Translations under genes and position numbers: made by a program | Part shown: piece by piece, positions 1 to 64,000 of the stretch | Layout: every line of letters starts with the position of its first letter | Numbering within the stretch: position 1 is the stretch's first letter | The notes under the pieces: model-generated | Seen by the model: the letters and a program-made list of their open reading frames with translations, nothing else | Told to the model about the DNA's origin: nothing | Databases searched by the model: none | Source: Bacteroidota bacterium | Lineage (GTDB): Bacteria > Bacteroidota > Bacteroidia > Chitinophagales > Chitinophagaceae | Length of the DNA: 64,000 bases | Direction: 5' to 3' | NCBI GenBank assembly: GCA_947461125.1 | Contig: CANHHX010000002.1 | Coordinates: 25,331-89,330 of the forward strand

Positions 1-606
1 CACGCGCGCCTCCGGAACAAATTTTGGAAATCCTTCGGTGGTTACTCTTCGTTTGGCGGCAAAAGACGGGTTGTCATAAAATAATTTAGAGTGAACTGTT
101 CTTGTTAATACAGCTGGCGTATATGCATAAGACGCTGCAATACTAATATTTTTTGTTGTTGGAATTTTTTCTACACTTGGCGATAAAAATTGACAGCCTA
201 AAAATTCTTCCAATAAAACGTATACCGCTTCAAGTGTTTGATACGGTGTAGCGCCTGTGATTTGAAGTTCATTTTTACGACTCGCAATCGCATATTCATT
301 TTTTGTAAGCGCTGCATAATTTGGACAAGCACTGCCAATATATATAACTGAACTTTTCGTGTTGTTGTGAGTTGAAATAGGAATACGTGCACCACTTATT
401 TTAAATATATACTCACTGAGTTCGCGCGCCGCTAAAAGCTCCTCTTTACCTGCATTTACTGCGGTTACAATGACAGCACTCGAACGTCCATTTTGCACCA
501 TGTTAAAAAAAGGTGCTGTTACTTTTTGGGCGTTTACACAAGTAATAGTCATGCAATAAAAAAGCACAACTAAATAAGAAATTGTAGGGCGGAATAAAAA
601 ATTCAT
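1..606 (-). CDS. Partial secreted protein, DUF4838 / GH20-like N-terminal domain (alpha-glucuronidase-type); C-terminus lies outside the window
   Basis: Open minus-strand frame from ATG at 606 to the window edge: MNFLFRPTISYLVVLFYCMTITCVNAQKVTAPFF...ARELSEYIFKISGARIPI...YAALTKNEYAI...ATPYQTLEAVYVLLEEFLGCQFLSPSVEKIP. Absent from the ORF track because it is truncated. Confidence 0.7.
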   Translation of the reverse strand, partial: MNFLFRPTISYLVVLFYCMTITCVNAQKVTAPFFNMVQNGRSSAVIVTAVNAGKEELLAARELSEYIFKISGARIPISTHNNTKSSVIYIGSACPNYAALTKNEYAIASRKNELQITGATPYQTLEAVYVLLEEFLGCQFLSPSVEKIPTTKNISIAASYAYTPAVLTRTVHSKLFYDNPSFAAKRRVTTEGFPKFVPEARV

Positions 607-743
607 ACAACGTATTTTAGTACCCTAAATTTAATTTATTTCAATAACTGAATTCTAACCTTTTTTAAGCCTATTTGAACCGGTTAAAAAATAATTAATG
701 CACTCATTTAATAGTGGCGTAAATTAACTGCAAATAAAAATTC

Positions 744-3173
744 ATGAAAAAAATATTGTTCGTATTTGCGGTACTATGTTCAAGTAGTTTACTTGCACAA
801 GATGTATTTTACTTTACTAGCGGACTGGCTTCGGGAAAAACACACCAATATGGTAGAGAAGCGATGTACTCCGATGCCCTCGCTTATAGCTTGTACAAGG
901 GAGGAAGTAAACCACAGGAAGGATTACCTGTTTCGAATAGCGCAAATACAAACTGGACAAGTATTAACGCCGACAGTGCGCATAATTTTAGAAGTCAGGC
1001 GCTTGCCAATGGATATTTATACCTAACGTATAATGCTCCAAAGGCTGTTACAGCTGTGTTTATTGGCACAGGGCACTCCATGGTGTTTATCAATGGAGCA
1101 CCACATGCAGGTGATATGTACCGTTATGGTTGGATGTACATTCCTGTTCAGTTAAAAAAAGGAATCAATGAATTTTATATCCGCGCCGCAGGCGCTGGTA
1201 GGTTTGCTTCGGTAAAAGCAATGCTTGATTTTTCATTTAAGCCACTACAATTAAGTGCCAAAGATGCTACACTCCCATTTTTTATTGAAGGAGAAACAGT
1301 AGCGAAAAAATGGGCCGGACTTGTGGTAGTCAATAGTTCAAAAAATAATACGGCTGGCATGAGTATCACGGCCACTGTGGAAAATCAAAAAATTCAAACC
1401 AATATTACTAGCATCGCTCCACAAATTGCAAGAAAAGTTGCCGTAGAAATACCGGTACCTAAAAATGTAAGCAAAGGAAATTACAGAGTAGCGCTAACGC
1501 TAATGTCTAACAATCAAATTATTGATACTACATCTGTTGTAGTAACCGCTGTAAAAAATAATGAACACGCTTCTCATACTTTTATCAGTACTATAGATGG
1601 CTCTGTTCAGTATTATGCGGTGGCACCTCAGGCCAACGACAATAAAAATAACCCAAGTTTATTTTTATCGGTACATGGTGCAGAAGTAGAAGCTATTTCT
1701 CAAGCAAGGGCCTACAAACCAAAACAAGAAGGACCCATTGTAGCACCAACCAATAGAAGACCAAGAGGATTTAACTGGGAAGATTGGGGTAGACTTGATG
1801 CTCTAGAAGTTTTTGAGATCGCTAAAAAAACATACCAACCCAACCCACAAAATATTTATTTAACAGGCCACTCCATGGGTGGTCACGGTACTTGGTATTT
1901 AGGTGCTACCTATCCAGGAAAATGGGCCGCTATTGCACCTTCGGCAGGATATCCAACCCTTGCTGCATATGGCTCTCATGATGGTCTGGTTCCAAATGAT
2001 ACCAGCACGCCTGTTAAAAAAATATTGACGAGAGCAAGTACACCAAGCAATGTACTGGGCATGGCCAATAACTACAAAGCGAGTGGAGTTTATATTTTTC
2101 ATGGTGATGCAGATGAAACCGTTTCGGTAAACTATGCAAGACAAATGAAAAAAGTACTCGCCGAATTTCATCCCGATTTTAGTTACTACGAATATCCAGG
2201 TGGCTCGCATTGGTTTAGTGATGAGAGTGTAGACTGGGCACCCATTTTTGATTATTTCAAAAGACATACCATTCCTGTTAGCAATAAAGTAAATGTGATT
2301 GATTACACACTTCCATCTACGGCTATTACCAATACCTATCACTGGTTGCAAGTGTTACAACAAACAAAAAGTTTCGAATATAGCCGCGCGCAATTAACGC
2401 GCAATATGAAAACAAAAAATATTTCAGGTACCACTACCAACATTAATGCTGTTGCGATTGATACCAAAGATTTTGCAGTAGGTGATACGGTTAGTATTGT
2501 TTTAGACGGTAGTTCTATAACTCATATTGTAAATAGTAGCGCTCTCGTGTTGGAAAAAAATGCAAATTGGACCAAAGGAATGTCGCCATCACTTACCAAC
2601 AAGGGCATCCAAAGAAACGGTGGTTTAAAAGAAGCATTCAACCATAATATGGTTTTTGTTTATGCAACTCATGGTACAGAAGCAGAAAATAACTGGGCCT
2701 TACAAAAAGCAAAATATGACGCCGAAACTTGGTATTACAGAGGAAACGGATCTGTAAGTTTAATTGCAGATAAGGATTTTAATACTGCCGCATATCAAAA
2801 TCAAGGCGTTATTTTATATGGCAATGAATCCACCAATTCCGCAGCAGCGGCACTTCTTACCAACTGTCCTATTAAAGTTACTACCGGAAAAATTGTAATG
2901 GGGAGCACCGTATTTGAAGGTCAAGATTTAGGCGCTTACTTTATGTACCCAGCACAAAACAATGGCATTACGAGCGTTGCACTCATTGGGGGTACGGGTG
3001 TACAAGGTATGCAAGCTGCTGATGCCAATCAATATTTTAGCGGTGGTAGCGGTTTCCCAGACTTCATGGTTTTTTCTCTAGATATGCTTATTAAGGGTGA
3101 AGACGGCATTAAAGCTGTGGGTTATTTTAACAATGACTGGAGTTTAGGCAAGGATTTTTACATTAAAAAGTAA
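744..3173 (+). CDS. Secreted alpha/beta-hydrolase esterase (CE1 / prolyl-oligopeptidase-like), multidomain
   Basis: Signal peptide MKKILFVFAVLCSSSLLAQ; nucleophile elbow GHSMGGHGTWYLGATYPGKWAAIAPSAG; GDADETVSVNYARQM; GGSHW near the catalytic His. Confidence 0.8.
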   Translation: MKKILFVFAVLCSSSLLAQDVFYFTSGLASGKTHQYGREAMYSDALAYSLYKGGSKPQEGLPVSNSANTNWTSINADSAHNFRSQALANGYLYLTYNAPKAVTAVFIGTGHSMVFINGAPHAGDMYRYGWMYIPVQLKKGINEFYIRAAGAGRFASVKAMLDFSFKPLQLSAKDATLPFFIEGETVAKKWAGLVVVNSSKNNTAGMSITATVENQKIQTNITSIAPQIARKVAVEIPVPKNVSKGNYRVALTLMSNNQIIDTTSVVVTAVKNNEHASHTFISTIDGSVQYYAVAPQANDNKNNPSLFLSVHGAEVEAISQARAYKPKQEGPIVAPTNRRPRGFNWEDWGRLDALEVFEIAKKTYQPNPQNIYLTGHSMGGHGTWYLGATYPGKWAAIAPSAGYPTLAAYGSHDGLVPNDTSTPVKKILTRASTPSNVLGMANNYKASGVYIFHGDADETVSVNYARQMKKVLAEFHPDFSYYEYPGGSHWFSDESVDWAPIFDYFKRHTIPVSNKVNVIDYTLPSTAITNTYHWLQVLQQTKSFEYSRAQLTRNMKTKNISGTTTNINAVAIDTKDFAVGDTVSIVLDGSSITHIVNSSALVLEKNANWTKGMSPSLTNKGIQRNGGLKEAFNHNMVFVYATHGTEAENNWALQKAKYDAETWYYRGNGSVSLIADKDFNTAAYQNQGVILYGNESTNSAAAALLTNCPIKVTTGKIVMGSTVFEGQDLGAYFMYPAQNNGITSVALIGGTGVQGMQAADANQYFSGGSGFPDFMVFSLDMLIKGEDGIKAVGYFNNDWSLGKDFYIKK

Positions 3174-3179
3174 AGAAAG

Positions 3180-5387
3180 ATGAAAAAAATATTCGTTGCT
3201 ATTTCGCTGGTACTCTTAGGGTATATTGCAGTAGCGCAAAAGCAAATAAAAATTATTCCAGAGCCACAATTTTTGAAGGTACATAGGGGAAATTTTACTT
3301 TTTATAAAAACACACAGTTTATAGCACCTGCTAGTTGGAAACCAATTGCAAAATATGTACAGCAAATTATAAGTACCTCCATTAGTACACTTCCAAAAGG
3401 AAATACGCGCATTATATTTAAAGAGAATAAAAATTTAGCGCATAGTGAATACAGTTTAGAAATTACTACTAACACTATTACGATTGCTGCAAAAGATTAT
3501 GCCGGCGCACTCTATGGAGCTCAAACCATTGTTCAGCTTTGGTATACTACCCATACGCCTAGCCGTATTGCATGTGTAACGTTAAAAGACAAGCCCAGGT
3601 TCGAATACAGGGGTCTCATGCTAGACGTTTCTAGAAATTTTTATCCGGTATCATTTATTAAAAGCTTAATTGATGTATTCAGTATTTATAAAATCAACAA
3701 CCTCCATTTACACTTAACAGATGGTGCAGGTTGGCGACTTGAAATAAAAAAATACCCGCTTCTAACAAAACAGGCTGCCTTTAGAACACATAAAACATGG
3801 AAAGAGTGGTGGAAAAATGGAATGGGTTATTTACAAGAAGGTGATCCGCTGGCATACGGAGGATATTACACACAAAATGATGCAAAAGATATTGTTGCCT
3901 ATGCAAGGGCAAAAGCCATCAATGTGATTCCAGAAATTGAAATGCCAGGGCACTCCGATGAAGTGCTAGCAGCCTATCCAAATCTAGCCTGTGATAGTGT
4001 GAAAGGTAGAAGTGGAGAGTTTTGTATTGGAAACGATTCGACCTTCACTTTTATGCAGGATGTACTTACAGAAGTGATGGGGTTGTTTCCTTCAAAATAT
4101 ATTCATATTGGAGGCGATGAAGCCGCAAAAGGACACTGGAAAAAATGTACAAAATGCCAAAAGCGCATCAAGGATAATAACCTAAAAGATGAAGATGAAC
4201 TACAAAGCTATGCCATCAAAAGAATGGAAAAGTTTATCTCAGGCAAAGGACGTTATTTACTAGGATGGGATGAAATATTAGAAGGTGGCCTTGCCCCTGG
4301 TGCGCGCGTAATGAGCTGGAGAGGAGAGCAAGGTGGTATTGATGCGGCTAGGCAAAACCACGATGTAATTATGACCCCGGGCGGCACTTGTTATTTTGAT
4401 AAATACCAACAAAACCCTGCTGGGGAACCAGAAGCCATTGGTGGATTTTTACCGCTTCAAAAAGTGTATGAATACGAACCGCTTCCCGCTGCATTAGAAA
4501 AAGACAAACAACAATATGTAAAAGGCGCACAAGCCAATTTATGGACCGAATACGTGCCTACGCAGGAGCATGCGGCCTATATGATTTTTCCGCGCATCAT
4601 TGCATTAAGTGAAGTGGTATGGAGTAACCCGGCTGCTAAAAATTGGGCGCAGTTTCAAGAAAAATTAACGGCTCATTATAACTTATTACAAGCATTTAAT
4701 GTCAATTATTGTAGGCCTTCCAATAGAGTTGATATTTCAACAAGTATTGATACCGTAACGCGTGCTGCTACTATTCGTTTTAATAGCGAGCAGTTTAAAC
4801 CTACTATCTATTATACCACTAATGGAACGGACCCCACCACTGCTTCTAATATTTATTCAACGCCATTTTTAATAGATGCAAAAGCAACAATTAAAGCAGC
4901 CATTATAAATGCAAAAAAATCGGCACCTGATTCAATACTCATTAATTTTCATAAAGCATTTAATAAGCCCGTAACCTACAATATACCGTATAGCAAAGGT
5001 TATCCGGCTGATGGTACACGCACGCTTGTAAATGGATACCGTGGAACTTTAACTTACCAAGATGGACAGTGGCAGGGATTCACCAGCAACATAGATGTTG
5101 TTATTGATTTACAAAAAGTAGACACCATACATTTAGTACAAGCAAATTTTATGCAAATCATTGGGCCAGGGGTTTATATGCCCAAATACATAGAAGTACA
5201 AACATCGGTGGACGGCGTAAACTATACCAATCAGGGTAGAGATAACAATACGGTATCTTCCTTAGAGAGTAGTTTACTATTTAAAGATTTTAAAATACAA
5301 ATGAAACCTACCGCTGCTCGCTATATCAAGTTTGTTTCAAAACTGCAAAGCGGCTTTCAATTTATCGATGAAATTATTGTAGAATAA
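3180..5387 (+). CDS. Beta-N-acetylhexosaminidase, GH20, with C-terminal chitobiase/F5-8-type region
   Basis: GH20 motifs: YRGLMLDVSRNFYPVSFIKSLIDVFSIYKINNLHLHLTDGAGWRLEIKKYP; PEIEMPGHSDEVLAAYP; YIHIGGDEAAKGHWKKC. Confidence 0.92.
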   Translation: MKKIFVAISLVLLGYIAVAQKQIKIIPEPQFLKVHRGNFTFYKNTQFIAPASWKPIAKYVQQIISTSISTLPKGNTRIIFKENKNLAHSEYSLEITTNTITIAAKDYAGALYGAQTIVQLWYTTHTPSRIACVTLKDKPRFEYRGLMLDVSRNFYPVSFIKSLIDVFSIYKINNLHLHLTDGAGWRLEIKKYPLLTKQAAFRTHKTWKEWWKNGMGYLQEGDPLAYGGYYTQNDAKDIVAYARAKAINVIPEIEMPGHSDEVLAAYPNLACDSVKGRSGEFCIGNDSTFTFMQDVLTEVMGLFPSKYIHIGGDEAAKGHWKKCTKCQKRIKDNNLKDEDELQSYAIKRMEKFISGKGRYLLGWDEILEGGLAPGARVMSWRGEQGGIDAARQNHDVIMTPGGTCYFDKYQQNPAGEPEAIGGFLPLQKVYEYEPLPAALEKDKQQYVKGAQANLWTEYVPTQEHAAYMIFPRIIALSEVVWSNPAAKNWAQFQEKLTAHYNLLQAFNVNYCRPSNRVDISTSIDTVTRAATIRFNSEQFKPTIYYTTNGTDPTTASNIYSTPFLIDAKATIKAAIINAKKSAPDSILINFHKAFNKPVTYNIPYSKGYPADGTRTLVNGYRGTLTYQDGQWQGFTSNIDVVIDLQKVDTIHLVQANFMQIIGPGVYMPKYIEVQTSVDGVNYTNQGRDNNTVSSLESSLLFKDFKIQMKPTAARYIKFVSKLQSGFQFIDEIIVE

Positions 5388-5388
5388 A

Positions 5389-5425
5389 AAAGCGGCTACT
5401 TATTACTAGAATAGGGAGCCGCTTT
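5389..5425. terminator. Bidirectional Rho-independent terminator between convergent GH20 and oxidoreductase genes
   Basis: Perfect 9-bp stem AAAGCGGCT (5389-5397) / AGCCGCTTT (5417-5425), A-rich before and T-containing after. Confidence 0.75.
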
Positions 5426-5439
5426 ATAATCGTTACGGT

Positions 5440-6765
5440 TTAATATTTTGTAACACCTGGAACCGGAACTGGATAGAATCCGTCAGGACCTGGATTAACC
5501 GGCGCTGCTGCATCAAATGCATACACCGATGGATGTAAATTAAGCCCCGAATTAATGGCTTTATCCCAATCAATAACCTGTCCACTGTAGGTAGCCATTC
5601 GACCTAAAATAGATGTCATAGTAGAGTATGCGCCGTTTTCGGCATCGGCATATTTATACTCACCTTTTGCAATCGCTGCAAATAATTCGTCATGCTCGGT
5701 TTGATATGGATTACGCTCTTTCGATTTATCAAATTGAAAAATAGTTTTACCGCGTAAATCAGTAATACGTGCTGCATCACAATAAATTTTTCCCTTGGTA
5801 CCCACTAGTAGTTCATCTACTTTACTAGAAGTGCCCGGCATGTGCCTACACTGCGAATTTAAAATAGATCCATCGGCGTAATGAAACTCTACATAGTGGT
5901 GATCAAATATTTCACCGTGCTCTTTTGATTTTCTTACTTGTCTTCCACCAAAGCCTTGTGCTTTTACAGGATATCCATTTTTAAACCAGTTAATCACATC
6001 TAAATTGTGAATGTGCTGTTCCGTAATATGATCGCCACAAAGCCATACAAAATAATACCAGTTACGCATTTGGTATTCCATTTCGGTTTGACCTGCTTTG
6101 CGTGGTCTTGTCCAAACACCATCATTGTTCCACCAAGCCTGCATCGATGTAATATCTCCAATCATATCTTTTTTTGCAAAGAGTGCGCGGTATGAATCTT
6201 GGTAATGTCTCTGAAGCCCTACTACTACGTTTAATTTTTTTTGCTTTGCAATTTTAGCAGCAGCTAAAACCCTTTGTACACCTGCTGGATCTGTAGCTAC
6301 CGGCTTTTCCATAAATATATGTTTGCCTTGTTTTACCGCTTCTTCAAAATGAATAGGTCTAAACCCAGGAGGGGTTGCAAGTATCACTACATCTGCAAGT
6401 GGTATGGCTTTTAAATAACCGTCAAAGCCTACAAATTTTCTTTCTTCAGGAACATCAAGTGTTCCCTTTGTACCAGCACCTGCATTAGCTAGTTCGCCAG
6501 CTACGTTTTTATAACATTCATCCAGGCGGTCTTTAAAAGCATCTGCCATCGCAACAATTTTTACATTTTGCTTGCTCATTAATGCCTGAACGGCAGCACC
6601 TGTTCCACGTCCACCGCAACCAATCACGGCTACTTTGATAACGTCATCAGAACCCGAAAAAAAGTTTGCTCTAGAAATTAGAGGCGCAGCTGCAATGGCA
6701 CCTGCAAGCATGGAACCTTGTTTTACAAAGTCTCTGCGTTTGTCATGAAAAGATGAATTTGACAT
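5440..6765 (-). CDS. Gfo/Idh/MocA family oxidoreductase with Tat-like leader
   Basis: KRRDFVKQGSMLAGAIAAAPL leader; VAVIGCGGRGTGAAVQAL Rossmann motif; HIFMEKPVATDPAGV. Confidence 0.92.
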   Translation of the reverse strand: MSNSSFHDKRRDFVKQGSMLAGAIAAAPLISRANFFSGSDDVIKVAVIGCGGRGTGAAVQALMSKQNVKIVAMADAFKDRLDECYKNVAGELANAGAGTKGTLDVPEERKFVGFDGYLKAIPLADVVILATPPGFRPIHFEEAVKQGKHIFMEKPVATDPAGVQRVLAAAKIAKQKKLNVVVGLQRHYQDSYRALFAKKDMIGDITSMQAWWNNDGVWTRPRKAGQTEMEYQMRNWYYFVWLCGDHITEQHIHNLDVINWFKNGYPVKAQGFGGRQVRKSKEHGEIFDHHYVEFHYADGSILNSQCRHMPGTSSKVDELLVGTKGKIYCDAARITDLRGKTIFQFDKSKERNPYQTEHDELFAAIAKGEYKYADAENGAYSTMTSILGRMATYSGQVIDWDKAINSGLNLHPSVYAFDAAAPVNPGPDGFYPVPVPGVTKY

Positions 6766-6778
6766 ATGGCTGTTGTTT

Positions 6779-7735
6779 TTATTTTATTAAATAAGATGAA
6801 TAAAATTGTTCTACTTGTTCAGGTGTTGGCTGTTGTAATGGCCTCACGAGTCTGATACCAACATCTTTAGCCTCTGTAAGCCACCATTTACTTTTTGGAA
6901 TTTGTGGATCACGCCTATTCCAAATGGGATCCGATTTTATTCGTTTTCCATTTCTACAAATACTTGCATCAGATAAAAAAGATCCACCACGTAATACCTT
7001 TGGATACACCCCTTGCGTAGGCGCAACCATTGGGTTTTTTGATTCGATGCTAGCGTATCTGTTGGGAACATAATGATCGGTGGTCCACTCCATTAAGTTA
7101 CCAAGCATATCGTAAAGTCCCCAAGCATTGGGTAATTTTTGAGCTACTTTCTGGTATTTATTATTACTATTTTTTTGAAACCATGCATATTTAGAAAGCA
7201 GGTTAGGATCTGTGCCATAATAATAAGGCGTGGTTGCTCCTGCTCTGCTAGCGTATTCCCACTCGGCCTCGGTGGGAAGTCTATAAAAAATACCTGTTTG
7301 TTTATAGAGCCATTTGCAAAACATAAATGCCGCATATTGAGACATACTATTAGCAGGGTATCCACCCTCTTTGCCCATGCCCCAGGTTAGATCTACATAT
7401 TGAGGACTTGGTCTTGTAATAGCGTCCACATCAGAATTTTGAGAGGTGTTTTCGTCTTTTAAAAAAACATCAAAAACATCGCGGGTTACTTCTGTGGCAC
7501 TCATCCAAAATGCATCTAATGCAATTTCTTTTTGAGGTGTTTCGTCGGTGTTAATTTTTAGAGATGCCATTGGTGTACCCATTTTAAATTGTCCTGCGGG
7601 AATGGGCACCATTGCAAAACGCAAATTACTTATTGGTAATTTTTGCTCATATTTTTCAAAAATGACACTCGGTTGTTGGGTAATTGCATCAATAACAATG
7701 AAACAAAATACAGAAGTAAAAATAGTTTTGAACAC
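6779..7735 (-). CDS. SUMF1/EgtB/PvdO-domain protein (formylglycine-generating-enzyme fold, GldJ/K-like)
   Basis: PIPAGQFKMGT; YRLPTEAEWEYASRAGATTPYYYG; NAWGLYDMLGNLMEWTTDHY; VLRGGSFLSDASICRNG. Confidence 0.88.
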   Translation of the reverse strand: MFKTIFTSVFCFIVIDAITQQPSVIFEKYEQKLPISNLRFAMVPIPAGQFKMGTPMASLKINTDETPQKEIALDAFWMSATEVTRDVFDVFLKDENTSQNSDVDAITRPSPQYVDLTWGMGKEGGYPANSMSQYAAFMFCKWLYKQTGIFYRLPTEAEWEYASRAGATTPYYYGTDPNLLSKYAWFQKNSNNKYQKVAQKLPNAWGLYDMLGNLMEWTTDHYVPNRYASIESKNPMVAPTQGVYPKVLRGGSFLSDASICRNGKRIKSDPIWNRRDPQIPKSKWWLTEAKDVGIRLVRPLQQPTPEQVEQFYSSYLIK

Positions 7736-7787
7736 AATTAAATTTTAGAATAAGGAAGTTATGAATTTTTTAGAATAGCTACAACAA

Positions 7788-8807
7788 TTATTGTTCTAGG
7801 TAACTATCAAATTTTCCAAAACTAAGTTTCTGGATCCTTCCATTTTGTAAAGTGGTAATGAGTACTTCAGATTTGTACTTTTTTGCCAATATTTTAACCT
7901 GTTCAAGTGTTAAGATACTACATGCTGTTGCCAACCAATCGGCGGTGGTAGCAGTTGGTGCTACCACTGTAACATTACGCTGAAATGTAACACCATAGCC
8001 GGTTCTTGGATCAATAATATGACCATACCTTTTCCCCTCATGCACCATGAATTGAAAGGCATCACCCGATGTTGCAACTGCTTTATTGGATAAAACAAGT
8101 TTACGTTCCAATAATTTTTCTTGCTGTCCAGGTACATTAATTCCAATGGTCCATCCTTTTTTTTGAGGGGGTATACCAAAAGCAACCATATCACCTCCTG
8201 CATCTACTAAGGCCGTTGTGATACCATGTGATTGTAATAAAGCCAAAACCTTATCTGCAGCATAGCCTTTAGCGATGGCGCCCATATCAAGTTGCATCTT
8301 GGATTGTAAAAAAGTTATTGTTTGCGCATTACTATCTATTTGAAGCTTATTAAATCCTACACGGTTGCGCGCGTCATTAATTGCTGCATTTGTTGGAAAT
8401 TGTTGAGCCTTACGCGCGCTTCGCCATAGACGAGAAAGTGGGCCTACTGTAATATCAAAACTACCATCAGCGTCTTTATAGGCTTTGTGTGCAGTACAAA
8501 ACAGTTCCATTAAAATGGGTGAAATCTTAATGGATTTCCCAACTGCTGCAAATTGCAGTTTATACAATTCGGCGCTGCTATCATAATCACTACACACTAA
8601 ATTAATAGAATCAACAAGCTTAAAACTTTCTTGTGCTACGCTGTCTGCCATTTGTTTTGTATCTGCATAGAGCACAATATTAAAAGGAGAGCCCATTTTT
8701 TGCATGCTATATGCATATCTATTTTGTTGTGCTGCCGACATACATACTTGCGTAAAGAGTAACAAAAAGAGAAGGGGCTTTTTCAAATAAAATAAGTTTG
8801 CGTTCAA
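7788..8807 (-). CDS. apbE: FAD:protein FMN transferase (ApbE family)
   Basis: MGSPFNIVLYA; DYDSSAELYKLQ; LDMGAIAKGYAADKVLALL; ALVDAGGDMVAFG; HIIDPRTGYGV. Confidence 0.92.
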   Translation of the reverse strand: MNANLFYLKKPLLFLLLFTQVCMSAAQQNRYAYSMQKMGSPFNIVLYADTKQMADSVAQESFKLVDSINLVCSDYDSSAELYKLQFAAVGKSIKISPILMELFCTAHKAYKDADGSFDITVGPLSRLWRSARKAQQFPTNAAINDARNRVGFNKLQIDSNAQTITFLQSKMQLDMGAIAKGYAADKVLALLQSHGITTALVDAGGDMVAFGIPPQKKGWTIGINVPGQQEKLLERKLVLSNKAVATSGDAFQFMVHEGKRYGHIIDPRTGYGVTFQRNVTVVAPTATTADWLATACSILTLEQVKILAKKYKSEVLITTLQNGRIQKLSFGKFDSYLEQ

Positions 8808-8836
8808 AAGATTTGTAATTTAGAAAAACTTTAATC

Positions 8837-9532
8837 GTGATTGGGAAAATTAAGCGGATTTTATTGTATTTATTTGTTAGTTCATTTTTATATGTGCTTA
8901 TCACAAAATTTGTAGACCCTCCCATTACTATTACGCAACTGACAAACGCCTTTGGACTTGGATTAAAAAGAGATTATGTAAGTTGGGAAGAACTTGGCTA
9001 CCAAAGTAAACTAGCGGCTATTGCAAGCGAAGACCAACTATTTGCAGAACATATTGGTTTTGATTTTGATGCCATTGAAAAAAGTTTACGCCCTAAAAAG
9101 AAAAAGAAAAAAAGTAAAATACCCCTTGGCGGTGGTGCAAGTACCATCACACAACAGGTTGCAAAAAATGTTTTTTTATGGCAAGGCGGGTCTTATGATA
9201 AATACATCCGAAAAATTCCAGAAATCTATTTTACGTTTTTGATTGAATTAATATGGGGTAAAAAAAGAATTTTAGAAGTATACTTAAATGTAATTGAAAC
9301 AGGACCCGGCTGTTTTGGAATGGAAGCTGCCGCCAGGCACTATTTTAATAAATCAGCAAAATCATTGACACCTGCACAAGCCGCCATGATTGTAGCCGGT
9401 TTTCCAAATCCTAAAAAGTTTACAGCGAGTCCCATGAGTAAGCGCGTAAGCTGGCGCTATCCTCAAATTTTAAGGCAAATGAGTAATATAGATACCGATG
9501 AAGACATCTATACTTTACTGCATAAAAAATAA
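8837..9532 (+). CDS. mtgA: Monofunctional biosynthetic peptidoglycan transglycosylase (GT51), GTG start
   Basis: AIASEDQLFAEHIGFDFDAIEKS; GASTITQQVAKNVFLW; GKKRILEVYLNVIETGPGCFGMEAAARHYFNKSAKSLTPAQAAMI. Confidence 0.93.
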   Translation: MIGKIKRILLYLFVSSFLYVLITKFVDPPITITQLTNAFGLGLKRDYVSWEELGYQSKLAAIASEDQLFAEHIGFDFDAIEKSLRPKKKKKKSKIPLGGGASTITQQVAKNVFLWQGGSYDKYIRKIPEIYFTFLIELIWGKKRILEVYLNVIETGPGCFGMEAAARHYFNKSAKSLTPAQAAMIVAGFPNPKKFTASPMSKRVSWRYPQILRQMSNIDTDEDIYTLLHKK

Positions 9533-9533
9533 T

Positions 9534-10187
9534 TTATTTCCCTTCTTTGAAAAAACGATAAGAAAAAATAATGGGGGCCACAACCATGGGTATCATAATT
9601 ACAAAAAAACTAATAAATGCCCACATGCCTGGTAGTACAAAACCAAATATCATTTGAAGTATACCGCCATACAACCAAAATTTTCCAGCATAGTTATGTG
9701 TGGCATTCCAATTCTCTTCACTACTTAATGTCCAAGGAAGTTTAAACCCTGCAAAATAGTTTTGAGTAAGCTTTGGGAAAAAAGATCCCATCACGGCAAA
9801 AAACAGACCGAGAAGTGGAAGGATCAATTTATCGATGGGTAGGTCGGGTTGTTTGGTTTTTGCTAATATCACCATGTTTACCCCAGACAAAAATGCGACA
9901 GTGATGAGTCCAAATACCTTAAAATAAGCGTCATTGTTGTTTTCATACCTTTTGGGATCAATTTTTTTGATATTGATCATTAATAAATAGGTAAACAAAC
10001 TAATGATTCCTATAAATACAGGTCCAAAAAAAGCCATGCTTTTAGATCCAAATCCATCGGCCTCTCCTTTTATATTAAAATGAGTTGGTATGGTTGCTGG
10101 TAAACTAGCGTAAAAAGTTGATAGGTATACAAAAGGTGCTGCAACTAAAATAGCAACTAAGATGTAATGAGAATAATTCTTATTCAT
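9534..10187 (-). CDS. DUF1648 / SdpI-family membrane protein
   Basis: YASLPATIPTHFNIKGEADGFGSK near the N-terminus (DUF1648 motif); several TM segments; GFKLPWTLSSEENWNATHNYAGKFW (SdpI-like). Confidence 0.85.
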   Translation of the reverse strand: MNKNYSHYILVAILVAAPFVYLSTFYASLPATIPTHFNIKGEADGFGSKSMAFFGPVFIGIISLFTYLLMINIKKIDPKRYENNNDAYFKVFGLITVAFLSGVNMVILAKTKQPDLPIDKLILPLLGLFFAVMGSFFPKLTQNYFAGFKLPWTLSSEENWNATHNYAGKFWLYGGILQMIFGFVLPGMWAFISFFVIMIPMVVAPIIFSYRFFKEGK

Positions 10188-10204
10188 AGTTAGCGGGTTA
10201 ATAT

Positions 10205-10227
10205 ATTTGTAATCAACAATTACAAAT
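10205..10227. promoter_or_regulatory. Inverted repeat in a divergent intergenic region (possible operator)
   Basis: ATTTGTAAT-CAACA-ATTACAAAT: perfect 9-bp arms, 5-nt spacer, in the ~40-bp divergent gap. Confidence 0.4.
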
Positions 10228-11764
10228 GATTGTAAAATTAAGAAAAATGAAGATTAAAATCATTTTCATACTAGGGCTAATGTGCTTATTTATAATAAGC
10301 CTATTTTCATTTACGCCCACTGTTAAAAATTCGAGCTTATCCGGAGAAGCGCTTGCCAAACAATATTGTGGTAGTTGTCATATATATACAGCACCAGACT
10401 TACTAGATAAAAAAACTTGGAAAGAAAGTGTACTACCTAATATGGGATGGCGTTTAGGAATTAGAGGCGTTAATGATAGCCCATACGCCTCTATGGAACC
10501 AGATGAAGCAGCTATTGTCGAAAAATTAAGGGTCTATCCAAATTCACCTATCATTTCAAAATTGGATTGGCAAAAAATTGTAGACTTTTATATCACAAAA
10601 GCACCGGCATCTGTAATTCCTGCAAAAACAACTACTGTTGTAAAAACTTCTACCAGACAGTTTTTTAGTGAGCCTGTTTTTATAGACAACAAACAAGCGC
10701 CTAAAACTAGCATGATAAAATTCAATGACGCAACTGGCACATTGTATGTAAGTGACGCCATTAATGAGTTGTATGCTTTAGATAAAAATTTAAAACTCAC
10801 AGAAACCTGGAATACACCATCGGCGGTGGTAGATTTATTATTTGAAAAAAATAAAGAGCCAAGAGCCTTGTGTATAGGGAGCATTGCTCCTTCAGAAAAA
10901 AAAGAAGGTTTTTTACTATCACTGGATTCTACTGAACAGAAAGCATCTTTTGGTGGATTGGCAAGGCCTGTACATATTGAAAAAGCAGATATAAATCAAG
11001 ACGGAAAAGAAGATATCATTATTTGCCAATTTGGAAATCATACTGGTAAAATAAGTTGGTTAGATGGGGGTGATATTCGAAAAGAAAATATTTTAGTGTA
11101 CCGCCCAGGTGCTAGAAAAGCTGAAATTGTTGATTTGAACAAAGATGGAAAATTAGACATCGTTGTTATGATGGCACAAGCGTACGAAGGAATCTACCTT
11201 TTAGAAAATAAAGGAGACGGCACTTTTAAAGAAACGCCACTTGTTAAATTTCCACCCGTGTATGGTGTAAGTTATTTTGAAATGGTGGATATGAATAAAG
11301 ACGGTTTTTTAGACATTGTTATGAGCAATGGCGACAACTGGGATTTATCTAGGGTTAAAAAAAGATTTCATGGCGTTCGCATTTTACTCAATGACAAACT
11401 CAATCATTTCAAAGAAAGCTTTTTCTTCCCCATGTATGGCGCTAGTAAAGCTGTTGCAAGAGACTTTGATGGAGATGGAGATCTAGACATTGCTGCCATT
11501 TCATTTTATGACGACCTTGCTAAACCCGAACAAGGGTTTATTTACTATGAAAACACGGGAAATATGCAGTTTGCCCCTACTTCCACAACAGAAGCTGCCA
11601 ACGGAAAGTGGCTTACCATGGAAATAGCCGATATAGATAAAGATGGTGACACAGACATCGTACTTGGTTCATTTATTTATACCTTTAGTGAAATGACGCA
11701 ACTCCTTATGAAAGGAATTGAGCATTTTCCACAGTTATTGGTGTTGCGCAACAATAAAAAATAA
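10226..11764 (+). CDS. Cytochrome c-type heme motif plus FG-GAP/VCBS beta-propeller protein (true start probably 10247)
   Basis: N-terminal TM; EALAKQYCGSCHIYTAPDLL (CXXCH); repeated DINQDGKEDI, DLNKDGKLDI, DMNKDGFLDI, DFDGDGDLDI, DIDKDGDTDI. Confidence 0.85.
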   Translation: MIVKLRKMKIKIIFILGLMCLFIISLFSFTPTVKNSSLSGEALAKQYCGSCHIYTAPDLLDKKTWKESVLPNMGWRLGIRGVNDSPYASMEPDEAAIVEKLRVYPNSPIISKLDWQKIVDFYITKAPASVIPAKTTTVVKTSTRQFFSEPVFIDNKQAPKTSMIKFNDATGTLYVSDAINELYALDKNLKLTETWNTPSAVVDLLFEKNKEPRALCIGSIAPSEKKEGFLLSLDSTEQKASFGGLARPVHIEKADINQDGKEDIIICQFGNHTGKISWLDGGDIRKENILVYRPGARKAEIVDLNKDGKLDIVVMMAQAYEGIYLLENKGDGTFKETPLVKFPPVYGVSYFEMVDMNKDGFLDIVMSNGDNWDLSRVKKRFHGVRILLNDKLNHFKESFFFPMYGASKAVARDFDGDGDLDIAAISFYDDLAKPEQGFIYYENTGNMQFAPTSTTEAANGKWLTMEIADIDKDGDTDIVLGSFIYTFSEMTQLLMKGIEHFPQLLVLRNNKK

Positions 11765-11769
11765 TTCAT

Positions 11770-12207
11770 ATGCTCCGCCTATTATTGATATTTCTTTTTC
11801 CGCTTTTTCAAATAGCTTCAACTTGGGAGTCAAATTTTGATGTAGCAAAACAACGTTCAATAAAAGAAAGTAAAGTTATACTCATTCATTTTGTACATAA
11901 AAGTGGAGACGCTAATAAAGGTAAGCTAGAAAAAGAAGTATTTGAAACCAGCGAATTTGCAGCATATGCAAATAACCATTTAGTGTTATTGAAAATTGAT
12001 TTAGGCATAGAACAAACGAGTTCCGAAAAACAATTTTATCACAATGCAATTATTCGTGAACGCTACAACAGTGCCGCAATTACACCGTTTACCGTCATTA
12101 CAGATGCTGATGGGAAAGTGTTAAAAACTTGGAATTATAAAAAGCCTTTAAAGAGTTCTGAATTAATATCAGGTATCCAAACAACGATCGAAGCAAACAA
12201 ACAATAA
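11770..12207 (+). CDS. Thioredoxin-fold-like protein lacking CXXC
   Basis: ILIHFVHKSGDANKGKLEKEVFETSEFAAYANNHLVLLKIDL...AAITPFTVITDADGKVLKTW resembles thioredoxin_7-like proteins; cysteines replaced. Confidence 0.65.
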   Translation: MLRLLLIFLFPLFQIASTWESNFDVAKQRSIKESKVILIHFVHKSGDANKGKLEKEVFETSEFAAYANNHLVLLKIDLGIEQTSSEKQFYHNAIIRERYNSAAITPFTVITDADGKVLKTWNYKKPLKSSELISGIQTTIEANKQ

Positions 12208-12212
12208 GCAAC

Positions 12213-13160
12213 ATGAAAAAATTCATACAATACACTGGCATTGGAATAGTAGCAATCCTCGTTTTTGTTTTGTTTGCTATTATTGTTTTGGCAGAAAATG
12301 ATAAAAAACTAGAAACATTACTACCTATATATACAAACACAGCATCAAAATTTATGCCGGTTCTAGGTATGAATGTGCATTACCGAATAGAAGGTAATAC
12401 ATCAGATTCTGTTCCACTGGTGCTGATACACGGCACATCCGCATCATTACATACCTGGGATAGTTTAACACTCCTTTTAAGTGGAAAGAAAAAAATTATT
12501 CGCTTTGACTTGCCTGCTTTTGGACTTACCGGCCCCAATCCAGCAAACACATATAACGCAGATGTCTATAATATTTTTGTTGATTCGGTCCTTGAAAAAT
12601 TAAACGTCAAATCTTGTATCATAGCCGGAAACTCACTAGGCGGAAGCATTGCATGGCATTACGCGCTCTATAATCCATCGAGGGTACAACAGTTAATATT
12701 ACTTGACGCAAGTGGATACCCGAAAAAAAATGAAAAAGGTTCGCTTGGTTTTAAAATTGCAAGTATGCCTATCATTAATAATCTTCTATTATGGGTAACC
12801 CCAAAATTTTTAGTTAAAAAAAGTTTGGAAGGCGTATTTGTAGATAAAAATAAAATTAATGATGAATCCATTAATCGTTACCACGATTTACTATTAAGAG
12901 AAGGAAATAGAAAAGCAGCACTCTCTATTTTTAAAACAGGTTTTAAGCCAAATCCAGCACCCATAAAAACAATAAGTAAACCAACCCTTATTATTTGGGG
13001 AGATCAGGATCAACTCATCAACGTTTCCAATGCTTACTTATTTCATAAAGACATTAAAGGAAGTAAACTGATTGTATTAAAAAATGTAGGACATGCGCCC
13101 ATGGAAGAAACACCTACACAAGTAGCTGCGGAAATAGCTACGTTTTTAAACCTACATTAA
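12213..13160 (+). CDS. Alpha/beta hydrolase, membrane-anchored
   Basis: N-terminal TM; LVLIHGTSASLHTWDSL; SCIIAGNSLGGSIAWHYAL; IIWGDQDQLI; LKNVGHAPMEETP. Confidence 0.9.
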   Translation: MKKFIQYTGIGIVAILVFVLFAIIVLAENDKKLETLLPIYTNTASKFMPVLGMNVHYRIEGNTSDSVPLVLIHGTSASLHTWDSLTLLLSGKKKIIRFDLPAFGLTGPNPANTYNADVYNIFVDSVLEKLNVKSCIIAGNSLGGSIAWHYALYNPSRVQQLILLDASGYPKKNEKGSLGFKIASMPIINNLLLWVTPKFLVKKSLEGVFVDKNKINDESINRYHDLLLREGNRKAALSIFKTGFKPNPAPIKTISKPTLIIWGDQDQLINVSNAYLFHKDIKGSKLIVLKNVGHAPMEETPTQVAAEIATFLNLH

Positions 13161-13166
13161 ACAGGA

Positions 13167-14438
13167 TTAATCAACGGGCAGTTCAGGGTTTTCTAGCGCA
13201 TTTAAAGCATCTGGTGCATCATTTAATACCTCTACATCCCTTAATTGACGCTGAATAGCACGGGTACGCACACCTACTACTTCATCGAGTTGTTTAAGAC
13301 CATTTTGAATATTACCCTGTGCCTTTTCGATGAGGCCACCAAATTTTTCAAACTCTGTTTTTACATTGCCCAACACTTTCCACACTTCGCCACTACGTTT
13401 TTGAATCGCAAGTGTTTTAAAGCCCATTTGCAAACTATTTAAAATTGCGGCAAGGGTACTCGGACCCGTCACCACTATTTTATAATTGCGTTGTAAATCT
13501 TCGAGTAAGCTTGCTTTTCTTACCACTTCGGCATAAATGCCCTCGAATGGTAAAAATAAAATTCCAAAATCGGTGGTATTAGGTGGATCAAGGTATTTGT
13601 CAGAAATATCTTTGGCCATTTTTTTAATGGTTTGCTCTAAATTTTTTTGCGCTACTTCTATCTGTGCAATATCAGAAGTATCATAAGCGGTTTGTAACTG
13701 CTCGTACACATCTTTTGGAAATTTTGCATCGATAGGAAGCCAGACCTGCTTATTATTATCATCACGGCCTGGTAGTTTAATGGCAAATTCTACAATGTCT
13801 GCACTGTTTTGCTTGGTTTTTACATTAGCTGCATACTGTTCTGGCGCTAGTATTTGTTCAAGTAACATAGCGAGCTGTACTTCGCCAATACCTCCACGCA
13901 TTTTTACATTACTAAGTACTTTTTTCAAACCCCCTACATCATTAGCTAGTGTTTTCATTTCTCCAAGTCCCAGTTGCACGGCTTCTAACTGCTTTCCAAC
14001 TGCCTCAAAAGACTGACCAAGCCTTTCATTCAAAGTTTTTTGAAGTTTTTCATCCACCGTTTCGCGCATTTGCTCTAGCTTTTTTTCGGTTTGCTCGATT
14101 AGTTTAGATTGGCCGTCTGTTAAATCGGTAAACTTATTTTTTAGCGCTTGGGTTAAATCAATTAAGCCATTTCGTAAATCATCTCTATTGTGTTTATGAT
14201 TCGTGTCCGTTTTTTGAATAAGGCCATCAAGTCCAGATTGTAACCTGTTGTTGATTTCCGTTCTATTCATACTAAAATCTGTTTTTATAGAGTGTTCCAA
14301 TTGTGCAATTTTAGATTGTAGTACGGCCATTTCTTTTTGCAAACCTGTTCCAATATTGGATTTTGAAAGCAATAGGACTACTAGAAAAAGCGATACGCTA
14401 GTAACGGCAAGTAAAGCATATAAAACAAATTCATTCAT
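13167..14438 (-). CDS. rmuC: DNA recombination protein RmuC
   Basis: N-terminal TM then coiled coil; MRGGIGEVQLAMLLEQILAPEQYAAN; VWLPIDAKFPKDVYEQL; FLPFEGIYAEVVRK; VTGPSTLAAILNSLQMGFKTLAIQKRSGEVWKVL. Confidence 0.95.
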   Translation of the reverse strand: MNEFVLYALLAVTSVSLFLVVLLLSKSNIGTGLQKEMAVLQSKIAQLEHSIKTDFSMNRTEINNRLQSGLDGLIQKTDTNHKHNRDDLRNGLIDLTQALKNKFTDLTDGQSKLIEQTEKKLEQMRETVDEKLQKTLNERLGQSFEAVGKQLEAVQLGLGEMKTLANDVGGLKKVLSNVKMRGGIGEVQLAMLLEQILAPEQYAANVKTKQNSADIVEFAIKLPGRDDNNKQVWLPIDAKFPKDVYEQLQTAYDTSDIAQIEVAQKNLEQTIKKMAKDISDKYLDPPNTTDFGILFLPFEGIYAEVVRKASLLEDLQRNYKIVVTGPSTLAAILNSLQMGFKTLAIQKRSGEVWKVLGNVKTEFEKFGGLIEKAQGNIQNGLKQLDEVVGVRTRAIQRQLRDVEVLNDAPDALNALENPELPVD

Positions 14439-14554
14439 TGGTAGAATTTTAGAATTCAAAGATAAGCGCAGGGTCCTCCGCCTATTGGAGCAGTGAGATA
14501 TTTAACAAAAAAATGTAAGAGATAGATTTGAAATAGTTGGTGTAAATTGAGGGT

Positions 14555-15277
14555 ATGTCTGCTACATCTTCTTACCAAATATATCCTATATCAGATCAGG
14601 CTGTCACGCTTGATTTTGGAGGGCCTATAAGTTTAGAAACAAACGATAGGGTGTATATGTTAATGGATGCGCTTATAAAAAATAAATTAGAAGGTGTTAC
14701 AGATATTATTCCTGCTTATAATTCGGTAACTGTTGTTTACAATTACATGACGGTATATCAGCGTCAATTGAAAAACGAAAATACTATACCCGCTTATTCA
14801 TTTATAAAAAATTGGATTGAAAATAATGTAAATCAAGATGTCAGTGCTATTGACTTTTCTAAAAATGAAATTATTATTCCAGTTTGTTATGACAAAAGTG
14901 TAGCACCCGATATTGAATCAGTGGCAGATCAACATCAAATGAGCACCCAGAAAGTAATAGAACTCCATACTGCAAAAACATACCGTGTTTTTATGAATGG
15001 TTTTTTACCTGGATTTGCTTATATGGGTATTGTAGATCCAGCTATTCAAACACCAAGACACAAAAATCCAAGACCGCTTGTACAAGCTGGAAGCGTTGGT
15101 ATTGCTGGCGTTCAAACGGGTATTTACCCTTGCAACTCGCCGGGTGGATGGCAAATTATTGGTAAAACACCGCTTGCATTAATTGATGAAAATGAAAACA
15201 TATTATTAACGCCTGGAAGCTTTGTAAAATTTAATGCGATTTCTATTTTAGAATTTGAAAAACTACATAAACAATGA
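14555..15277 (+). CDS. pxpB: 5-oxoprolinase subunit PxpB (KipI-like)
   Basis: IIPVCYDKSVAPDIESVADQHQMSTQKVIELHTAKTYRVFMNGFLPGFAYMG...TPRHKNPRPLVQAGSVGIAGVQTGIYPCNSPGGWQIIGKTP. Confidence 0.94.
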   Translation: MSATSSYQIYPISDQAVTLDFGGPISLETNDRVYMLMDALIKNKLEGVTDIIPAYNSVTVVYNYMTVYQRQLKNENTIPAYSFIKNWIENNVNQDVSAIDFSKNEIIIPVCYDKSVAPDIESVADQHQMSTQKVIELHTAKTYRVFMNGFLPGFAYMGIVDPAIQTPRHKNPRPLVQAGSVGIAGVQTGIYPCNSPGGWQIIGKTPLALIDENENILLTPGSFVKFNAISILEFEKLHKQ

Positions 15278-16212
15278 GTATTCAAATTTTAAAAGCAGGG
15301 ATTTTAGATAGCTTACAAGGTTTGCCGGTTACAGGTAAACAACACCAGGGATTTAGTCCGGGTGGATCGATGGATGTCGTAGCCCATTCGGTTGCCAACG
15401 CACTTGTTGGCAATAAAAGAGAAGCGATTGTTTTAGAAATGCATATACCCGCTGCAGTAATTGTATTTAACAAAGAAACGCTATTCACATTTACAGGAGC
15501 TGTAACATCAGCAACCCTTGACAATGAAACGGTAAATAGTAATCAACCCATCATTGTAAATGCTGGATCAAAACTAACGTTTAACACAGGCACAAATGGA
15601 GCTAGAATTTATCTAGCTGTACAGGGTGGTTTTGTATTTACAAAAGGAAGGCTTCAAAAAAACGATGTCTTGTTAACGGTACAAAGTTTTAATTATCACT
15701 TTGAAGGAGTAGGGCAATTACATGCATTAACAACCGGATGGACTGCACAGACCGTAGAATTTTACCGGTGCAATATCATTCGCTGCATACAAGGACCCAA
15801 CTTTAATGTGTTATCAAAAAAGGAAATAGAACAGCTTGAAAATAAACGATTTGAAATTGACCTACAAAGTAACAGAATGGGCTTTCGCTTAAAAAGTGAT
15901 CCCATTTGTCATACTATAACCCCAGAACTTCTATCCACAGCAGTAACTCGGGGTACTTTACAATTAACGCCAGCCGGACAACTCATTGTTTTAATGGCCG
16001 ATCATCAAACTACTGGTGGCTATCCCCGAATTGGGACGGTGATTGGTGCAGATATGGCTTCACTGGCACAAATGCCCATTGGAAGTTCGTTTGGGATAAA
16101 ATGGATTGACATTCAGGAAGCAGAAAGACTTTTATTACAGCAGGAAACAAATTTGCAGCAATTAGAAAATGCCTGTAAATTCAGGCTACAAGAATACTTT
16201 TCAGAAAAATAA
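15274..16212 (+). CDS. pxpC: 5-oxoprolinase subunit PxpC (KipA-like)
   Basis: GSMDVVAHSVANALVGN; SNRMGFRLKSDPI; TRGTLQLTPAGQLIVLMADHQTTGGYPRIGTVI. ATGA overlap with pxpB. Confidence 0.94.
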   Translation: MSIQILKAGILDSLQGLPVTGKQHQGFSPGGSMDVVAHSVANALVGNKREAIVLEMHIPAAVIVFNKETLFTFTGAVTSATLDNETVNSNQPIIVNAGSKLTFNTGTNGARIYLAVQGGFVFTKGRLQKNDVLLTVQSFNYHFEGVGQLHALTTGWTAQTVEFYRCNIIRCIQGPNFNVLSKKEIEQLENKRFEIDLQSNRMGFRLKSDPICHTITPELLSTAVTRGTLQLTPAGQLIVLMADHQTTGGYPRIGTVIGADMASLAQMPIGSSFGIKWIDIQEAERLLLQQETNLQQLENACKFRLQEYFSEK

Positions 16213-16213
16213 A

Positions 16214-16927
16214 ATGCTACTAATCAATTGCGACATGGGGGAAGGGTTAGACAATGACGAAGCCCTCATGCCCTATATAGACGCCGCCAACATTGCCTGC
16301 GGTTACCATGCAGGAGATACGGATACCATCAAAAAAACAATTGCCTTAGCGCAAAAAAATAAAGTACAAATAGGTGCGCACTTTTCTTATCTAGACAAAG
16401 AAAATTTTGGGAGAAAAGAAATGCATTTGTCAAATACAGCGGTGTATGATTTAGTGTCGGAACAGCTAGTTCTATTTTCGAATATTGCCAAAGAAATGGG
16501 GCAAATTGTAACGCATGTAAAACCGCACGGGGCTTTATACAATCAAGCTGCTAAAAATATTGAATTAGCTACAACCATTGCCAGTGCTGTGTTTTACCAG
16601 TTACCTGCTACTGTTTATTTTGGTTTAAGTGGTAGTGTCATGTTAGATGCAGCAAATAATATCGGGCTTGCTACTGCTCATGAAGTTTTTGCAGATAGGG
16701 CTTATTTAAAAGATGGTAGTTTATGTCCGAGAAATATAGATGGCGCTGTATTTACAAATGAAAAAAACGTGGCAGAACAGGTATCGCTTTTAATGCAAGA
16801 GAAAAAAATAAAAGCCATGGATGCAACAATCATAGATGTGGCAGCTGATACCATTTGTATTCATGCCGATACTCCCAACGCACTTGCATTTGCAAAAGTA
16901 ATTTTTAGACTTGTAAAAAATAAATAG
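16214..16927 (+). CDS. pxpA: 5-oxoprolinase subunit PxpA (LamB/YcsF)
   Basis: MLLINCDMGEGLDNDEALMPYIDAANIACGYHAGDTDTIKKTI; HVKPHGALYNQA; EVFADRAYLKDGSL. The 16169 start in the track overlaps pxpC and is unlikely. Confidence 0.95.
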   Translation: MLLINCDMGEGLDNDEALMPYIDAANIACGYHAGDTDTIKKTIALAQKNKVQIGAHFSYLDKENFGRKEMHLSNTAVYDLVSEQLVLFSNIAKEMGQIVTHVKPHGALYNQAAKNIELATTIASAVFYQLPATVYFGLSGSVMLDAANNIGLATAHEVFADRAYLKDGSLCPRNIDGAVFTNEKNVAEQVSLLMQEKKIKAMDATIIDVAADTICIHADTPNALAFAKVIFRLVKNK

Positions 16928-16929
16928 CA

Positions 16930-18117
16930 TTGAATTCAGCAAAAAAACAAAATGCAATATTAGGTGCGGCTTTTTTAATGGCTACTTCTGCGATAGGCCC
17001 TGGATTTTTAACGCAAACCACTGTTTTTACGCAACAGCTACTTGCAAGTTTTGGTTTTGTAATTTTACTATCAATACTATTAGACATTGGCGCGCAATTA
17101 AATATTTGGAGAATTTTAGTTGTAAGTAGTAAACGTGCTCCGATTATTGCCAATGAACTACTGCCTGGCCTGGGGTATTTTATAACGGGGCTCATTGTAC
17201 TTGGGGGAATCGCTTTTAATATTGGCAATATTGGTGGTTGTGGGCTTGGCCTACACGTATTAACCGGACTAAATCCAGTAGTAGGGGCTATTATTAGTTG
17301 CTTTTTAGCACTTTTTATTTTTTGGATGAAGGAAGCAGGAGCGTTACTAGACCGTTTTACCAAAATTCTAGGGCTGGTTATGATGGGGCTTACCTTATTT
17401 ATCGCGCTCAACTCCAATCCCCCTGTATATGAAGCCATAGCCCATAGTTTTATGCCAACCCTATTTAGTGCAAAAGCTATTGTAACACTCGTTGGCGGAA
17501 CAGTAGGTGGGTATATTTGTTTTGCGGGTGGTCACCGTTTGTTGGATGCTGGTTATGCGGGAACAGCATCTTTACAAGATACGAATAAAAGTGCCGTTTC
17601 AGGTATATTAATTACCGCTATCATGCGCATCGTTTTATTTTTAGCAGCATTAGGTGTTGTGTCGGGTGGAGGAATTTTAGATGCTTCTAATCCTGCGGCT
17701 AGTGTTTTTAAAATAGCAGCTGGAAATCTTGGTTATACTTTTTTTGGTTTGGTGCTTTGGTGTGCAGCCATCACATCGGTTGTAGGAGCCGCCTATACTT
17801 CTATTTCTTTTTTACGAAATTTTAGTAGCTGGGTCGATAAGCATCATCAAATAGCAATTAGCATTTTTATTATTATCAGTACACTTATATTTACATATTT
17901 AGGCAACCCAGTAAAAATACTTGTTACGGTTGGCGCACTTAATGGACTTATTTTGCCAGTTGCTTTGGCCGTTATTTTAATCGCCGCACACTATAAAAAA
18001 ATTGTAGGAAATTATAAGCAGCCTTTGTGGCTAGATATAGCAGGGTGGCTAGTTGTAGCCGTTATGACTGCATTAAGTATACTCACCATTAAAGATTGGA
18101 TTACAGGATTATTGTAA
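16930..18117 (+). CDS. NRAMP-family divalent metal transporter (YcsG-like), TTG start
   Basis: Multi-TM; SAIGPGFLTQTTVFTQQL; DIGAQLNIWRI; GGTVGGYICFAGGHRLLDAG. Confidence 0.85.
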   Translation: MNSAKKQNAILGAAFLMATSAIGPGFLTQTTVFTQQLLASFGFVILLSILLDIGAQLNIWRILVVSSKRAPIIANELLPGLGYFITGLIVLGGIAFNIGNIGGCGLGLHVLTGLNPVVGAIISCFLALFIFWMKEAGALLDRFTKILGLVMMGLTLFIALNSNPPVYEAIAHSFMPTLFSAKAIVTLVGGTVGGYICFAGGHRLLDAGYAGTASLQDTNKSAVSGILITAIMRIVLFLAALGVVSGGGILDASNPAASVFKIAAGNLGYTFFGLVLWCAAITSVVGAAYTSISFLRNFSSWVDKHHQIAISIFIIISTLIFTYLGNPVKILVTVGALNGLILPVALAVILIAAHYKKIVGNYKQPLWLDIAGWLVVAVMTALSILTIKDWITGLL

Positions 18118-18122
18118 GCCAA

Positions 18123-19175
18123 TTATAAACCGGTACTCGCTAATAAAGTTGACGCATTTACAGATGGATTAACGCTTGGCAGTTCTATTTTTTGAATCAA
18201 CGATTCCGGGTTTTCTCTGTTATAAGCACCCTTTAAATACAACTTATCGTAATAGGTTAGAAGTACATTAAAGCTACTTTCAATATCGTCTTCAATTAAA
18301 AAATTGATAGCCGTTTTTGTTTCTAATCCACCGAGTCTTTTTTTGATACGAAGTATCGCACTCATTAATTGATCTTTTTCAAATTTGCCATATCCACTAA
18401 CAATAAATTGAAGACGACTTGCAAATGGAATATCTAAAAAGTAAAGCTTGCTCTTTCGCATTTGCTCAAATAGTTGAGTAGGAATATTGACAAGACCTAT
18501 ACGTCTACTTTCATCTTCTAACCAAATGTATGAATGGCTTGCACTAATTTTATATAGTGCTTGTGCCAATACATTTTCAAACTGTTCTTGGGAGGGTTGT
18601 ACCGGCTGTCCCAAATTTCCAAAAGTAGAACCCTTGTGGTGCGCGAGCCCTTCTAAGTCAATAGTGGGCTGACCGAGTGCTTTTAGGGACTGTAGGGTTT
18701 CTGTTTTACCAGACCCCGTAAATCCACCCAATACTTTACATTGATACGGTATTATAAATTGCGCTAGTACCCAGTTACGATAAGCTTTATATCCACCAGC
18801 AAGCGTATATACGGTATAGCCGTATAAATCTAAAAGCCATGCTACACCTGCGCTGCGCATACCCCCGCGCCAACAGTGCACAAGCACCACTTTATTGTTT
18901 GGGTCAGGGCTTGCAGCGAGTAGCGCCTCTACTTCACTTACCATCGCAGTCATTTTAACGCCAAAATAGTTGAGGCCTAATTTGATGGCAGGTTGTTTAC
19001 CTTGTTGTTTGTAAGCGGTGCCTACCACCTTTCGTTCTTCATCAGAAAACAAGGGTAAAGAATATGCGTTTTTCATGTGGGCATGCGCATACTCCAATGG
19101 GCTTCGAACATCCAAGATGGGGTACTGTTCCATCATGGAAACAAACTCTGTTATAGATATACGTTTTACAGCCAT
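18123..19175 (-). CDS. mnmH: tRNA 2-selenouridine synthase MnmH/SelU
   Basis: Rhodanese domain with VLVHCWRGGMRSAGVAWLL; P-loop GGFTGSGKTETLQ; DLEGLAHHKGSTFG; WLEDESRRIG. Confidence 0.95.
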   Translation of the reverse strand: MAVKRISITEFVSMMEQYPILDVRSPLEYAHAHMKNAYSLPLFSDEERKVVGTAYKQQGKQPAIKLGLNYFGVKMTAMVSEVEALLAASPDPNNKVVLVHCWRGGMRSAGVAWLLDLYGYTVYTLAGGYKAYRNWVLAQFIIPYQCKVLGGFTGSGKTETLQSLKALGQPTIDLEGLAHHKGSTFGNLGQPVQPSQEQFENVLAQALYKISASHSYIWLEDESRRIGLVNIPTQLFEQMRKSKLYFLDIPFASRLQFIVSGYGKFEKDQLMSAILRIKKRLGGLETKTAINFLIEDDIESSFNVLLTYYDKLYLKGAYNRENPESLIQKIELPSVNPSVNASTLLASTGL

Positions 19176-19199
19176 CCTTACAAATATAAAGAAACGCTG

Positions 19200-20087
19200 T
19201 TAGATTGTTTTTTTTCTATTCACTAAATAAACACCCGAAAAAATTAATAGTGCCGCTGCTCCTTTAATGATTGTAAAATGTTCTCCGGCAAAAACCATCG
19301 CGATAATGGTTGCAAAAACGGGTTGTGTGTAAATGTAAGCACCCGTTACGGATGGACCTAGTTCCTGTAAACCATACACTGTAAATAAATAGGATAAAAA
19401 AGTAACAAAGAGTACTACAAAAGCAAGTGCTAACCACTCTGAGGTTCCAAACAAAGACCAATCGGTAGCTATAAAATCAGGTAGCGCAACGGGTAAAATA
19501 AAAATAGTACCAAATGTAAATACCCAGCGTAATACATGGAGTGCATTGTATTTTTCCATGAGGGGTTTTACAAGCACCATATAAAATGCATAGGAAATGG
19601 CATTTACAAGTATATACAAATCTCCAAGCAAACTACTGCTATTACTAGATTGTACGTCTTTTACAAGTACGAGTAAACCAGCCCCGCCAATTCCAAGCGC
19701 TAATCCAAAAAATTTATTGATGTTAAATTTTTCATGGAGCAACCAAACAGCAATGATGGTAATAAATATAGGTGTAGCTAATGAAAGGAGTGAACTATGA
19801 ATCGCCGATGTTAAAGCCAGTCCTTTGATAAACATAATTTGATTGATGGCCACACCCGTTATACCACATAAAATAAAAAGTGGAATATCTTTTTTATCGA
19901 TAGATGCTTTTGATGGCTTGAATATTAACAAAGACCAAAATAATATAAGACTCACCACAACGCGAACCACATTTAATGAATAGGGAGCTAAATATTCAGG
20001 CGTAATTGTTTTAACAACTGCGTAACCTGCACCAAAAATTAAATTTGCAATTAATACCGCAACATGTGCCTTTGTTTTTGAATTCAT
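19200..20087 (-). CDS. EamA/DMT-family transporter
   Basis: Ten-TM pattern, EamA repeats (AVAINQIMFIKGLALTSAIHSSLL; PVFATIIAMVFAGEHFT). ATG at 20087 gives an ATGA overlap with the upstream glycosyltransferase stop. Confidence 0.9.
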   Translation of the reverse strand: MNSKTKAHVAVLIANLIFGAGYAVVKTITPEYLAPYSLNVVRVVVSLILFWSLLIFKPSKASIDKKDIPLFILCGITGVAINQIMFIKGLALTSAIHSSLLSLATPIFITIIAVWLLHEKFNINKFFGLALGIGGAGLLVLVKDVQSSNSSSLLGDLYILVNAISYAFYMVLVKPLMEKYNALHVLRWVFTFGTIFILPVALPDFIATDWSLFGTSEWLALAFVVLFVTFLSYLFTVYGLQELGPSVTGAYIYTQPVFATIIAMVFAGEHFTIIKGAAALLIFSGVYLVNRKKTI

Positions 20088-21115
20088 GTAGCAAATATAA
20101 AGCAATGCTTGTCTGCTTTTTCATTTAGTGAGGCAAGGTCAAATGAAGCTTGATCAATCATTAGTGCCATTTGCCTATTGGCTAACGAGCTGGCCAAATA
20201 TTCCTGTTCTGTTTGACCAGGCGTTGGCACCAATATCATTTTTTTATGCAGCGGTAATAACTCCATCAGTGTAGAATAACCACTTCGGCACACCACATAC
20301 TCAGATTGCAAAATAATGTCTAGTAAATCTTGGCCACTTGCATACAGGAGCTTGGTTAAGGAATTTTTTATTTGAAAATGATTGGGTAAATCAGAAGGTC
20401 TTCCTTCTACTAGTATTGAACTGGTTTGTAATTGGTGCGCGCCGGATTCAATGATATCTTGCAACATACTTCTTTGAGGCTCGGGACCAGATAATAAAAA
20501 ACAGTACTTATATTTTATGGGGAGTGCACCGGTAGATGCGTTTTGTAAAACACTAAACTGGGAAAGTGCACCAATATAAGTAATAGGTATTTTTGGCATG
20601 ACAGCTGGGTGAGACAAATCAGCTGCAAAGCCAGGGTAAGACTTAATATCCGGAATCCAGCACTCTGAAAATTGATTTATAAAATAATACTGGACTTTTT
20701 GAATAATTTTTTCGACCCATGCTAAGGGCGCTTTAACAATTAATTGGTGGGTGATAAAAGTAGTTTTTAGCCTAGCATGAAAAAGGCCATACCTATTATC
20801 TGAAATGACATGATCATAGGCTGTTGCATGTGCTTGCAACCACCTGTGTTCTTTATAAATAGCCAATGCCATTTTAGGTAACTGAAAAAATAAAGCAATC
20901 GGAAGCCACCAAGCTTTTTTGCTGTACCTGATATTATAATTAGGTATGATTACATAGCTATTATTAGGAAAATAATATTGTAATAATTTTTTTTGTGCAC
21001 CATTTGCAGCGATGGTAACGGTGTGCCCTTTTTCTATCAAATCCTGTATAATAGGCACACACCTAGACGCATGTCCAAGTCCCCAATCGAGTGGGGCTAT
21101 TAAAATTCGTTGTAT
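20084..21115 (-). CDS. Glycosyltransferase family protein (MurG-like fold), N-terminus extended upstream of the tracked GTG
   Basis: Frame upstream of 21058 reads IQRILIAPLDWGLGHASRCVPIIQDLIEKGHT, a typical N-terminal glycosyltransferase motif; C-term YVVCRSGYSTLMELLPLHKKMILVPTPGQTEQEYLA. Confidence 0.75.
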   Translation of the reverse strand: MQRILIAPLDWGLGHASRCVPIIQDLIEKGHTVTIAANGAQKKLLQYYFPNNSYVIIPNYNIRYSKKAWWLPIALFFQLPKMALAIYKEHRWLQAHATAYDHVISDNRYGLFHARLKTTFITHQLIVKAPLAWVEKIIQKVQYYFINQFSECWIPDIKSYPGFAADLSHPAVMPKIPITYIGALSQFSVLQNASTGALPIKYKYCFLLSGPEPQRSMLQDIIESGAHQLQTSSILVEGRPSDLPNHFQIKNSLTKLLYASGQDLLDIILQSEYVVCRSGYSTLMELLPLHKKMILVPTPGQTEQEYLASSLANRQMALMIDQASFDLASLNEKADKHCFIFAT

Positions 21116-21172
21116 GGACGCGGCTGTTTTGATGGTAAATGGCTAAATTTTTACGTAATTTAGTATTCAATT

Positions 21173-21301
21173 ATGAAAGATAGCCTACTTAAAATTATTA
21201 TCATCATGCTTGTGATGGCTGTTACAGCTTCTGCATGCAGCGTATTCAAGCCTGGCTATAAGCGTAAAGGTGGCTGCGGCTGCGCAAAAGATGTTAGATA
21301 A
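21173..21301 (+). CDS. Small cysteine-rich lipoprotein, 42 aa
   Basis: ATG at 21173: MKDSLLKIIIIMLVMAVTASACSVFKPGYKRKGGCGCAKDVR*; hydrophobic leader plus lipobox TASAC. Below the ORF-track cutoff. Confidence 0.6.
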   Translation: MKDSLLKIIIIMLVMAVTASACSVFKPGYKRKGGCGCAKDVR

Positions 21302-21303
21302 AT

Positions 21304-23004
21304 CTACCAGAATTTAACGTACAAGGCACTTAATAACATGAGTATGATTACGATCAATACAAGTGTTGATTTACTTACCTTAAACATACTTGCATCAATT
21401 TCAAATGCCTTCGGGTTTACTTTTGGACCTGCCATACTTACAATCACCATGATAATAACGGTAAGTACAAATGACCATCCCATGTTTATTAAAAATGGAA
21501 TTTCATAAGCACCGCTTTTATTGAGGTAAGCGGTATACATGATATTGTCAGTACCAAAAAGCGGTATGGCATAGCTATTAAAAAATATAGCTAACAAAAA
21601 GCCGGTAATCAATCCTGTCATAGCTGCTGCACCAGTGGTGCGCTTCCAGAAAAATCCAAGCATGAACATCGCAAATACTCCCGGACTAATAAAGCCAGTA
21701 TATTTTTGAATAAAAGTAAATCCACCTTCGCCACTAATTCCCAATAAATCTTTCCAAGTAAATATTACGGCAATAACCATTGAAATAAATACAGTTAAGC
21801 GTCCTGTCCACACCAACTTTTTTTCGTCGGCCTGTTGGTTGATGTATTTTTTGTAAATATCCAAAGTAAAAATGGTTGAAATACTATTTGCCTTACCAGC
21901 AAGTGATGCAACAATTGCTGCGGTGAGTGCTGCAATTGCCAATCCTTTTAAACCAGCTGGTAAAAAGGCAAGTATCGCAGAGTATGCACCGTCTTTTCCG
22001 CCTTCAAAACCTGCTAACTGGCCATTTTTATACAACACAAAAGCTGCAATACCCGGGAGCATTACAATAACAGGCATAAATAATTTCATGAAGCCAGCAA
22101 ATAAAATTCCTTTTCTTGCTGTTTCTAATTGCGCACCAAGTGCACGTTGTGTGATGTACTGATTACAACCCCAATAATTTAAATTCAAAATCCATTGGCC
22201 TGCAAAATACATAGCAATACCTGGTAAGATAATATACTTATCTCTTGCCAACTGCCCAGCAGCACTCATATCGGTATTGTTGGGTTTTGGTAAAATTAAA
22301 TGGAAGTGTTCTGGCGCTTGCGATAACAAAGTATTAAATCCTGCAAGTGCGCTACCATCTATTACATTGTTGATTCGTTGATCCACAATTTGTAATGCCA
22401 TATATACGGTTGCAAAACCGCCAATAATTAATACAGCCACCTGAATAACATCGGTATATCCAATTACTTTCATGCCACCAAGCGTAATGATAAGTGCCAT
22501 GAGCATAAGTCCAATCATCACGAGGTGTAAATAATCGCCACCCAATAAACCATTGATCGCAACAGCACCTAAATATAGTATGGATGTAAAGTTTACAAAC
22601 ACATAGAGTAGCAACCAAAATATAGCCATTACAAGTGCCACCGATTCGTTATACCTCGTTTTTAAAAACTGAGGCATAGTGTAAATCTTATTCTTTAAAT
22701 AAATAGGAATAAACCAAACGGCAATAATAATTAACCCCAGCGCCGCAATCCATTCGTAGGCTGCAATGGCAACGCCTACAAAAAAGCCTTCGCCGCTCAT
22801 GCCAATAAACTGCTCAGCAGAAATATTGGAGGCAATTAACGAAGCTCCTATCGCCCACCAGGTAAGGGATCCTTCGGCTAAAAAGAAGTCTTGCGATGCC
22901 GATACGGAATCCTTTTTTTTGCGGTATACCCAATAACCATAACTAGCAACCATTAAAAAATAAAGAACAAAAACAATTTTATCGGATAATGCTAATGAAC
23001 TCAT
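21304..23004 (-). CDS. Sodium:solute symporter (SSS/SGLT-like)
   Basis: ASLIASNISAEQFIGMSGEGF; multi-TM; AALTAAIVASLAGKANSISTIFTLDIYKKY. Confidence 0.92.
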   Translation of the reverse strand: MSSLALSDKIVFVLYFLMVASYGYWVYRKKKDSVSASQDFFLAEGSLTWWAIGASLIASNISAEQFIGMSGEGFFVGVAIAAYEWIAALGLIIIAVWFIPIYLKNKIYTMPQFLKTRYNESVALVMAIFWLLLYVFVNFTSILYLGAVAINGLLGGDYLHLVMIGLMLMALIITLGGMKVIGYTDVIQVAVLIIGGFATVYMALQIVDQRINNVIDGSALAGFNTLLSQAPEHFHLILPKPNNTDMSAAGQLARDKYIILPGIAMYFAGQWILNLNYWGCNQYITQRALGAQLETARKGILFAGFMKLFMPVIVMLPGIAAFVLYKNGQLAGFEGGKDGAYSAILAFLPAGLKGLAIAALTAAIVASLAGKANSISTIFTLDIYKKYINQQADEKKLVWTGRLTVFISMVIAVIFTWKDLLGISGEGGFTFIQKYTGFISPGVFAMFMLGFFWKRTTGAAAMTGLITGFLLAIFFNSYAIPLFGTDNIMYTAYLNKSGAYEIPFLINMGWSFVLTVIIMVIVSMAGPKVNPKAFEIDASMFKVSKSTLVLIVIILMLLSALYVKFW

Positions 23005-23053
23005 AATTGGTTGCTAGTTATGATTGTAAAAATATTGGGGTATTAAAATTTAT

Positions 23054-26000
23054 CTATTCGATTGTTGTGTAGTCTTTAAAGATTTTTACAGGTGCCGCTT
23101 CTGCAAGTGATCGGAATGTTTTCCAAGTGCCATCAAAAAATTTATTGGCACGTGTAATTACTTCGCCAACTTTTTGCTCAGCAAATGTAATTAGCCTGTC
23201 TTCTTGTGCACCAGGCGCTACCGGCTTACCCATTACTGTCATTCGAGCCTCACCAAAAACACTACTTACGGTTACTTGCGGAATATTTCCATAACCTTGT
23301 TTGGTTTGTGGTTTACCATTAAGCATTTCTCTAATCGCTTTTAATTCATCTTTAGCAGCGTTTGCTGTTTTGCGAATCGTGTCAGCTGCTTTTTTATCCA
23401 TGTCTCTTAAATTAGCTTCAATTTTAGCAATGATGCCATCCGCTTCTGTCATACGCTCATTTAGCGTATTTAGTTTTTCGGTGGTTTTATCAAGTCTTGC
23501 ATTTGCTTTTCTTATCGCATCACGTACATCTTTAGAAGTTGGTGCAAATGGATCATCATTTACAACAAGCATGGTGCTATCTGATAAATTACGACCAATG
23601 CTTACCACTACTTTATAGGTTCCTGGATCTACTGGTAAACCTGGTGCTTCTTGAGGTGCACCACCACCAAATCCAGCGCCGCCGCCCATTCTGCCTCTTC
23701 CACCGCCGCCACTTGCACGAAGTCCACGGCCTTCCATACCCCAGAAATATCTATTAAAGCCAGCGTCTGTTTTTGTACGAATGGTTCTTACAAGTGTATT
23801 GGTTGCGTCATAAAAACGAAGTGTAGCGGTATCTCCAATAGCATTTTTACCAGTATCAGATGCTGATTTTTGAACAAAGAAACTGATAGGTAATCCTGAT
23901 TTTTTATTTTCACCCTCATAAGTTCCCCAAACGCTATATTCAATACCCATTGCGTTTTTACGGTGTGCTTGATAACCAGCTGGCGCATTAAATACAGTTA
24001 CTTTACCAGTAAATACTTTACCCATATTTGCTGCTGCTTTTCTTAAACCGCCTATATCATCTAAAATATAAATGGCCCTACCAAAAGTGGCAATCACTAA
24101 ATCGTTTTCTCTTTCTTGAATCGCTAAATCATAGGTAGAAACAGAAGGATAATCATTTTTAAATTGTTGGAATGTGGCAGCGTTATCAAGGCTAATCCAT
24201 AAACCTTGCTCTGTTCCTACAAAAATTAAATTTGGTTGCGTTGGATCTTGTAAAACACAAAGCGCATATCCAATTACTTTTTTATCTTCTAAAATGTTCG
24301 TCCATGTTTTTCCAAAATCGGTGGTTCTAAAAACAGTTGGTTTCATATTACCTCTTCTGTAATCGTTAGCCACTACAAATGCTTCTCCTGCATTAAAACG
24401 TGAAGCGCGAATTTGTGGAACCCATGCACCCAGTGGCATTCCAGGAATTTTGCCTCTAAAATTGGTCCATGTTTTACCACCATCTTGCGTTAGTTGAACA
24501 TTACCATCATCGGTGCCTGCCCAAATAACTCCTTGCTGTTTTGCAGAAGGTTCGATACAAATAATGGTACAATAATTTTCAGCTCCAGTAATATCTACGT
24601 TTAATCCTCCATTATTTGACTGATCCATTTTTGCACTATCGCGCGTTGTTAGATCATCAGAAATTTGTGTCCAAGAAGCACCTTTATCAGTGCTCTTATT
24701 TACAAATTGAGAACCATAATAAATTGTTTTTTTATCAAAAGGATCTTGTGCAATCGCTGCGTTCCAATTAAATCGTTGACGAACACCAGGTGCTGGACTT
24801 GGAGGACGAATGCTCCACTCTTCACCAGTTGCAATATTATAACGGCCCACTGCACCGCCCTGACTCATACTGTATACCCAGTTTGCATCTTCTGCATCTG
24901 GAACTACATCAAAACCATCACCACCACCAACACCTTGCCAGTATGCATTTCTGATACCGCTGTTTACCCACACGTATGCAGGACCATGCCAGCTTCCGTT
25001 GTCTTGTAAACCACCCATTACATTGTATGGGATTTTATTGTCTACGTTGATATGATAAAACTGTCCAAGTGGTAATTTCTCATCAAACTGCCATGTTTTA
25101 CCACGGTCTCTTGAAATTCCAATACCACCATCATTCCCATCAATAATAAAATTTCCATTTTGTGGATGAATCCACCAAGCGTGGTGATCTGGGTGAATAC
25201 CACTGTAAGGAATTACAGATTTAAATGTTTTTCCAGCGTCTTCACTTACGGTAATCATTTGATTGATATTGTACAATCTGTTTTCATTGGTAGGATCAAT
25301 AGCAATGTCTTGGAAATAAAATGCACGATTGGTAACCACGGTAGGATCACTATTTACAAGCTCCCATTTTAAACCACCATCTTCCGATTTATACAAACCA
25401 TTTTTCGTTGCTTCTACAAGTGCATATACTCTGTTTGGATCGTTACGACCTACTGTAATGCCTATTCGGCCTAGGTTTCCGTCTGGTAACCCATCTTCTT
25501 TACCTAGTTTTTTAAATGATTTACCACCATCGTATGTAACAAAAAATCCACTTCCTTTTCCACCACCTTGTAAACTCCATGGTGTTCTTTGGTGTTGATA
25601 CATATTTACAAATAACTTGTTTGGATTTACAGGATCCATTACCATATCACCAACACCACTTGTATCGTTGGTATGTAAAATTAGTTTCCAATTTTGACCA
25701 CCGTCTGTTGTTTTATACAAACCTCTTTCTGGATGTGGAACAAATGGATTACCCATTACACCAGCATATACAACATCTGGATTTGTTGGATCAATAATGA
25801 TGCGGTGGATGTTTCTAGTTTTTTCTAGACCCATACACTTCCATGTTTTACCACCATCGATACTTTTATAAATACCTTCTCCTAAACTCACTGAGTTTCT
25901 GGGATTACCTTCTCCGGTTCCGGCCCAAACAATACTTGGATTGCTTTGTGTAATAGCGACAGAACCAATATTTAAAATAGGCTGTTCATCAAAAATTGAA

Positions 26001-26233
26001 TTCCAACTAGCACCACCATTTTCAGATTTCCAAACACCGCCGCTAGCCGTTCCTAAATAAATAATATTAGGGTTTGACCATACCGCATCAATGGCAGTAA
26101 CACGTCCACTCATACCAGCAGGGCCAATACTTCTAGGTTTTAAACTTTTAAAATGAGTCGCAATGTCAATATTTTGCGCGCTTGTACAAAGAGCAATTAC
26201 TAAAAATGTAAATGCAGAAAGGAGCTTTTTCAT
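23054..26233 (-). CDS. Secreted VPS10/sortilin-like BNR-repeat beta-propeller protein
   Basis: Repeated SENGGASWNSIFD, SIDGGKTWKCMG, TTDGGQNWKLIL, SEDGGLKWELVN, TQDGGKTWTNF; signal peptide; C-terminal helical region. Confidence 0.88.
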   Translation of the reverse strand: MKKLLSAFTFLVIALCTSAQNIDIATHFKSLKPRSIGPAGMSGRVTAIDAVWSNPNIIYLGTASGGVWKSENGGASWNSIFDEQPILNIGSVAITQSNPSIVWAGTGEGNPRNSVSLGEGIYKSIDGGKTWKCMGLEKTRNIHRIIIDPTNPDVVYAGVMGNPFVPHPERGLYKTTDGGQNWKLILHTNDTSGVGDMVMDPVNPNKLFVNMYQHQRTPWSLQGGGKGSGFFVTYDGGKSFKKLGKEDGLPDGNLGRIGITVGRNDPNRVYALVEATKNGLYKSEDGGLKWELVNSDPTVVTNRAFYFQDIAIDPTNENRLYNINQMITVSEDAGKTFKSVIPYSGIHPDHHAWWIHPQNGNFIIDGNDGGIGISRDRGKTWQFDEKLPLGQFYHINVDNKIPYNVMGGLQDNGSWHGPAYVWVNSGIRNAYWQGVGGGDGFDVVPDAEDANWVYSMSQGGAVGRYNIATGEEWSIRPPSPAPGVRQRFNWNAAIAQDPFDKKTIYYGSQFVNKSTDKGASWTQISDDLTTRDSAKMDQSNNGGLNVDITGAENYCTIICIEPSAKQQGVIWAGTDDGNVQLTQDGGKTWTNFRGKIPGMPLGAWVPQIRASRFNAGEAFVVANDYRRGNMKPTVFRTTDFGKTWTNILEDKKVIGYALCVLQDPTQPNLIFVGTEQGLWISLDNAATFQQFKNDYPSVSTYDLAIQERENDLVIATFGRAIYILDDIGGLRKAAANMGKVFTGKVTVFNAPAGYQAHRKNAMGIEYSVWGTYEGENKKSGLPISFFVQKSASDTGKNAIGDTATLRFYDATNTLVRTIRTKTDAGFNRYFWGMEGRGLRASGGGGRGRMGGGAGFGGGAPQEAPGLPVDPGTYKVVVSIGRNLSDSTMLVVNDDPFAPTSKDVRDAIRKANARLDKTTEKLNTLNERMTEADGIIAKIEANLRDMDKKAADTIRKTANAAKDELKAIREMLNGKPQTKQGYGNIPQVTVSSVFGEARMTVMGKPVAPGAQEDRLITFAEQKVGEVITRANKFFDGTWKTFRSLAEAAPVKIFKDYTTIE

Positions 26234-26319
26234 AAATGGTGATTTTGTGACGGGTAATTTCCTAAATAATTAATCAATTTCCAAAAAACTTCGTTGAATG
26301 GCTAATTTAACTGGCTAAA

Positions 26320-28473
26320 CTATTCTACTGTAAACCAGGTATAACTTTCTGGTTCGATTGTTACAGTAAGCATTAGCTCATAATTTCTGTTTAATGTGTA
26401 TTTTTTTGCGGTTGTTTTATCATCTTTAAGTGCAAGTGTTGCAGTTGTGGTTAAACCGGTATAATAAAGGGGCACCGGAATAGTTCTGGTGATTTTTTCT
26501 TTGGTAGGATTATACAGCATACCCAGCGCTTTTTGTTTTGAACTAGGATCTACGTGGATGAGTCCATCCCAATCTCTTCCGTCTGCTCTTCGGAGCTGAA
26601 TCATATCGGCATTTAAAATAGAGCGGTACTTTTTATACCAGTTAATGGTACGAGCAACCATTTGTCTGGTGGTTTCTGTGTCGTATAATCTTGGACCTCT
26701 ATAACAGGCCTGTACACCGGCGCCATAATACTGAATCATGAGTTGCTCGTAATCCGTTAAATGCTCCGAAAGTGGCTCCAGCACTGCTCTTGGATCGGTT
26801 CCTTGGTAATTGGTTAATGGCACAAACCCCCAACTCATCGAAGCCGTTTTTTCGATGGTGCCGTCATGAATATTTTGTCTATTTAAAATGCGTTGTTGCT
26901 CGCGTGGTAATGAAAAATTTACTTCTCGATAGCCAATCGCAATTTTATGGGTGCCATCTAAAAAATACCAATCGGGTGCGTTAATGTATACGCCTCTTTC
27001 ATTTAACCAGTGGTACAATTCTTTTTGAATTTCCATTTGACGCCACTGCGAATCATTGTATCCTTTGTGGCCTGGGTGTGATGTTGAAGCACAAACGTCT
27101 CCTGGATAAGGACCATCATTTTCCCAAATATCAAACCCGGTTTTAGTAAAAAAGTTTTTTATTTTTTCTCTGTACGCGAGGCCCCACTTGCTTCCAAAGC
27201 AAGGAGCATTCCCAAAAAATGCGCCTCCTGGTTTTCCGGTTTTAATATCTATAACATCGTCTTCATCAGAAATTCTTCTACTACTAAATAGTGAATACCC
27301 ACCTAATAGTATGCCACGTGTATGCGCATAATCTGTTAGTCCTTTCCAGCGCGCAATGTTTTTTTGTGTGGTGTCTTCCATATTTAAGTGACTACCAAAA
27401 CTTAAAATCACAGCTTCGTAACCAGTAGCCACACACTGATCAATGGCTGTTTTTACTTCCTCGTCATTTTTACTAACGAGATGCATAAATATTGGATTTT
27501 GCGCGGTCCATGGTGCAACAGCTGTATACATTTTTCGAATCATGAGTCCTCTGCGCTGTCTATCATAACTATCCATAAGTAGTTCGTGTGTACGCACAGA
27601 TTTAAATAGTTCACCTGGCTGCAAGTCAATGCCAGGAGCCTTTTCAGGATATATTTCTAAAAGGCATGGGGTTTGGTAATTATAATTTACTTGAGAAGTA
27701 TATACCGAATCTGTTTTCCAGTGCGTGGTTTGATCACTGATATCGTAACGCATCGCATTGTTAAACGCATAATTGGTTTCTACATAAATACCATGCTGCT
27801 TTTTCATTTCTTCGGGGGATCCAACTACTGCACTTTCTTCTTCTACAAGCCCTAGCACTTCATTAACCACCCTGTCAAGTGCGTGTGGCGTATTGGATGA
27901 ATTTAGAATAGAAACCCATTTTACAATGAGTGGTAAATGATTGTAGAGTTCATAATGCACTTCTACGGTAATGCCATTTAGTTTTTGAGATGGGTGCGTG
28001 TAAGTAACAATTAGTTCTTGACCAGTTGGTGCAGCCGTATGGTGAGCCCAACTTTTATTTTTCCAATTTAAAAATAGTTTGAGTGGCGCAATTTTGTGCG
28101 AAACATATTTAAAATCGTTTACGCCGGCTTTTAGTGTATCAGCAAGTCCTGGTAAAATATATCCATTTTCTTTTTGACCCACGAGTCCACCCACATTGTA
28201 CAACACACCATCTAATACAACACGCGCTTCTGGTTTAATGGCACGTAATAGTTGTTGTTGATTGATTAGGTTGGTGTAATCGGTACAAGCAAAATTAGCA
28301 CCAATGGTAAATTTTCGTCGCACCAAACCATTGTTAAGTTCAATGGCAGTGGCTTTTTGCGTGATGGCTGCGTTATAAGGCGAAGCGTCAATTAACCAAT
28401 CTTGTGCACGCACAAATACAGTTAGCTGCAATATAACAAGGCAACTAACAAAAACAATTTTTTTAAAATTCAT
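26320..28473 (-). CDS. Secreted glycoside hydrolase, alpha-galactosidase-like (GH-D-type TIM barrel)
   Basis: Signal peptide; GFDIWENDGPYPGDVCASTSHPGHKGYNDSQWRQM; INAPDWYFLDGTHK; TNYQGTDPRAVLEPL. Confidence 0.65.
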   Translation of the reverse strand: MNFKKIVFVSCLVILQLTVFVRAQDWLIDASPYNAAITQKATAIELNNGLVRRKFTIGANFACTDYTNLINQQQLLRAIKPEARVVLDGVLYNVGGLVGQKENGYILPGLADTLKAGVNDFKYVSHKIAPLKLFLNWKNKSWAHHTAAPTGQELIVTYTHPSQKLNGITVEVHYELYNHLPLIVKWVSILNSSNTPHALDRVVNEVLGLVEEESAVVGSPEEMKKQHGIYVETNYAFNNAMRYDISDQTTHWKTDSVYTSQVNYNYQTPCLLEIYPEKAPGIDLQPGELFKSVRTHELLMDSYDRQRRGLMIRKMYTAVAPWTAQNPIFMHLVSKNDEEVKTAIDQCVATGYEAVILSFGSHLNMEDTTQKNIARWKGLTDYAHTRGILLGGYSLFSSRRISDEDDVIDIKTGKPGGAFFGNAPCFGSKWGLAYREKIKNFFTKTGFDIWENDGPYPGDVCASTSHPGHKGYNDSQWRQMEIQKELYHWLNERGVYINAPDWYFLDGTHKIAIGYREVNFSLPREQQRILNRQNIHDGTIEKTASMSWGFVPLTNYQGTDPRAVLEPLSEHLTDYEQLMIQYYGAGVQACYRGPRLYDTETTRQMVARTINWYKKYRSILNADMIQLRRADGRDWDGLIHVDPSSKQKALGMLYNPTKEKITRTIPVPLYYTGLTTTATLALKDDKTTAKKYTLNRNYELMLTVTIEPESYTWFTVE

Positions 28474-28505
28474 TCGGAGTAATTTAGGTATCCAAAATAA
28501 AATGT

Positions 28506-29288
28506 CTATAAAAGTGCTCTGTCTAAATGCGTATATCCACCATCTACATGTATCAGTTGTCCTGTGGTATGGCTTGATACTTCAGAAAGTAATACCGCAA
28601 CCATATTTGCAATTTCAATATCAGTGGTCATGCGATTTTCTAATGGAATTTTTGCGGTGATGCTTGCTAATTTTTCGGAAGGGTTATCAAAAGTTTTTAT
28701 CCAAGTTTCATAGAGTGGCGTAAAACATTCGGCAACAATAACAGCATTTACACGAATGCCGTATTTTAATAGCTCTACTGCCCACTCTCTTGTTAACGCG
28801 TTTCTGCCGCCATTAGATGCTGCATACGCAGACGTATTACCCTGACCTGTTTCCGCGGTTTTAGAGCCAATATTTACAATCGCTCCTTTAGATTTTTTTA
28901 GTGCAGGTAATGCATGATGCGCTAATAAATAATAGTGCACCAAATTTTTATGAAGCGACGCGATAAAACCTTCATAGCTTCCATTTTCTAAACCCACGCC
29001 ATCGTTAACACCGGCATTATTAACAAGCCCATCAATGGTACCATAAGTTGCAAGCACGTTATCTATCGCCTGTTTACAGGCGTTTGGATCGGTTAATTCA
29101 GCTACTACACCAAACGCTTTGCCCCCACCTGCTATTAGGGCATCAACGGCTGCTTGATTATCAGCAGCGCTCCGACCAATAATACAAACCGTTGCGCCTT
29201 CCTTTGCTAATACTTTAGCAATGCCATAGCCGATGCCTTTAGCCCCACCCGACACAACAATTACTTTATTTGAAAGTCCTAGTTCCAT
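28506..29288 (-). CDS. SDR oxidoreductase, probable L-fucose dehydrogenase
   Basis: VVSGGAKGIGYGIAKVLAKEGA; NNAGVNDGVGLENG; SAYAASNGGRNALTREWAVEL; position in the fucose operon. Confidence 0.82.
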   Translation of the reverse strand: MELGLSNKVIVVSGGAKGIGYGIAKVLAKEGATVCIIGRSAADNQAAVDALIAGGGKAFGVVAELTDPNACKQAIDNVLATYGTIDGLVNNAGVNDGVGLENGSYEGFIASLHKNLVHYYLLAHHALPALKKSKGAIVNIGSKTAETGQGNTSAYAASNGGRNALTREWAVELLKYGIRVNAVIVAECFTPLYETWIKTFDNPSEKLASITAKIPLENRMTTDIEIANMVAVLLSEVSSHTTGQLIHVDGGYTHLDRALL

Positions 29289-29294
29289 ATCATT

Positions 29295-29636
29295 TTATTG
29301 AGGAAGTGTAAATATTTTTTCTAGTAACACCCATTTTTCTCCCGGCTTTGATCCTGGCATAGCCTGCTGGTAGGTCCACATCAATGTTTCCCATTTTTGA
29401 ACCACTTCATTTGCAGCATCAGCCGCCGATTTGGCTTCAAAAGAAAAATTTTCATTCGCTTCTAACACCATAAATAAACGGTTAGACACACAGTAAATAT
29501 CCAAACAAGTAATGCCCGAATTTTTAATACTTTCAATAATTTCTGGCCACACATTTTGATGATACGCTTTGTACTCCGCAATTAATGCAGGATCCTCTTT
29601 TAAATCGAGTGCTAAAAAATATTGTTGTGCTGCCAT
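29295..29636 (-). CDS. L-rhamnose/L-fucose mutarotase (RhaM family)
   Basis: YFLALDLKEDPALIAEYKAYHQNVWPEIIESIKNSGITCLDIYCVSNRLFMVLEANENF. Start MAAQQ at 29636 avoids overlap. Confidence 0.88.
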   Translation of the reverse strand: MAAQQYFLALDLKEDPALIAEYKAYHQNVWPEIIESIKNSGITCLDIYCVSNRLFMVLEANENFSFEAKSAADAANEVVQKWETLMWTYQQAMPGSKPGEKWVLLEKIFTLPQ

Positions 29637-29640
29637 GTTT

Positions 29641-30498
29641 TTATTTTTTTGTATACGCAACCGCTGTTTGTTTACTGGTTCCTAGTCCTTCAATGCCAAG
29701 TTCAATAACATCACCAGGCTTTACATAAACTGGCTCTGGTTTAATCCCCAAACCTACACCAGGAGGGGTGCCTGTGCTAATCACATCGCCTGGTAAAAGC
29801 GTCATAAACTGGCTTAAGTAGTGCACTAAAAAAGGTATTTTAAAAACAAGGTTTAAGGTATTACTATTTTGATAGGTTTTACCATTTACAGTTAACCACA
29901 TTTTTAAATTGTTGACATCTGTAATTTCATCGGGTGTTGCTAAAAAAGGTCCAAGTGGTGCAAACGTATCGCAACCCTTTCCTTTAGCCCACTGTCCACC
30001 CCTTTCTAATTGAAATTCTCTTTCACTATAATCATTGTGAAGGCAATAGCCTGCTACATAATCGAGTGCTTCTGATTCTTCTACATAAGAAGCTTTTTTA
30101 CTTATTACAAAAGCTAACTCTACTTCCCAATCGGTTTTTACACTATTTTTTGGAATCACCACATCATCATTAGGACCACAAAGTGCGGTAGTAGATTTAA
30201 AAAATAAAACGGGCTCTGTTGGAATAGGTGCATTGGTTTCGAGGCAGTGGTCTACATAGTTAAGACCTATACAAATAATTTTTGAAGGTCTCGCTACCGC
30301 AGAACCCAGTCTGGTATTGGGTTCTACAACAGGAAACAATGTACCCGCAGCCACCGCATCTTGTAATTTTTTGATATCATTGTTAGCAAAAAATGTTTCG
30401 TTATAATCGACGACCATACTAGATACATCATACCAAATATCATTTACAATGATGCCCGGTTTTTCATATCCTTCATTTCCAAATCTAATTAATTTCAT
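29641..30498 (-). CDS. Fumarylacetoacetate hydrolase family protein (candidate 2,4-diketo-3-deoxy-L-fuconate hydrolase)
   Basis: KIICIGLNYVDHCLETNAPIPTEPVLFFKSTTAL; DWEVELAFVISKKA; DVISTGTPPGVGLG. Confidence 0.88.
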   Translation of the reverse strand: MKLIRFGNEGYEKPGIIVNDIWYDVSSMVVDYNETFFANNDIKKLQDAVAAGTLFPVVEPNTRLGSAVARPSKIICIGLNYVDHCLETNAPIPTEPVLFFKSTTALCGPNDDVVIPKNSVKTDWEVELAFVISKKASYVEESEALDYVAGYCLHNDYSEREFQLERGGQWAKGKGCDTFAPLGPFLATPDEITDVNNLKMWLTVNGKTYQNSNTLNLVFKIPFLVHYLSQFMTLLPGDVISTGTPPGVGLGIKPEPVYVKPGDVIELGIEGLGTSKQTAVAYTKK

Positions 30499-30516
30499 TA
30501 CTTCCGATTTTTGATG

Positions 30517-31281
30517 CTAATTATTAAGTTTTATAAACCCGCCATCTATTGGATAATCACAACCCGTAATAAATGAAGCTTCATCGCTGGCTAAATAAAG
30601 AGCGAGTGCAGCTACTTCTTCAGGTGCTGCCATTCTACCAATAGGTTGTGAGGCAGATAATTTTTCCAACATTTCTTTTTCTTTTCCCGGATAATTTTTT
30701 GCAATAAATCCATCCACAAACGGTGTGTGCACACGCGCTGGTGAAATAGAATTACACCTAATATTTTCGTGCATATAATCTTTGGCAACGGAAAGTGTCA
30801 TGGCCATAACAGCGCCTTTTGCAGTAGAATACACAAAACGATCCGCTAGTCCTACCCATGCAGCAATGGAAGCCATGTTAATGATAACACCACGCCCGTT
30901 GGTACGAAAGCCTGGTATAGCAGCTGCTATGCACTGATACACCCCTTTCACATTGATAGACATGACCCTGTCAAAATCTGCTTCTGGTGTTGTGTCTGCT
31001 TTACCAATGTGTGCAACACCAGCATTATTGACTAAAATATCTAGTTGACCAATGCTTGCAAAAACAGCGGTCACTTCTTCTTTATTGGCAACATTACAAG
31101 CGTGTACCGTTACCTGTCCACCCGCTGCTTGAATAGTAGCAGCTGTATCTGCGCCAGCCTCCGTAGTTAGTTCTAATACATGCACCGATGCACCCTGTGC
31201 TGCAAATGTTACGGCTATTGCTTTTCCAATGCCACTACCACCACCGGTGATAACTGCTTTTTTATTAACTAATGAAAACAT
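30517..31281 (-). CDS. SDR oxidoreductase (candidate 2-keto-3-deoxy-L-fuconate dehydrogenase)
   Basis: VITGGGSGIGKAIAVTFAAQGA; VNNAGVAHIGKADTTPE; YSTAKGAVMAMTLSVAKDYMHENIRCNSISPARVHTPF; operon context. Confidence 0.85.
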   Translation of the reverse strand: MFSLVNKKAVITGGGSGIGKAIAVTFAAQGASVHVLELTTEAGADTAATIQAAGGQVTVHACNVANKEEVTAVFASIGQLDILVNNAGVAHIGKADTTPEADFDRVMSINVKGVYQCIAAAIPGFRTNGRGVIINMASIAAWVGLADRFVYSTAKGAVMAMTLSVAKDYMHENIRCNSISPARVHTPFVDGFIAKNYPGKEKEMLEKLSASQPIGRMAAPEEVAALALYLASDEASFITGCDYPIDGGFIKLNN

Positions 31282-31290
31282 AAAAAATAA

Positions 31291-32946
31291 TTATAAAGAA
31301 ACACCGCGCTTCCACGGTATAAAATCATCTTGATTTAAAAGCACTGCTTTGGGAGTCACTTCTCCACTAGCAGCTTTAATGCAATATTCTAAAATTTCTA
31401 TACCCATTTGTTCAATGGTTTTTTCACCACTAATGATAGGTCCACAATCAATATCAATAATGTCTTTCATTCTTTTTGCAAGAGATGAATTGGTAGCCAC
31501 TTTAATGACTGGACAAACAGGATTACCCGTTGGTGTGCCAAGACCGGTAGTAAATAAAATAAGCGTGGCGCCTGCGGCTGCCTTACCTGTGGTAGCTTCT
31601 ACGTCATTACCAGGCGTACATACAAGGCTAAGTCCGGCCTTGGTGGCAGGCTCTGTATAATCTAATACATCTACAACGGGAGAAGTGCCCCCTTTTTTTG
31701 CCGCACCTGCACTTTTGATAGCGTCGGTAATAAGTCCATCTTTAATATTTCCTGGTGAGGGGTTCATATGAAATCCAGAACCTACTTTATGTGCTAGTGC
31801 ATCATAACTTCTCATGAGTTCTATAAATTTAGTAGCAGAAGATGCGCTCTCACACCTGTCAATTAAGTCTTGTTCTGCACCACATAATTCTGGAAATTCT
31901 GCCAACAATACTTTGCCACCAAGCGCCACTAATAAATCTGAAGCATAGCCAACAGCTGGGTTTGCAGATACACCGCTAAACCCATCGCTACCACCGCATT
32001 TAACACCAAGTGTGAGCGCACTTAATGGAGCAGGTTGTCTTTCAAATTGATTGATGATAATGAGGCCTTCAAATGTTTTTTTAATTGCAGAAGCGATGAG
32101 CTCTTCTTCGCTTTCTGATTGTTGTTGTTCAAAAATATAAAGCGGCTTATCAAAATTAGGGGCTAGTTTTTGAATGTCATTTTTAAAATCTTCTACTTGT
32201 AAATGTTGGCATCCAAGGCTTAAAACCGTTATCCCACCTACGTTTGGATGATTGGCATAAGAAGCGAGTAATGCACTTAGTGTAGCTGCATCGGATCTTG
32301 TTCCACCACAACCACCATTGTGGTTTAAAAATTTAATACCGTCTACATTTTTAAATACCCGGTTTTTTTGAGGCGTATTACTTGGAGTAAAATTGACATT
32401 AGTTATAGATTCTCCTTTTTCATACGCTTCCAAAAGCGACTGAGTATACTTACTATATTTATCACTCACTGCATAACCAAGTTTATGATGCAGCGCCTCT
32501 TTAATGACGTCTAAATTTCTATTCTCACAAAAAACGGTAGGAATAAATAACCAATAATTGGCTGTACCCACTTGACCGTTGGGTCTTACAAAACCATTGA
32601 AAGTTTTATTGGCAAATTGCGATACGTCTGGCTTCGCCCATGAAAATTTTGATTCGCGGTATGCATAAGGCTCTGCTGCATGCTTTAAATTAGCCGTTGT
32701 AACAAGGCTTCCCCTAACAACATCTTGTTGCGTGGTGCCAACAAGTACGCCGTACATGAACACCGAGGCGCCTTTCGCTAAATCTGTGGTATAAAATTTA
32801 TGCTTGCTTTGGATGGTCTCCAAAATAGTATACTGTTCTTCGCGGTATTCCACAACCTGCCCTTGGGCTAATTGAGTGAGCGCCACCAACACATTGTCTT
32901 TGGGGTGCATCTCTATCACTAATCTTTTTGGTGGCACAGTAGTCAT
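31291..32946 (-). CDS. UxaA-family (altronate dehydratase-like) hydrolyase, candidate L-fuconate dehydratase
   Basis: N-terminal SAF-like domain; FNGFVRPNGQVGTANYWLFIPTVFCENRN; LNHNGGCGGTRSDA; LGVKCGGSDGFSGVSANPAVG; GLGTPTGNPVCPVIKVATN. Confidence 0.88.
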   Translation of the reverse strand: MTTVPPKRLVIEMHPKDNVLVALTQLAQGQVVEYREEQYTILETIQSKHKFYTTDLAKGASVFMYGVLVGTTQQDVVRGSLVTTANLKHAAEPYAYRESKFSWAKPDVSQFANKTFNGFVRPNGQVGTANYWLFIPTVFCENRNLDVIKEALHHKLGYAVSDKYSKYTQSLLEAYEKGESITNVNFTPSNTPQKNRVFKNVDGIKFLNHNGGCGGTRSDAATLSALLASYANHPNVGGITVLSLGCQHLQVEDFKNDIQKLAPNFDKPLYIFEQQQSESEEELIASAIKKTFEGLIIINQFERQPAPLSALTLGVKCGGSDGFSGVSANPAVGYASDLLVALGGKVLLAEFPELCGAEQDLIDRCESASSATKFIELMRSYDALAHKVGSGFHMNPSPGNIKDGLITDAIKSAGAAKKGGTSPVVDVLDYTEPATKAGLSLVCTPGNDVEATTGKAAAGATLILFTTGLGTPTGNPVCPVIKVATNSSLAKRMKDIIDIDCGPIISGEKTIEQMGIEILEYCIKAASGEVTPKAVLLNQDDFIPWKRGVSL

Positions 32947-32951
32947 GGGTA

Positions 32952-34241
32952 CTATACAGATTTTACTTTATGTCCTTTGGTTGCAAATAAAAAGACCACC
33001 ACAAAACAAAGAAGTGGTACAATATATCCATTTTGAATACTACCGGTTGCATCAGAAATAACACCGAGCACAGGAGGCAATAGCGCGCCGCCAACAATTG
33101 ACATCACAATTAAACTAGAGGCCATTTTTGTATCGGCGCCAACTTCTTTAATGCCGAGTGAAAATATGGTAGGAAACATAATAGACATAAAAAATGCAAT
33201 AGCAATAAGTGCATAGACAACAACAATACCTGAGCCAAAAATAGCTACCGCAGATAAAACAATATTGATAAGCGCATAGGTGCTTAATAATTTTTCAGAT
33301 GCAAACTTGCCCATTAAAAAAGTACCTACAAATCTTCCCAGCATAAATGCAGCACCATAACCCCATCCTAAATATTGTGCAGCCGTTTTTTCATCCATGC
33401 CTGCGCCCGTTCTCGCCATTTTAATAAAAAAACTTCCCACACAAACCTGTGCACCTACATAAAAAAATTGTGCTACTACGGCCCATGTCAAATGCCTGTG
33501 GCGAAAGGCTTTTAGCGGATTGTTACCAGCCGTATTGTCATCTCCCTCTTTTACGTCAGGAAGTTTTGAGACCATAAATAATATTGCTACGAGTAAAACA
33601 AGAATACCTAAAATAAGGTAGGGCATTTTTACACTTTGTGCTTCGGTGGTCAAATAATTATTAAGCGCTTCGGGCGATAATTGTGCATATGCTTCATCAG
33701 ACATTTCTGTGCCAGACAAAATAAATTGCCCACCAATGATAGGAGCTACCATGGCAGCAAGTCCATTAAATGATTGCGCAAAATTCAATCGACGTGTTGC
33801 TGTTTCGGGAGGACCAATAATGGTTGCATAAGGATTGGCTGCTGTTTCTAAAAAAGTTAACCCACTTGCAATGATAAAAAGTGCGCCTAAAAAATAAATG
33901 TATTGATGGGTATCTGCTGCGGGTAAAAATAAAAAACAACCTAGGGCAAACAATAATAGGCCCCCAACAATTCCGGATTTGTAGCCATACTTACGCATCA
34001 CATATCCGGCAGGAAGCGCCATTGCAAAGTAGGCAATGAATACCGATGAATCAATCAGTGATGATTGTAAATCATTTAATCTGAAAGATTTACGCAAATG
34101 CGGGATTAAAATAGGGTCAAGGTTATGTACAAAACCCCAAAAGAAAAATAAACTTGTTACAAGAATAAATGGGTAGAGCCAGTTATTGGTTTGGTTACTA
34201 CTAATGGGGTTGTTATTTGAAGGTGTTGCCGGTAATGCCAT
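32952..34241 (-). CDS. fucP: L-fucose:H+ symporter-like MFS transporter
   Basis: FFFWGFVHNLDPILIPHLRKSFRLNDLQSSLIDSSVFIAYFAMALPAGYVMRKYGYKSGI; ASGLTFLETAANPYATIIGPPETATRRLNFAQSFNG. Confidence 0.9.
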   Translation of the reverse strand: MALPATPSNNNPISSNQTNNWLYPFILVTSLFFFWGFVHNLDPILIPHLRKSFRLNDLQSSLIDSSVFIAYFAMALPAGYVMRKYGYKSGIVGGLLLFALGCFLFLPAADTHQYIYFLGALFIIASGLTFLETAANPYATIIGPPETATRRLNFAQSFNGLAAMVAPIIGGQFILSGTEMSDEAYAQLSPEALNNYLTTEAQSVKMPYLILGILVLLVAILFMVSKLPDVKEGDDNTAGNNPLKAFRHRHLTWAVVAQFFYVGAQVCVGSFFIKMARTGAGMDEKTAAQYLGWGYGAAFMLGRFVGTFLMGKFASEKLLSTYALINIVLSAVAIFGSGIVVVYALIAIAFFMSIMFPTIFSLGIKEVGADTKMASSLIVMSIVGGALLPPVLGVISDATGSIQNGYIVPLLCFVVVFLFATKGHKVKSV

Positions 34242-34443
34242 AGTTGTTTATTATACTACTTTTAAACGCAGTAATCTGATAAACAATATACTTAAAATAT
34301 TATCTCAAAACACCGGAATGGTAAAGCAGAGCAAGTTTTTTTTAATATGCATTAAATAGAACACAAATGCTACCTAATGTCATGTATTGTTTTACAATAT
34401 CCGATGGTATTTTTATATTAAATTAGAGCTACATTTAAAATAC

Positions 34444-34956
34444 ATGAACCTGCAGCCGAATCATTTAAACAACAATAGTGTCTTGCTTGAGCCGCTGCTA
34501 GTAGATCACTTTGAGGAATTGTACGGTGTTGCATCGGATCCGCTTATATGGGAACAACATCCTAACCCCAATAGGTATCAAAAAGAAGTATTTCAAACGT
34601 TTTTTGAAGGTGCAATAGATAGTGGTGGGGCGTTTATTATTAGAAATGCCGATACCGGTAAAGCGTTGGGTTCATCTCGTTTTTACGATTACAGTCGTAT
34701 AAAAGATGAAATAAAAATTGGATACACTTTTTTTAGTAGAGACTGCTGGGGAAAGGGTATTAATCAGCAAGTAAAAACACTCATGTTAAACTATGCTTTT
34801 ATTTACATTGAAAAAGTTATTTTTCATATTGGTGCACTAAATATTAGATCGCAAATAGCCATTGAAAAATTAGGTGCAAAAAAAGTAGGCGAAGAAATGG
34901 TTGCCTATTACAACGAACCTGACCGGCTTAATTTTGTGTATGAGATGATGCGGTAA
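34444..34956 (+). CDS. GNAT-family N-acetyltransferase
   Basis: NNNSVLLEPLLVDHFEELYGVASDPLIWEQHP; IGYTFFSRDCWGKGINQQVKTLMLNYAF; NIRSQIAIEKLGAKKVG. Confidence 0.9.
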   Translation: MNLQPNHLNNNSVLLEPLLVDHFEELYGVASDPLIWEQHPNPNRYQKEVFQTFFEGAIDSGGAFIIRNADTGKALGSSRFYDYSRIKDEIKIGYTFFSRDCWGKGINQQVKTLMLNYAFIYIEKVIFHIGALNIRSQIAIEKLGAKKVGEEMVAYYNEPDRLNFVYEMMR

Positions 34957-34986
34957 TATTAGGATTTATTTATATTTACGAAAAAA

Positions 34987-36315
34987 ATGAAATTATCCCC
35001 TTTACTATACGTTTCTTTTTTGGTGCTCATCGCTTGCGAAAAAGGGGGACCCAGCACCCCACCAGCACCAAATCCAACAACACCAACTACACCAACAGTC
35101 CCTACTATTGATTATACGACAAAATATGGCGCATCAATTAATGTAGTACTATCTAAAACACTTAATTTACCGGACGTTCATCCTGAAACACTCAAGATAA
35201 TTGAAAAAAGTGGGAAGTATCATTTAATTACTTGCTTTGCAAATAACCAAACAGCCCCATATGATTTTTTTAGGTCATTTTCGATAGATACTATATCAGG
35301 TGGTTTAACCGAAAACACGAGTTCGTTTTTAGGGGGGTATATTGAAGCAGGTTTTCCAAAATCACCATTTTGGTATGAAGATCTAAATAACGATGGCATA
35401 AAAGATTTATTTATTGCAGACCACGGAAAAGAAATGCAATCCATGTTGGTAAATGGCCAATATCCAGGTTATGTATGTCGGTATTTTGTAGGAAAAGCAG
35501 ATGGTAGCTTTGCCAAAGGGGATATTGCTGATGTTACTTCAACAAACAGATTTTATCACAATTCGGCAGTTGGAGATTTTGATGGAGATGGAAAAAATGA
35601 TTTAGTGGTACAAAATTTTGGAAGTGAAGAAATGATGCTATACTTGAATGGCAACAGTGGTCTTACAAAAAAATCAAATGTTACAATTAACAATCAAACG
35701 GGCAGCGTGTTGATCGTAGATATGGATGGTGACAAACAGGCCGAAATCATTTCTGCGCCCTATATTGACAGAGGTAACACGCCCAATACATTCATTAAAA
35801 AAGTTAACACAAATACGAGTGGATTTATTCCAAGTAATCTTTCAATTGTTTCTCCTTTTGGACAAACTTTTGGTTGCTATAAAATAATGGGCTTAAAAAA
35901 TCCAAAAGATGTTAATAAAACACATTTATTTTATTTCGTTGAAGCAGGACCCGGTCAACAAAAAATATTCAGATCCAGAACTGATAATTCAAATATAATT
36001 GATGAAATTTCAACACTTCAACCAACATTTAATACAGGTGGTACAAGAGATTATATAATTGCTGATTTAAATTTCGACGGCTTTCAAGATGTGTTTTTCT
36101 TTGTCAATATTGGACAAAATTTAAACTCTAGAGTTTGGATAAATAATGGCGATAATACTTTTACAAACCCGAGTTGGGAAATCGACAATACACTTACCAA
36201 CCACTTTATCCCTCTTACCATAAACCAAAATAGTGGAAGGGTAAAGTTTTTGTACTATTCCGACAGGCCTACACCTAATACAAGGGTGATTGATGTTTAT
36301 ACAAAGAAAAGATAA
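34987..36315 (+). CDS. FG-GAP/VCBS-repeat lipoprotein
   Basis: Lipobox LIAC followed by Pro/Thr linker; DLNNDGIKDL, DFDGDGKNDL, DMDGDKQAEI, DLNFDGFQDV. Confidence 0.8.
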   Translation: MKLSPLLYVSFLVLIACEKGGPSTPPAPNPTTPTTPTVPTIDYTTKYGASINVVLSKTLNLPDVHPETLKIIEKSGKYHLITCFANNQTAPYDFFRSFSIDTISGGLTENTSSFLGGYIEAGFPKSPFWYEDLNNDGIKDLFIADHGKEMQSMLVNGQYPGYVCRYFVGKADGSFAKGDIADVTSTNRFYHNSAVGDFDGDGKNDLVVQNFGSEEMMLYLNGNSGLTKKSNVTINNQTGSVLIVDMDGDKQAEIISAPYIDRGNTPNTFIKKVNTNTSGFIPSNLSIVSPFGQTFGCYKIMGLKNPKDVNKTHLFYFVEAGPGQQKIFRSRTDNSNIIDEISTLQPTFNTGGTRDYIIADLNFDGFQDVFFFVNIGQNLNSRVWINNGDNTFTNPSWEIDNTLTNHFIPLTINQNSGRVKFLYYSDRPTPNTRVIDVYTKKR

Positions 36316-36317
36316 GC

Positions 36318-37553
36318 CTATGCAGCTAAAAACTCGTCCAATGATTTTTGGATGATGGCAATGCTTTCTAAAATTTGATCACGCGTAATTATAAGTGGTG
36401 GCGCAAATCTTATTTTATTGCCGTGTGTAGGTTTGGCTAGTAATCCATTTTCTTTTAACACCATACAAAAATCCCAGGCTGCATTTGGATTTTGATGTGT
36501 AACTTCTATCGCATTTAATAGGCCCTTGCCTCTTACAATGCTTATAAATGGTGAATTTATTTTTTCTAATTCCGATCTAAATATAACACCCATTGCATGT
36601 GCATTAGCTGCTAAATTTTGATCACGTAACACGCTAAGTGCTGCTACTGCAACCACACAAGCAAGTGGATTACCACCAAAAGTACTGCCATGTTCGCCGG
36701 GTTTTATGGTTTCCATAATACTGTTATCACATAAAACAGCGCTGATTGGCATAACACCTCCACTTAATGCTTTTCCTAACATTAATATATCTGGTCGAAC
36801 ATTATCATAATCGGAAGCCAATAATTTGCCCGTTCTACAAAGGCCTGTTTGGATTTCATCTGCTATGAAAAGTACATTGTGCCTTTTACACAAATCATAA
36901 GCAGCTTTTAAATAACCTTCGTCTGGCACAATAACACCCGCTTCTCCCTGAATAGGCTCTACCATAAATGCCGCAATATTTTTATTTTGAAGTGCTTCCG
37001 CTAACGCATCTATATTATTATAGGGGATTTGCTGAAACCCCGGAACAAAGGGACCAAAATTTTGATAACTACTTGGATCCGATGAACTAGAAATCGCGGC
37101 AATCGTTCTACCCCAAAAATTACCTGCTGGAAATAATATTACTGCTTGGTTGGGTGCAACCCCTTTTTTCTCATAAGCCCAGCGCCTAGCAAGCTTCACA
37201 GCTGTTTCTCCGGCTTCAACACCCGTATTCATAGGTAATACTTTTTCATAACCAAAATACTGGGTGATAAACTGTTCGTATTCCCCTAATTGATTGTTAT
37301 AAAAAGCCCTAGACGTCAGTGTAAGTTTTGAGGCCTGTTCGGTCATTGCGGCAATAATTGCCGGATGACAATGCCCTTGATTAACTGCCGAATAACCACT
37401 CAAAAAGTCGAAGTACTGCTTTTGTTCTACATCGTATAAGTATACCCCTTGTCCCTTTTCTATAACAACGGGGAGAGGATGGTAGTTATGGGCACCATAC
37501 TTTTCTTCTAATGCAATATAATAAGAGGTGTTATTAAGGTCCTGTGTGGTCAT
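36318..37553 (-). CDS. rocD: Ornithine aminotransferase
   Basis: [102 protein letters not shown]. Confidence 0.96.
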
Positions 37554-38503
37554 TATAAAACAGTTAATTGTTGTTCAAAATTAGAAAGAATTTGAAAAGC
37601 GGTTTCAGCCATTTTATTGCCTTTATTATCTAATAAAGGATTGATTTCAGTAATTTCTAAACAAACCACTTTTTGGGTAGAAACCAATTGTTCAAGAATA
37701 TGGTTTATTTCATCTGGTAAAAAACCAGATTTTACGGGTGTGCCAGTGCCATAAGATATTTGATCACAATCCATAGAGTCTACATCAAATGAAATGTATA
37801 TTTCATCTACATCTTCGAACTTTTTAATAATCGCCGCAAGAGAATTTTGCAAACCATTTTCACGAAGCTGTTCTACTGTAAAATTTGAAATCGAGGCTTC
37901 TTCGATCACTTGTTTTTCTGCGAGTTCAAAATCGCGCAACCCAAAATAAACTAAATTATTAGCTGTTAATTTAGGTTCATTGGTGCCAATGTTTTTTAAA
38001 ATATTCCAATACCTTATTGTGTCATCAGAAATTTTATTTACCTGAATATGCGCATGGTCTAAACCCAGTGCTGCCGCGAGTGGCATACCATGTATATTAC
38101 CAGAAGGCGAAGTATAAGGGGAGTGCATATCGGCGTGTGCATCGATCCAAACAACGCCCAATTTTTTATTTGGATGCGCTTTTTTGATGCCACTAATAGT
38201 ACCAAGTGCAGAGGAGTGATCGCCTGATAAAACGATGGGGAAATAATTTTGTAAAATCGCTGTTGATACTGCATCACAAACACGGTTACACTGCTCTGCT
38301 ACATGTTCAATTCTTTTGGCAAAACTGTTGGTGTTTTTTTGATAGATTGTTTCGTTATGTGTAACAATGTCTTGAAATAAATGTCTATGAAAAAAATCGT
38401 TGTTTTGATTGATGGCAGCTATTTCAAGTGCATCGATACCCAAATCTGATCCCCTAGTTCCTGCTCCAATATCAGACCTATTTTTAAGTAATTTAATATT
38501 CAC
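37553..38503 (-). CDS. rocF: Arginase
   Basis: [84 protein letters not shown]. Confidence 0.95.
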
Positions 38504-38644
38504 AAAATGTTGAATTTAATGACAAGGTAACAAAAAGCCGGCAATTGTATTAACTGATTTAATATATGAGTTTGTTAACAAAATCTTAATAGACATTTCA
38601 ATAAAAAAAATGAGAATGTAGTAACTTTTATACAAAATTTAATC

Positions 38645-39118
38645 ATGAGCTGGCGTAAACTAAATGGAGAAAAAATAGAGCTTCCCATCAAAGAAGCGGT
38701 TAAAAAAGTACTTGAAATTGAAACCGCAAATAACAAAAAATTGAAAGTGTGTATTGGGACGGATAGTCAAGTGAAAGGCGACTTCACAGAATTTGCTACC
38801 GTGATTGTTTTTTTGAGAGAACACAATGGAGGTTTCATGTACATTCATAATGATAAAACAGTGAAAAAGTATCATATCAAAGAACGAATGCTTTTAGAAG
38901 TTTCAAAAAGCGTAGAAATTGCTTACGAGCTTTGCGATCTTTTTATTGAACACCATGTAGAAATGGAAATTCATGCCGATATCAATACAAATCCACAGTT
39001 TAAGAGTAATGAAGCCCTAAAAGACAGTATGGGATATATACTTGGAATGGGATTCAATATTAAAGTAAAACCTGAAGCTTTTGCCAGCAGTTGCTGTGCA
39101 GATAGAATTGTAAATTAA
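38645..39118 (+). CDS. Ribonuclease H-like YkuK family (DUF458)
   Basis: KLKVCIGTDSQVKGDFTEFATVIVFLREHNGGFMYI; VEMEIHADINTNPQFKSNEAL; VKPEAFASSCCADRIVN. Confidence 0.85.
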   Translation: MSWRKLNGEKIELPIKEAVKKVLEIETANNKKLKVCIGTDSQVKGDFTEFATVIVFLREHNGGFMYIHNDKTVKKYHIKERMLLEVSKSVEIAYELCDLFIEHHVEMEIHADINTNPQFKSNEALKDSMGYILGMGFNIKVKPEAFASSCCADRIVN

Positions 39119-39186
39119 CAATTACGAAATAATAAGTTTACAATAAGTTAACAATACCTACATAATTTTATTCCAAACTAAACGAT

Positions 39187-39402
39187 ATGCGAAAACCGTA
39201 TCTAAAAAATCAAAATAAACTTGTAGCCGTTGTTGAGCCACAAAAAATTGGAGATAACACTGAAATACTAATGCCAAAGTTTGGATTAGAAAACTTAGAA
39301 GAGGAAGACATCTCTCATCTTTATGAACGTGAATTATCAATAGAAGAAGTTTATTTAGGGGTTCTCAATCAATTAAAGTCGAATAAACAATTCTCAATTT
39401 GA
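39187..39402 (+). CDS. Small hypothetical protein, 71 aa
   Basis: Open frame MRKPYLKNQNKLVAVVEPQKIGDNTEILMPKFGLENLEEEDISHLYERELSIEEVYLGVLNQLKSNKQFSI between two same-strand genes with no competing ORF. Confidence 0.5.
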   Translation: MRKPYLKNQNKLVAVVEPQKIGDNTEILMPKFGLENLEEEDISHLYERELSIEEVYLGVLNQLKSNKQFSI

Positions 39403-39431
39403 ATTAAAGTGATTGTAAACTTTTTTGTACT

Positions 39432-40409
39432 TTGGGTGTGTTACAAAAAATGTTTATGAGAATTTTACTGTGTTTATTGGCTTCATGCTTTTCAATTCAT
39501 TTATCTGCACAATCTTTTCAATACACGGTTTCAAAAGATAATTCTTCAAAATACCAAAGGATACAGGATGTATTAAATGCCATCCCATCGGGCAACACAA
39601 AGCCGGTTAAAATTTTTGTGAAAGCAGGCGTGTATAATGAGGTGGTAATAGTGGATGCTAGTAAATCAAACATTACACTAATTGGCGAAGATGTAAATAA
39701 TACTATTATCAATTTCAATAACCATGCTGGTGTTAAAACACCGGATGGTGACACCCTAAATACATGGACCTGTGCTACTGTTTTTATTTATGGAAATGAT
39801 TTTCAAGCACAAAACATCACATTTAGCAATCAGGCCGGTTTTACCGCTGGACAAGCCGTGGCACTAAGAGTAGAAGGCAATAGGGCTAGTTTTTTTAATT
39901 GCAAAATGTTGGGCTTTCAGGATGTTTTATTTTTAAGTGGGAATGGTGTAAAGCAGTATTTTAAAGACTGTTACATAGAAGGCACAACTGATTTTATTTT
40001 TGGAGCGGCTACTGCCGTATTTGAAGACTGTCATATTCACAGCAAAAAAAATTCACACATTACAGCTGCTTCTACCAATTCAATCATTCCTTTTGGATTT
40101 GTATTTAAACGATGCAAACTAACCGCTGATTCTGCCATCAATAAAGTGTCACTTGGAAGGCCCTGGTCACCCACTGCGAGTGTTACGTATTTAGAGTGCT
40201 GGATGGGTCAACACATTATAGAAGAAGGTTGGAACAATTGGAAAAATCCAGCCAACGAATTAACAGCTAGATACGCCGAGTATAATAGTACAGGACCCGG
40301 TGGTAGTGCACAAAAAAGAGTTAGTTGGTCTAAACAATTAACGAGTGAGCACGCGCTTGCTTATAATAATGAGAAAATTTTAGGGGCTTGGACACCCGGA
40401 AAAAAATAA
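39432..40409 (+). CDS. Pectinesterase (CE8), secreted; start probably 39450 or 39456
   Basis: YQRIQDVLNAIPSGN; AVALRVEGNRASFFNCKMLGFQDVLFLSGNGVKQYFKDCYIEGTTDFIFGAATAVFEDCHIHSK; LGRPWSPTASVTYLECWM. Confidence 0.92.
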   Translation: MGVLQKMFMRILLCLLASCFSIHLSAQSFQYTVSKDNSSKYQRIQDVLNAIPSGNTKPVKIFVKAGVYNEVVIVDASKSNITLIGEDVNNTIINFNNHAGVKTPDGDTLNTWTCATVFIYGNDFQAQNITFSNQAGFTAGQAVALRVEGNRASFFNCKMLGFQDVLFLSGNGVKQYFKDCYIEGTTDFIFGAATAVFEDCHIHSKKNSHITAASTNSIIPFGFVFKRCKLTADSAINKVSLGRPWSPTASVTYLECWMGQHIIEEGWNNWKNPANELTARYAEYNSTGPGGSAQKRVSWSKQLTSEHALAYNNEKILGAWTPGKK

Positions 40410-40410
40410 T

Positions 40411-41547
40411 TTATTTTTTGTTTTTTGCGCTGATTCCTTTTTTCCAAAAACTAAAAAAAGAGGGGTAATACCCTTCGGTGTTGGGAAACATCCAGTCTCT
40501 GCTGTCTTTGATGCCTGGGTAATATTCAAAAGCAGGATGTTCTTTTGAAATAAATGTATTTGAAATTTTTAGATCCGCATTTTCATATTGTTTTGTTAGG
40601 ACATCTACTTCACCTGCATACATTATAATCCCATCAATATTTTTTGAAAGTGAAATAATAAAATCTATCACTTTTTCACTCACCGGATAGTTTTTAAAAT
40701 GAGACGGTTCTAATAATAGTACCCTATTAACATTTTCAGTGGCGCGCCAAAGTGGATCTAAATTATAGCTATTATAAAGAAGGGTTGGCTTACTGGTATC
40801 AAGTGTAGGGACCGGTGTTGGTGGCAAATTCGTTTTAAAATCTAGTGTGGTTGTGGATTCTAATGCATTAGGGACGGGCATTGTAGCAATATGCTCGTAA
40901 CTATGATCTAAAAAAGTATGCCGCTGATTTGAAGACGTGTACTTATTGATGTTTTCCTGATTGCAGTAATATTTTTTTGATGAAAAACTTCCAGCCACCC
41001 ACTGCCAACTGCAACTATTACTTGCTAAATCGCCATCTAGTAAATGATAGTACATCCACTTAGCAGGTGTTAGCCAGTGTGATTTTGCGTTGTTACAAAC
41101 CATGGCTGCCAAATACATTCTGATATGATTATGCAAATATCCTGTTGAATAAAACGAATTAATTTGATCATCAATTACCTGAATGCCGGTAGTTGCAGTT
41201 ACAATTGCAGCAGGTATTTGATGATGTAAAAAATCTGGCTGCGTTTGCTTTAAATCAGTAAAGAGATTGTCTTTTTTTACTTGCCAAACCCGTTGATAGT
41301 ATTCGCGCCAAGCAAGTTCTTGTAAAAACTTTTCGATCTCATAGGGTTTGAATCCTTTTTGTAAAACGGCTTCTTTAACTTGCTGAACGCTAATGACGCC
41401 TCTGGATAAATAGGGAGACAAATAGGTTACGTCGCCATTTATAAAATTTCTGGTTTTTGCATACTTTATAGGATTGATAGCATTGATACGCTCAACAACC
41501 AAATCATAAGTAGTTGGAAACATATTTAGATCATTAAGGCTTTGCAT
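40411..41547 (-). CDS. Photolyase/cryptochrome homologue with N-terminal FAD-binding domain (apparently permuted)
   Basis: TYLSPYLSRGVISVQQV...FLQELAWREYYQRVWQ...VIDDQINSFYSTGYLHNHIRMYLAAMVCNNAKSHWLTPAKWMYYHLLDGDLASNSCSWQWVAGSFSSKKYYCNQENINKY, followed by an alpha/beta-like C-terminus. Confidence 0.85.
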   Translation of the reverse strand: MQSLNDLNMFPTTYDLVVERINAINPIKYAKTRNFINGDVTYLSPYLSRGVISVQQVKEAVLQKGFKPYEIEKFLQELAWREYYQRVWQVKKDNLFTDLKQTQPDFLHHQIPAAIVTATTGIQVIDDQINSFYSTGYLHNHIRMYLAAMVCNNAKSHWLTPAKWMYYHLLDGDLASNSCSWQWVAGSFSSKKYYCNQENINKYTSSNQRHTFLDHSYEHIATMPVPNALESTTTLDFKTNLPPTPVPTLDTSKPTLLYNSYNLDPLWRATENVNRVLLLEPSHFKNYPVSEKVIDFIISLSKNIDGIIMYAGEVDVLTKQYENADLKISNTFISKEHPAFEYYPGIKDSRDWMFPNTEGYYPSFFSFWKKGISAKNKK

Positions 41548-42148
41548 ATTCGAGTCGTTTAAGAAACTGAGTGGTGTGATAGCTGTCTAAACCAGCGCTG
41601 GTAATGGTGCCTGCTTTTTCGATATCTATAAATCCATCTTCTAATAAACAGTTGGTAGGATAGTGTACCAATTTTATTTCACCAATAATCATACTCGTTT
41701 GATTGATACTAATCTCTATTCGCTCCTTAAATTCCATCCCTATCTGAATTTGGCTTTCTGCAACAAATGGTGCCATAAAACCATCTTTAAATGCTGGCGT
41801 TAGCTGCGTCGCATCAAATTCTGATACGTTTTTAGGATAGCGCGCCGACGTTTGATGCGCCTTTTCATAGATGTGCGTATTAATATGGTTAATAGTATAA
41901 AAACCGGTATCCAAAATATTAGTTAGGGTATGCCGCTCCACAGAATCAGGACGCATGATAAAACTTAATAGGGGTGGGTTGGAACCAATATGGATAATGG
42001 AGCTAAATATGGCCAAATTGGTTTGTCCCTTTGAGTCGGTAGTGCCAATAAGTGCAACGCTTCTAAATCCACTAATACTATTAATGAACTGCGCTCTTTT
42101 TCTCTGCTCCATTTCCATTATCTGAATTGAATGTAAAGTGGTGTTCAT
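41534..42148 (-). CDS. Flavin reductase family protein (flavoredoxin-like, FMN-binding split barrel)
   Basis: INSISGFRSVALIGTTDSKGQTNLAIFSSIIHIGSNPPLLSFIMRPDSVERHTLTNILDTGFYTINHI. Confidence 0.88.
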   Translation of the reverse strand: MNTTLHSIQIMEMEQRKRAQFINSISGFRSVALIGTTDSKGQTNLAIFSSIIHIGSNPPLLSFIMRPDSVERHTLTNILDTGFYTINHINTHIYEKAHQTSARYPKNVSEFDATQLTPAFKDGFMAPFVAESQIQIGMEFKERIEISINQTSMIIGEIKLVHYPTNCLLEDGFIDIEKAGTITSAGLDSYHTTQFLKRLEYAKP

Positions 42149-42154
42149 ATGTTA

Positions 42155-43639
42155 TTACTTGTCTAGTGATTGTAAATAGTTTTCGGCGATTTGTAAATGC
42201 GTATCTCTTTTTTCTTCGGACATTTTATCAAATGTTTTGACGAGCATGCCTATCCGTGGATTTTGTAAAAAGAAACTACGGTGTACGTGCATAAATCGCC
42301 AAAACAAACCATCCCAAATAGGTTGCCATGTTCCCTTTTCATAATCACTCATTTTCATGAGGTAATTACTGCCACTAATGTAAGGTTTGGTGGTCATGAG
42401 TCCGCCATCTGCAAACTGAGTCATACCATATACATTGGGCACCATCACCCAATCGTAAGCATCAATAAACATTTCCATAAACCACTTATGCACTTCGTCC
42501 GGATCAAATTCACACAACAACATAAAATTACCAAGTACCATGAGTCTTTCTATATGATGCGCATAGCCTGTTTTCAAAATCTTTTTTATGGTACTATCTA
42601 TAGGTGCTATGCCGGTATCACCCGTCCAAAAGGTTTTTGGTATTTTTCTTTTAAACTGCCAGTAATTGGTGGTTCGTTGTTTTGTTCCTTCGCGTTCATA
42701 AACAAGTCGTATAAATTCACGCCAGCCAACAATTTGTCGAATAAAACCTTCTAATGAATTGAGCGGAATATTTTTTGCGGCACCTACACGTATTGCCGCA
42801 TCCACAATTTCCTGTGGTGTAAGAAGACCTATGTTTAACATGGGGGATAAAACCGAATGGTATAAAACAGATTCTTTTTGAACAATAGCGTCTTCGTAAA
42901 CGCCAAAATTTTCGAAACGTTCCTCTAAAAATTGATCAAGCCATTTTTTAGATTCTACAAAATCAATAGCAAATAAATGTTGCTTACTTATGTCTCCATA
43001 ATTGTTCGGAAAGTTTTTTTGAACATACTGCTCCGCTTCACTTATATAATCATTAACGGCGCTTACTGGAAGTTCTGGTACTATTTCTTTTTTAGGAAAC
43101 TTAGCGCGATTATCTGCATCAAAAGTCCATTTGCCTCCTTCTGGTTTACCTTCCGGCGTTAGTAACAGGTTACGCTGCTTTCTTTGGGTGGTATAAAAAT
43201 CGGTTTGAAAATATTTTTTTTTGCTAGTAAAATAATTTTTCGTGCCAGAAAGTGTATTTAAAAAACTGGGGCTTTCTTTTATAGCTAGCTGTAAATTATA
43301 GTTAACACAAGCTGCTTTTATGCGTCTCATTAACAAATAATCTACCGGATCAATCATATCAATTGCCGTATATTTTTGCTTGCCTAAATAAGCAATGAGG
43401 AGCCTGCAATCATTGAGTTTGTTTGTGCTATCAATATACTGTACCTGATAACCCTCATGTAACAGATACTGCTCATAGGCTTTCATAGACGCTCTATGGA
43501 GTATAAGTTTTTCTTTATGAAAGGGATATTGTGTAAAAAACAGATGCTCTTCCACTAAATAGTGGCGCATGTTTTTATCGAGTACTGCTGATTGATTAAA
43601 AAGCTGATGAGGAAAAATAAGGACGGCCTGCTTTGACAT
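42155..43639 (-). CDS. FeS-BCP/PhrB-type cryptochrome/photolyase-related protein, Fe-S cysteines mostly absent
   Basis: VLIFPHQLFNQSAVLDKNMRHYLVEEHLFFTQYPFHKEKLILHRASMKAYE; VESKKWLDQFLEERFENFGVYEDAIVQKESVLYHSVLSPMLNIGLLTPQEIV; MVPNVYGMTQFADGGLMTTKPYISGSNYLMKMSDYEKGTWQPIWDGLFW. Confidence 0.92.
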   Translation of the reverse strand: MSKQAVLIFPHQLFNQSAVLDKNMRHYLVEEHLFFTQYPFHKEKLILHRASMKAYEQYLLHEGYQVQYIDSTNKLNDCRLLIAYLGKQKYTAIDMIDPVDYLLMRRIKAACVNYNLQLAIKESPSFLNTLSGTKNYFTSKKKYFQTDFYTTQRKQRNLLLTPEGKPEGGKWTFDADNRAKFPKKEIVPELPVSAVNDYISEAEQYVQKNFPNNYGDISKQHLFAIDFVESKKWLDQFLEERFENFGVYEDAIVQKESVLYHSVLSPMLNIGLLTPQEIVDAAIRVGAAKNIPLNSLEGFIRQIVGWREFIRLVYEREGTKQRTTNYWQFKRKIPKTFWTGDTGIAPIDSTIKKILKTGYAHHIERLMVLGNFMLLCEFDPDEVHKWFMEMFIDAYDWVMVPNVYGMTQFADGGLMTTKPYISGSNYLMKMSDYEKGTWQPIWDGLFWRFMHVHRSFFLQNPRIGMLVKTFDKMSEEKRDTHLQIAENYLQSLDK

Positions 43640-43684
43640 ACCTGTTAAACAAGCCAGTAGAGATAATGTTGAAGGGTAGGCTAA

Positions 43685-44206
43685 CTATTTATCTTTAAAC
43701 ACCAGCACGAATCTAATTTTCATGAGATCGTCTGCTTTTACAAAGAGTAAACTAGGTCTTTTTACTTTGTACGATTCTAGAAGAACCGGGAATTCACCTT
43801 CATACAACCACTCATTGTTTTCGTTTTTAGCCTTAACAACAAATTGAATTTCTTTGGTAACGCCGTGGAATTGTAATTTTCCTGTTGCGAGTATTTCGGC
43901 GCCATTGTATTTAATACTCGTGCTACTAAATGTAATATTGGGAATGGTAAGCGCATCGAGCACTTCAATCATATGGCTATCTCTACTTGATAGTCCACTA
44001 TTAAAGCTACTCACTTTTGCCAATACCGAAATTTGTTCTAGTTTATCGCCGTTCCATTTGCTTGCTACATTTACCTGTTTGCTGGTTCCATCCCAGGTAT
44101 GCAATTTGTGTTTCATGGTATAGGTAATACTAGAACTTGAAACGTCGTAAGTAGGTGCCTGAAAAAATACTGACATCAAAAGATTTAAAAGAATATAGTG
44201 TAGCAT
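43685..44206 (-). CDS. YceI-family lipid-binding-like protein
   Basis: Short secreted protein: SSITYTMKHKLHTWDGTSKQ...SFNSGLSSRDSHMIEVLDALTIPNITFSSTSIKYNG...GKLQFHGVTKEIQFVVKA. Confidence 0.88.
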   Translation of the reverse strand: MLHYILLNLLMSVFFQAPTYDVSSSSITYTMKHKLHTWDGTSKQVNVASKWNGDKLEQISVLAKVSSFNSGLSSRDSHMIEVLDALTIPNITFSSTSIKYNGAEILATGKLQFHGVTKEIQFVVKAKNENNEWLYEGEFPVLLESYKVKRPSLLFVKADDLMKIRFVLVFKDK

Positions 44207-44209
44207 AAA

Positions 44210-44860
44210 TTAAAATTTAATAACAATAAGTGCTGTTGCTAAGCTTGCAAAACTTACATAAGCGGCGGCACGGTGGTAAGGTTTTAAAGACACATTGTTT
44301 TCTATTTGTGTACCTAAAATATTGGTTGCAATCATACCCGAAAGGTGCAGCACGGCAAGCCATTTATGCAAACGAATTGAAGTGATTTTTTTATCACGGC
44401 TAAACGCAGCGGGTGGGGCAAAAAGTCCGTTTAATGCTGTAAATCCATAGGTTAAGTTTACCGCCATACCCATGTTTTCGTGAAGCTCTCTCACTTTAAA
44501 ATCCCCTTTGTACAGCTTACTTCCAATAACACCCTGTGCAATCATGCCACCAATTGTAACAAAGCCACCAATCTGGTGTAGCTGCAACATGGTTCTTCTA
44601 ATTTTGAGGTCTTTTTGGCGATTTGCAACTAGGTCATTACCGCTGTATCTGTTTTTTAAGAGTCCGCCCGTACCCCACAAAGCACGCTGGGTAAACAGCA
44701 TTTTAGCAGGGGGTTGTATTAAACTTGAATCAACATTATTAGCACTGATTAGTTGTTGTAACAACGAATCGGATTGGGCAGCTACCGGTTGCACGCAAAA
44801 TAAACAACCCACCAAAAAACTTAATAGTTGGGTTTTATAAATTGAGATGCGCTTATACAT
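44210..44860 (-). CDS. Membrane protein with cytochrome b561-like His/TM pattern
   Basis: Signal peptide, about four TM segments each with His: LQLHQIGGFVTIGG, VRELHENMGMAVNL, RLHKWLAVLHLSGM, KPYHRAAAYVSF; adjacent to yceI. Confidence 0.5.
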   Translation of the reverse strand: MYKRISIYKTQLLSFLVGCLFCVQPVAAQSDSLLQQLISANNVDSSLIQPPAKMLFTQRALWGTGGLLKNRYSGNDLVANRQKDLKIRRTMLQLHQIGGFVTIGGMIAQGVIGSKLYKGDFKVRELHENMGMAVNLTYGFTALNGLFAPPAAFSRDKKITSIRLHKWLAVLHLSGMIATNILGTQIENNVSLKPYHRAAAYVSFASLATALIVIKF

Positions 44861-44901
44861 ACTTTAAAAATTATAATGTGAAAACGGCTTGGTTATTCAA
44901 T

Positions 44902-46455
44902 TTACGCATAATCGTTGAAACCATCATCATCCATACCCATATCACCAAGGTTAATCATACTTCCCATCATATCGTTGAATTCAATTTTACCATCAATCAT
45001 TTTTTTACTAATGATTGAGTAGGATGAAAGACCATGTAAAACAAATTCCATTAACAGCGCCGCTTGCTTTTCGCCAGCTTGCGGAAAATGTTTTTTAACG
45101 ATTCCAAATAAACCATCCACTTTATAGAGTTCGATCATTTTATCCTCGTCTTTCATATCCAAAAACAAATCCAGGTGATTGCCCGAATCAAACCATTTTG
45201 CAATGGCAGCATACGGGTTTTCGGGCTGCTTTTGTTCTGGCGCGTTAGCTGATTTTTTTGGTGCCTTGCGTTTTTTTACATCATCAGGGTTTGGAAAATA
45301 AGTAACAAATAAAGTACGTATTGACTTGTTTAATAAGTTAAGTGCCACTTCGTAAGGACCCTCTTGCTCTCCCTCATATACAAGTTCAATTTTTCCGGTG
45401 ATAGCCGGAATAATGCCTGATAAATCACTAATCCAAACCTGTGTATTTGATTGACCGTGAATAATAGCCCTTCGCTCTGCACTGCTCACTGCTGCTTCAT
45501 ACGCAGCGATGGTTAAACGCGCACTCACCCCACTTTTTTTATCTACAAACTCGTTGGTACGGGCTTCAAAAGACACTTGTTCAATAAGTCTTTTTATAAG
45601 ATCACTCACTTCTACTCTTTCTTTTTGAACTGGCAAAATATTGGCTTCCTGCTCTGTAATCGCAAGTGATGTTTCAATCGTTTTTGGATAGTGCGTTAAT
45701 ATCTGACTTTCTATTCTATCTTTTAATGGGGTAACAATACTTCCTCTGTTGGTATAGTCTTCTGGGTTTGCTGTAAATACAAATAAAATATCAAGGGGCA
45801 TACGAAGTTTAAACCCTCTAATTTGTATATCACCTTCTTGTAAAATATTAAATAGTGAAACCTGAATTCTTGCCTGTAAATCGGGGAGTTCATTGATTAC
45901 AAATATGCAGCGGTTACTTCTTGGAATAATCCCGTAGTGAATTACTTTTTCGTCGGCAAAACTGAGTTTTAAATTAGCGGCTTTAATAGGGTCAATGTCT
46001 CCAATTAAATCGGATACGCTAACATCGGGTGTGGCTAGTTTTTCGCCATAACGGGCGCTCTTGTGCACCCAAATTATAGGGGTTTCGTCGCCATGCTCAG
46101 CTATTAAGTCTACCGCAAAGCGGCTTAGGGGCTGCAAAGGATCGTCATTTACTTCAGATCCGGCAATGGTAGGGATATACTCATCGAGTAAGTCCACCAT
46201 TTGACGCGCCATCCTGGTTTTTGCCTGACCACGGAGTCCTAAAAACAAAATATTATGTCGGCTTAAAAGTGCACGCTCTACATCGGGTATTACCGTGTCT
46301 TCGTACCCTAAAATACCCTCAAAAGCATTTTCTTTATTTTGAATACTAGCAATCAAATTATCGCGCACTTCATCTTTAATAGATTTAGACTTGTAGCCGG
46401 ATTTTTTTAAATCACCAAGTGTTACAATTTTTTTTATGTCGATTTTCTTACTCAT
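44902..46455 (-). CDS. MoxR-type / magnesium-chelatase-like AAA+ ATPase
   Basis: GYEDTVIPDVERALLSRHNILFLGLRGQAKTRMARQMVDLLDEYIP; FVINELPDLQARIQVSLFNILQEGDIQIRGF; LFVFTANPEDYTNRGSIVTPLKDRIESQI. Confidence 0.92.
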   Translation of the reverse strand: MSKKIDIKKIVTLGDLKKSGYKSKSIKDEVRDNLIASIQNKENAFEGILGYEDTVIPDVERALLSRHNILFLGLRGQAKTRMARQMVDLLDEYIPTIAGSEVNDDPLQPLSRFAVDLIAEHGDETPIIWVHKSARYGEKLATPDVSVSDLIGDIDPIKAANLKLSFADEKVIHYGIIPRSNRCIFVINELPDLQARIQVSLFNILQEGDIQIRGFKLRMPLDILFVFTANPEDYTNRGSIVTPLKDRIESQILTHYPKTIETSLAITEQEANILPVQKERVEVSDLIKRLIEQVSFEARTNEFVDKKSGVSARLTIAAYEAAVSSAERRAIIHGQSNTQVWISDLSGIIPAITGKIELVYEGEQEGPYEVALNLLNKSIRTLFVTYFPNPDDVKKRKAPKKSANAPEQKQPENPYAAIAKWFDSGNHLDLFLDMKDEDKMIELYKVDGLFGIVKKHFPQAGEKQAALLMEFVLHGLSSYSIISKKMIDGKIEFNDMMGSMINLGDMGMDDDGFNDYA

Positions 46456-46457
46456 AA

Positions 46458-47555
46458 TTAATACAATGTTTTTCTTTTGCCACTTTCAAAGTCATTAAAA
46501 ATAAAACTACCCAAATTGTCAAGTGATGCAAAATAGGCTTTACCATTATTCATTTCCGTAAACTCTTCTACAAACTTTTGCAAATATGGATCCGATGCAA
46601 TCATAAATGTTGTAATCGGAATTTTTAATTTCTTACACTGTGCCGCCAAATTAATACAACGGTTTACCACTTTACGGTCTAATCCAAAACTGTTTTTATA
46701 ATAACGACCACCTATTTTTAAACAAGTAGGCTTACCGTCGGTAATCATAAATATTTGCTTATTGGATGTTTTGCGCCTGCGCAGTATATCCATCGCTAAC
46801 TCAAGCCCAGCAACGGTATTGGTATGGTAGGGACCTACTTGTAAATAAGGAAGGTCTTTAATTTCAACCTGCCATGCATCATTACCAAACACAACAATAT
46901 CAATGGTGTCTTTCGGATATTTTTTAGTGATGAGTTCACAAAGCGCCATCGCCACTTTTTTTGCTGGCGTGATTCTATCCTCCCCATATAAAATCATAGA
47001 GTGAGAAATATCAATCATGAGTACTGTTGACGTTTGCGTTTTAAAATCTGCCTCACGAATCACCAAATCATCTTCGTGCATCGAAAACGAATCGACTCCT
47101 CTATTAATTTGTGCATTTTTAATGCTCTCTGTAAAATCTATTTGCTCCATCAAATCACCAAACTGAAATGAGCGGGTGTCTGAATTGATATCACCAGTTG
47201 GTCCCGCTTTGGTGGTGCTATGGTTTCCCTGTTTGCCTTTTTTTAGTTTCCCAAAAATTTCTTCGAGACTTTTTTGACGAATGGTTTGTTCGGTTCGTGC
47301 AGTGATTGCAAACCTACCATCCTGTGGATTTTCTTTTAAGTAACCGTTTTGCTTGAGGTCTTCAATAAAATCACCCACGCCGTACTCGTCATCAGTAAAT
47401 TTATGGGTGCGGTCTAGTTGATTGAGCCAGTCTAGGGCCTCTGTGGCATCGCCACTGGTGTAATTTAATAGCTGGGTAAAGATGTCAAGCATCTGCTCAA
47501 ATTTAGATTTTGAGTTTTCGCCAGGTACAAAATTGATAAAACGGTGTCCAATCAT
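46458..47555 (-). CDS. VWA-domain protein
   Basis: STVLMIDISHSMILYGEDRITPAKKVAMALCEL (MIDAS DxSxS); QIFMITDGKPTCLK. True start MIGHRFINF at 47555; the longer tracked ORF overlaps the upstream symporter. Confidence 0.9.
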   Translation of the reverse strand: MIGHRFINFVPGENSKSKFEQMLDIFTQLLNYTSGDATEALDWLNQLDRTHKFTDDEYGVGDFIEDLKQNGYLKENPQDGRFAITARTEQTIRQKSLEEIFGKLKKGKQGNHSTTKAGPTGDINSDTRSFQFGDLMEQIDFTESIKNAQINRGVDSFSMHEDDLVIREADFKTQTSTVLMIDISHSMILYGEDRITPAKKVAMALCELITKKYPKDTIDIVVFGNDAWQVEIKDLPYLQVGPYHTNTVAGLELAMDILRRRKTSNKQIFMITDGKPTCLKIGGRYYKNSFGLDRKVVNRCINLAAQCKKLKIPITTFMIASDPYLQKFVEEFTEMNNGKAYFASLDNLGSFIFNDFESGKRKTLY

Positions 47556-47583
47556 AGGTATGTAAAGTAACAAATAGTAGGGA

Positions 47584-48810
47584 CTAATGTTCGTTTTTAT
47601 GCATACCAAAGGCCTTATACATCCTTGATCGATCAAACATTTTTTCGTTATTAGAAATAAAAATAGCAGCAACGCCGTTGCCAATAAAATTAGTAATGGC
47701 CCTAGCTTCAGACATAAAGCGGTCTACTCCCAAAAGCAATGCGAGACCTTCTATCGGAATTACTTTGGTGGCAGTTAATGTAGATGCTAATATGATAAAC
47801 CCGCTTCCGGTTACGCCAGCAGCACCTTTTGATGTGACCATCAAAATACCAATGATAGTAATAATTTGTTCCATATTTAATTGAATATGGAAAACTTGGG
47901 CTAAAAAAACAATGGCCATTGAGAGGTATATAGAAGTGCCATCCAAATTAAATGAATAACCAGCAGGAACTACAAGCCCTACCACCGATTTATGACAACC
48001 CATATGCTCCAATTTTTCCATGAGCGATGGTAGTGCAGCTTCTGAAGAAGAAGTACCTAACACAATGAGTAATTCATTTTTAATGTAGCCTAAAAATTTC
48101 CAAATACTGATTTTATAATAATTTAGAACACCGCCCAATATTAAAAAAATAAAGAGGGCCATGGTGATGTAAACACAGGCCATTAATTTACCAAGCGGTA
48201 ACAAAGTTGCTACACCATATTTTCCAATGGTAAATGCCATACCACCAAAAGCACCAATGGGAGCAAGTTTCATTACAAAATGAAGGCCTCTAAAAACATA
48301 CTTTGATAGCCAATATACTTTGGTTAAAATGGTTTCTTTATTTTTTAATCTACTAATAACGATACCGGCAAGTATTGCAAAAAGTAACACTTGAATGGTA
48401 AGATTATCCTTAAAAAACTGGACCCATGAGATAGAAACAGAGCCGCTACTATACTTAGAAATATCGCCCTTGGCTACAATGCTTGTATTTACCCCCGAAC
48501 CAGGTTCTAACAAAAAACCAACCCCTATACCAATTAATAAAGCAAGGGTAGTAATGATTTCAAAATATAAGAGCGCCTTGCCGCCTACTTTTCCTACTTT
48601 TTTTAAATCGCCCATGCCACATATACCGGTGACCATGGTAAGTAGTATAATTGGATTGATGAAGAGTTTAATAACATCAATAAAATACTTACCAAGAGGT
48701 TGCATCGCAACACCGGTGGCTGGAAAAAAATGACCAACGCATATACCTGCTGAAATAGCAAACAATACCCAAAAGGTAAGATTGGTTGCGATTTTTTTTA
48801 TCATGTTCAC
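47584..48810 (-). CDS. Dicarboxylate/amino acid:cation symporter (DAACS family)
   Basis: LFINPIILLTMVTGICGMGDLKKVGKVGGKALLYFE; LGTSSSEAALPSLMEKLEHMGCHKSVVGLVVPAGYSFNLDGTSIYLSMAIVFLAQ; SKGAAGVTGSGFIIL. Confidence 0.95.
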   Translation of the reverse strand: MNMIKKIATNLTFWVLFAISAGICVGHFFPATGVAMQPLGKYFIDVIKLFINPIILLTMVTGICGMGDLKKVGKVGGKALLYFEIITTLALLIGIGVGFLLEPGSGVNTSIVAKGDISKYSSGSVSISWVQFFKDNLTIQVLLFAILAGIVISRLKNKETILTKVYWLSKYVFRGLHFVMKLAPIGAFGGMAFTIGKYGVATLLPLGKLMACVYITMALFIFLILGGVLNYYKISIWKFLGYIKNELLIVLGTSSSEAALPSLMEKLEHMGCHKSVVGLVVPAGYSFNLDGTSIYLSMAIVFLAQVFHIQLNMEQIITIIGILMVTSKGAAGVTGSGFIILASTLTATKVIPIEGLALLLGVDRFMSEARAITNFIGNGVAAIFISNNEKMFDRSRMYKAFGMHKNEH

Positions 48811-48814
48811 GCGC

Positions 48815-49579
48815 TTAAGGATTCTGCTGAATCACACTGTTTACAATACTTACACAAGACTCGATTTCAGCATCCGTCAATTGCATGATTCTAAAAGTCT
48901 CACCGTCTTTGTCAAAATAATTATATACGGTTGCGTACTTTTTTGGTAAGGTGCCCGTAATTTTTTTTATAAAATTTAAAGCAATTAAAAATGTTCCCAC
49001 CGCCGATGGATGCGAACCATCGGGATGAAACAAGTTCATGTTAGGAAAGGTTTTTCTGGCCAAATCAAAGCTTGATCCAACGGACACATTAACCGCATTT
49101 TCTGCTACTGCTAGTTCATTGTATACCGCATTAATACTTGATTGGGTTTGAGGCGTTTTTTCCCTTGCCCATGTATTATAGAGGTATGGCTTTGCGCCAT
49201 TTGCACGAATATAATTGCAAAAAAGACGGCCATAATAAAGCACGCTGTCTTTGTGTTCCAAAGGCCACATGCTATTGTCCTGAATGACAACAATATCAAA
49301 TTTATTGCTCGCTATAATTTTTTTTGTTTGTAACCCTCTTTCACTGTTCCAGTGTTGTCCGAGTGTTGCGGCGCCAATAGTCGATTTTTTACAAATAATT
49401 TTTGTGTCTAAACTATCTGTTATTAAACCAATCATTTGCGCCAAATTATTATAGTAGATATAACTATTACCTACAAGCAATACACGAACCGTGTCTTTTT
49501 TTTCTTGCGCAAAACTTTGGCTCGAAATAAAAATAGAAATCAATAAAATGGCCTTCCTACATGTGTTACCTACCTTCAT
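48815..49579 (-). CDS. SGNH/GDSL-type hydrolase-like secreted protein
   Basis: VLLVGNSYIYYNNL; FDIVVIQDNSMWPLEHKD; LFHPDGSHPSAVGTFLIAL (Asp-x-x-His). Confidence 0.8.
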   Translation of the reverse strand: MKVGNTCRKAILLISIFISSQSFAQEKKDTVRVLLVGNSYIYYNNLAQMIGLITDSLDTKIICKKSTIGAATLGQHWNSERGLQTKKIIASNKFDIVVIQDNSMWPLEHKDSVLYYGRLFCNYIRANGAKPYLYNTWAREKTPQTQSSINAVYNELAVAENAVNVSVGSSFDLARKTFPNMNLFHPDGSHPSAVGTFLIALNFIKKITGTLPKKYATVYNYFDKDGETFRIMQLTDAEIESCVSIVNSVIQQNP

Positions 49580-49600
49580 CCTTCGTTTACATTTACGGTT

Positions 49601-51196
49601 CTAAAAACCTGGATTTTGAACCATGTTTGGATTATTTTGAACCTGTGTTACCGGAATTGGTAAAATCGTTCTATTGTAAAAATTTGACGTTGTAGCGCTA
49701 TACTGAATCAATCTTGAAGCTGCATTTCCACCAGAACTAATTTTTACAAAATTGGTTTGTGTTCTATTTAAATCAAATAGTCGCTGACCTTCAAAAGCCA
49801 ACTCTTTTCTTCTTTCTACGATAATGCTATCTAAATATGCATTAGCAGAAATAGTTCCAGTAGGAAGCGTACCTGTTAATAGCGCATTAAATGGTCTTGT
49901 GGCAGAAGCAGTATCTCTAGATTTTCTGATAAGGTTAATGTCAGTCAAAGAAGTCGTTAGTAAGCTTGGCGTACTATTTGCAACAGCAAGTCTAGCATTT
50001 GCTTCACCTCTAATTAAATACATTTCTGCAAATCTTAACACCTTAATGTTTTCCATGTACGTAGAAATGTTGATGTACTTAGTAGGAAGTGGCACATTCG
50101 TTTCTCCACCCAACGAGTTTCTATCACCAAGTGCTATAAATGCTCTTCTAACATCGGTAGCAGAATAAGCTTCATATAAACCTCTAAACGTAGAAAGCGT
50201 TGTACCCGTACTTCTACTATTCATAGAATTTCTTGTACCAAGCATTTCTCCATATCCTTGTTGACTACATAAATAGGCATAAGAATCCACGCCTGGATTG
50301 TCATTGGTATTATTGGCTATTTCAAATATAGACTCTGCGCTATTTTGCGTTCTAAAATCTTGTAGCATGTTTCCAAATGTATAAAGCGCATAACGTCCAG
50401 ATGCAATAACCTGATTGGCCGCATCAGCAGCGCTTGCCCAATCGGATTTATAAACAGAAACCCTTGCTTTTAATGCTAGTGTTGAAAAACGGTTCATACG
50501 AATTTTAAACAAGGTATTATTGACAACACCGTTGCTAATTACATTTCCTGATTGAGGTAAAAGTGCAATAGCAGCTGTTATGTCTTTATCAATTTGAGCA
50601 TATACCTCTGCAGCAGTATTTCTTGCAGGATACACGACTTCTGTAATATTAGTAATTGGCTTAATTACAAGTGGAACACCTAAATGTGATCCATCGGCGG
50701 TAAAATTTAATGGACGCGCAAAAAACTTCATTAAATCAAAATAAACAAGCGCTCTAACGGCATAAGCTTCACCTACTAGTTGCGCAGCTTCTTCTTGCTC
50801 TAAAGATGTTGCTATTTTTTTAATGTTAGCCTCATTTGCAATTATAGCATTGGTATTGGTCACTATTTGATACATCTGACTCCACATTCTACTAACGTTA
50901 GCGTCAGTTGCAGTATGTGTTACCGTATTCATTCCGGTATACCTGTTACCAGTTCTTACGCTTCTTGTTGCGTTATCTGAAAGTACTTCTGGAATGACCA
51001 TGGCATCTCTACCATAATAACTATAAGATTGCATCAAAGAGTAAAGACCATTAACAGCGGCTCTTGAAGTTGGCATGCTTTTAAATACGTCTTCTGTAAG
51101 TACACTTTGTTGTGGTTTTACATCTAAAAAATCTTTACTACAAGAAGTAACAAGTAGTAAACCGGTAATCAGTGTTATTGAATATATTTTTTTCAT
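49601..51196 (-). CDS. RagB/SusD outer-membrane lipoprotein
   Basis: MKKIYSITLITGLLLVTSCSKDFLDVKPQQSVLTEDVFKSMPTSRAAVNGLYSLMQ; C-term FEGQRLFDLNRT...RTILPIPVTQVQNNPNMVQNPGF. Confidence 0.95.
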   Translation of the reverse strand: MKKIYSITLITGLLLVTSCSKDFLDVKPQQSVLTEDVFKSMPTSRAAVNGLYSLMQSYSYYGRDAMVIPEVLSDNATRSVRTGNRYTGMNTVTHTATDANVSRMWSQMYQIVTNTNAIIANEANIKKIATSLEQEEAAQLVGEAYAVRALVYFDLMKFFARPLNFTADGSHLGVPLVIKPITNITEVVYPARNTAAEVYAQIDKDITAAIALLPQSGNVISNGVVNNTLFKIRMNRFSTLALKARVSVYKSDWASAADAANQVIASGRYALYTFGNMLQDFRTQNSAESIFEIANNTNDNPGVDSYAYLCSQQGYGEMLGTRNSMNSRSTGTTLSTFRGLYEAYSATDVRRAFIALGDRNSLGGETNVPLPTKYINISTYMENIKVLRFAEMYLIRGEANARLAVANSTPSLLTTSLTDINLIRKSRDTASATRPFNALLTGTLPTGTISANAYLDSIIVERRKELAFEGQRLFDLNRTQTNFVKISSGGNAASRLIQYSATTSNFYNRTILPIPVTQVQNNPNMVQNPGF

Positions 51197-51214
51197 AAAT
51201 GAAACTTTATGCAA

Positions 51215-54200
51215 TTAAAAATTGATGTCTAGGCCAAATAAAAATGTATTGAAAACCGGTGGGCGTTGCGCCATGGTTCCATCAATACTAACTTCTGGGT
51301 CTGTATTAAACCTCTTGTCCTTTACATAGGTAAATAGGTTTTGTCCGCGGAGGTATACCCTTACATTACTAAACTTAAATTTATTTAGTAATTCGGTTGG
51401 TAAATTATAAGAAAGTGTTACATCTCTAAGTCTAATATAACTTCCGTCATATAAAAACCTGCTACTTTCAAAACTACCAGATGAAGATTGAGTGCCTAAA
51501 AACACAGGCTTTGGAACATCTGTAATTTGACCTGGGGTTGTCCAGCGTCTTTCATATTCATATCTGCTTAGGCCATTACTTTGATCAGAAAATCCAAGGT
51601 TAGCATCTGTTTTTTGTAAATAACCATAATCATCATAAATGGTATTACCCCAAAAAGTATATAATTGGAAGCTAAATCTGAAATTTTTGTAAGAAAACGT
51701 ATTGGTTAAACCACCATAGAATTTAGGTAATGCGCTTCCATACTGTAAACGCGGAAGTGCCGTTGTAAACACATTCGTGGTTGAATCTTTTGCGCCACTT
51801 CTGTACCATAAGGCCTCACCATTTGCAGGATTCACGCCCGCGTAACCGCGTTGGAAATGTGTATAAAAATCGTTACCAACATTTCTTAAATAATTGGCAT
51901 TTCCGGCATATGCTGGATCAATTTCTGTGATAGTATTTTGATTGGTGGTAATGTTAAAATCGGTAACCCACTTGAAACCACCCTTAGACTTTGGCGCAAT
52001 GTTTACAGATGAAAGAGTTAGTTCTATACCTGTATTTTTCATGGCACCACTGTTCACCGTAATACTTGTTACACCATTAACACTTGGGATGGACTGACTA
52101 ATTAATAAATCACTTGTGGTTCTAGTATACCACTCAAAAGATCCAGATAGTCTACCTTTTAACATAGAAAAATCAAGACCAATATTCAATGGAATATTTT
52201 TTTCCCAAGTTAAATTGTCGTTGGCTAATTGATTTTGAGCAAGACCAGATTGTAAATTGTAATCGCTTCCCGCACCATACAAACCAAACGATTCAAAATT
52301 ATCAATACCCTGATTACCGGTGTAACCATAGCTTCCTCTTAATTTTAATTCGCTTAACCAACTAACATTATAAAACTTTTCGTTAGAAATATTCCAACCC
52401 GCACCAACAGACCAAAAAGTTGCTTTTCTAAAATTTTTGGCAAATCTTGAAGAAGCGTCTTCTCTAAGTGATCCAGAAATAAAATATAAATCTTTGAAAG
52501 AATAGTTGGTGTTAAAAAACTTACTAATTAATCTGTTAGCAGTTCCTGAACCAGTTGTTAATGTTGGGCTAGAACCTCCCGCTGCGGTAATTGTACCTGG
52601 TGCAATTCCGTTAACTGCAATTTCTATGTCAACATCTGATCTGCTTTGTGCTTCATATCCTGCAAATGCCTCTAATTTATGATCATCAGCAAGATCTACT
52701 TTATAGCGTAAGATATTTGTTGCTACCCAGTTGGTAATATCTTGCGTATAATTTTGGATGGTGCCACCTACTGCAACAATGGCATTACCTACTCTTGGAT
52801 CATATTGCGTACTACTAAATGCATGGTTAAAGTCCATCGCATAAGAACCTTCAAAAGTTAATCCCTTTGTTATTTTATAGGTCGCTGCTGCGTTTGCAGC
52901 AATATTATAGGTCTTAGCTTTCCTTTTAGTTGTTTCAATAACTGCAACTGGATTATATCCATTATTATATCCAAGCTCATATGTTTTACCATCACTTTTA
53001 TAAATAGGCAACCATGGCGCTAAACGGTACATAGCCCTAACTGGATTTGCAAAAAATGAGCCACCTAAAAAGTTACTTGTTTGTTGGAAGCTTCCACTAA
53101 AGCCGCCTTTAAAAGAAAGCTTTTTTGTTAACTCAGAAGAAATATTGATACGGTAAGTTGCCTTATCGTAGTTGAGTCCTTTTGTAGGCGCTTCAGAATT
53201 ATAATAACTACCTGAAACAAAATATGTAGACTTATCGTTTCCGCCACTCGCATTTAAATTGTATTGTGCATATTGACCTTGTCTTAATACTGCATCAAAC
53301 CAATCGGTGTTGGTTGTTCTACTAATGCCATTTGCTGTTAACAAAGAATCATAAGAACCCGCTCTATTTCCAGCGTTCACCCAACCTTCTCTATAATATT
53401 GTAGGTATTGATCTGTATTGAGCGTTTTTTGTTCATCACGAATGGTGTTGTTATTGATACCGTTTTGATAGGTAAAATGAAATTTAGATTTTCCAGACTT
53501 ACCTTTTTTTGTTGTAATTAATACCACACCGTTTGCAGCTCTAGAACCATATAATGAAGTAGCCGCCGCATCTTTTAAAATTGACATGGTTTCCACGTCG
53601 TTTGGATTGAGACCTGCGATCGTATTACTATTCATTCCAGAAATATCACCACTCACCACAGGGATACCATCAATTACATATAATGGTGCAGAGCCTGCAT
53701 TAATAGAACCAATACCGCGCACCCTGATATTTGGAACACCCCCTGGTTGACCACTTGCATTGGTTGATTGAACACCCGCTACATTACCTTGTATACTTTC
53801 TTGTACCGAAGGATTCGGTGCACTTTCAATAACTGAATTTTTAACCGTTGTAGCAGCACCCGTAAATGAACTACGTTTTTGATTGGTGTAGGCAAGTACC
53901 AAAACATCTGAAAGATTATTTTCGGCATCCTGCATTTTTACAACAGTCATTTTAGGATCAAAAACTGATACGTTTTGCGCAATTAAGTCTACTCGCGAAA
54001 ACTGAAGGATGGTTCCTTTGTTTACCTTAATAGTAAATGAACCGTCTTCTGCCGAAATGGTTCCTGTTTTAGATTTTAAAACTTTTACGGTTACATTGGC
54101 TAGTGGCTGGTTGTCTTTGATTGAAATGACCTTACCAGTTACGGTCACCAAATCATTTCCAGCAGTTGAGCTGGGATTTTGTGCAATGACTTGATTAGAC

Positions 54201-54256
54201 AGCAATTGAAGTGCCAGTCCAATAATTGTCACAATTACATGGATGTTTTTTTTCAT
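51215..54256 (-). CDS. SusC/RagA-type TonB-dependent transporter
   Basis: CarboxypepD_reg-like domain (VTGKVISIKDNQPLANVTVKVLKSKTGTISAEDGSFTIKV); plug VRGIGSINAGSAPLYVIDGIPV...MSILKDAAATSLYGSRAANGVVLITTKKG. Confidence 0.96.
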   Translation of the reverse strand: MKKNIHVIVTIIGLALQLLSNQVIAQNPSSTAGNDLVTVTGKVISIKDNQPLANVTVKVLKSKTGTISAEDGSFTIKVNKGTILQFSRVDLIAQNVSVFDPKMTVVKMQDAENNLSDVLVLAYTNQKRSSFTGAATTVKNSVIESAPNPSVQESIQGNVAGVQSTNASGQPGGVPNIRVRGIGSINAGSAPLYVIDGIPVVSGDISGMNSNTIAGLNPNDVETMSILKDAAATSLYGSRAANGVVLITTKKGKSGKSKFHFTYQNGINNNTIRDEQKTLNTDQYLQYYREGWVNAGNRAGSYDSLLTANGISRTTNTDWFDAVLRQGQYAQYNLNASGGNDKSTYFVSGSYYNSEAPTKGLNYDKATYRINISSELTKKLSFKGGFSGSFQQTSNFLGGSFFANPVRAMYRLAPWLPIYKSDGKTYELGYNNGYNPVAVIETTKRKAKTYNIAANAAATYKITKGLTFEGSYAMDFNHAFSSTQYDPRVGNAIVAVGGTIQNYTQDITNWVATNILRYKVDLADDHKLEAFAGYEAQSRSDVDIEIAVNGIAPGTITAAGGSSPTLTTGSGTANRLISKFFNTNYSFKDLYFISGSLREDASSRFAKNFRKATFWSVGAGWNISNEKFYNVSWLSELKLRGSYGYTGNQGIDNFESFGLYGAGSDYNLQSGLAQNQLANDNLTWEKNIPLNIGLDFSMLKGRLSGSFEWYTRTTSDLLISQSIPSVNGVTSITVNSGAMKNTGIELTLSSVNIAPKSKGGFKWVTDFNITTNQNTITEIDPAYAGNANYLRNVGNDFYTHFQRGYAGVNPANGEALWYRSGAKDSTTNVFTTALPRLQYGSALPKFYGGLTNTFSYKNFRFSFQLYTFWGNTIYDDYGYLQKTDANLGFSDQSNGLSRYEYERRWTTPGQITDVPKPVFLGTQSSSGSFESSRFLYDGSYIRLRDVTLSYNLPTELLNKFKFSNVRVYLRGQNLFTYVKDKRFNTDPEVSIDGTMAQRPPVFNTFLFGLDINF

Positions 54257-54277
54257 ATAGCGTAGTTAAATCGTTTA

Positions 54278-54298
54278 AAATAACCCTTTGGGTTATTT
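54278..54298. promoter_or_regulatory. Perfect 9-bp inverted repeat, 3-nt loop, in the susC leader
   Basis: AAATAACCC-TTT-GGGTTATTT, 21 bp upstream of the susC ATG (54256). Confidence 0.5.
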
Positions 54299-54373
54299 AT
54301 CGGGAACAAATTAAGGTGCATAACCTCCAAAACATCATTTTGTTGTTTCTAAAGTATTATTAAATAAATTTCG

Positions 54374-54408
54374 TAATTTCCGAAATGCATTTATGGTTTC
54401 GGAAATTA
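54374..54408. promoter_or_regulatory. 12-bp inverted repeat in the divergent intergenic region (candidate operator)
   Basis: TAATTTCCGAAA (54374-54385) ... TTTCGGAAATTA (54397-54408), perfect complement, 11-nt spacer. Confidence 0.5.
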
Positions 54409-54441
54409 TAATTATATGATATTCAATAATTTATAAAAATT

Positions 54442-55686
54442 ATGCTTAAAAAAGGCAAAGAAGAAATTATATATTTATTAAATAAATGTATCGAGAAATT
54501 TCAACTCGAAACAGGTAAATCGGTGGTGCAAAACACCAACCGGAAAAATTATGAGGAACTGGCCATCATGCTAAGCGAGATTAGCAATCAGCTCCCCAAC
54601 ACCCAGGAACAATTTGGTCATGCCCCCCACGAACCAGATCCTCAAAATAATAAAGCCAACTACCCTTTTAGAAAATATGACATAACAGGGGGTCAAATCA
54701 AAGATGCCCTGATGGGACTTGTAGCCAATCCGCGTACTTTTTTGGTTGATACCTGCTACATTTATTTGTACAATATGGGAAGACAGGCTTTTGAAAAAAC
54801 CCCGGTTGATCCATTTTTAATTGCTAGCCCACAGGAAGAGGGGCAGCCAAAAGACAGTTATTCTATTATTACAGAAAACCAGCAGCTTAAAATTAAGTTG
54901 GCAGCCCTCGTTAAAGAAACAGATCACAAAATTGCTTCTCGCCTTCGTTTCTACCGACTTCTATTTATTCCACTTTGTATATGTCTATTATTTGCAGGCG
55001 CTTATTTTTGGAACAAGGGCAATGAAAATTCTTTGCATTTAGAAACATTTAGCAAAGACTTCAATTTACTTCCATATAGAGTGAATCAAAAAGAAAAAGA
55101 AAATTTAGAAGGTGTTTGGCTTTGTTATACTGGTTCACCTCAGGCTCGCTTATCAGATCCCAATAGATACCATAAAGTAGTGGCCAACCTCGTTGAAATA
55201 AAATACAAAGATGGTTATTTTACTTACCACAGGTACGGTGCTAGTTTTAATCATACCGGTTATATTCAGGTTGAAGCACCTAACACATTATCTATTCATT
55301 CTCGCATTTTAAACGGATCCGATAAAACAGAATATCCACGACACAGTTTAATGAGTATTGATCCAAAAAATGAATATCAAACTTCTATTTCTGCATCTTG
55401 GAATTTTGATGCAGGCAACAATAAAAGAATGATTGGCATTCGAGAAGTGTATAAAAAATTAGGAAAGGGTGGACGTATCGAAGAAGTAATAAATACGCCC
55501 GCCAATGCAAGTTGTCAATGTAAAATCATTAAGTGGTATCAAAAAAATAACAAGGTTGAAACTTTTTATTTAAAAAACACCATATTAGACTCTACCAAAA
55601 ATGCTTCGCTGTATTCATTAATTGATGAAAAAAGTATTCTGCTAAAAGATCCAGAAGCAGCTGTTATTATGGATAAAAACTTTTAG
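54442..55686 (+). CDS. Uncharacterised single-TM protein, 414 aa, divergent from susC
   Basis: Cytosolic-looking N-terminus, one TM (LLFIPLCICLLFAGAYFW, around aa 185), C-terminal extracytoplasmic domain; no family recognised. Confidence 0.8.
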   Translation: MLKKGKEEIIYLLNKCIEKFQLETGKSVVQNTNRKNYEELAIMLSEISNQLPNTQEQFGHAPHEPDPQNNKANYPFRKYDITGGQIKDALMGLVANPRTFLVDTCYIYLYNMGRQAFEKTPVDPFLIASPQEEGQPKDSYSIITENQQLKIKLAALVKETDHKIASRLRFYRLLFIPLCICLLFAGAYFWNKGNENSLHLETFSKDFNLLPYRVNQKEKENLEGVWLCYTGSPQARLSDPNRYHKVVANLVEIKYKDGYFTYHRYGASFNHTGYIQVEAPNTLSIHSRILNGSDKTEYPRHSLMSIDPKNEYQTSISASWNFDAGNNKRMIGIREVYKKLGKGGRIEEVINTPANASCQCKIIKWYQKNNKVETFYLKNTILDSTKNASLYSLIDEKSILLKDPEAAVIMDKNF

Positions 55687-55704
55687 GTTTTTTAGTTCAA
55701 CGGG

Positions 55705-57030
55705 TTATCTAGTTAACCTATAAATAGTAAGCGCCGCTCTTTTGATTAAGTGTGGAAACTCTTTGAGGTTAATGGTTTCGCCAGGCGCATGCGCACCTTT
55801 TCCAGAAGCGCCCATACCATCCACTGCATCAACAAACTGTGCAATATAAGAAACGTCTCCAGCTCCTCGTGAACCAGGATCTCCCTCAACAGCAGGACCT
55901 AAACCTAAATCAGTTGTAACACCACTAATCACTTCCAATAATTTTCTATTGCCTTGCGTTGGCTCCATGCTTGGAATACCATCACTAAATGTAATGGTAG
56001 CTTTTGTTCCTGCTAGATTTTTTTGCACAATAGCATTCATGGTTTTACGTGCTTCTACTTTTTGAGCTTCTGTTAAAAAACGTAAGTCGCCGGTAACAAT
56101 TGCATCTGGTGCAATGATATTTGTTTTTCCTAACGCAGAAGCTGTTGCTGCAGATTTTTGATATTCGATTTCAGAACCACCTACAAACATGCCAGGATTG
56201 AAGGTTAAATATTTTTCAGAACTTAGTTTTTCTCTAAACTCATTCACAATTCGGGCCGCTTCATAAATAGCGCCATAGCCTCCGCTTGTTGTAAATACAC
56301 TGGCACTATGTCCTGTTTTTCCAGAAACTTTTAGAGACCAGGAACTAGAACCTCTTCTTGCGGTAGCAATCGTATTTAAACCATGTGCACTTTCAAAACC
56401 AAGTGCCACATCTGTTTTTTTTGCTGCCTCCATAAAATGTCCTCTACTAACTTGTCGGGGCTTTCCTGAAGACTCTTCATCACCCGTTAAATAAGCAATG
56501 ATATCTGCATTGTTTAATAAACCCTGTTGTTGCAAGGCTTGTAATGCAATAACCATAATTACATCGCCTCCTTTCATATCGTAAACGCCCTGACCGGTTG
56601 CCACAGAATCATTAAGTATCGAAAATGGACTTGCTGGCATATCAGGTTCAAAAACAGTATCCAAATGACCAATTAAAAAAAGCTTTTTTGCGGTAGGTGA
56701 CTTTTGTTTTTTATCAAATCCAATAGTGGCTACTAAATGTCCGGCTCTTTTTAAAGAATCAGGCATTGTAATCCATTCGGTTTTAAATTTCGCTTTCTCA
56801 AATTCTCTTGTAAAAATGGCGCCCACTTTTTTTACACCTTCAATATTTAATGTACCACTATTAATGTCCACTGTTTCTTTTAAAAGTGCAATGGCCCTTG
56901 GCATATTTTGATCTATATAAGTTAAAACAGCTTTTTCCTCTGCATTGAGCCCTGTTGTAATGGGCTGTTGCGCAAAAACAGATACCTGTAATACTAGACA
57001 AAGGGCAATAAAGGATAGGCTTTTCATCAA
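55705..57030 (-). CDS. M20-family metallopeptidase (carboxypeptidase G2-like)
   Basis: LFLIGHLDTVFEPD; GQGVYDMKGGDVIMVIALQAL; LTGDEESSGKPR; GDPGSRGAGDVSYIAQFVDAVDGMGASGKGAHAPGE. Confidence 0.93.
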   Translation of the reverse strand: MMKSLSFIALCLVLQVSVFAQQPITTGLNAEEKAVLTYIDQNMPRAIALLKETVDINSGTLNIEGVKKVGAIFTREFEKAKFKTEWITMPDSLKRAGHLVATIGFDKKQKSPTAKKLFLIGHLDTVFEPDMPASPFSILNDSVATGQGVYDMKGGDVIMVIALQALQQQGLLNNADIIAYLTGDEESSGKPRQVSRGHFMEAAKKTDVALGFESAHGLNTIATARRGSSSWSLKVSGKTGHSASVFTTSGGYGAIYEAARIVNEFREKLSSEKYLTFNPGMFVGGSEIEYQKSAATASALGKTNIIAPDAIVTGDLRFLTEAQKVEARKTMNAIVQKNLAGTKATITFSDGIPSMEPTQGNRKLLEVISGVTTDLGLGPAVEGDPGSRGAGDVSYIAQFVDAVDGMGASGKGAHAPGETINLKEFPHLIKRAALTIYRLTR

Positions 57031-57153
57031 TTGTAATTTAAATGAATCGTAAATATAGGATTAAATAAAATGGGTTAATAACCTATTAGCGCCAATAGCT
57101 TTATCAATTTTGAACCTATTCGGCGCAGTATTGTTATATCATTAAACAAGAAC

Positions 57154-57750
57154 ATGAGAGCTTTATATATTGCACTTGGTCTGGGCGCCATTTATATAAT
57201 TTTTCAATCATTTGTTGCTGGCAACGCTGTAAAAACTGAAAAACAAAAATATAGAACCGTCTTAAAAGATGATGTGCTTGAAATAAGATACTATCCTTCG
57301 GCAACCATGGCAACGGTTTATTCCAGTGCCACAAATTACAAATCGGTGTCAAGCAGTGGATTTGGAAAACTAGCCCGTTTTATATTTGGCGGCAACAACG
57401 AAAACGAAAGTATTGCTATGACGGCTCCCGTAAGAATGAACATGTCGGAAAAGGGCGCTGAAATGAGTTTTGTAATGCCAACAAAATACAATGAAAGTAA
57501 CCTACCTAAACCCAATGACGAGAGCATTCACATACACCAATCGGCTCCCCAATACGTTGCCGTAGTTTCTTTTGGAGGCTATGCAAACGACGAAAAAATA
57601 AAGACGCATAAAGAGAAGCTATTACAAATACTTTCAGAACGTAACATAAAAGTTACGGGTGAGTATACATTTTTGGGATACAACGCCCCCTATCAAATGA
57701 TTGCAAGAACCAATGAAATTGCAATTCCCATCGCATGGACCGAACAATAG
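57154..57750 (+). CDS. SOUL-family heme-binding protein
   Basis: LKDDVLEIRYYPSATMATVYS; FGKLARFIFGGNNENESIAMTAPVRM; MSFVMPTKY; NAPYQMIARTNEIAIPI. Confidence 0.92.
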   Translation: MRALYIALGLGAIYIIFQSFVAGNAVKTEKQKYRTVLKDDVLEIRYYPSATMATVYSSATNYKSVSSSGFGKLARFIFGGNNENESIAMTAPVRMNMSEKGAEMSFVMPTKYNESNLPKPNDESIHIHQSAPQYVAVVSFGGYANDEKIKTHKEKLLQILSERNIKVTGEYTFLGYNAPYQMIARTNEIAIPIAWTEQ

Positions 57751-57812
57751 AAGCGTCTTAAAAACGTTATAGTATTCAACCAATTAGAGATTCTATTGTT
57801 TAACAATTATCT

Positions 57813-60125
57813 ATGCGTAAAATACTAGCCACCTTTTTATTGGTTATCTCTCTGGGATTATATTGCCTGCCCCTCATGGCGCAGCAAAATGTGGTGCTAA
57901 GTGGCACGGTTCGTGATAAAAAAACAGGAGAATCTTTAATTAAAGCTGTTATCCGTATACAGGAACTGCCAAACGCCGGCATTATTTCCAACGAATATGG
58001 ATTTTACTCCTTATCCATGCCAAAAGGTAATTACGTTGCGGTGGTGTCACAAGTGGGATATGAAACCCTTGTACAAAAAATAAAATTAGATAGCAGTGTA
58101 TCTATCGATTTTAAGTTGGAAACAAAAAACCAACTCCGAGAAGTAGTGGTAGAATCGTCACGTAAAAACGACAACCTTACTAAGGCGCAAATGGGCACCG
58201 AAACCATTAACATGTCGGCAATTAGTAAAGTACCAGTAATATTTGGAGAAAAAGATCTTTTAAAAACAATACAATTATTACCTGGCGTAAAATCGGCGGG
58301 CGAAGGAAACAGCGGCTTTTTTGTACGTGGTGGTGGTGCCGATCAAAATTTAATTTTACTGGACGAAGCGCCCGTTTATAATGCAACACATTTGCTCGGA
58401 TTTTTTAGCACCTTTAATAGTGATGCCATTAAAGATGCCACTATTATCAAAGGCAATAGCGGCAGTCAATACGGCGGTAGGCTTTCGTCGGTACTTGATG
58501 TAAAAATGAAAGAAGGCAACAACCAAGATTATACCGTTAATGGTGGGCTTGGTTTAATTAGTAGTAAAGTAAGTATTGAAGGTCCGCTACAAAAAAACAA
58601 ATCTTCATTTATACTTTCTGGTAGAAGAACATACGCTGATATGTTTTTAAAGGCAACGGAAAAATTTAAAGACAATATTTTATATTTCTATGATTTAAAT
58701 GCAAAAGCAAATTATCAAATCAACGCAAAAAACAAAGTTTATATTTCAGGATATTTTGGAAGAGACGAATTAGGACTCGGTCAAGACTTTGGTATAGACT
58801 GGGGTAATAAAACGGGAACTATTAGATGGAATAAAATAATTAGTAACAGACTCTTTTTAAACACATCACTGATATACAGCGATTATAATTACAATGTCAA
58901 GCTTAAAAATGGTGCAACGAATTTTAATATCAATTCAAATATTAAAGACGTAAACCTAAAGCAAGACTATACTTTATATGCAAACGGTTTAAATACGCTT
59001 AGGTTTGGTTTTAATTCTATCTTACACACTATTACACCAAGCACTTTTAGCGGCACTGTTATTAATAGTGTTGCTAAGGAAGGAAGAAATGGACTCGAAA
59101 ACGCACTCTACCTCACCAATAATTATAGAGCCAACAATCAATTAACCATCGATTACGGTATGCGTCTATCAATGTATACTTTAATGGGTGGCGATGTGTA
59201 TAATATTTATGAAAATGGGGTTGTTAAATCTTCTGTGAAACTTAACCGTTCCAGTTTTGGAAAGACATATGCAAATCTAGAACCTCGAATTACGACCAAC
59301 TACCGTATTAATGAGGAAACAAGCATTAAAGCTGGGTATGCAAGAAATGTGCAACACCTGCATTTGTTAAGTAACTCGGTAGCTTCTAGCCCATCCGATC
59401 AGTGGATAGGCAACTCTTATAATATCAAACCAGAAATTGCAGATCAGCTAAGCCTGGGTTATGTCACAAAATTATTTAAAAGTAATTTTGAATTTACTGC
59501 CGAAACTTATTACAAGTATTTACAAAATCAAATAGACTATAAAGACGGTGCCGAAATTAATACGGTTTCTGATGTGGAAAGTGTTTTGTTGTATGGTATA
59601 GGTAGGGCCTATGGATTAGAGTTATTGTTAAAGAAAAAAGAAGGTCGTTTAACGGGTTGGATTGGTTACACCCTTTCTAAAACAGAAAGAAAAATTGATG
59701 GCATCAATGAAGGTAAGTGGTACAATGCCAGACAAGATAGAACGCATGATATTTCGGTGGTGGGTATTTATGAATTAAATAGTAGATGGTCTATATCTGG
59801 TGTATTTGTATACAATACCGGAGACGCCGTAACATATCCTACTGGAAAATACAATTTGCAAGGGCAAACACTCTATCAGTACGCAGCTAGAAACGCCAAT
59901 CGTATGCCGGCTTACCACCGCTTGGATTTTAGCGCTACCTACGAAAAAAATAAAACAAAAAGAATGCACGGTTCTTGGAATTTTAGCTTGTACAATGTGT
60001 ATGGTAGAGAAAATGCTTTTCGTATTAGCTTCAAAGATGATCCCAACGATCCTACGAGAACACAAATTATTAGAACCGCACTTTTTAGATGGGTGCCAAG
60101 TGTAACCTATCAATTTAAATTTTAG
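57813..60125 (+). CDS. TonB-dependent receptor with carboxypeptidase-regulatory-like domain
   Basis: VVLSGTVRDKKTGESLIKAVIRIQELPNAGIISNEYGFYSLSMPKGNY; ETINMSAISKVPVIFGEKDLLKTIQLLPGVKSAGEGNSGFFVRGGGADQNLILLDEAPVYN. Confidence 0.95.
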   Translation: MRKILATFLLVISLGLYCLPLMAQQNVVLSGTVRDKKTGESLIKAVIRIQELPNAGIISNEYGFYSLSMPKGNYVAVVSQVGYETLVQKIKLDSSVSIDFKLETKNQLREVVVESSRKNDNLTKAQMGTETINMSAISKVPVIFGEKDLLKTIQLLPGVKSAGEGNSGFFVRGGGADQNLILLDEAPVYNATHLLGFFSTFNSDAIKDATIIKGNSGSQYGGRLSSVLDVKMKEGNNQDYTVNGGLGLISSKVSIEGPLQKNKSSFILSGRRTYADMFLKATEKFKDNILYFYDLNAKANYQINAKNKVYISGYFGRDELGLGQDFGIDWGNKTGTIRWNKIISNRLFLNTSLIYSDYNYNVKLKNGATNFNINSNIKDVNLKQDYTLYANGLNTLRFGFNSILHTITPSTFSGTVINSVAKEGRNGLENALYLTNNYRANNQLTIDYGMRLSMYTLMGGDVYNIYENGVVKSSVKLNRSSFGKTYANLEPRITTNYRINEETSIKAGYARNVQHLHLLSNSVASSPSDQWIGNSYNIKPEIADQLSLGYVTKLFKSNFEFTAETYYKYLQNQIDYKDGAEINTVSDVESVLLYGIGRAYGLELLLKKKEGRLTGWIGYTLSKTERKIDGINEGKWYNARQDRTHDISVVGIYELNSRWSISGVFVYNTGDAVTYPTGKYNLQGQTLYQYAARNANRMPAYHRLDFSATYEKNKTKRMHGSWNFSLYNVYGRENAFRISFKDDPNDPTRTQIIRTALFRWVPSVTYQFKF

Positions 60126-60127
60126 GC

Positions 60128-60922
60128 ATGAAAAAAATATTCTTTCTTATATCGATTTGTGCCACCCTACTTATTGGTTGCGACAAAGAAATTAGCTTGG
60201 TGTTGGACAATAATGAGCCCGTGCTCGTTATTGATGGAAGTATTACAGATCAAGCCGGGCCTTATTTTGTGCAACTTTCCATGACTTCGCCCATTAACAA
60301 TCCAACGCGAGTTATTGGGGTTAACAACGCACGCGTTTTCATTACAGACCAAGCAGGAATTAAAGACAGTTTAGAATTTGTTAGCAACGGTTTATACCGA
60401 ACCAAAAAAATAAGAGGAACAGAAGGTGGTACTTACAACCTAGAAGTAATGGTCGATCAAAAAAAGTATACCGCTTCTAGTAGCATGCCCCAAAAAGTAA
60501 ACTTAGATAGCCTGCGCATTAATACTTTTCCATTTAACGGAGAAATCAGGTATAGTGTGATTCCTGTGTATCTAGACCCAGTAACGCTTGGTAACAGCTA
60601 CCGCTTTATTCAAAAAATAAACGATACCATCGATCCAACTTTTCACATCTTTAATGACAACCTAAACAATGGAAAAGTAAATCAACGACCACTTCGTGGA
60701 GGTGATGAGAAGTTAAAAATAAAACCACGTGACAATGTTTTTGTTGAAATGCAGTGCATTTCAAACGCTACTTATATCTACTATAACAGTCTCGACCAGC
60801 AAAGTGGCGCAGGACCTGGTGGTGGAACCGCACCATCAAATCCACCATCCAATATAGTAGGAGGTGCGCTAGGGATTTTTTCGGCACATACAGTGCAGCG
60901 GAAAACGATTACAATACGGTAA
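60128..60922 (+). CDS. DUF4249-family lipoprotein
   Basis: Lipobox LLIGC; EPVLVIDGSITDQAGPYFVQLSMTSPINN...GVNNARVFITDQAG; C-term NPPSNIVGGALGIFSAHTVQRKTI; paired with the TonB receptor. Confidence 0.9.
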   Translation: MKKIFFLISICATLLIGCDKEISLVLDNNEPVLVIDGSITDQAGPYFVQLSMTSPINNPTRVIGVNNARVFITDQAGIKDSLEFVSNGLYRTKKIRGTEGGTYNLEVMVDQKKYTASSSMPQKVNLDSLRINTFPFNGEIRYSVIPVYLDPVTLGNSYRFIQKINDTIDPTFHIFNDNLNNGKVNQRPLRGGDEKLKIKPRDNVFVEMQCISNATYIYYNSLDQQSGAGPGGGTAPSNPPSNIVGGALGIFSAHTVQRKTITIR

Positions 60923-60944
60923 ATAAAGTACCCAACCATCTCTT

Positions 60945-62411
60945 TTGGAAAAGCAAAAAATTAATATTGTCTGGTTTAAAAGAGACCTTCGGTTAACCGA
61001 TCATGAACCACTAGTAGCAGCACTTCACGCAGATATCCCCACCGTTTTATTGTATTGTTTTGAGCCCTCCATTATGGCCGGAGAAGATAGCGACCTAAGA
61101 CATTGGCGATTTGTCTACGAATCGATAGTAGACATGCAACTGGAACTCAATAAAAAAAATGCAACGCTCTATTATTTTCATAACGAAGTGAAACCCGTGC
61201 TATTAGGCTTACTAGAAGTCTATGACATTCAAAACATATATTCACATATAGAAGTAGGCAATAAAAAAACCTACGACCGGGATATAGACATACAAGCCTT
61301 TTGTATAGCGTATCAGATTGTTTGGAAAGAATTTCAAATACATGGTGTTATTCGAAAATTAAAATCGAGAAAAGATTGGAAGCAGCGCTGGGAAAAAACC
61401 ATGACATCGCCCATTATAGTTACGCCGGAAAATGATTGGAAAACAATTCAATTAAAAACGGAATTATACGAAGCGCTTAAAGGACCAGCCTTGTCAAAAA
61501 ATATTACAACACCACAACCAAATTTTCAAAAAGGTGGTGAAAGGCTGGCTTGGCGTTATTTAGAAAGCTTTATGCAGGACCGGCACAAAAATTATAGTTA
61601 CCATATATCTAAACCGCTTTTGAGTAGAAAAGGATGTAGTAGGATATCGCCCTATCTTGCTTATGGTAATATTAGTATGCGGTCTGTGTATCAATATACA
61701 TGTGCCGCCTACGCAAATGCCAAAAACAAACGCGCACTTTCTAATTTTATTTCACGTTTACACTGGCACTGTCATTTTATTCAAAAGTTTGAAGACGAAT
61801 GTAGAATGGAATTCGAACATGTGAACAGGGCTTATGACGCGATTACAAAACCTAAAAACGAATCTTATATTTTAGCATGGCAAGAAGGAAAAACAGGTAT
61901 TCCCATTGTAGATGCATGTATGCGTTGTTTAAAGGATACTGGCTATATCAATTTTAGAATGAGGGCCATGGTTGTTTCTTTTTTCGTGTATAATCTTTGG
62001 CAGGATTGGCGGGAGCTTCATTTTTTAGCACGTCAATTTTTAGATTATGAACCCGGTATTCATTACCCACAATTACAAATGCAATCGGGTGTTACCGGCA
62101 TCAATACCATTCGGATTTATAATCCCATTAAAAATTCGCAAGAACATGATAGCGAGGGATTGTTTATAAAACAATGGGTCAAAGAACTCAAAAACGTTCC
62201 CGCCAACCTTATTCATGAACCTTGGAAAATGAGCGCCATTGAACAAGCTTTATACGGTTGTATCATAGATAAAGACTACCCGTCACCCATTGTTGATATT
62301 GAACTATCTAGAAAAAAAGCCAGCGAGATTGTATGGGGTTTTAAAAAAACGGACCATGTGAAAACCGAAGGAAAAAGAATCTTAAAAAAACATACGAGTT
62401 CGTTACCGTAG
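60945..62411 (+). CDS. Cryptochrome/deoxyribodipyrimidine photolyase family protein, TTG start
   Basis: [107 protein letters not shown]. Confidence 0.93.
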
Positions 62412-62431
62412 CGTTACCATCGGGGCATTTT

Positions 62432-62460
62432 AAAGCCCCAGTGATTAACACTGAGGCTTT
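62432..62460. terminator. Strong hairpin between photolyase gene and tRNA-Phe (likely bidirectional terminator)
   Basis: AAAGCC-C-CAGTG-ATTAA-CACTG-A-GGCTTT: two stacked stems with one internal mismatch. Confidence 0.6.
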
Positions 62461-62461
62461 G

Positions 62462-62534
62462 TGGTGTGGGCCGGGATCGAACCGGCGACACAAGGATTTT
62501 CAGTCCTTTGCTCTACCGACTGAGCTACCGCACC
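62462..62534 (-). tRNA. tRNA-Phe (GAA)
   Basis: Reverse complement GGTGCGGTAGCTCAGTCGGTAGAGCAAAGGACTGAAAATCCTTGTGTCGCCGGTTCGATCCCGGCCCACACCA folds as a cloverleaf; loop CTGAAAA gives anticodon GAA; CCA not encoded. Confidence 0.95.
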
Positions 62535-62599
62535 ATACCCATTCGGGGCAGCAAAAATAGGGGGATTTCACATATAATCCACAACTCAATCCATATTTT

Positions 62600-64000
62600 T
62601 TAAAATTCGCAATTCTTGGGTGTTCTAGCAAAAGCGATCACGTCTCTGATGTTGCCCATGCCAGTAACAAACTGCACCATTCTTTCAAATCCTAATCCAA
62701 AGCCAGCGTGCGGTACCGTACCAAAACGGCGGGTATCTAAATACCAACTCATTTCGTTTGTAGGAATGTGCATCTCTTCCATACGCGCCACTAATTTGTC
62801 GAGGCGTTCTTCTCTTTGTGAACCACCTACAATTTCTCCAATTCCTGGCGCTAAAATATCCATGGCAGCAACGGTTTGTTTGCCTGGCTCACAACCATCA
62901 TTTAAGCGCATATAAAACGCCTTAATAGCAGCTGGGTATCCAGTAACAATCACTGGCTTTTTAAAATGTTTTTCAACCAAATAACGCTCGTGCTCACTTT
63001 GCATATCAATGCCCCAGCTTACGTCGTATTTAAATTTCTTTTTCTTGTACGCCGGTGAATCTAATAAAATTGCAATCGCTTCGGTGTAGGTGATGCGCTC
63101 AAATTTACTATCGGTAACAAATTTTAGTTTTTCTATTAAACCAAACTCTTGTCTTTCGTTAGTAGGTTTTTGCTTTTCCTCTTCTGCTAAACGTTGGTCT
63201 AAAAACGCCAAATCATCGGCGCAATTTTCCATTGCATATTTGATGAGGTATTGAATAAATTCTTCTGCTAAATTTTGATTGTCTTCAATATCACAGAAAG
63301 CCATTTCTGGTTCAATCATCCAAAATTCTGCAAGGTGTCTGGTGGTATTAGAATTTTCGGCTCTAAATGTTGGGCCAAAAGTATAAATCTCTGAAAAGGC
63401 CATAGCGCCTAACTCTCCTTCTAGTTGACCACTCACCGTTAGGTTGGTACTTTTACCAAAAAAGTCTTGGGTAAAATCGATATCGCCACTTTCTGTTTTT
63501 GGTGCAGAGCCATCTACAGGTAATGTCGTTACTCTAAACATTTCACCCGCACCTTCTGCATCACTTGAGGTAATAATAGGCGTGTGTAAATACACAAATC
63601 CTTTTTCATTAAAAAACTGATGCACTGCAAATGCGAGTGCGTGTCTAATTCTAAATACGGCACTAAATGTATTTGTTCTAAAACGAAGGTGTGCAATCTC
63701 TCTTAAGAACTCGAGGCTATGTTTTTTAGGTTGAAGTGGGTATTGTTCTGCGTCACTATCACCTAGTATTTCTACGCTGGTAGCTTTTATTTCTACAGAT
63801 TGTCCTTTACCTAAGGATTCAATAAGTGTGCCTTCTACTTTTAAGGAAGCGCCCGTGGTTATGCGCTTTAAAGTAGCGTCGTCTAGTAAACCTAGTTCGG
63901 CAACTACCTGTATATTATGGTTAGTACTACCGTCATTTAGGGCAATAAACTGGTTGTTACGAAAGCTGCGCACCCAACCCATGGCGGTTACTTTTTGTCC
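62600..64000 (-). CDS. asnS: Asparaginyl-tRNA synthetase, N-terminus truncated by the window end
   Basis: [109 protein letters not shown]. Frame stays open to 64000. Confidence 0.96.

Follow-up and report, generated by a model that had tools for sequence, protein, structure and literature searches.

Among the closest described systems are the FeS-BCPs, prokaryotic (6-4) photolyase-family proteins with four conserved Cys residues that bind a 4Fe-4S cluster. They include PhrB (4dja), CryB (3zxs), VcPL (7ykn), Cc(6-4)PL (9hnk) and SePhrB (8ijy). What the cluster does in these enzymes is still an open question. PhrB does not tolerate its removal, since the Cys mutants prove insoluble or unexpressed, and the cluster is regarded as a requirement for stability (PMC4619345). 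A large natural clade free of it is a good comparison set. Members of this sort are already on record. A survey of 464 homologues found that 7% lack the cluster Cys, together with Tyr460 (PMC4619345, 2015), subgroup M was later defined as family members without the cluster Cys (PMC9178010, 2022) and several such orthologues have been reported again (PMC12082625, 2025). Subgroup M includes PromaPL of Prochlorococcus, the counterpart of which in marine Synechococcus is Phr2, also without cluster Cys (PMC9426592). Disruption of phr2 in Synechococcus lowers UV-B survival about 1000-fold, and phr2 protects E. coli against UV in a light-dependent manner (PMC9426592).

A Cys-less gene of this family is present in the window analyzed here, a 64,000-nucleotide stretch of Bacteroidota DNA. 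It occupies positions 42155..43639 on the minus strand and encodes 494 amino acids. Pfam assigns the protein to PF04244 (DPRP, 180 bits) and PF03441 (FAD_binding_7, 31 bits). Its solved relatives are 7ykn, 4dja, 8ijy, 3zxs and 9hnk, the top PDB chain match being the Vibrio enzyme (295 bits). Each of the eight nearest PDB chain sequences comes from a Cys-bearing prokaryotic (6-4) photolyase-family protein or a mutant of one, and there is no Cys-less member among the solved structures found as PDB relatives. The protein can be aligned to PhrB over its full length, with both the DPRP N-terminal domain and the photolyase FAD domain present. An AlphaFold2 model, one of the analyses the original prediction had called for, is confident (pLDDT 94.6, pTM 0.93) and has the FeS-BCP fold (TM 0.90-0.94, with 28-33% identity in the structural alignments). 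The open reading frame thus encodes a full-length, conserved member of the family, to which it had been assigned from its sequence. The dN/dS ratio is about 0.12 (~0.11-0.13) in comparisons with four relatives, and the gene is under purifying selection.

What has become of the cluster ligands? PhrB residues C350, C438, C441 and C454 correspond to P346, E434, a gap and P440, so the four Cys that mark an FeS-BCP are all absent. The first ligand site falls within TGIAPID (residues 342-348, 42596..42616, minus strand), where alignment to PhrB pairs C350 with P346. The segment that bears the other three Cys in FeS-BCPs lies at 42290..42358. Read on the minus strand from 42358 to 42290, it translates to residues 428-450, MKMSDYEKGTWQPIWDGLFWRFM, exactly as had been given before. 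The loop is approximately 10 residues shorter than in PhrB, the missing part being PhrB 439-448. Hence the claim of a cysteine-free segment with a shortened loop holds, both from the nucleotides and from the PhrB alignment. A further claim was that a single Cys remains, in NFMLLCEFDP. This Cys, C376, is the one in the C-terminal half; the protein has three in total, and the other two are in its N-terminal half. Displaced ligands were considered and rejected: C376 is opposite PhrB A380, and the rest of the C-terminal half is devoid of Cys.

The pattern extends well beyond this genome. The 247 distinct relatives compared, drawn from Bacteroidota genomes, plasmid records and solved structures, divide into 108 with all four ligands (CCCC) and 139 with none, and not one is mixed. 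The absence of Cys is due neither to chance nor to sequencing error, because every Cys-less relative has none of the four ligands, and these relatives include independent assemblies that are 84-89% identical to the window.

The Cys-less clade has residues of its own at the cluster site. The first-ligand position is Pro in 138 of its 139 rows and Cys in every one of the 108 FeS rows. Six residues are near-invariant in the clade and absent from FeS-BCPs. G343, P346 and D348 surround the position of the first ligand, whereas W438, W442 and D443 belong to the shortened loop, with both Trp retained in 137 of 139 rows. The resulting signature in place of the lost loop is PID and GxWQxxWDGLFW. The position of PhrB Y460 is mostly Phe. 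A Pro/Trp/Asp core (P346-I-D348, W438, W442-D443) probably takes over the structural job of the cluster, with W438 and W442 packing there as the alignment would predict. The most divergent Cys-less member (L159, 3526-4974) is without P346 and both replacement tryptophans, and has LT-A at the ligand sites.

The signature also provides a link with the picocyanobacterial proteins. PMC9426592 gives a reverse primer for phr2 which, once reverse-complemented, translates as WDGLFWS. PromaPL and Phr2 of subgroup M therefore have in common with the 494-aa protein the family, the absence of all four cluster Cys and, from the phr2 primer, WDGLFW. The lineages differ, one being Bacteroidota and the other picocyanobacterial. 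Placement of the 494-aa protein in subgroup M would rest on the Cys-less state, which is how the subgroup is defined, and on this short motif. The observation that the protein is Cys-less is correct, yet this is an already known kind of photolyase.

When 93 proteins are placed in a tree that omits the cluster columns, the Cys-bearing and Cys-less types part along a single branch (SH-aLRT 100). A separate Cys-less group, for which a phylogeny had been suggested as a check, does exist. The Cys-less side includes Chitinophagaceae, Flavobacteriales, Cytophagales, Kapaibacteria and others. Recent loss of the cluster in this particular genome is ruled out by so deep a split. In an even sample of the phylum, 133 of 396 genomes have a family member, approximately 93 of them Cys-bearing and 40 Cys-less. 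No genome of the 396 has both types, when about 9.4 would be expected by chance according to a statistic that ignores relatedness. This suggests, short of proof, that one type takes the place of the other. Cluster-free photolyases are common in Bacteroidota. The presentation of this one as an unusual case is not supported: 139 of the 247 relatives are Cys-less, and such members were reported in 2015 and named as a subgroup in 2022.

The gene has company. The next gene downstream encodes a flavin reductase-like protein of 204 amino acids (PF01613; 41534..42148, minus strand). Also downstream is the gene for a 378-aa photolyase-related protein with an N-terminal FAD domain (40411..41547, minus strand), in which PF03441 is the only Pfam match. 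Its AlphaFold2 model is confident (pLDDT 95.0), and its PDB matches are restricted to the FAD domain. The domain order is reversed, the FAD domain being followed by approximately 130 residues without a PDB match. By description, it resembles the N-terminal-FAD/Z-domain ssDNA CPD photolyases, which appear as Phr7 in PMC9426592. Among 86 Cys-less loci with adequate flanks, a flavin reductase homologue is near the photolyase in 32 and a homologue of the N-terminal-FAD photolyase in 46. The three genes form a photorepair island, the layout of which is repeated across Bacteroidota. Other Cys-less loci add DUF2805, DUF2256, an NAD-binding DUF2867 protein or a further photolyase. The window itself contains another photolyase of 488 amino acids, with a TTG start, at 60945-62411 on the plus strand. 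In loci L069, L097 and L101, photolyases of similar appearance adjoin the Cys-less gene, which suggests a multi-photolyase repair island. Small proteins of the DUF2805/DUF2256 kind recur beside photolyase genes (L048 7470-7739, L069 10047-10325, L097 2385-2669, L101 2402-2668 and L074 5808-5990), the Pfam assignment having been made for those of L048 and L074.

The residues on which photolyase function depends have been kept along with the fold. Lesion and catalytic residues Q306, H366, M371, Y424 and Y430 of PhrB are Q302, H362, M367, Y420 and Y426, the Mg2+ aspartates D179 and D254 are D174 and D250, and the electron-transfer tryptophans W342 and W390 are W338 and W386. Beside the FAD, the Yx3Y of PhrB is replaced by F387 and F391, an Fx3F arrangement reported for some other family members (PMC12082625). 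At the site of the 6,7-dimethyl-8-ribityllumazine antenna of FeS-BCPs, E33 is kept, PhrB D10 is H11 (His or Asn in the clade) and other positions are changed. A search for FO synthase, which would hint at an 8-HDF antenna, gave matches only below the curated cut-off. The gene product is very probably a functional, FAD-dependent DNA photolyase that belongs to the Cys-less subgroup of the prokaryotic (6-4) family, with repair activity and (6-4) specificity presumed. This is supported by the catalytic residues, the all-or-none Cys pattern, the SH-aLRT 100 split, the TM scores, the dN/dS ratio, the WDGLFWS primer, the lack of genomes with both types and the protection conferred by phr2. In such an enzyme, blue light would excite reduced FAD, and this would donate an electron to a UV lesion bound through the conserved lesion residues of the family. 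Oxidized FAD would be photoreduced via W386 and W338, with F387 and F391 adjoining the flavin. The shortened loop and the Pro/Trp/Asp core would stand in for the cluster, thought to be stabilizing in PhrB, and the neighbouring flavin reductase probably helps by keeping the flavin reduced.

Which lesion the Cys-less members repair is in dispute. PMC9426592 proposes CPDs, and not (6-4) lesions, as the possible target of the Cys-less Phr2 of picocyanobacteria, and PMC9178010 places PromaPL among the (6-4) photolyases. What if cluster loss accompanies a change of lesion, making this protein a CPD photolyase? That is unlikely, because the Cys-less clade hardly varies at the PhrB residues linked to (6-4) repair (H366, Y424 and Y430) or at the Mg2+ aspartates, and because this genome already has two other full-length photolyases and a short one. 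That the protein senses light in the manner of a cryptochrome and repairs nothing is harder still to credit. CryB of Rhodobacter, a family member, is cited as exerting regulatory effects, but the lesion-binding residues and the photorepair-gene neighbourhood are conserved here, and the Cys-less homologue phr2 protects in the light. As for a decaying pseudogene or an assembly artefact, nothing was found in its favour and the chance is negligible: ORF length and dN/dS rule out decay, as originally predicted, and the same segment recurs in many independent assemblies.

A working photolyase could have arrived at its Cys-less state by either of two routes, and the term used for it at first, a cluster-free descendant, presupposes loss. 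Cluster-free it is, but descent is unproven, since the Cys-less proteins form a deeply separated sister set, and their nesting within the FeS-BCPs is unsupported. Conversely, the clade may never have had a cluster, which would then be a derived gain of the FeS-BCPs. This is possible but somewhat doubtful, and it is compatible with a working enzyme. One clue is that Cys-less members, unlike FeS-BCPs, share with canonical photolyases (class I, III and DASH) a TGxxxxD motif where the first ligand would be, with G343 and D348 as its Gly and Asp. This is a hint of a possibly old Cys-less state. Canonical photolyases are otherwise distant, with N-terminal PF00875 in place of PF04244 and TM scores of only 0.5-0.6. 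With these as the outgroup and 190 FAD-domain columns, the FeS-BCPs form one clade (support 99). However, the outgroup branch is very long, and trees in which a single FeS subgroup is joined to the Cys-less proteins pass AU tests without rejection (p 0.48-0.69). The primase PriL is cited as having a similarly placed cluster, which favours an old cluster.

Cys-less forms are not confined to cellular genomes. Phage records gave no match, and two viral contigs carry such forms. One is a divergent member (L271, 2875-4425) on an 83-kb contig, whose neighbours, named by eye, are DHFR-thymidylate synthase-like, NUDIX-like and packaging-ATPase-like, so that the contig looks like part of a giant eukaryotic DNA virus. 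The model is also matched by mimivirus R855, with 43% identity across 126 columns.
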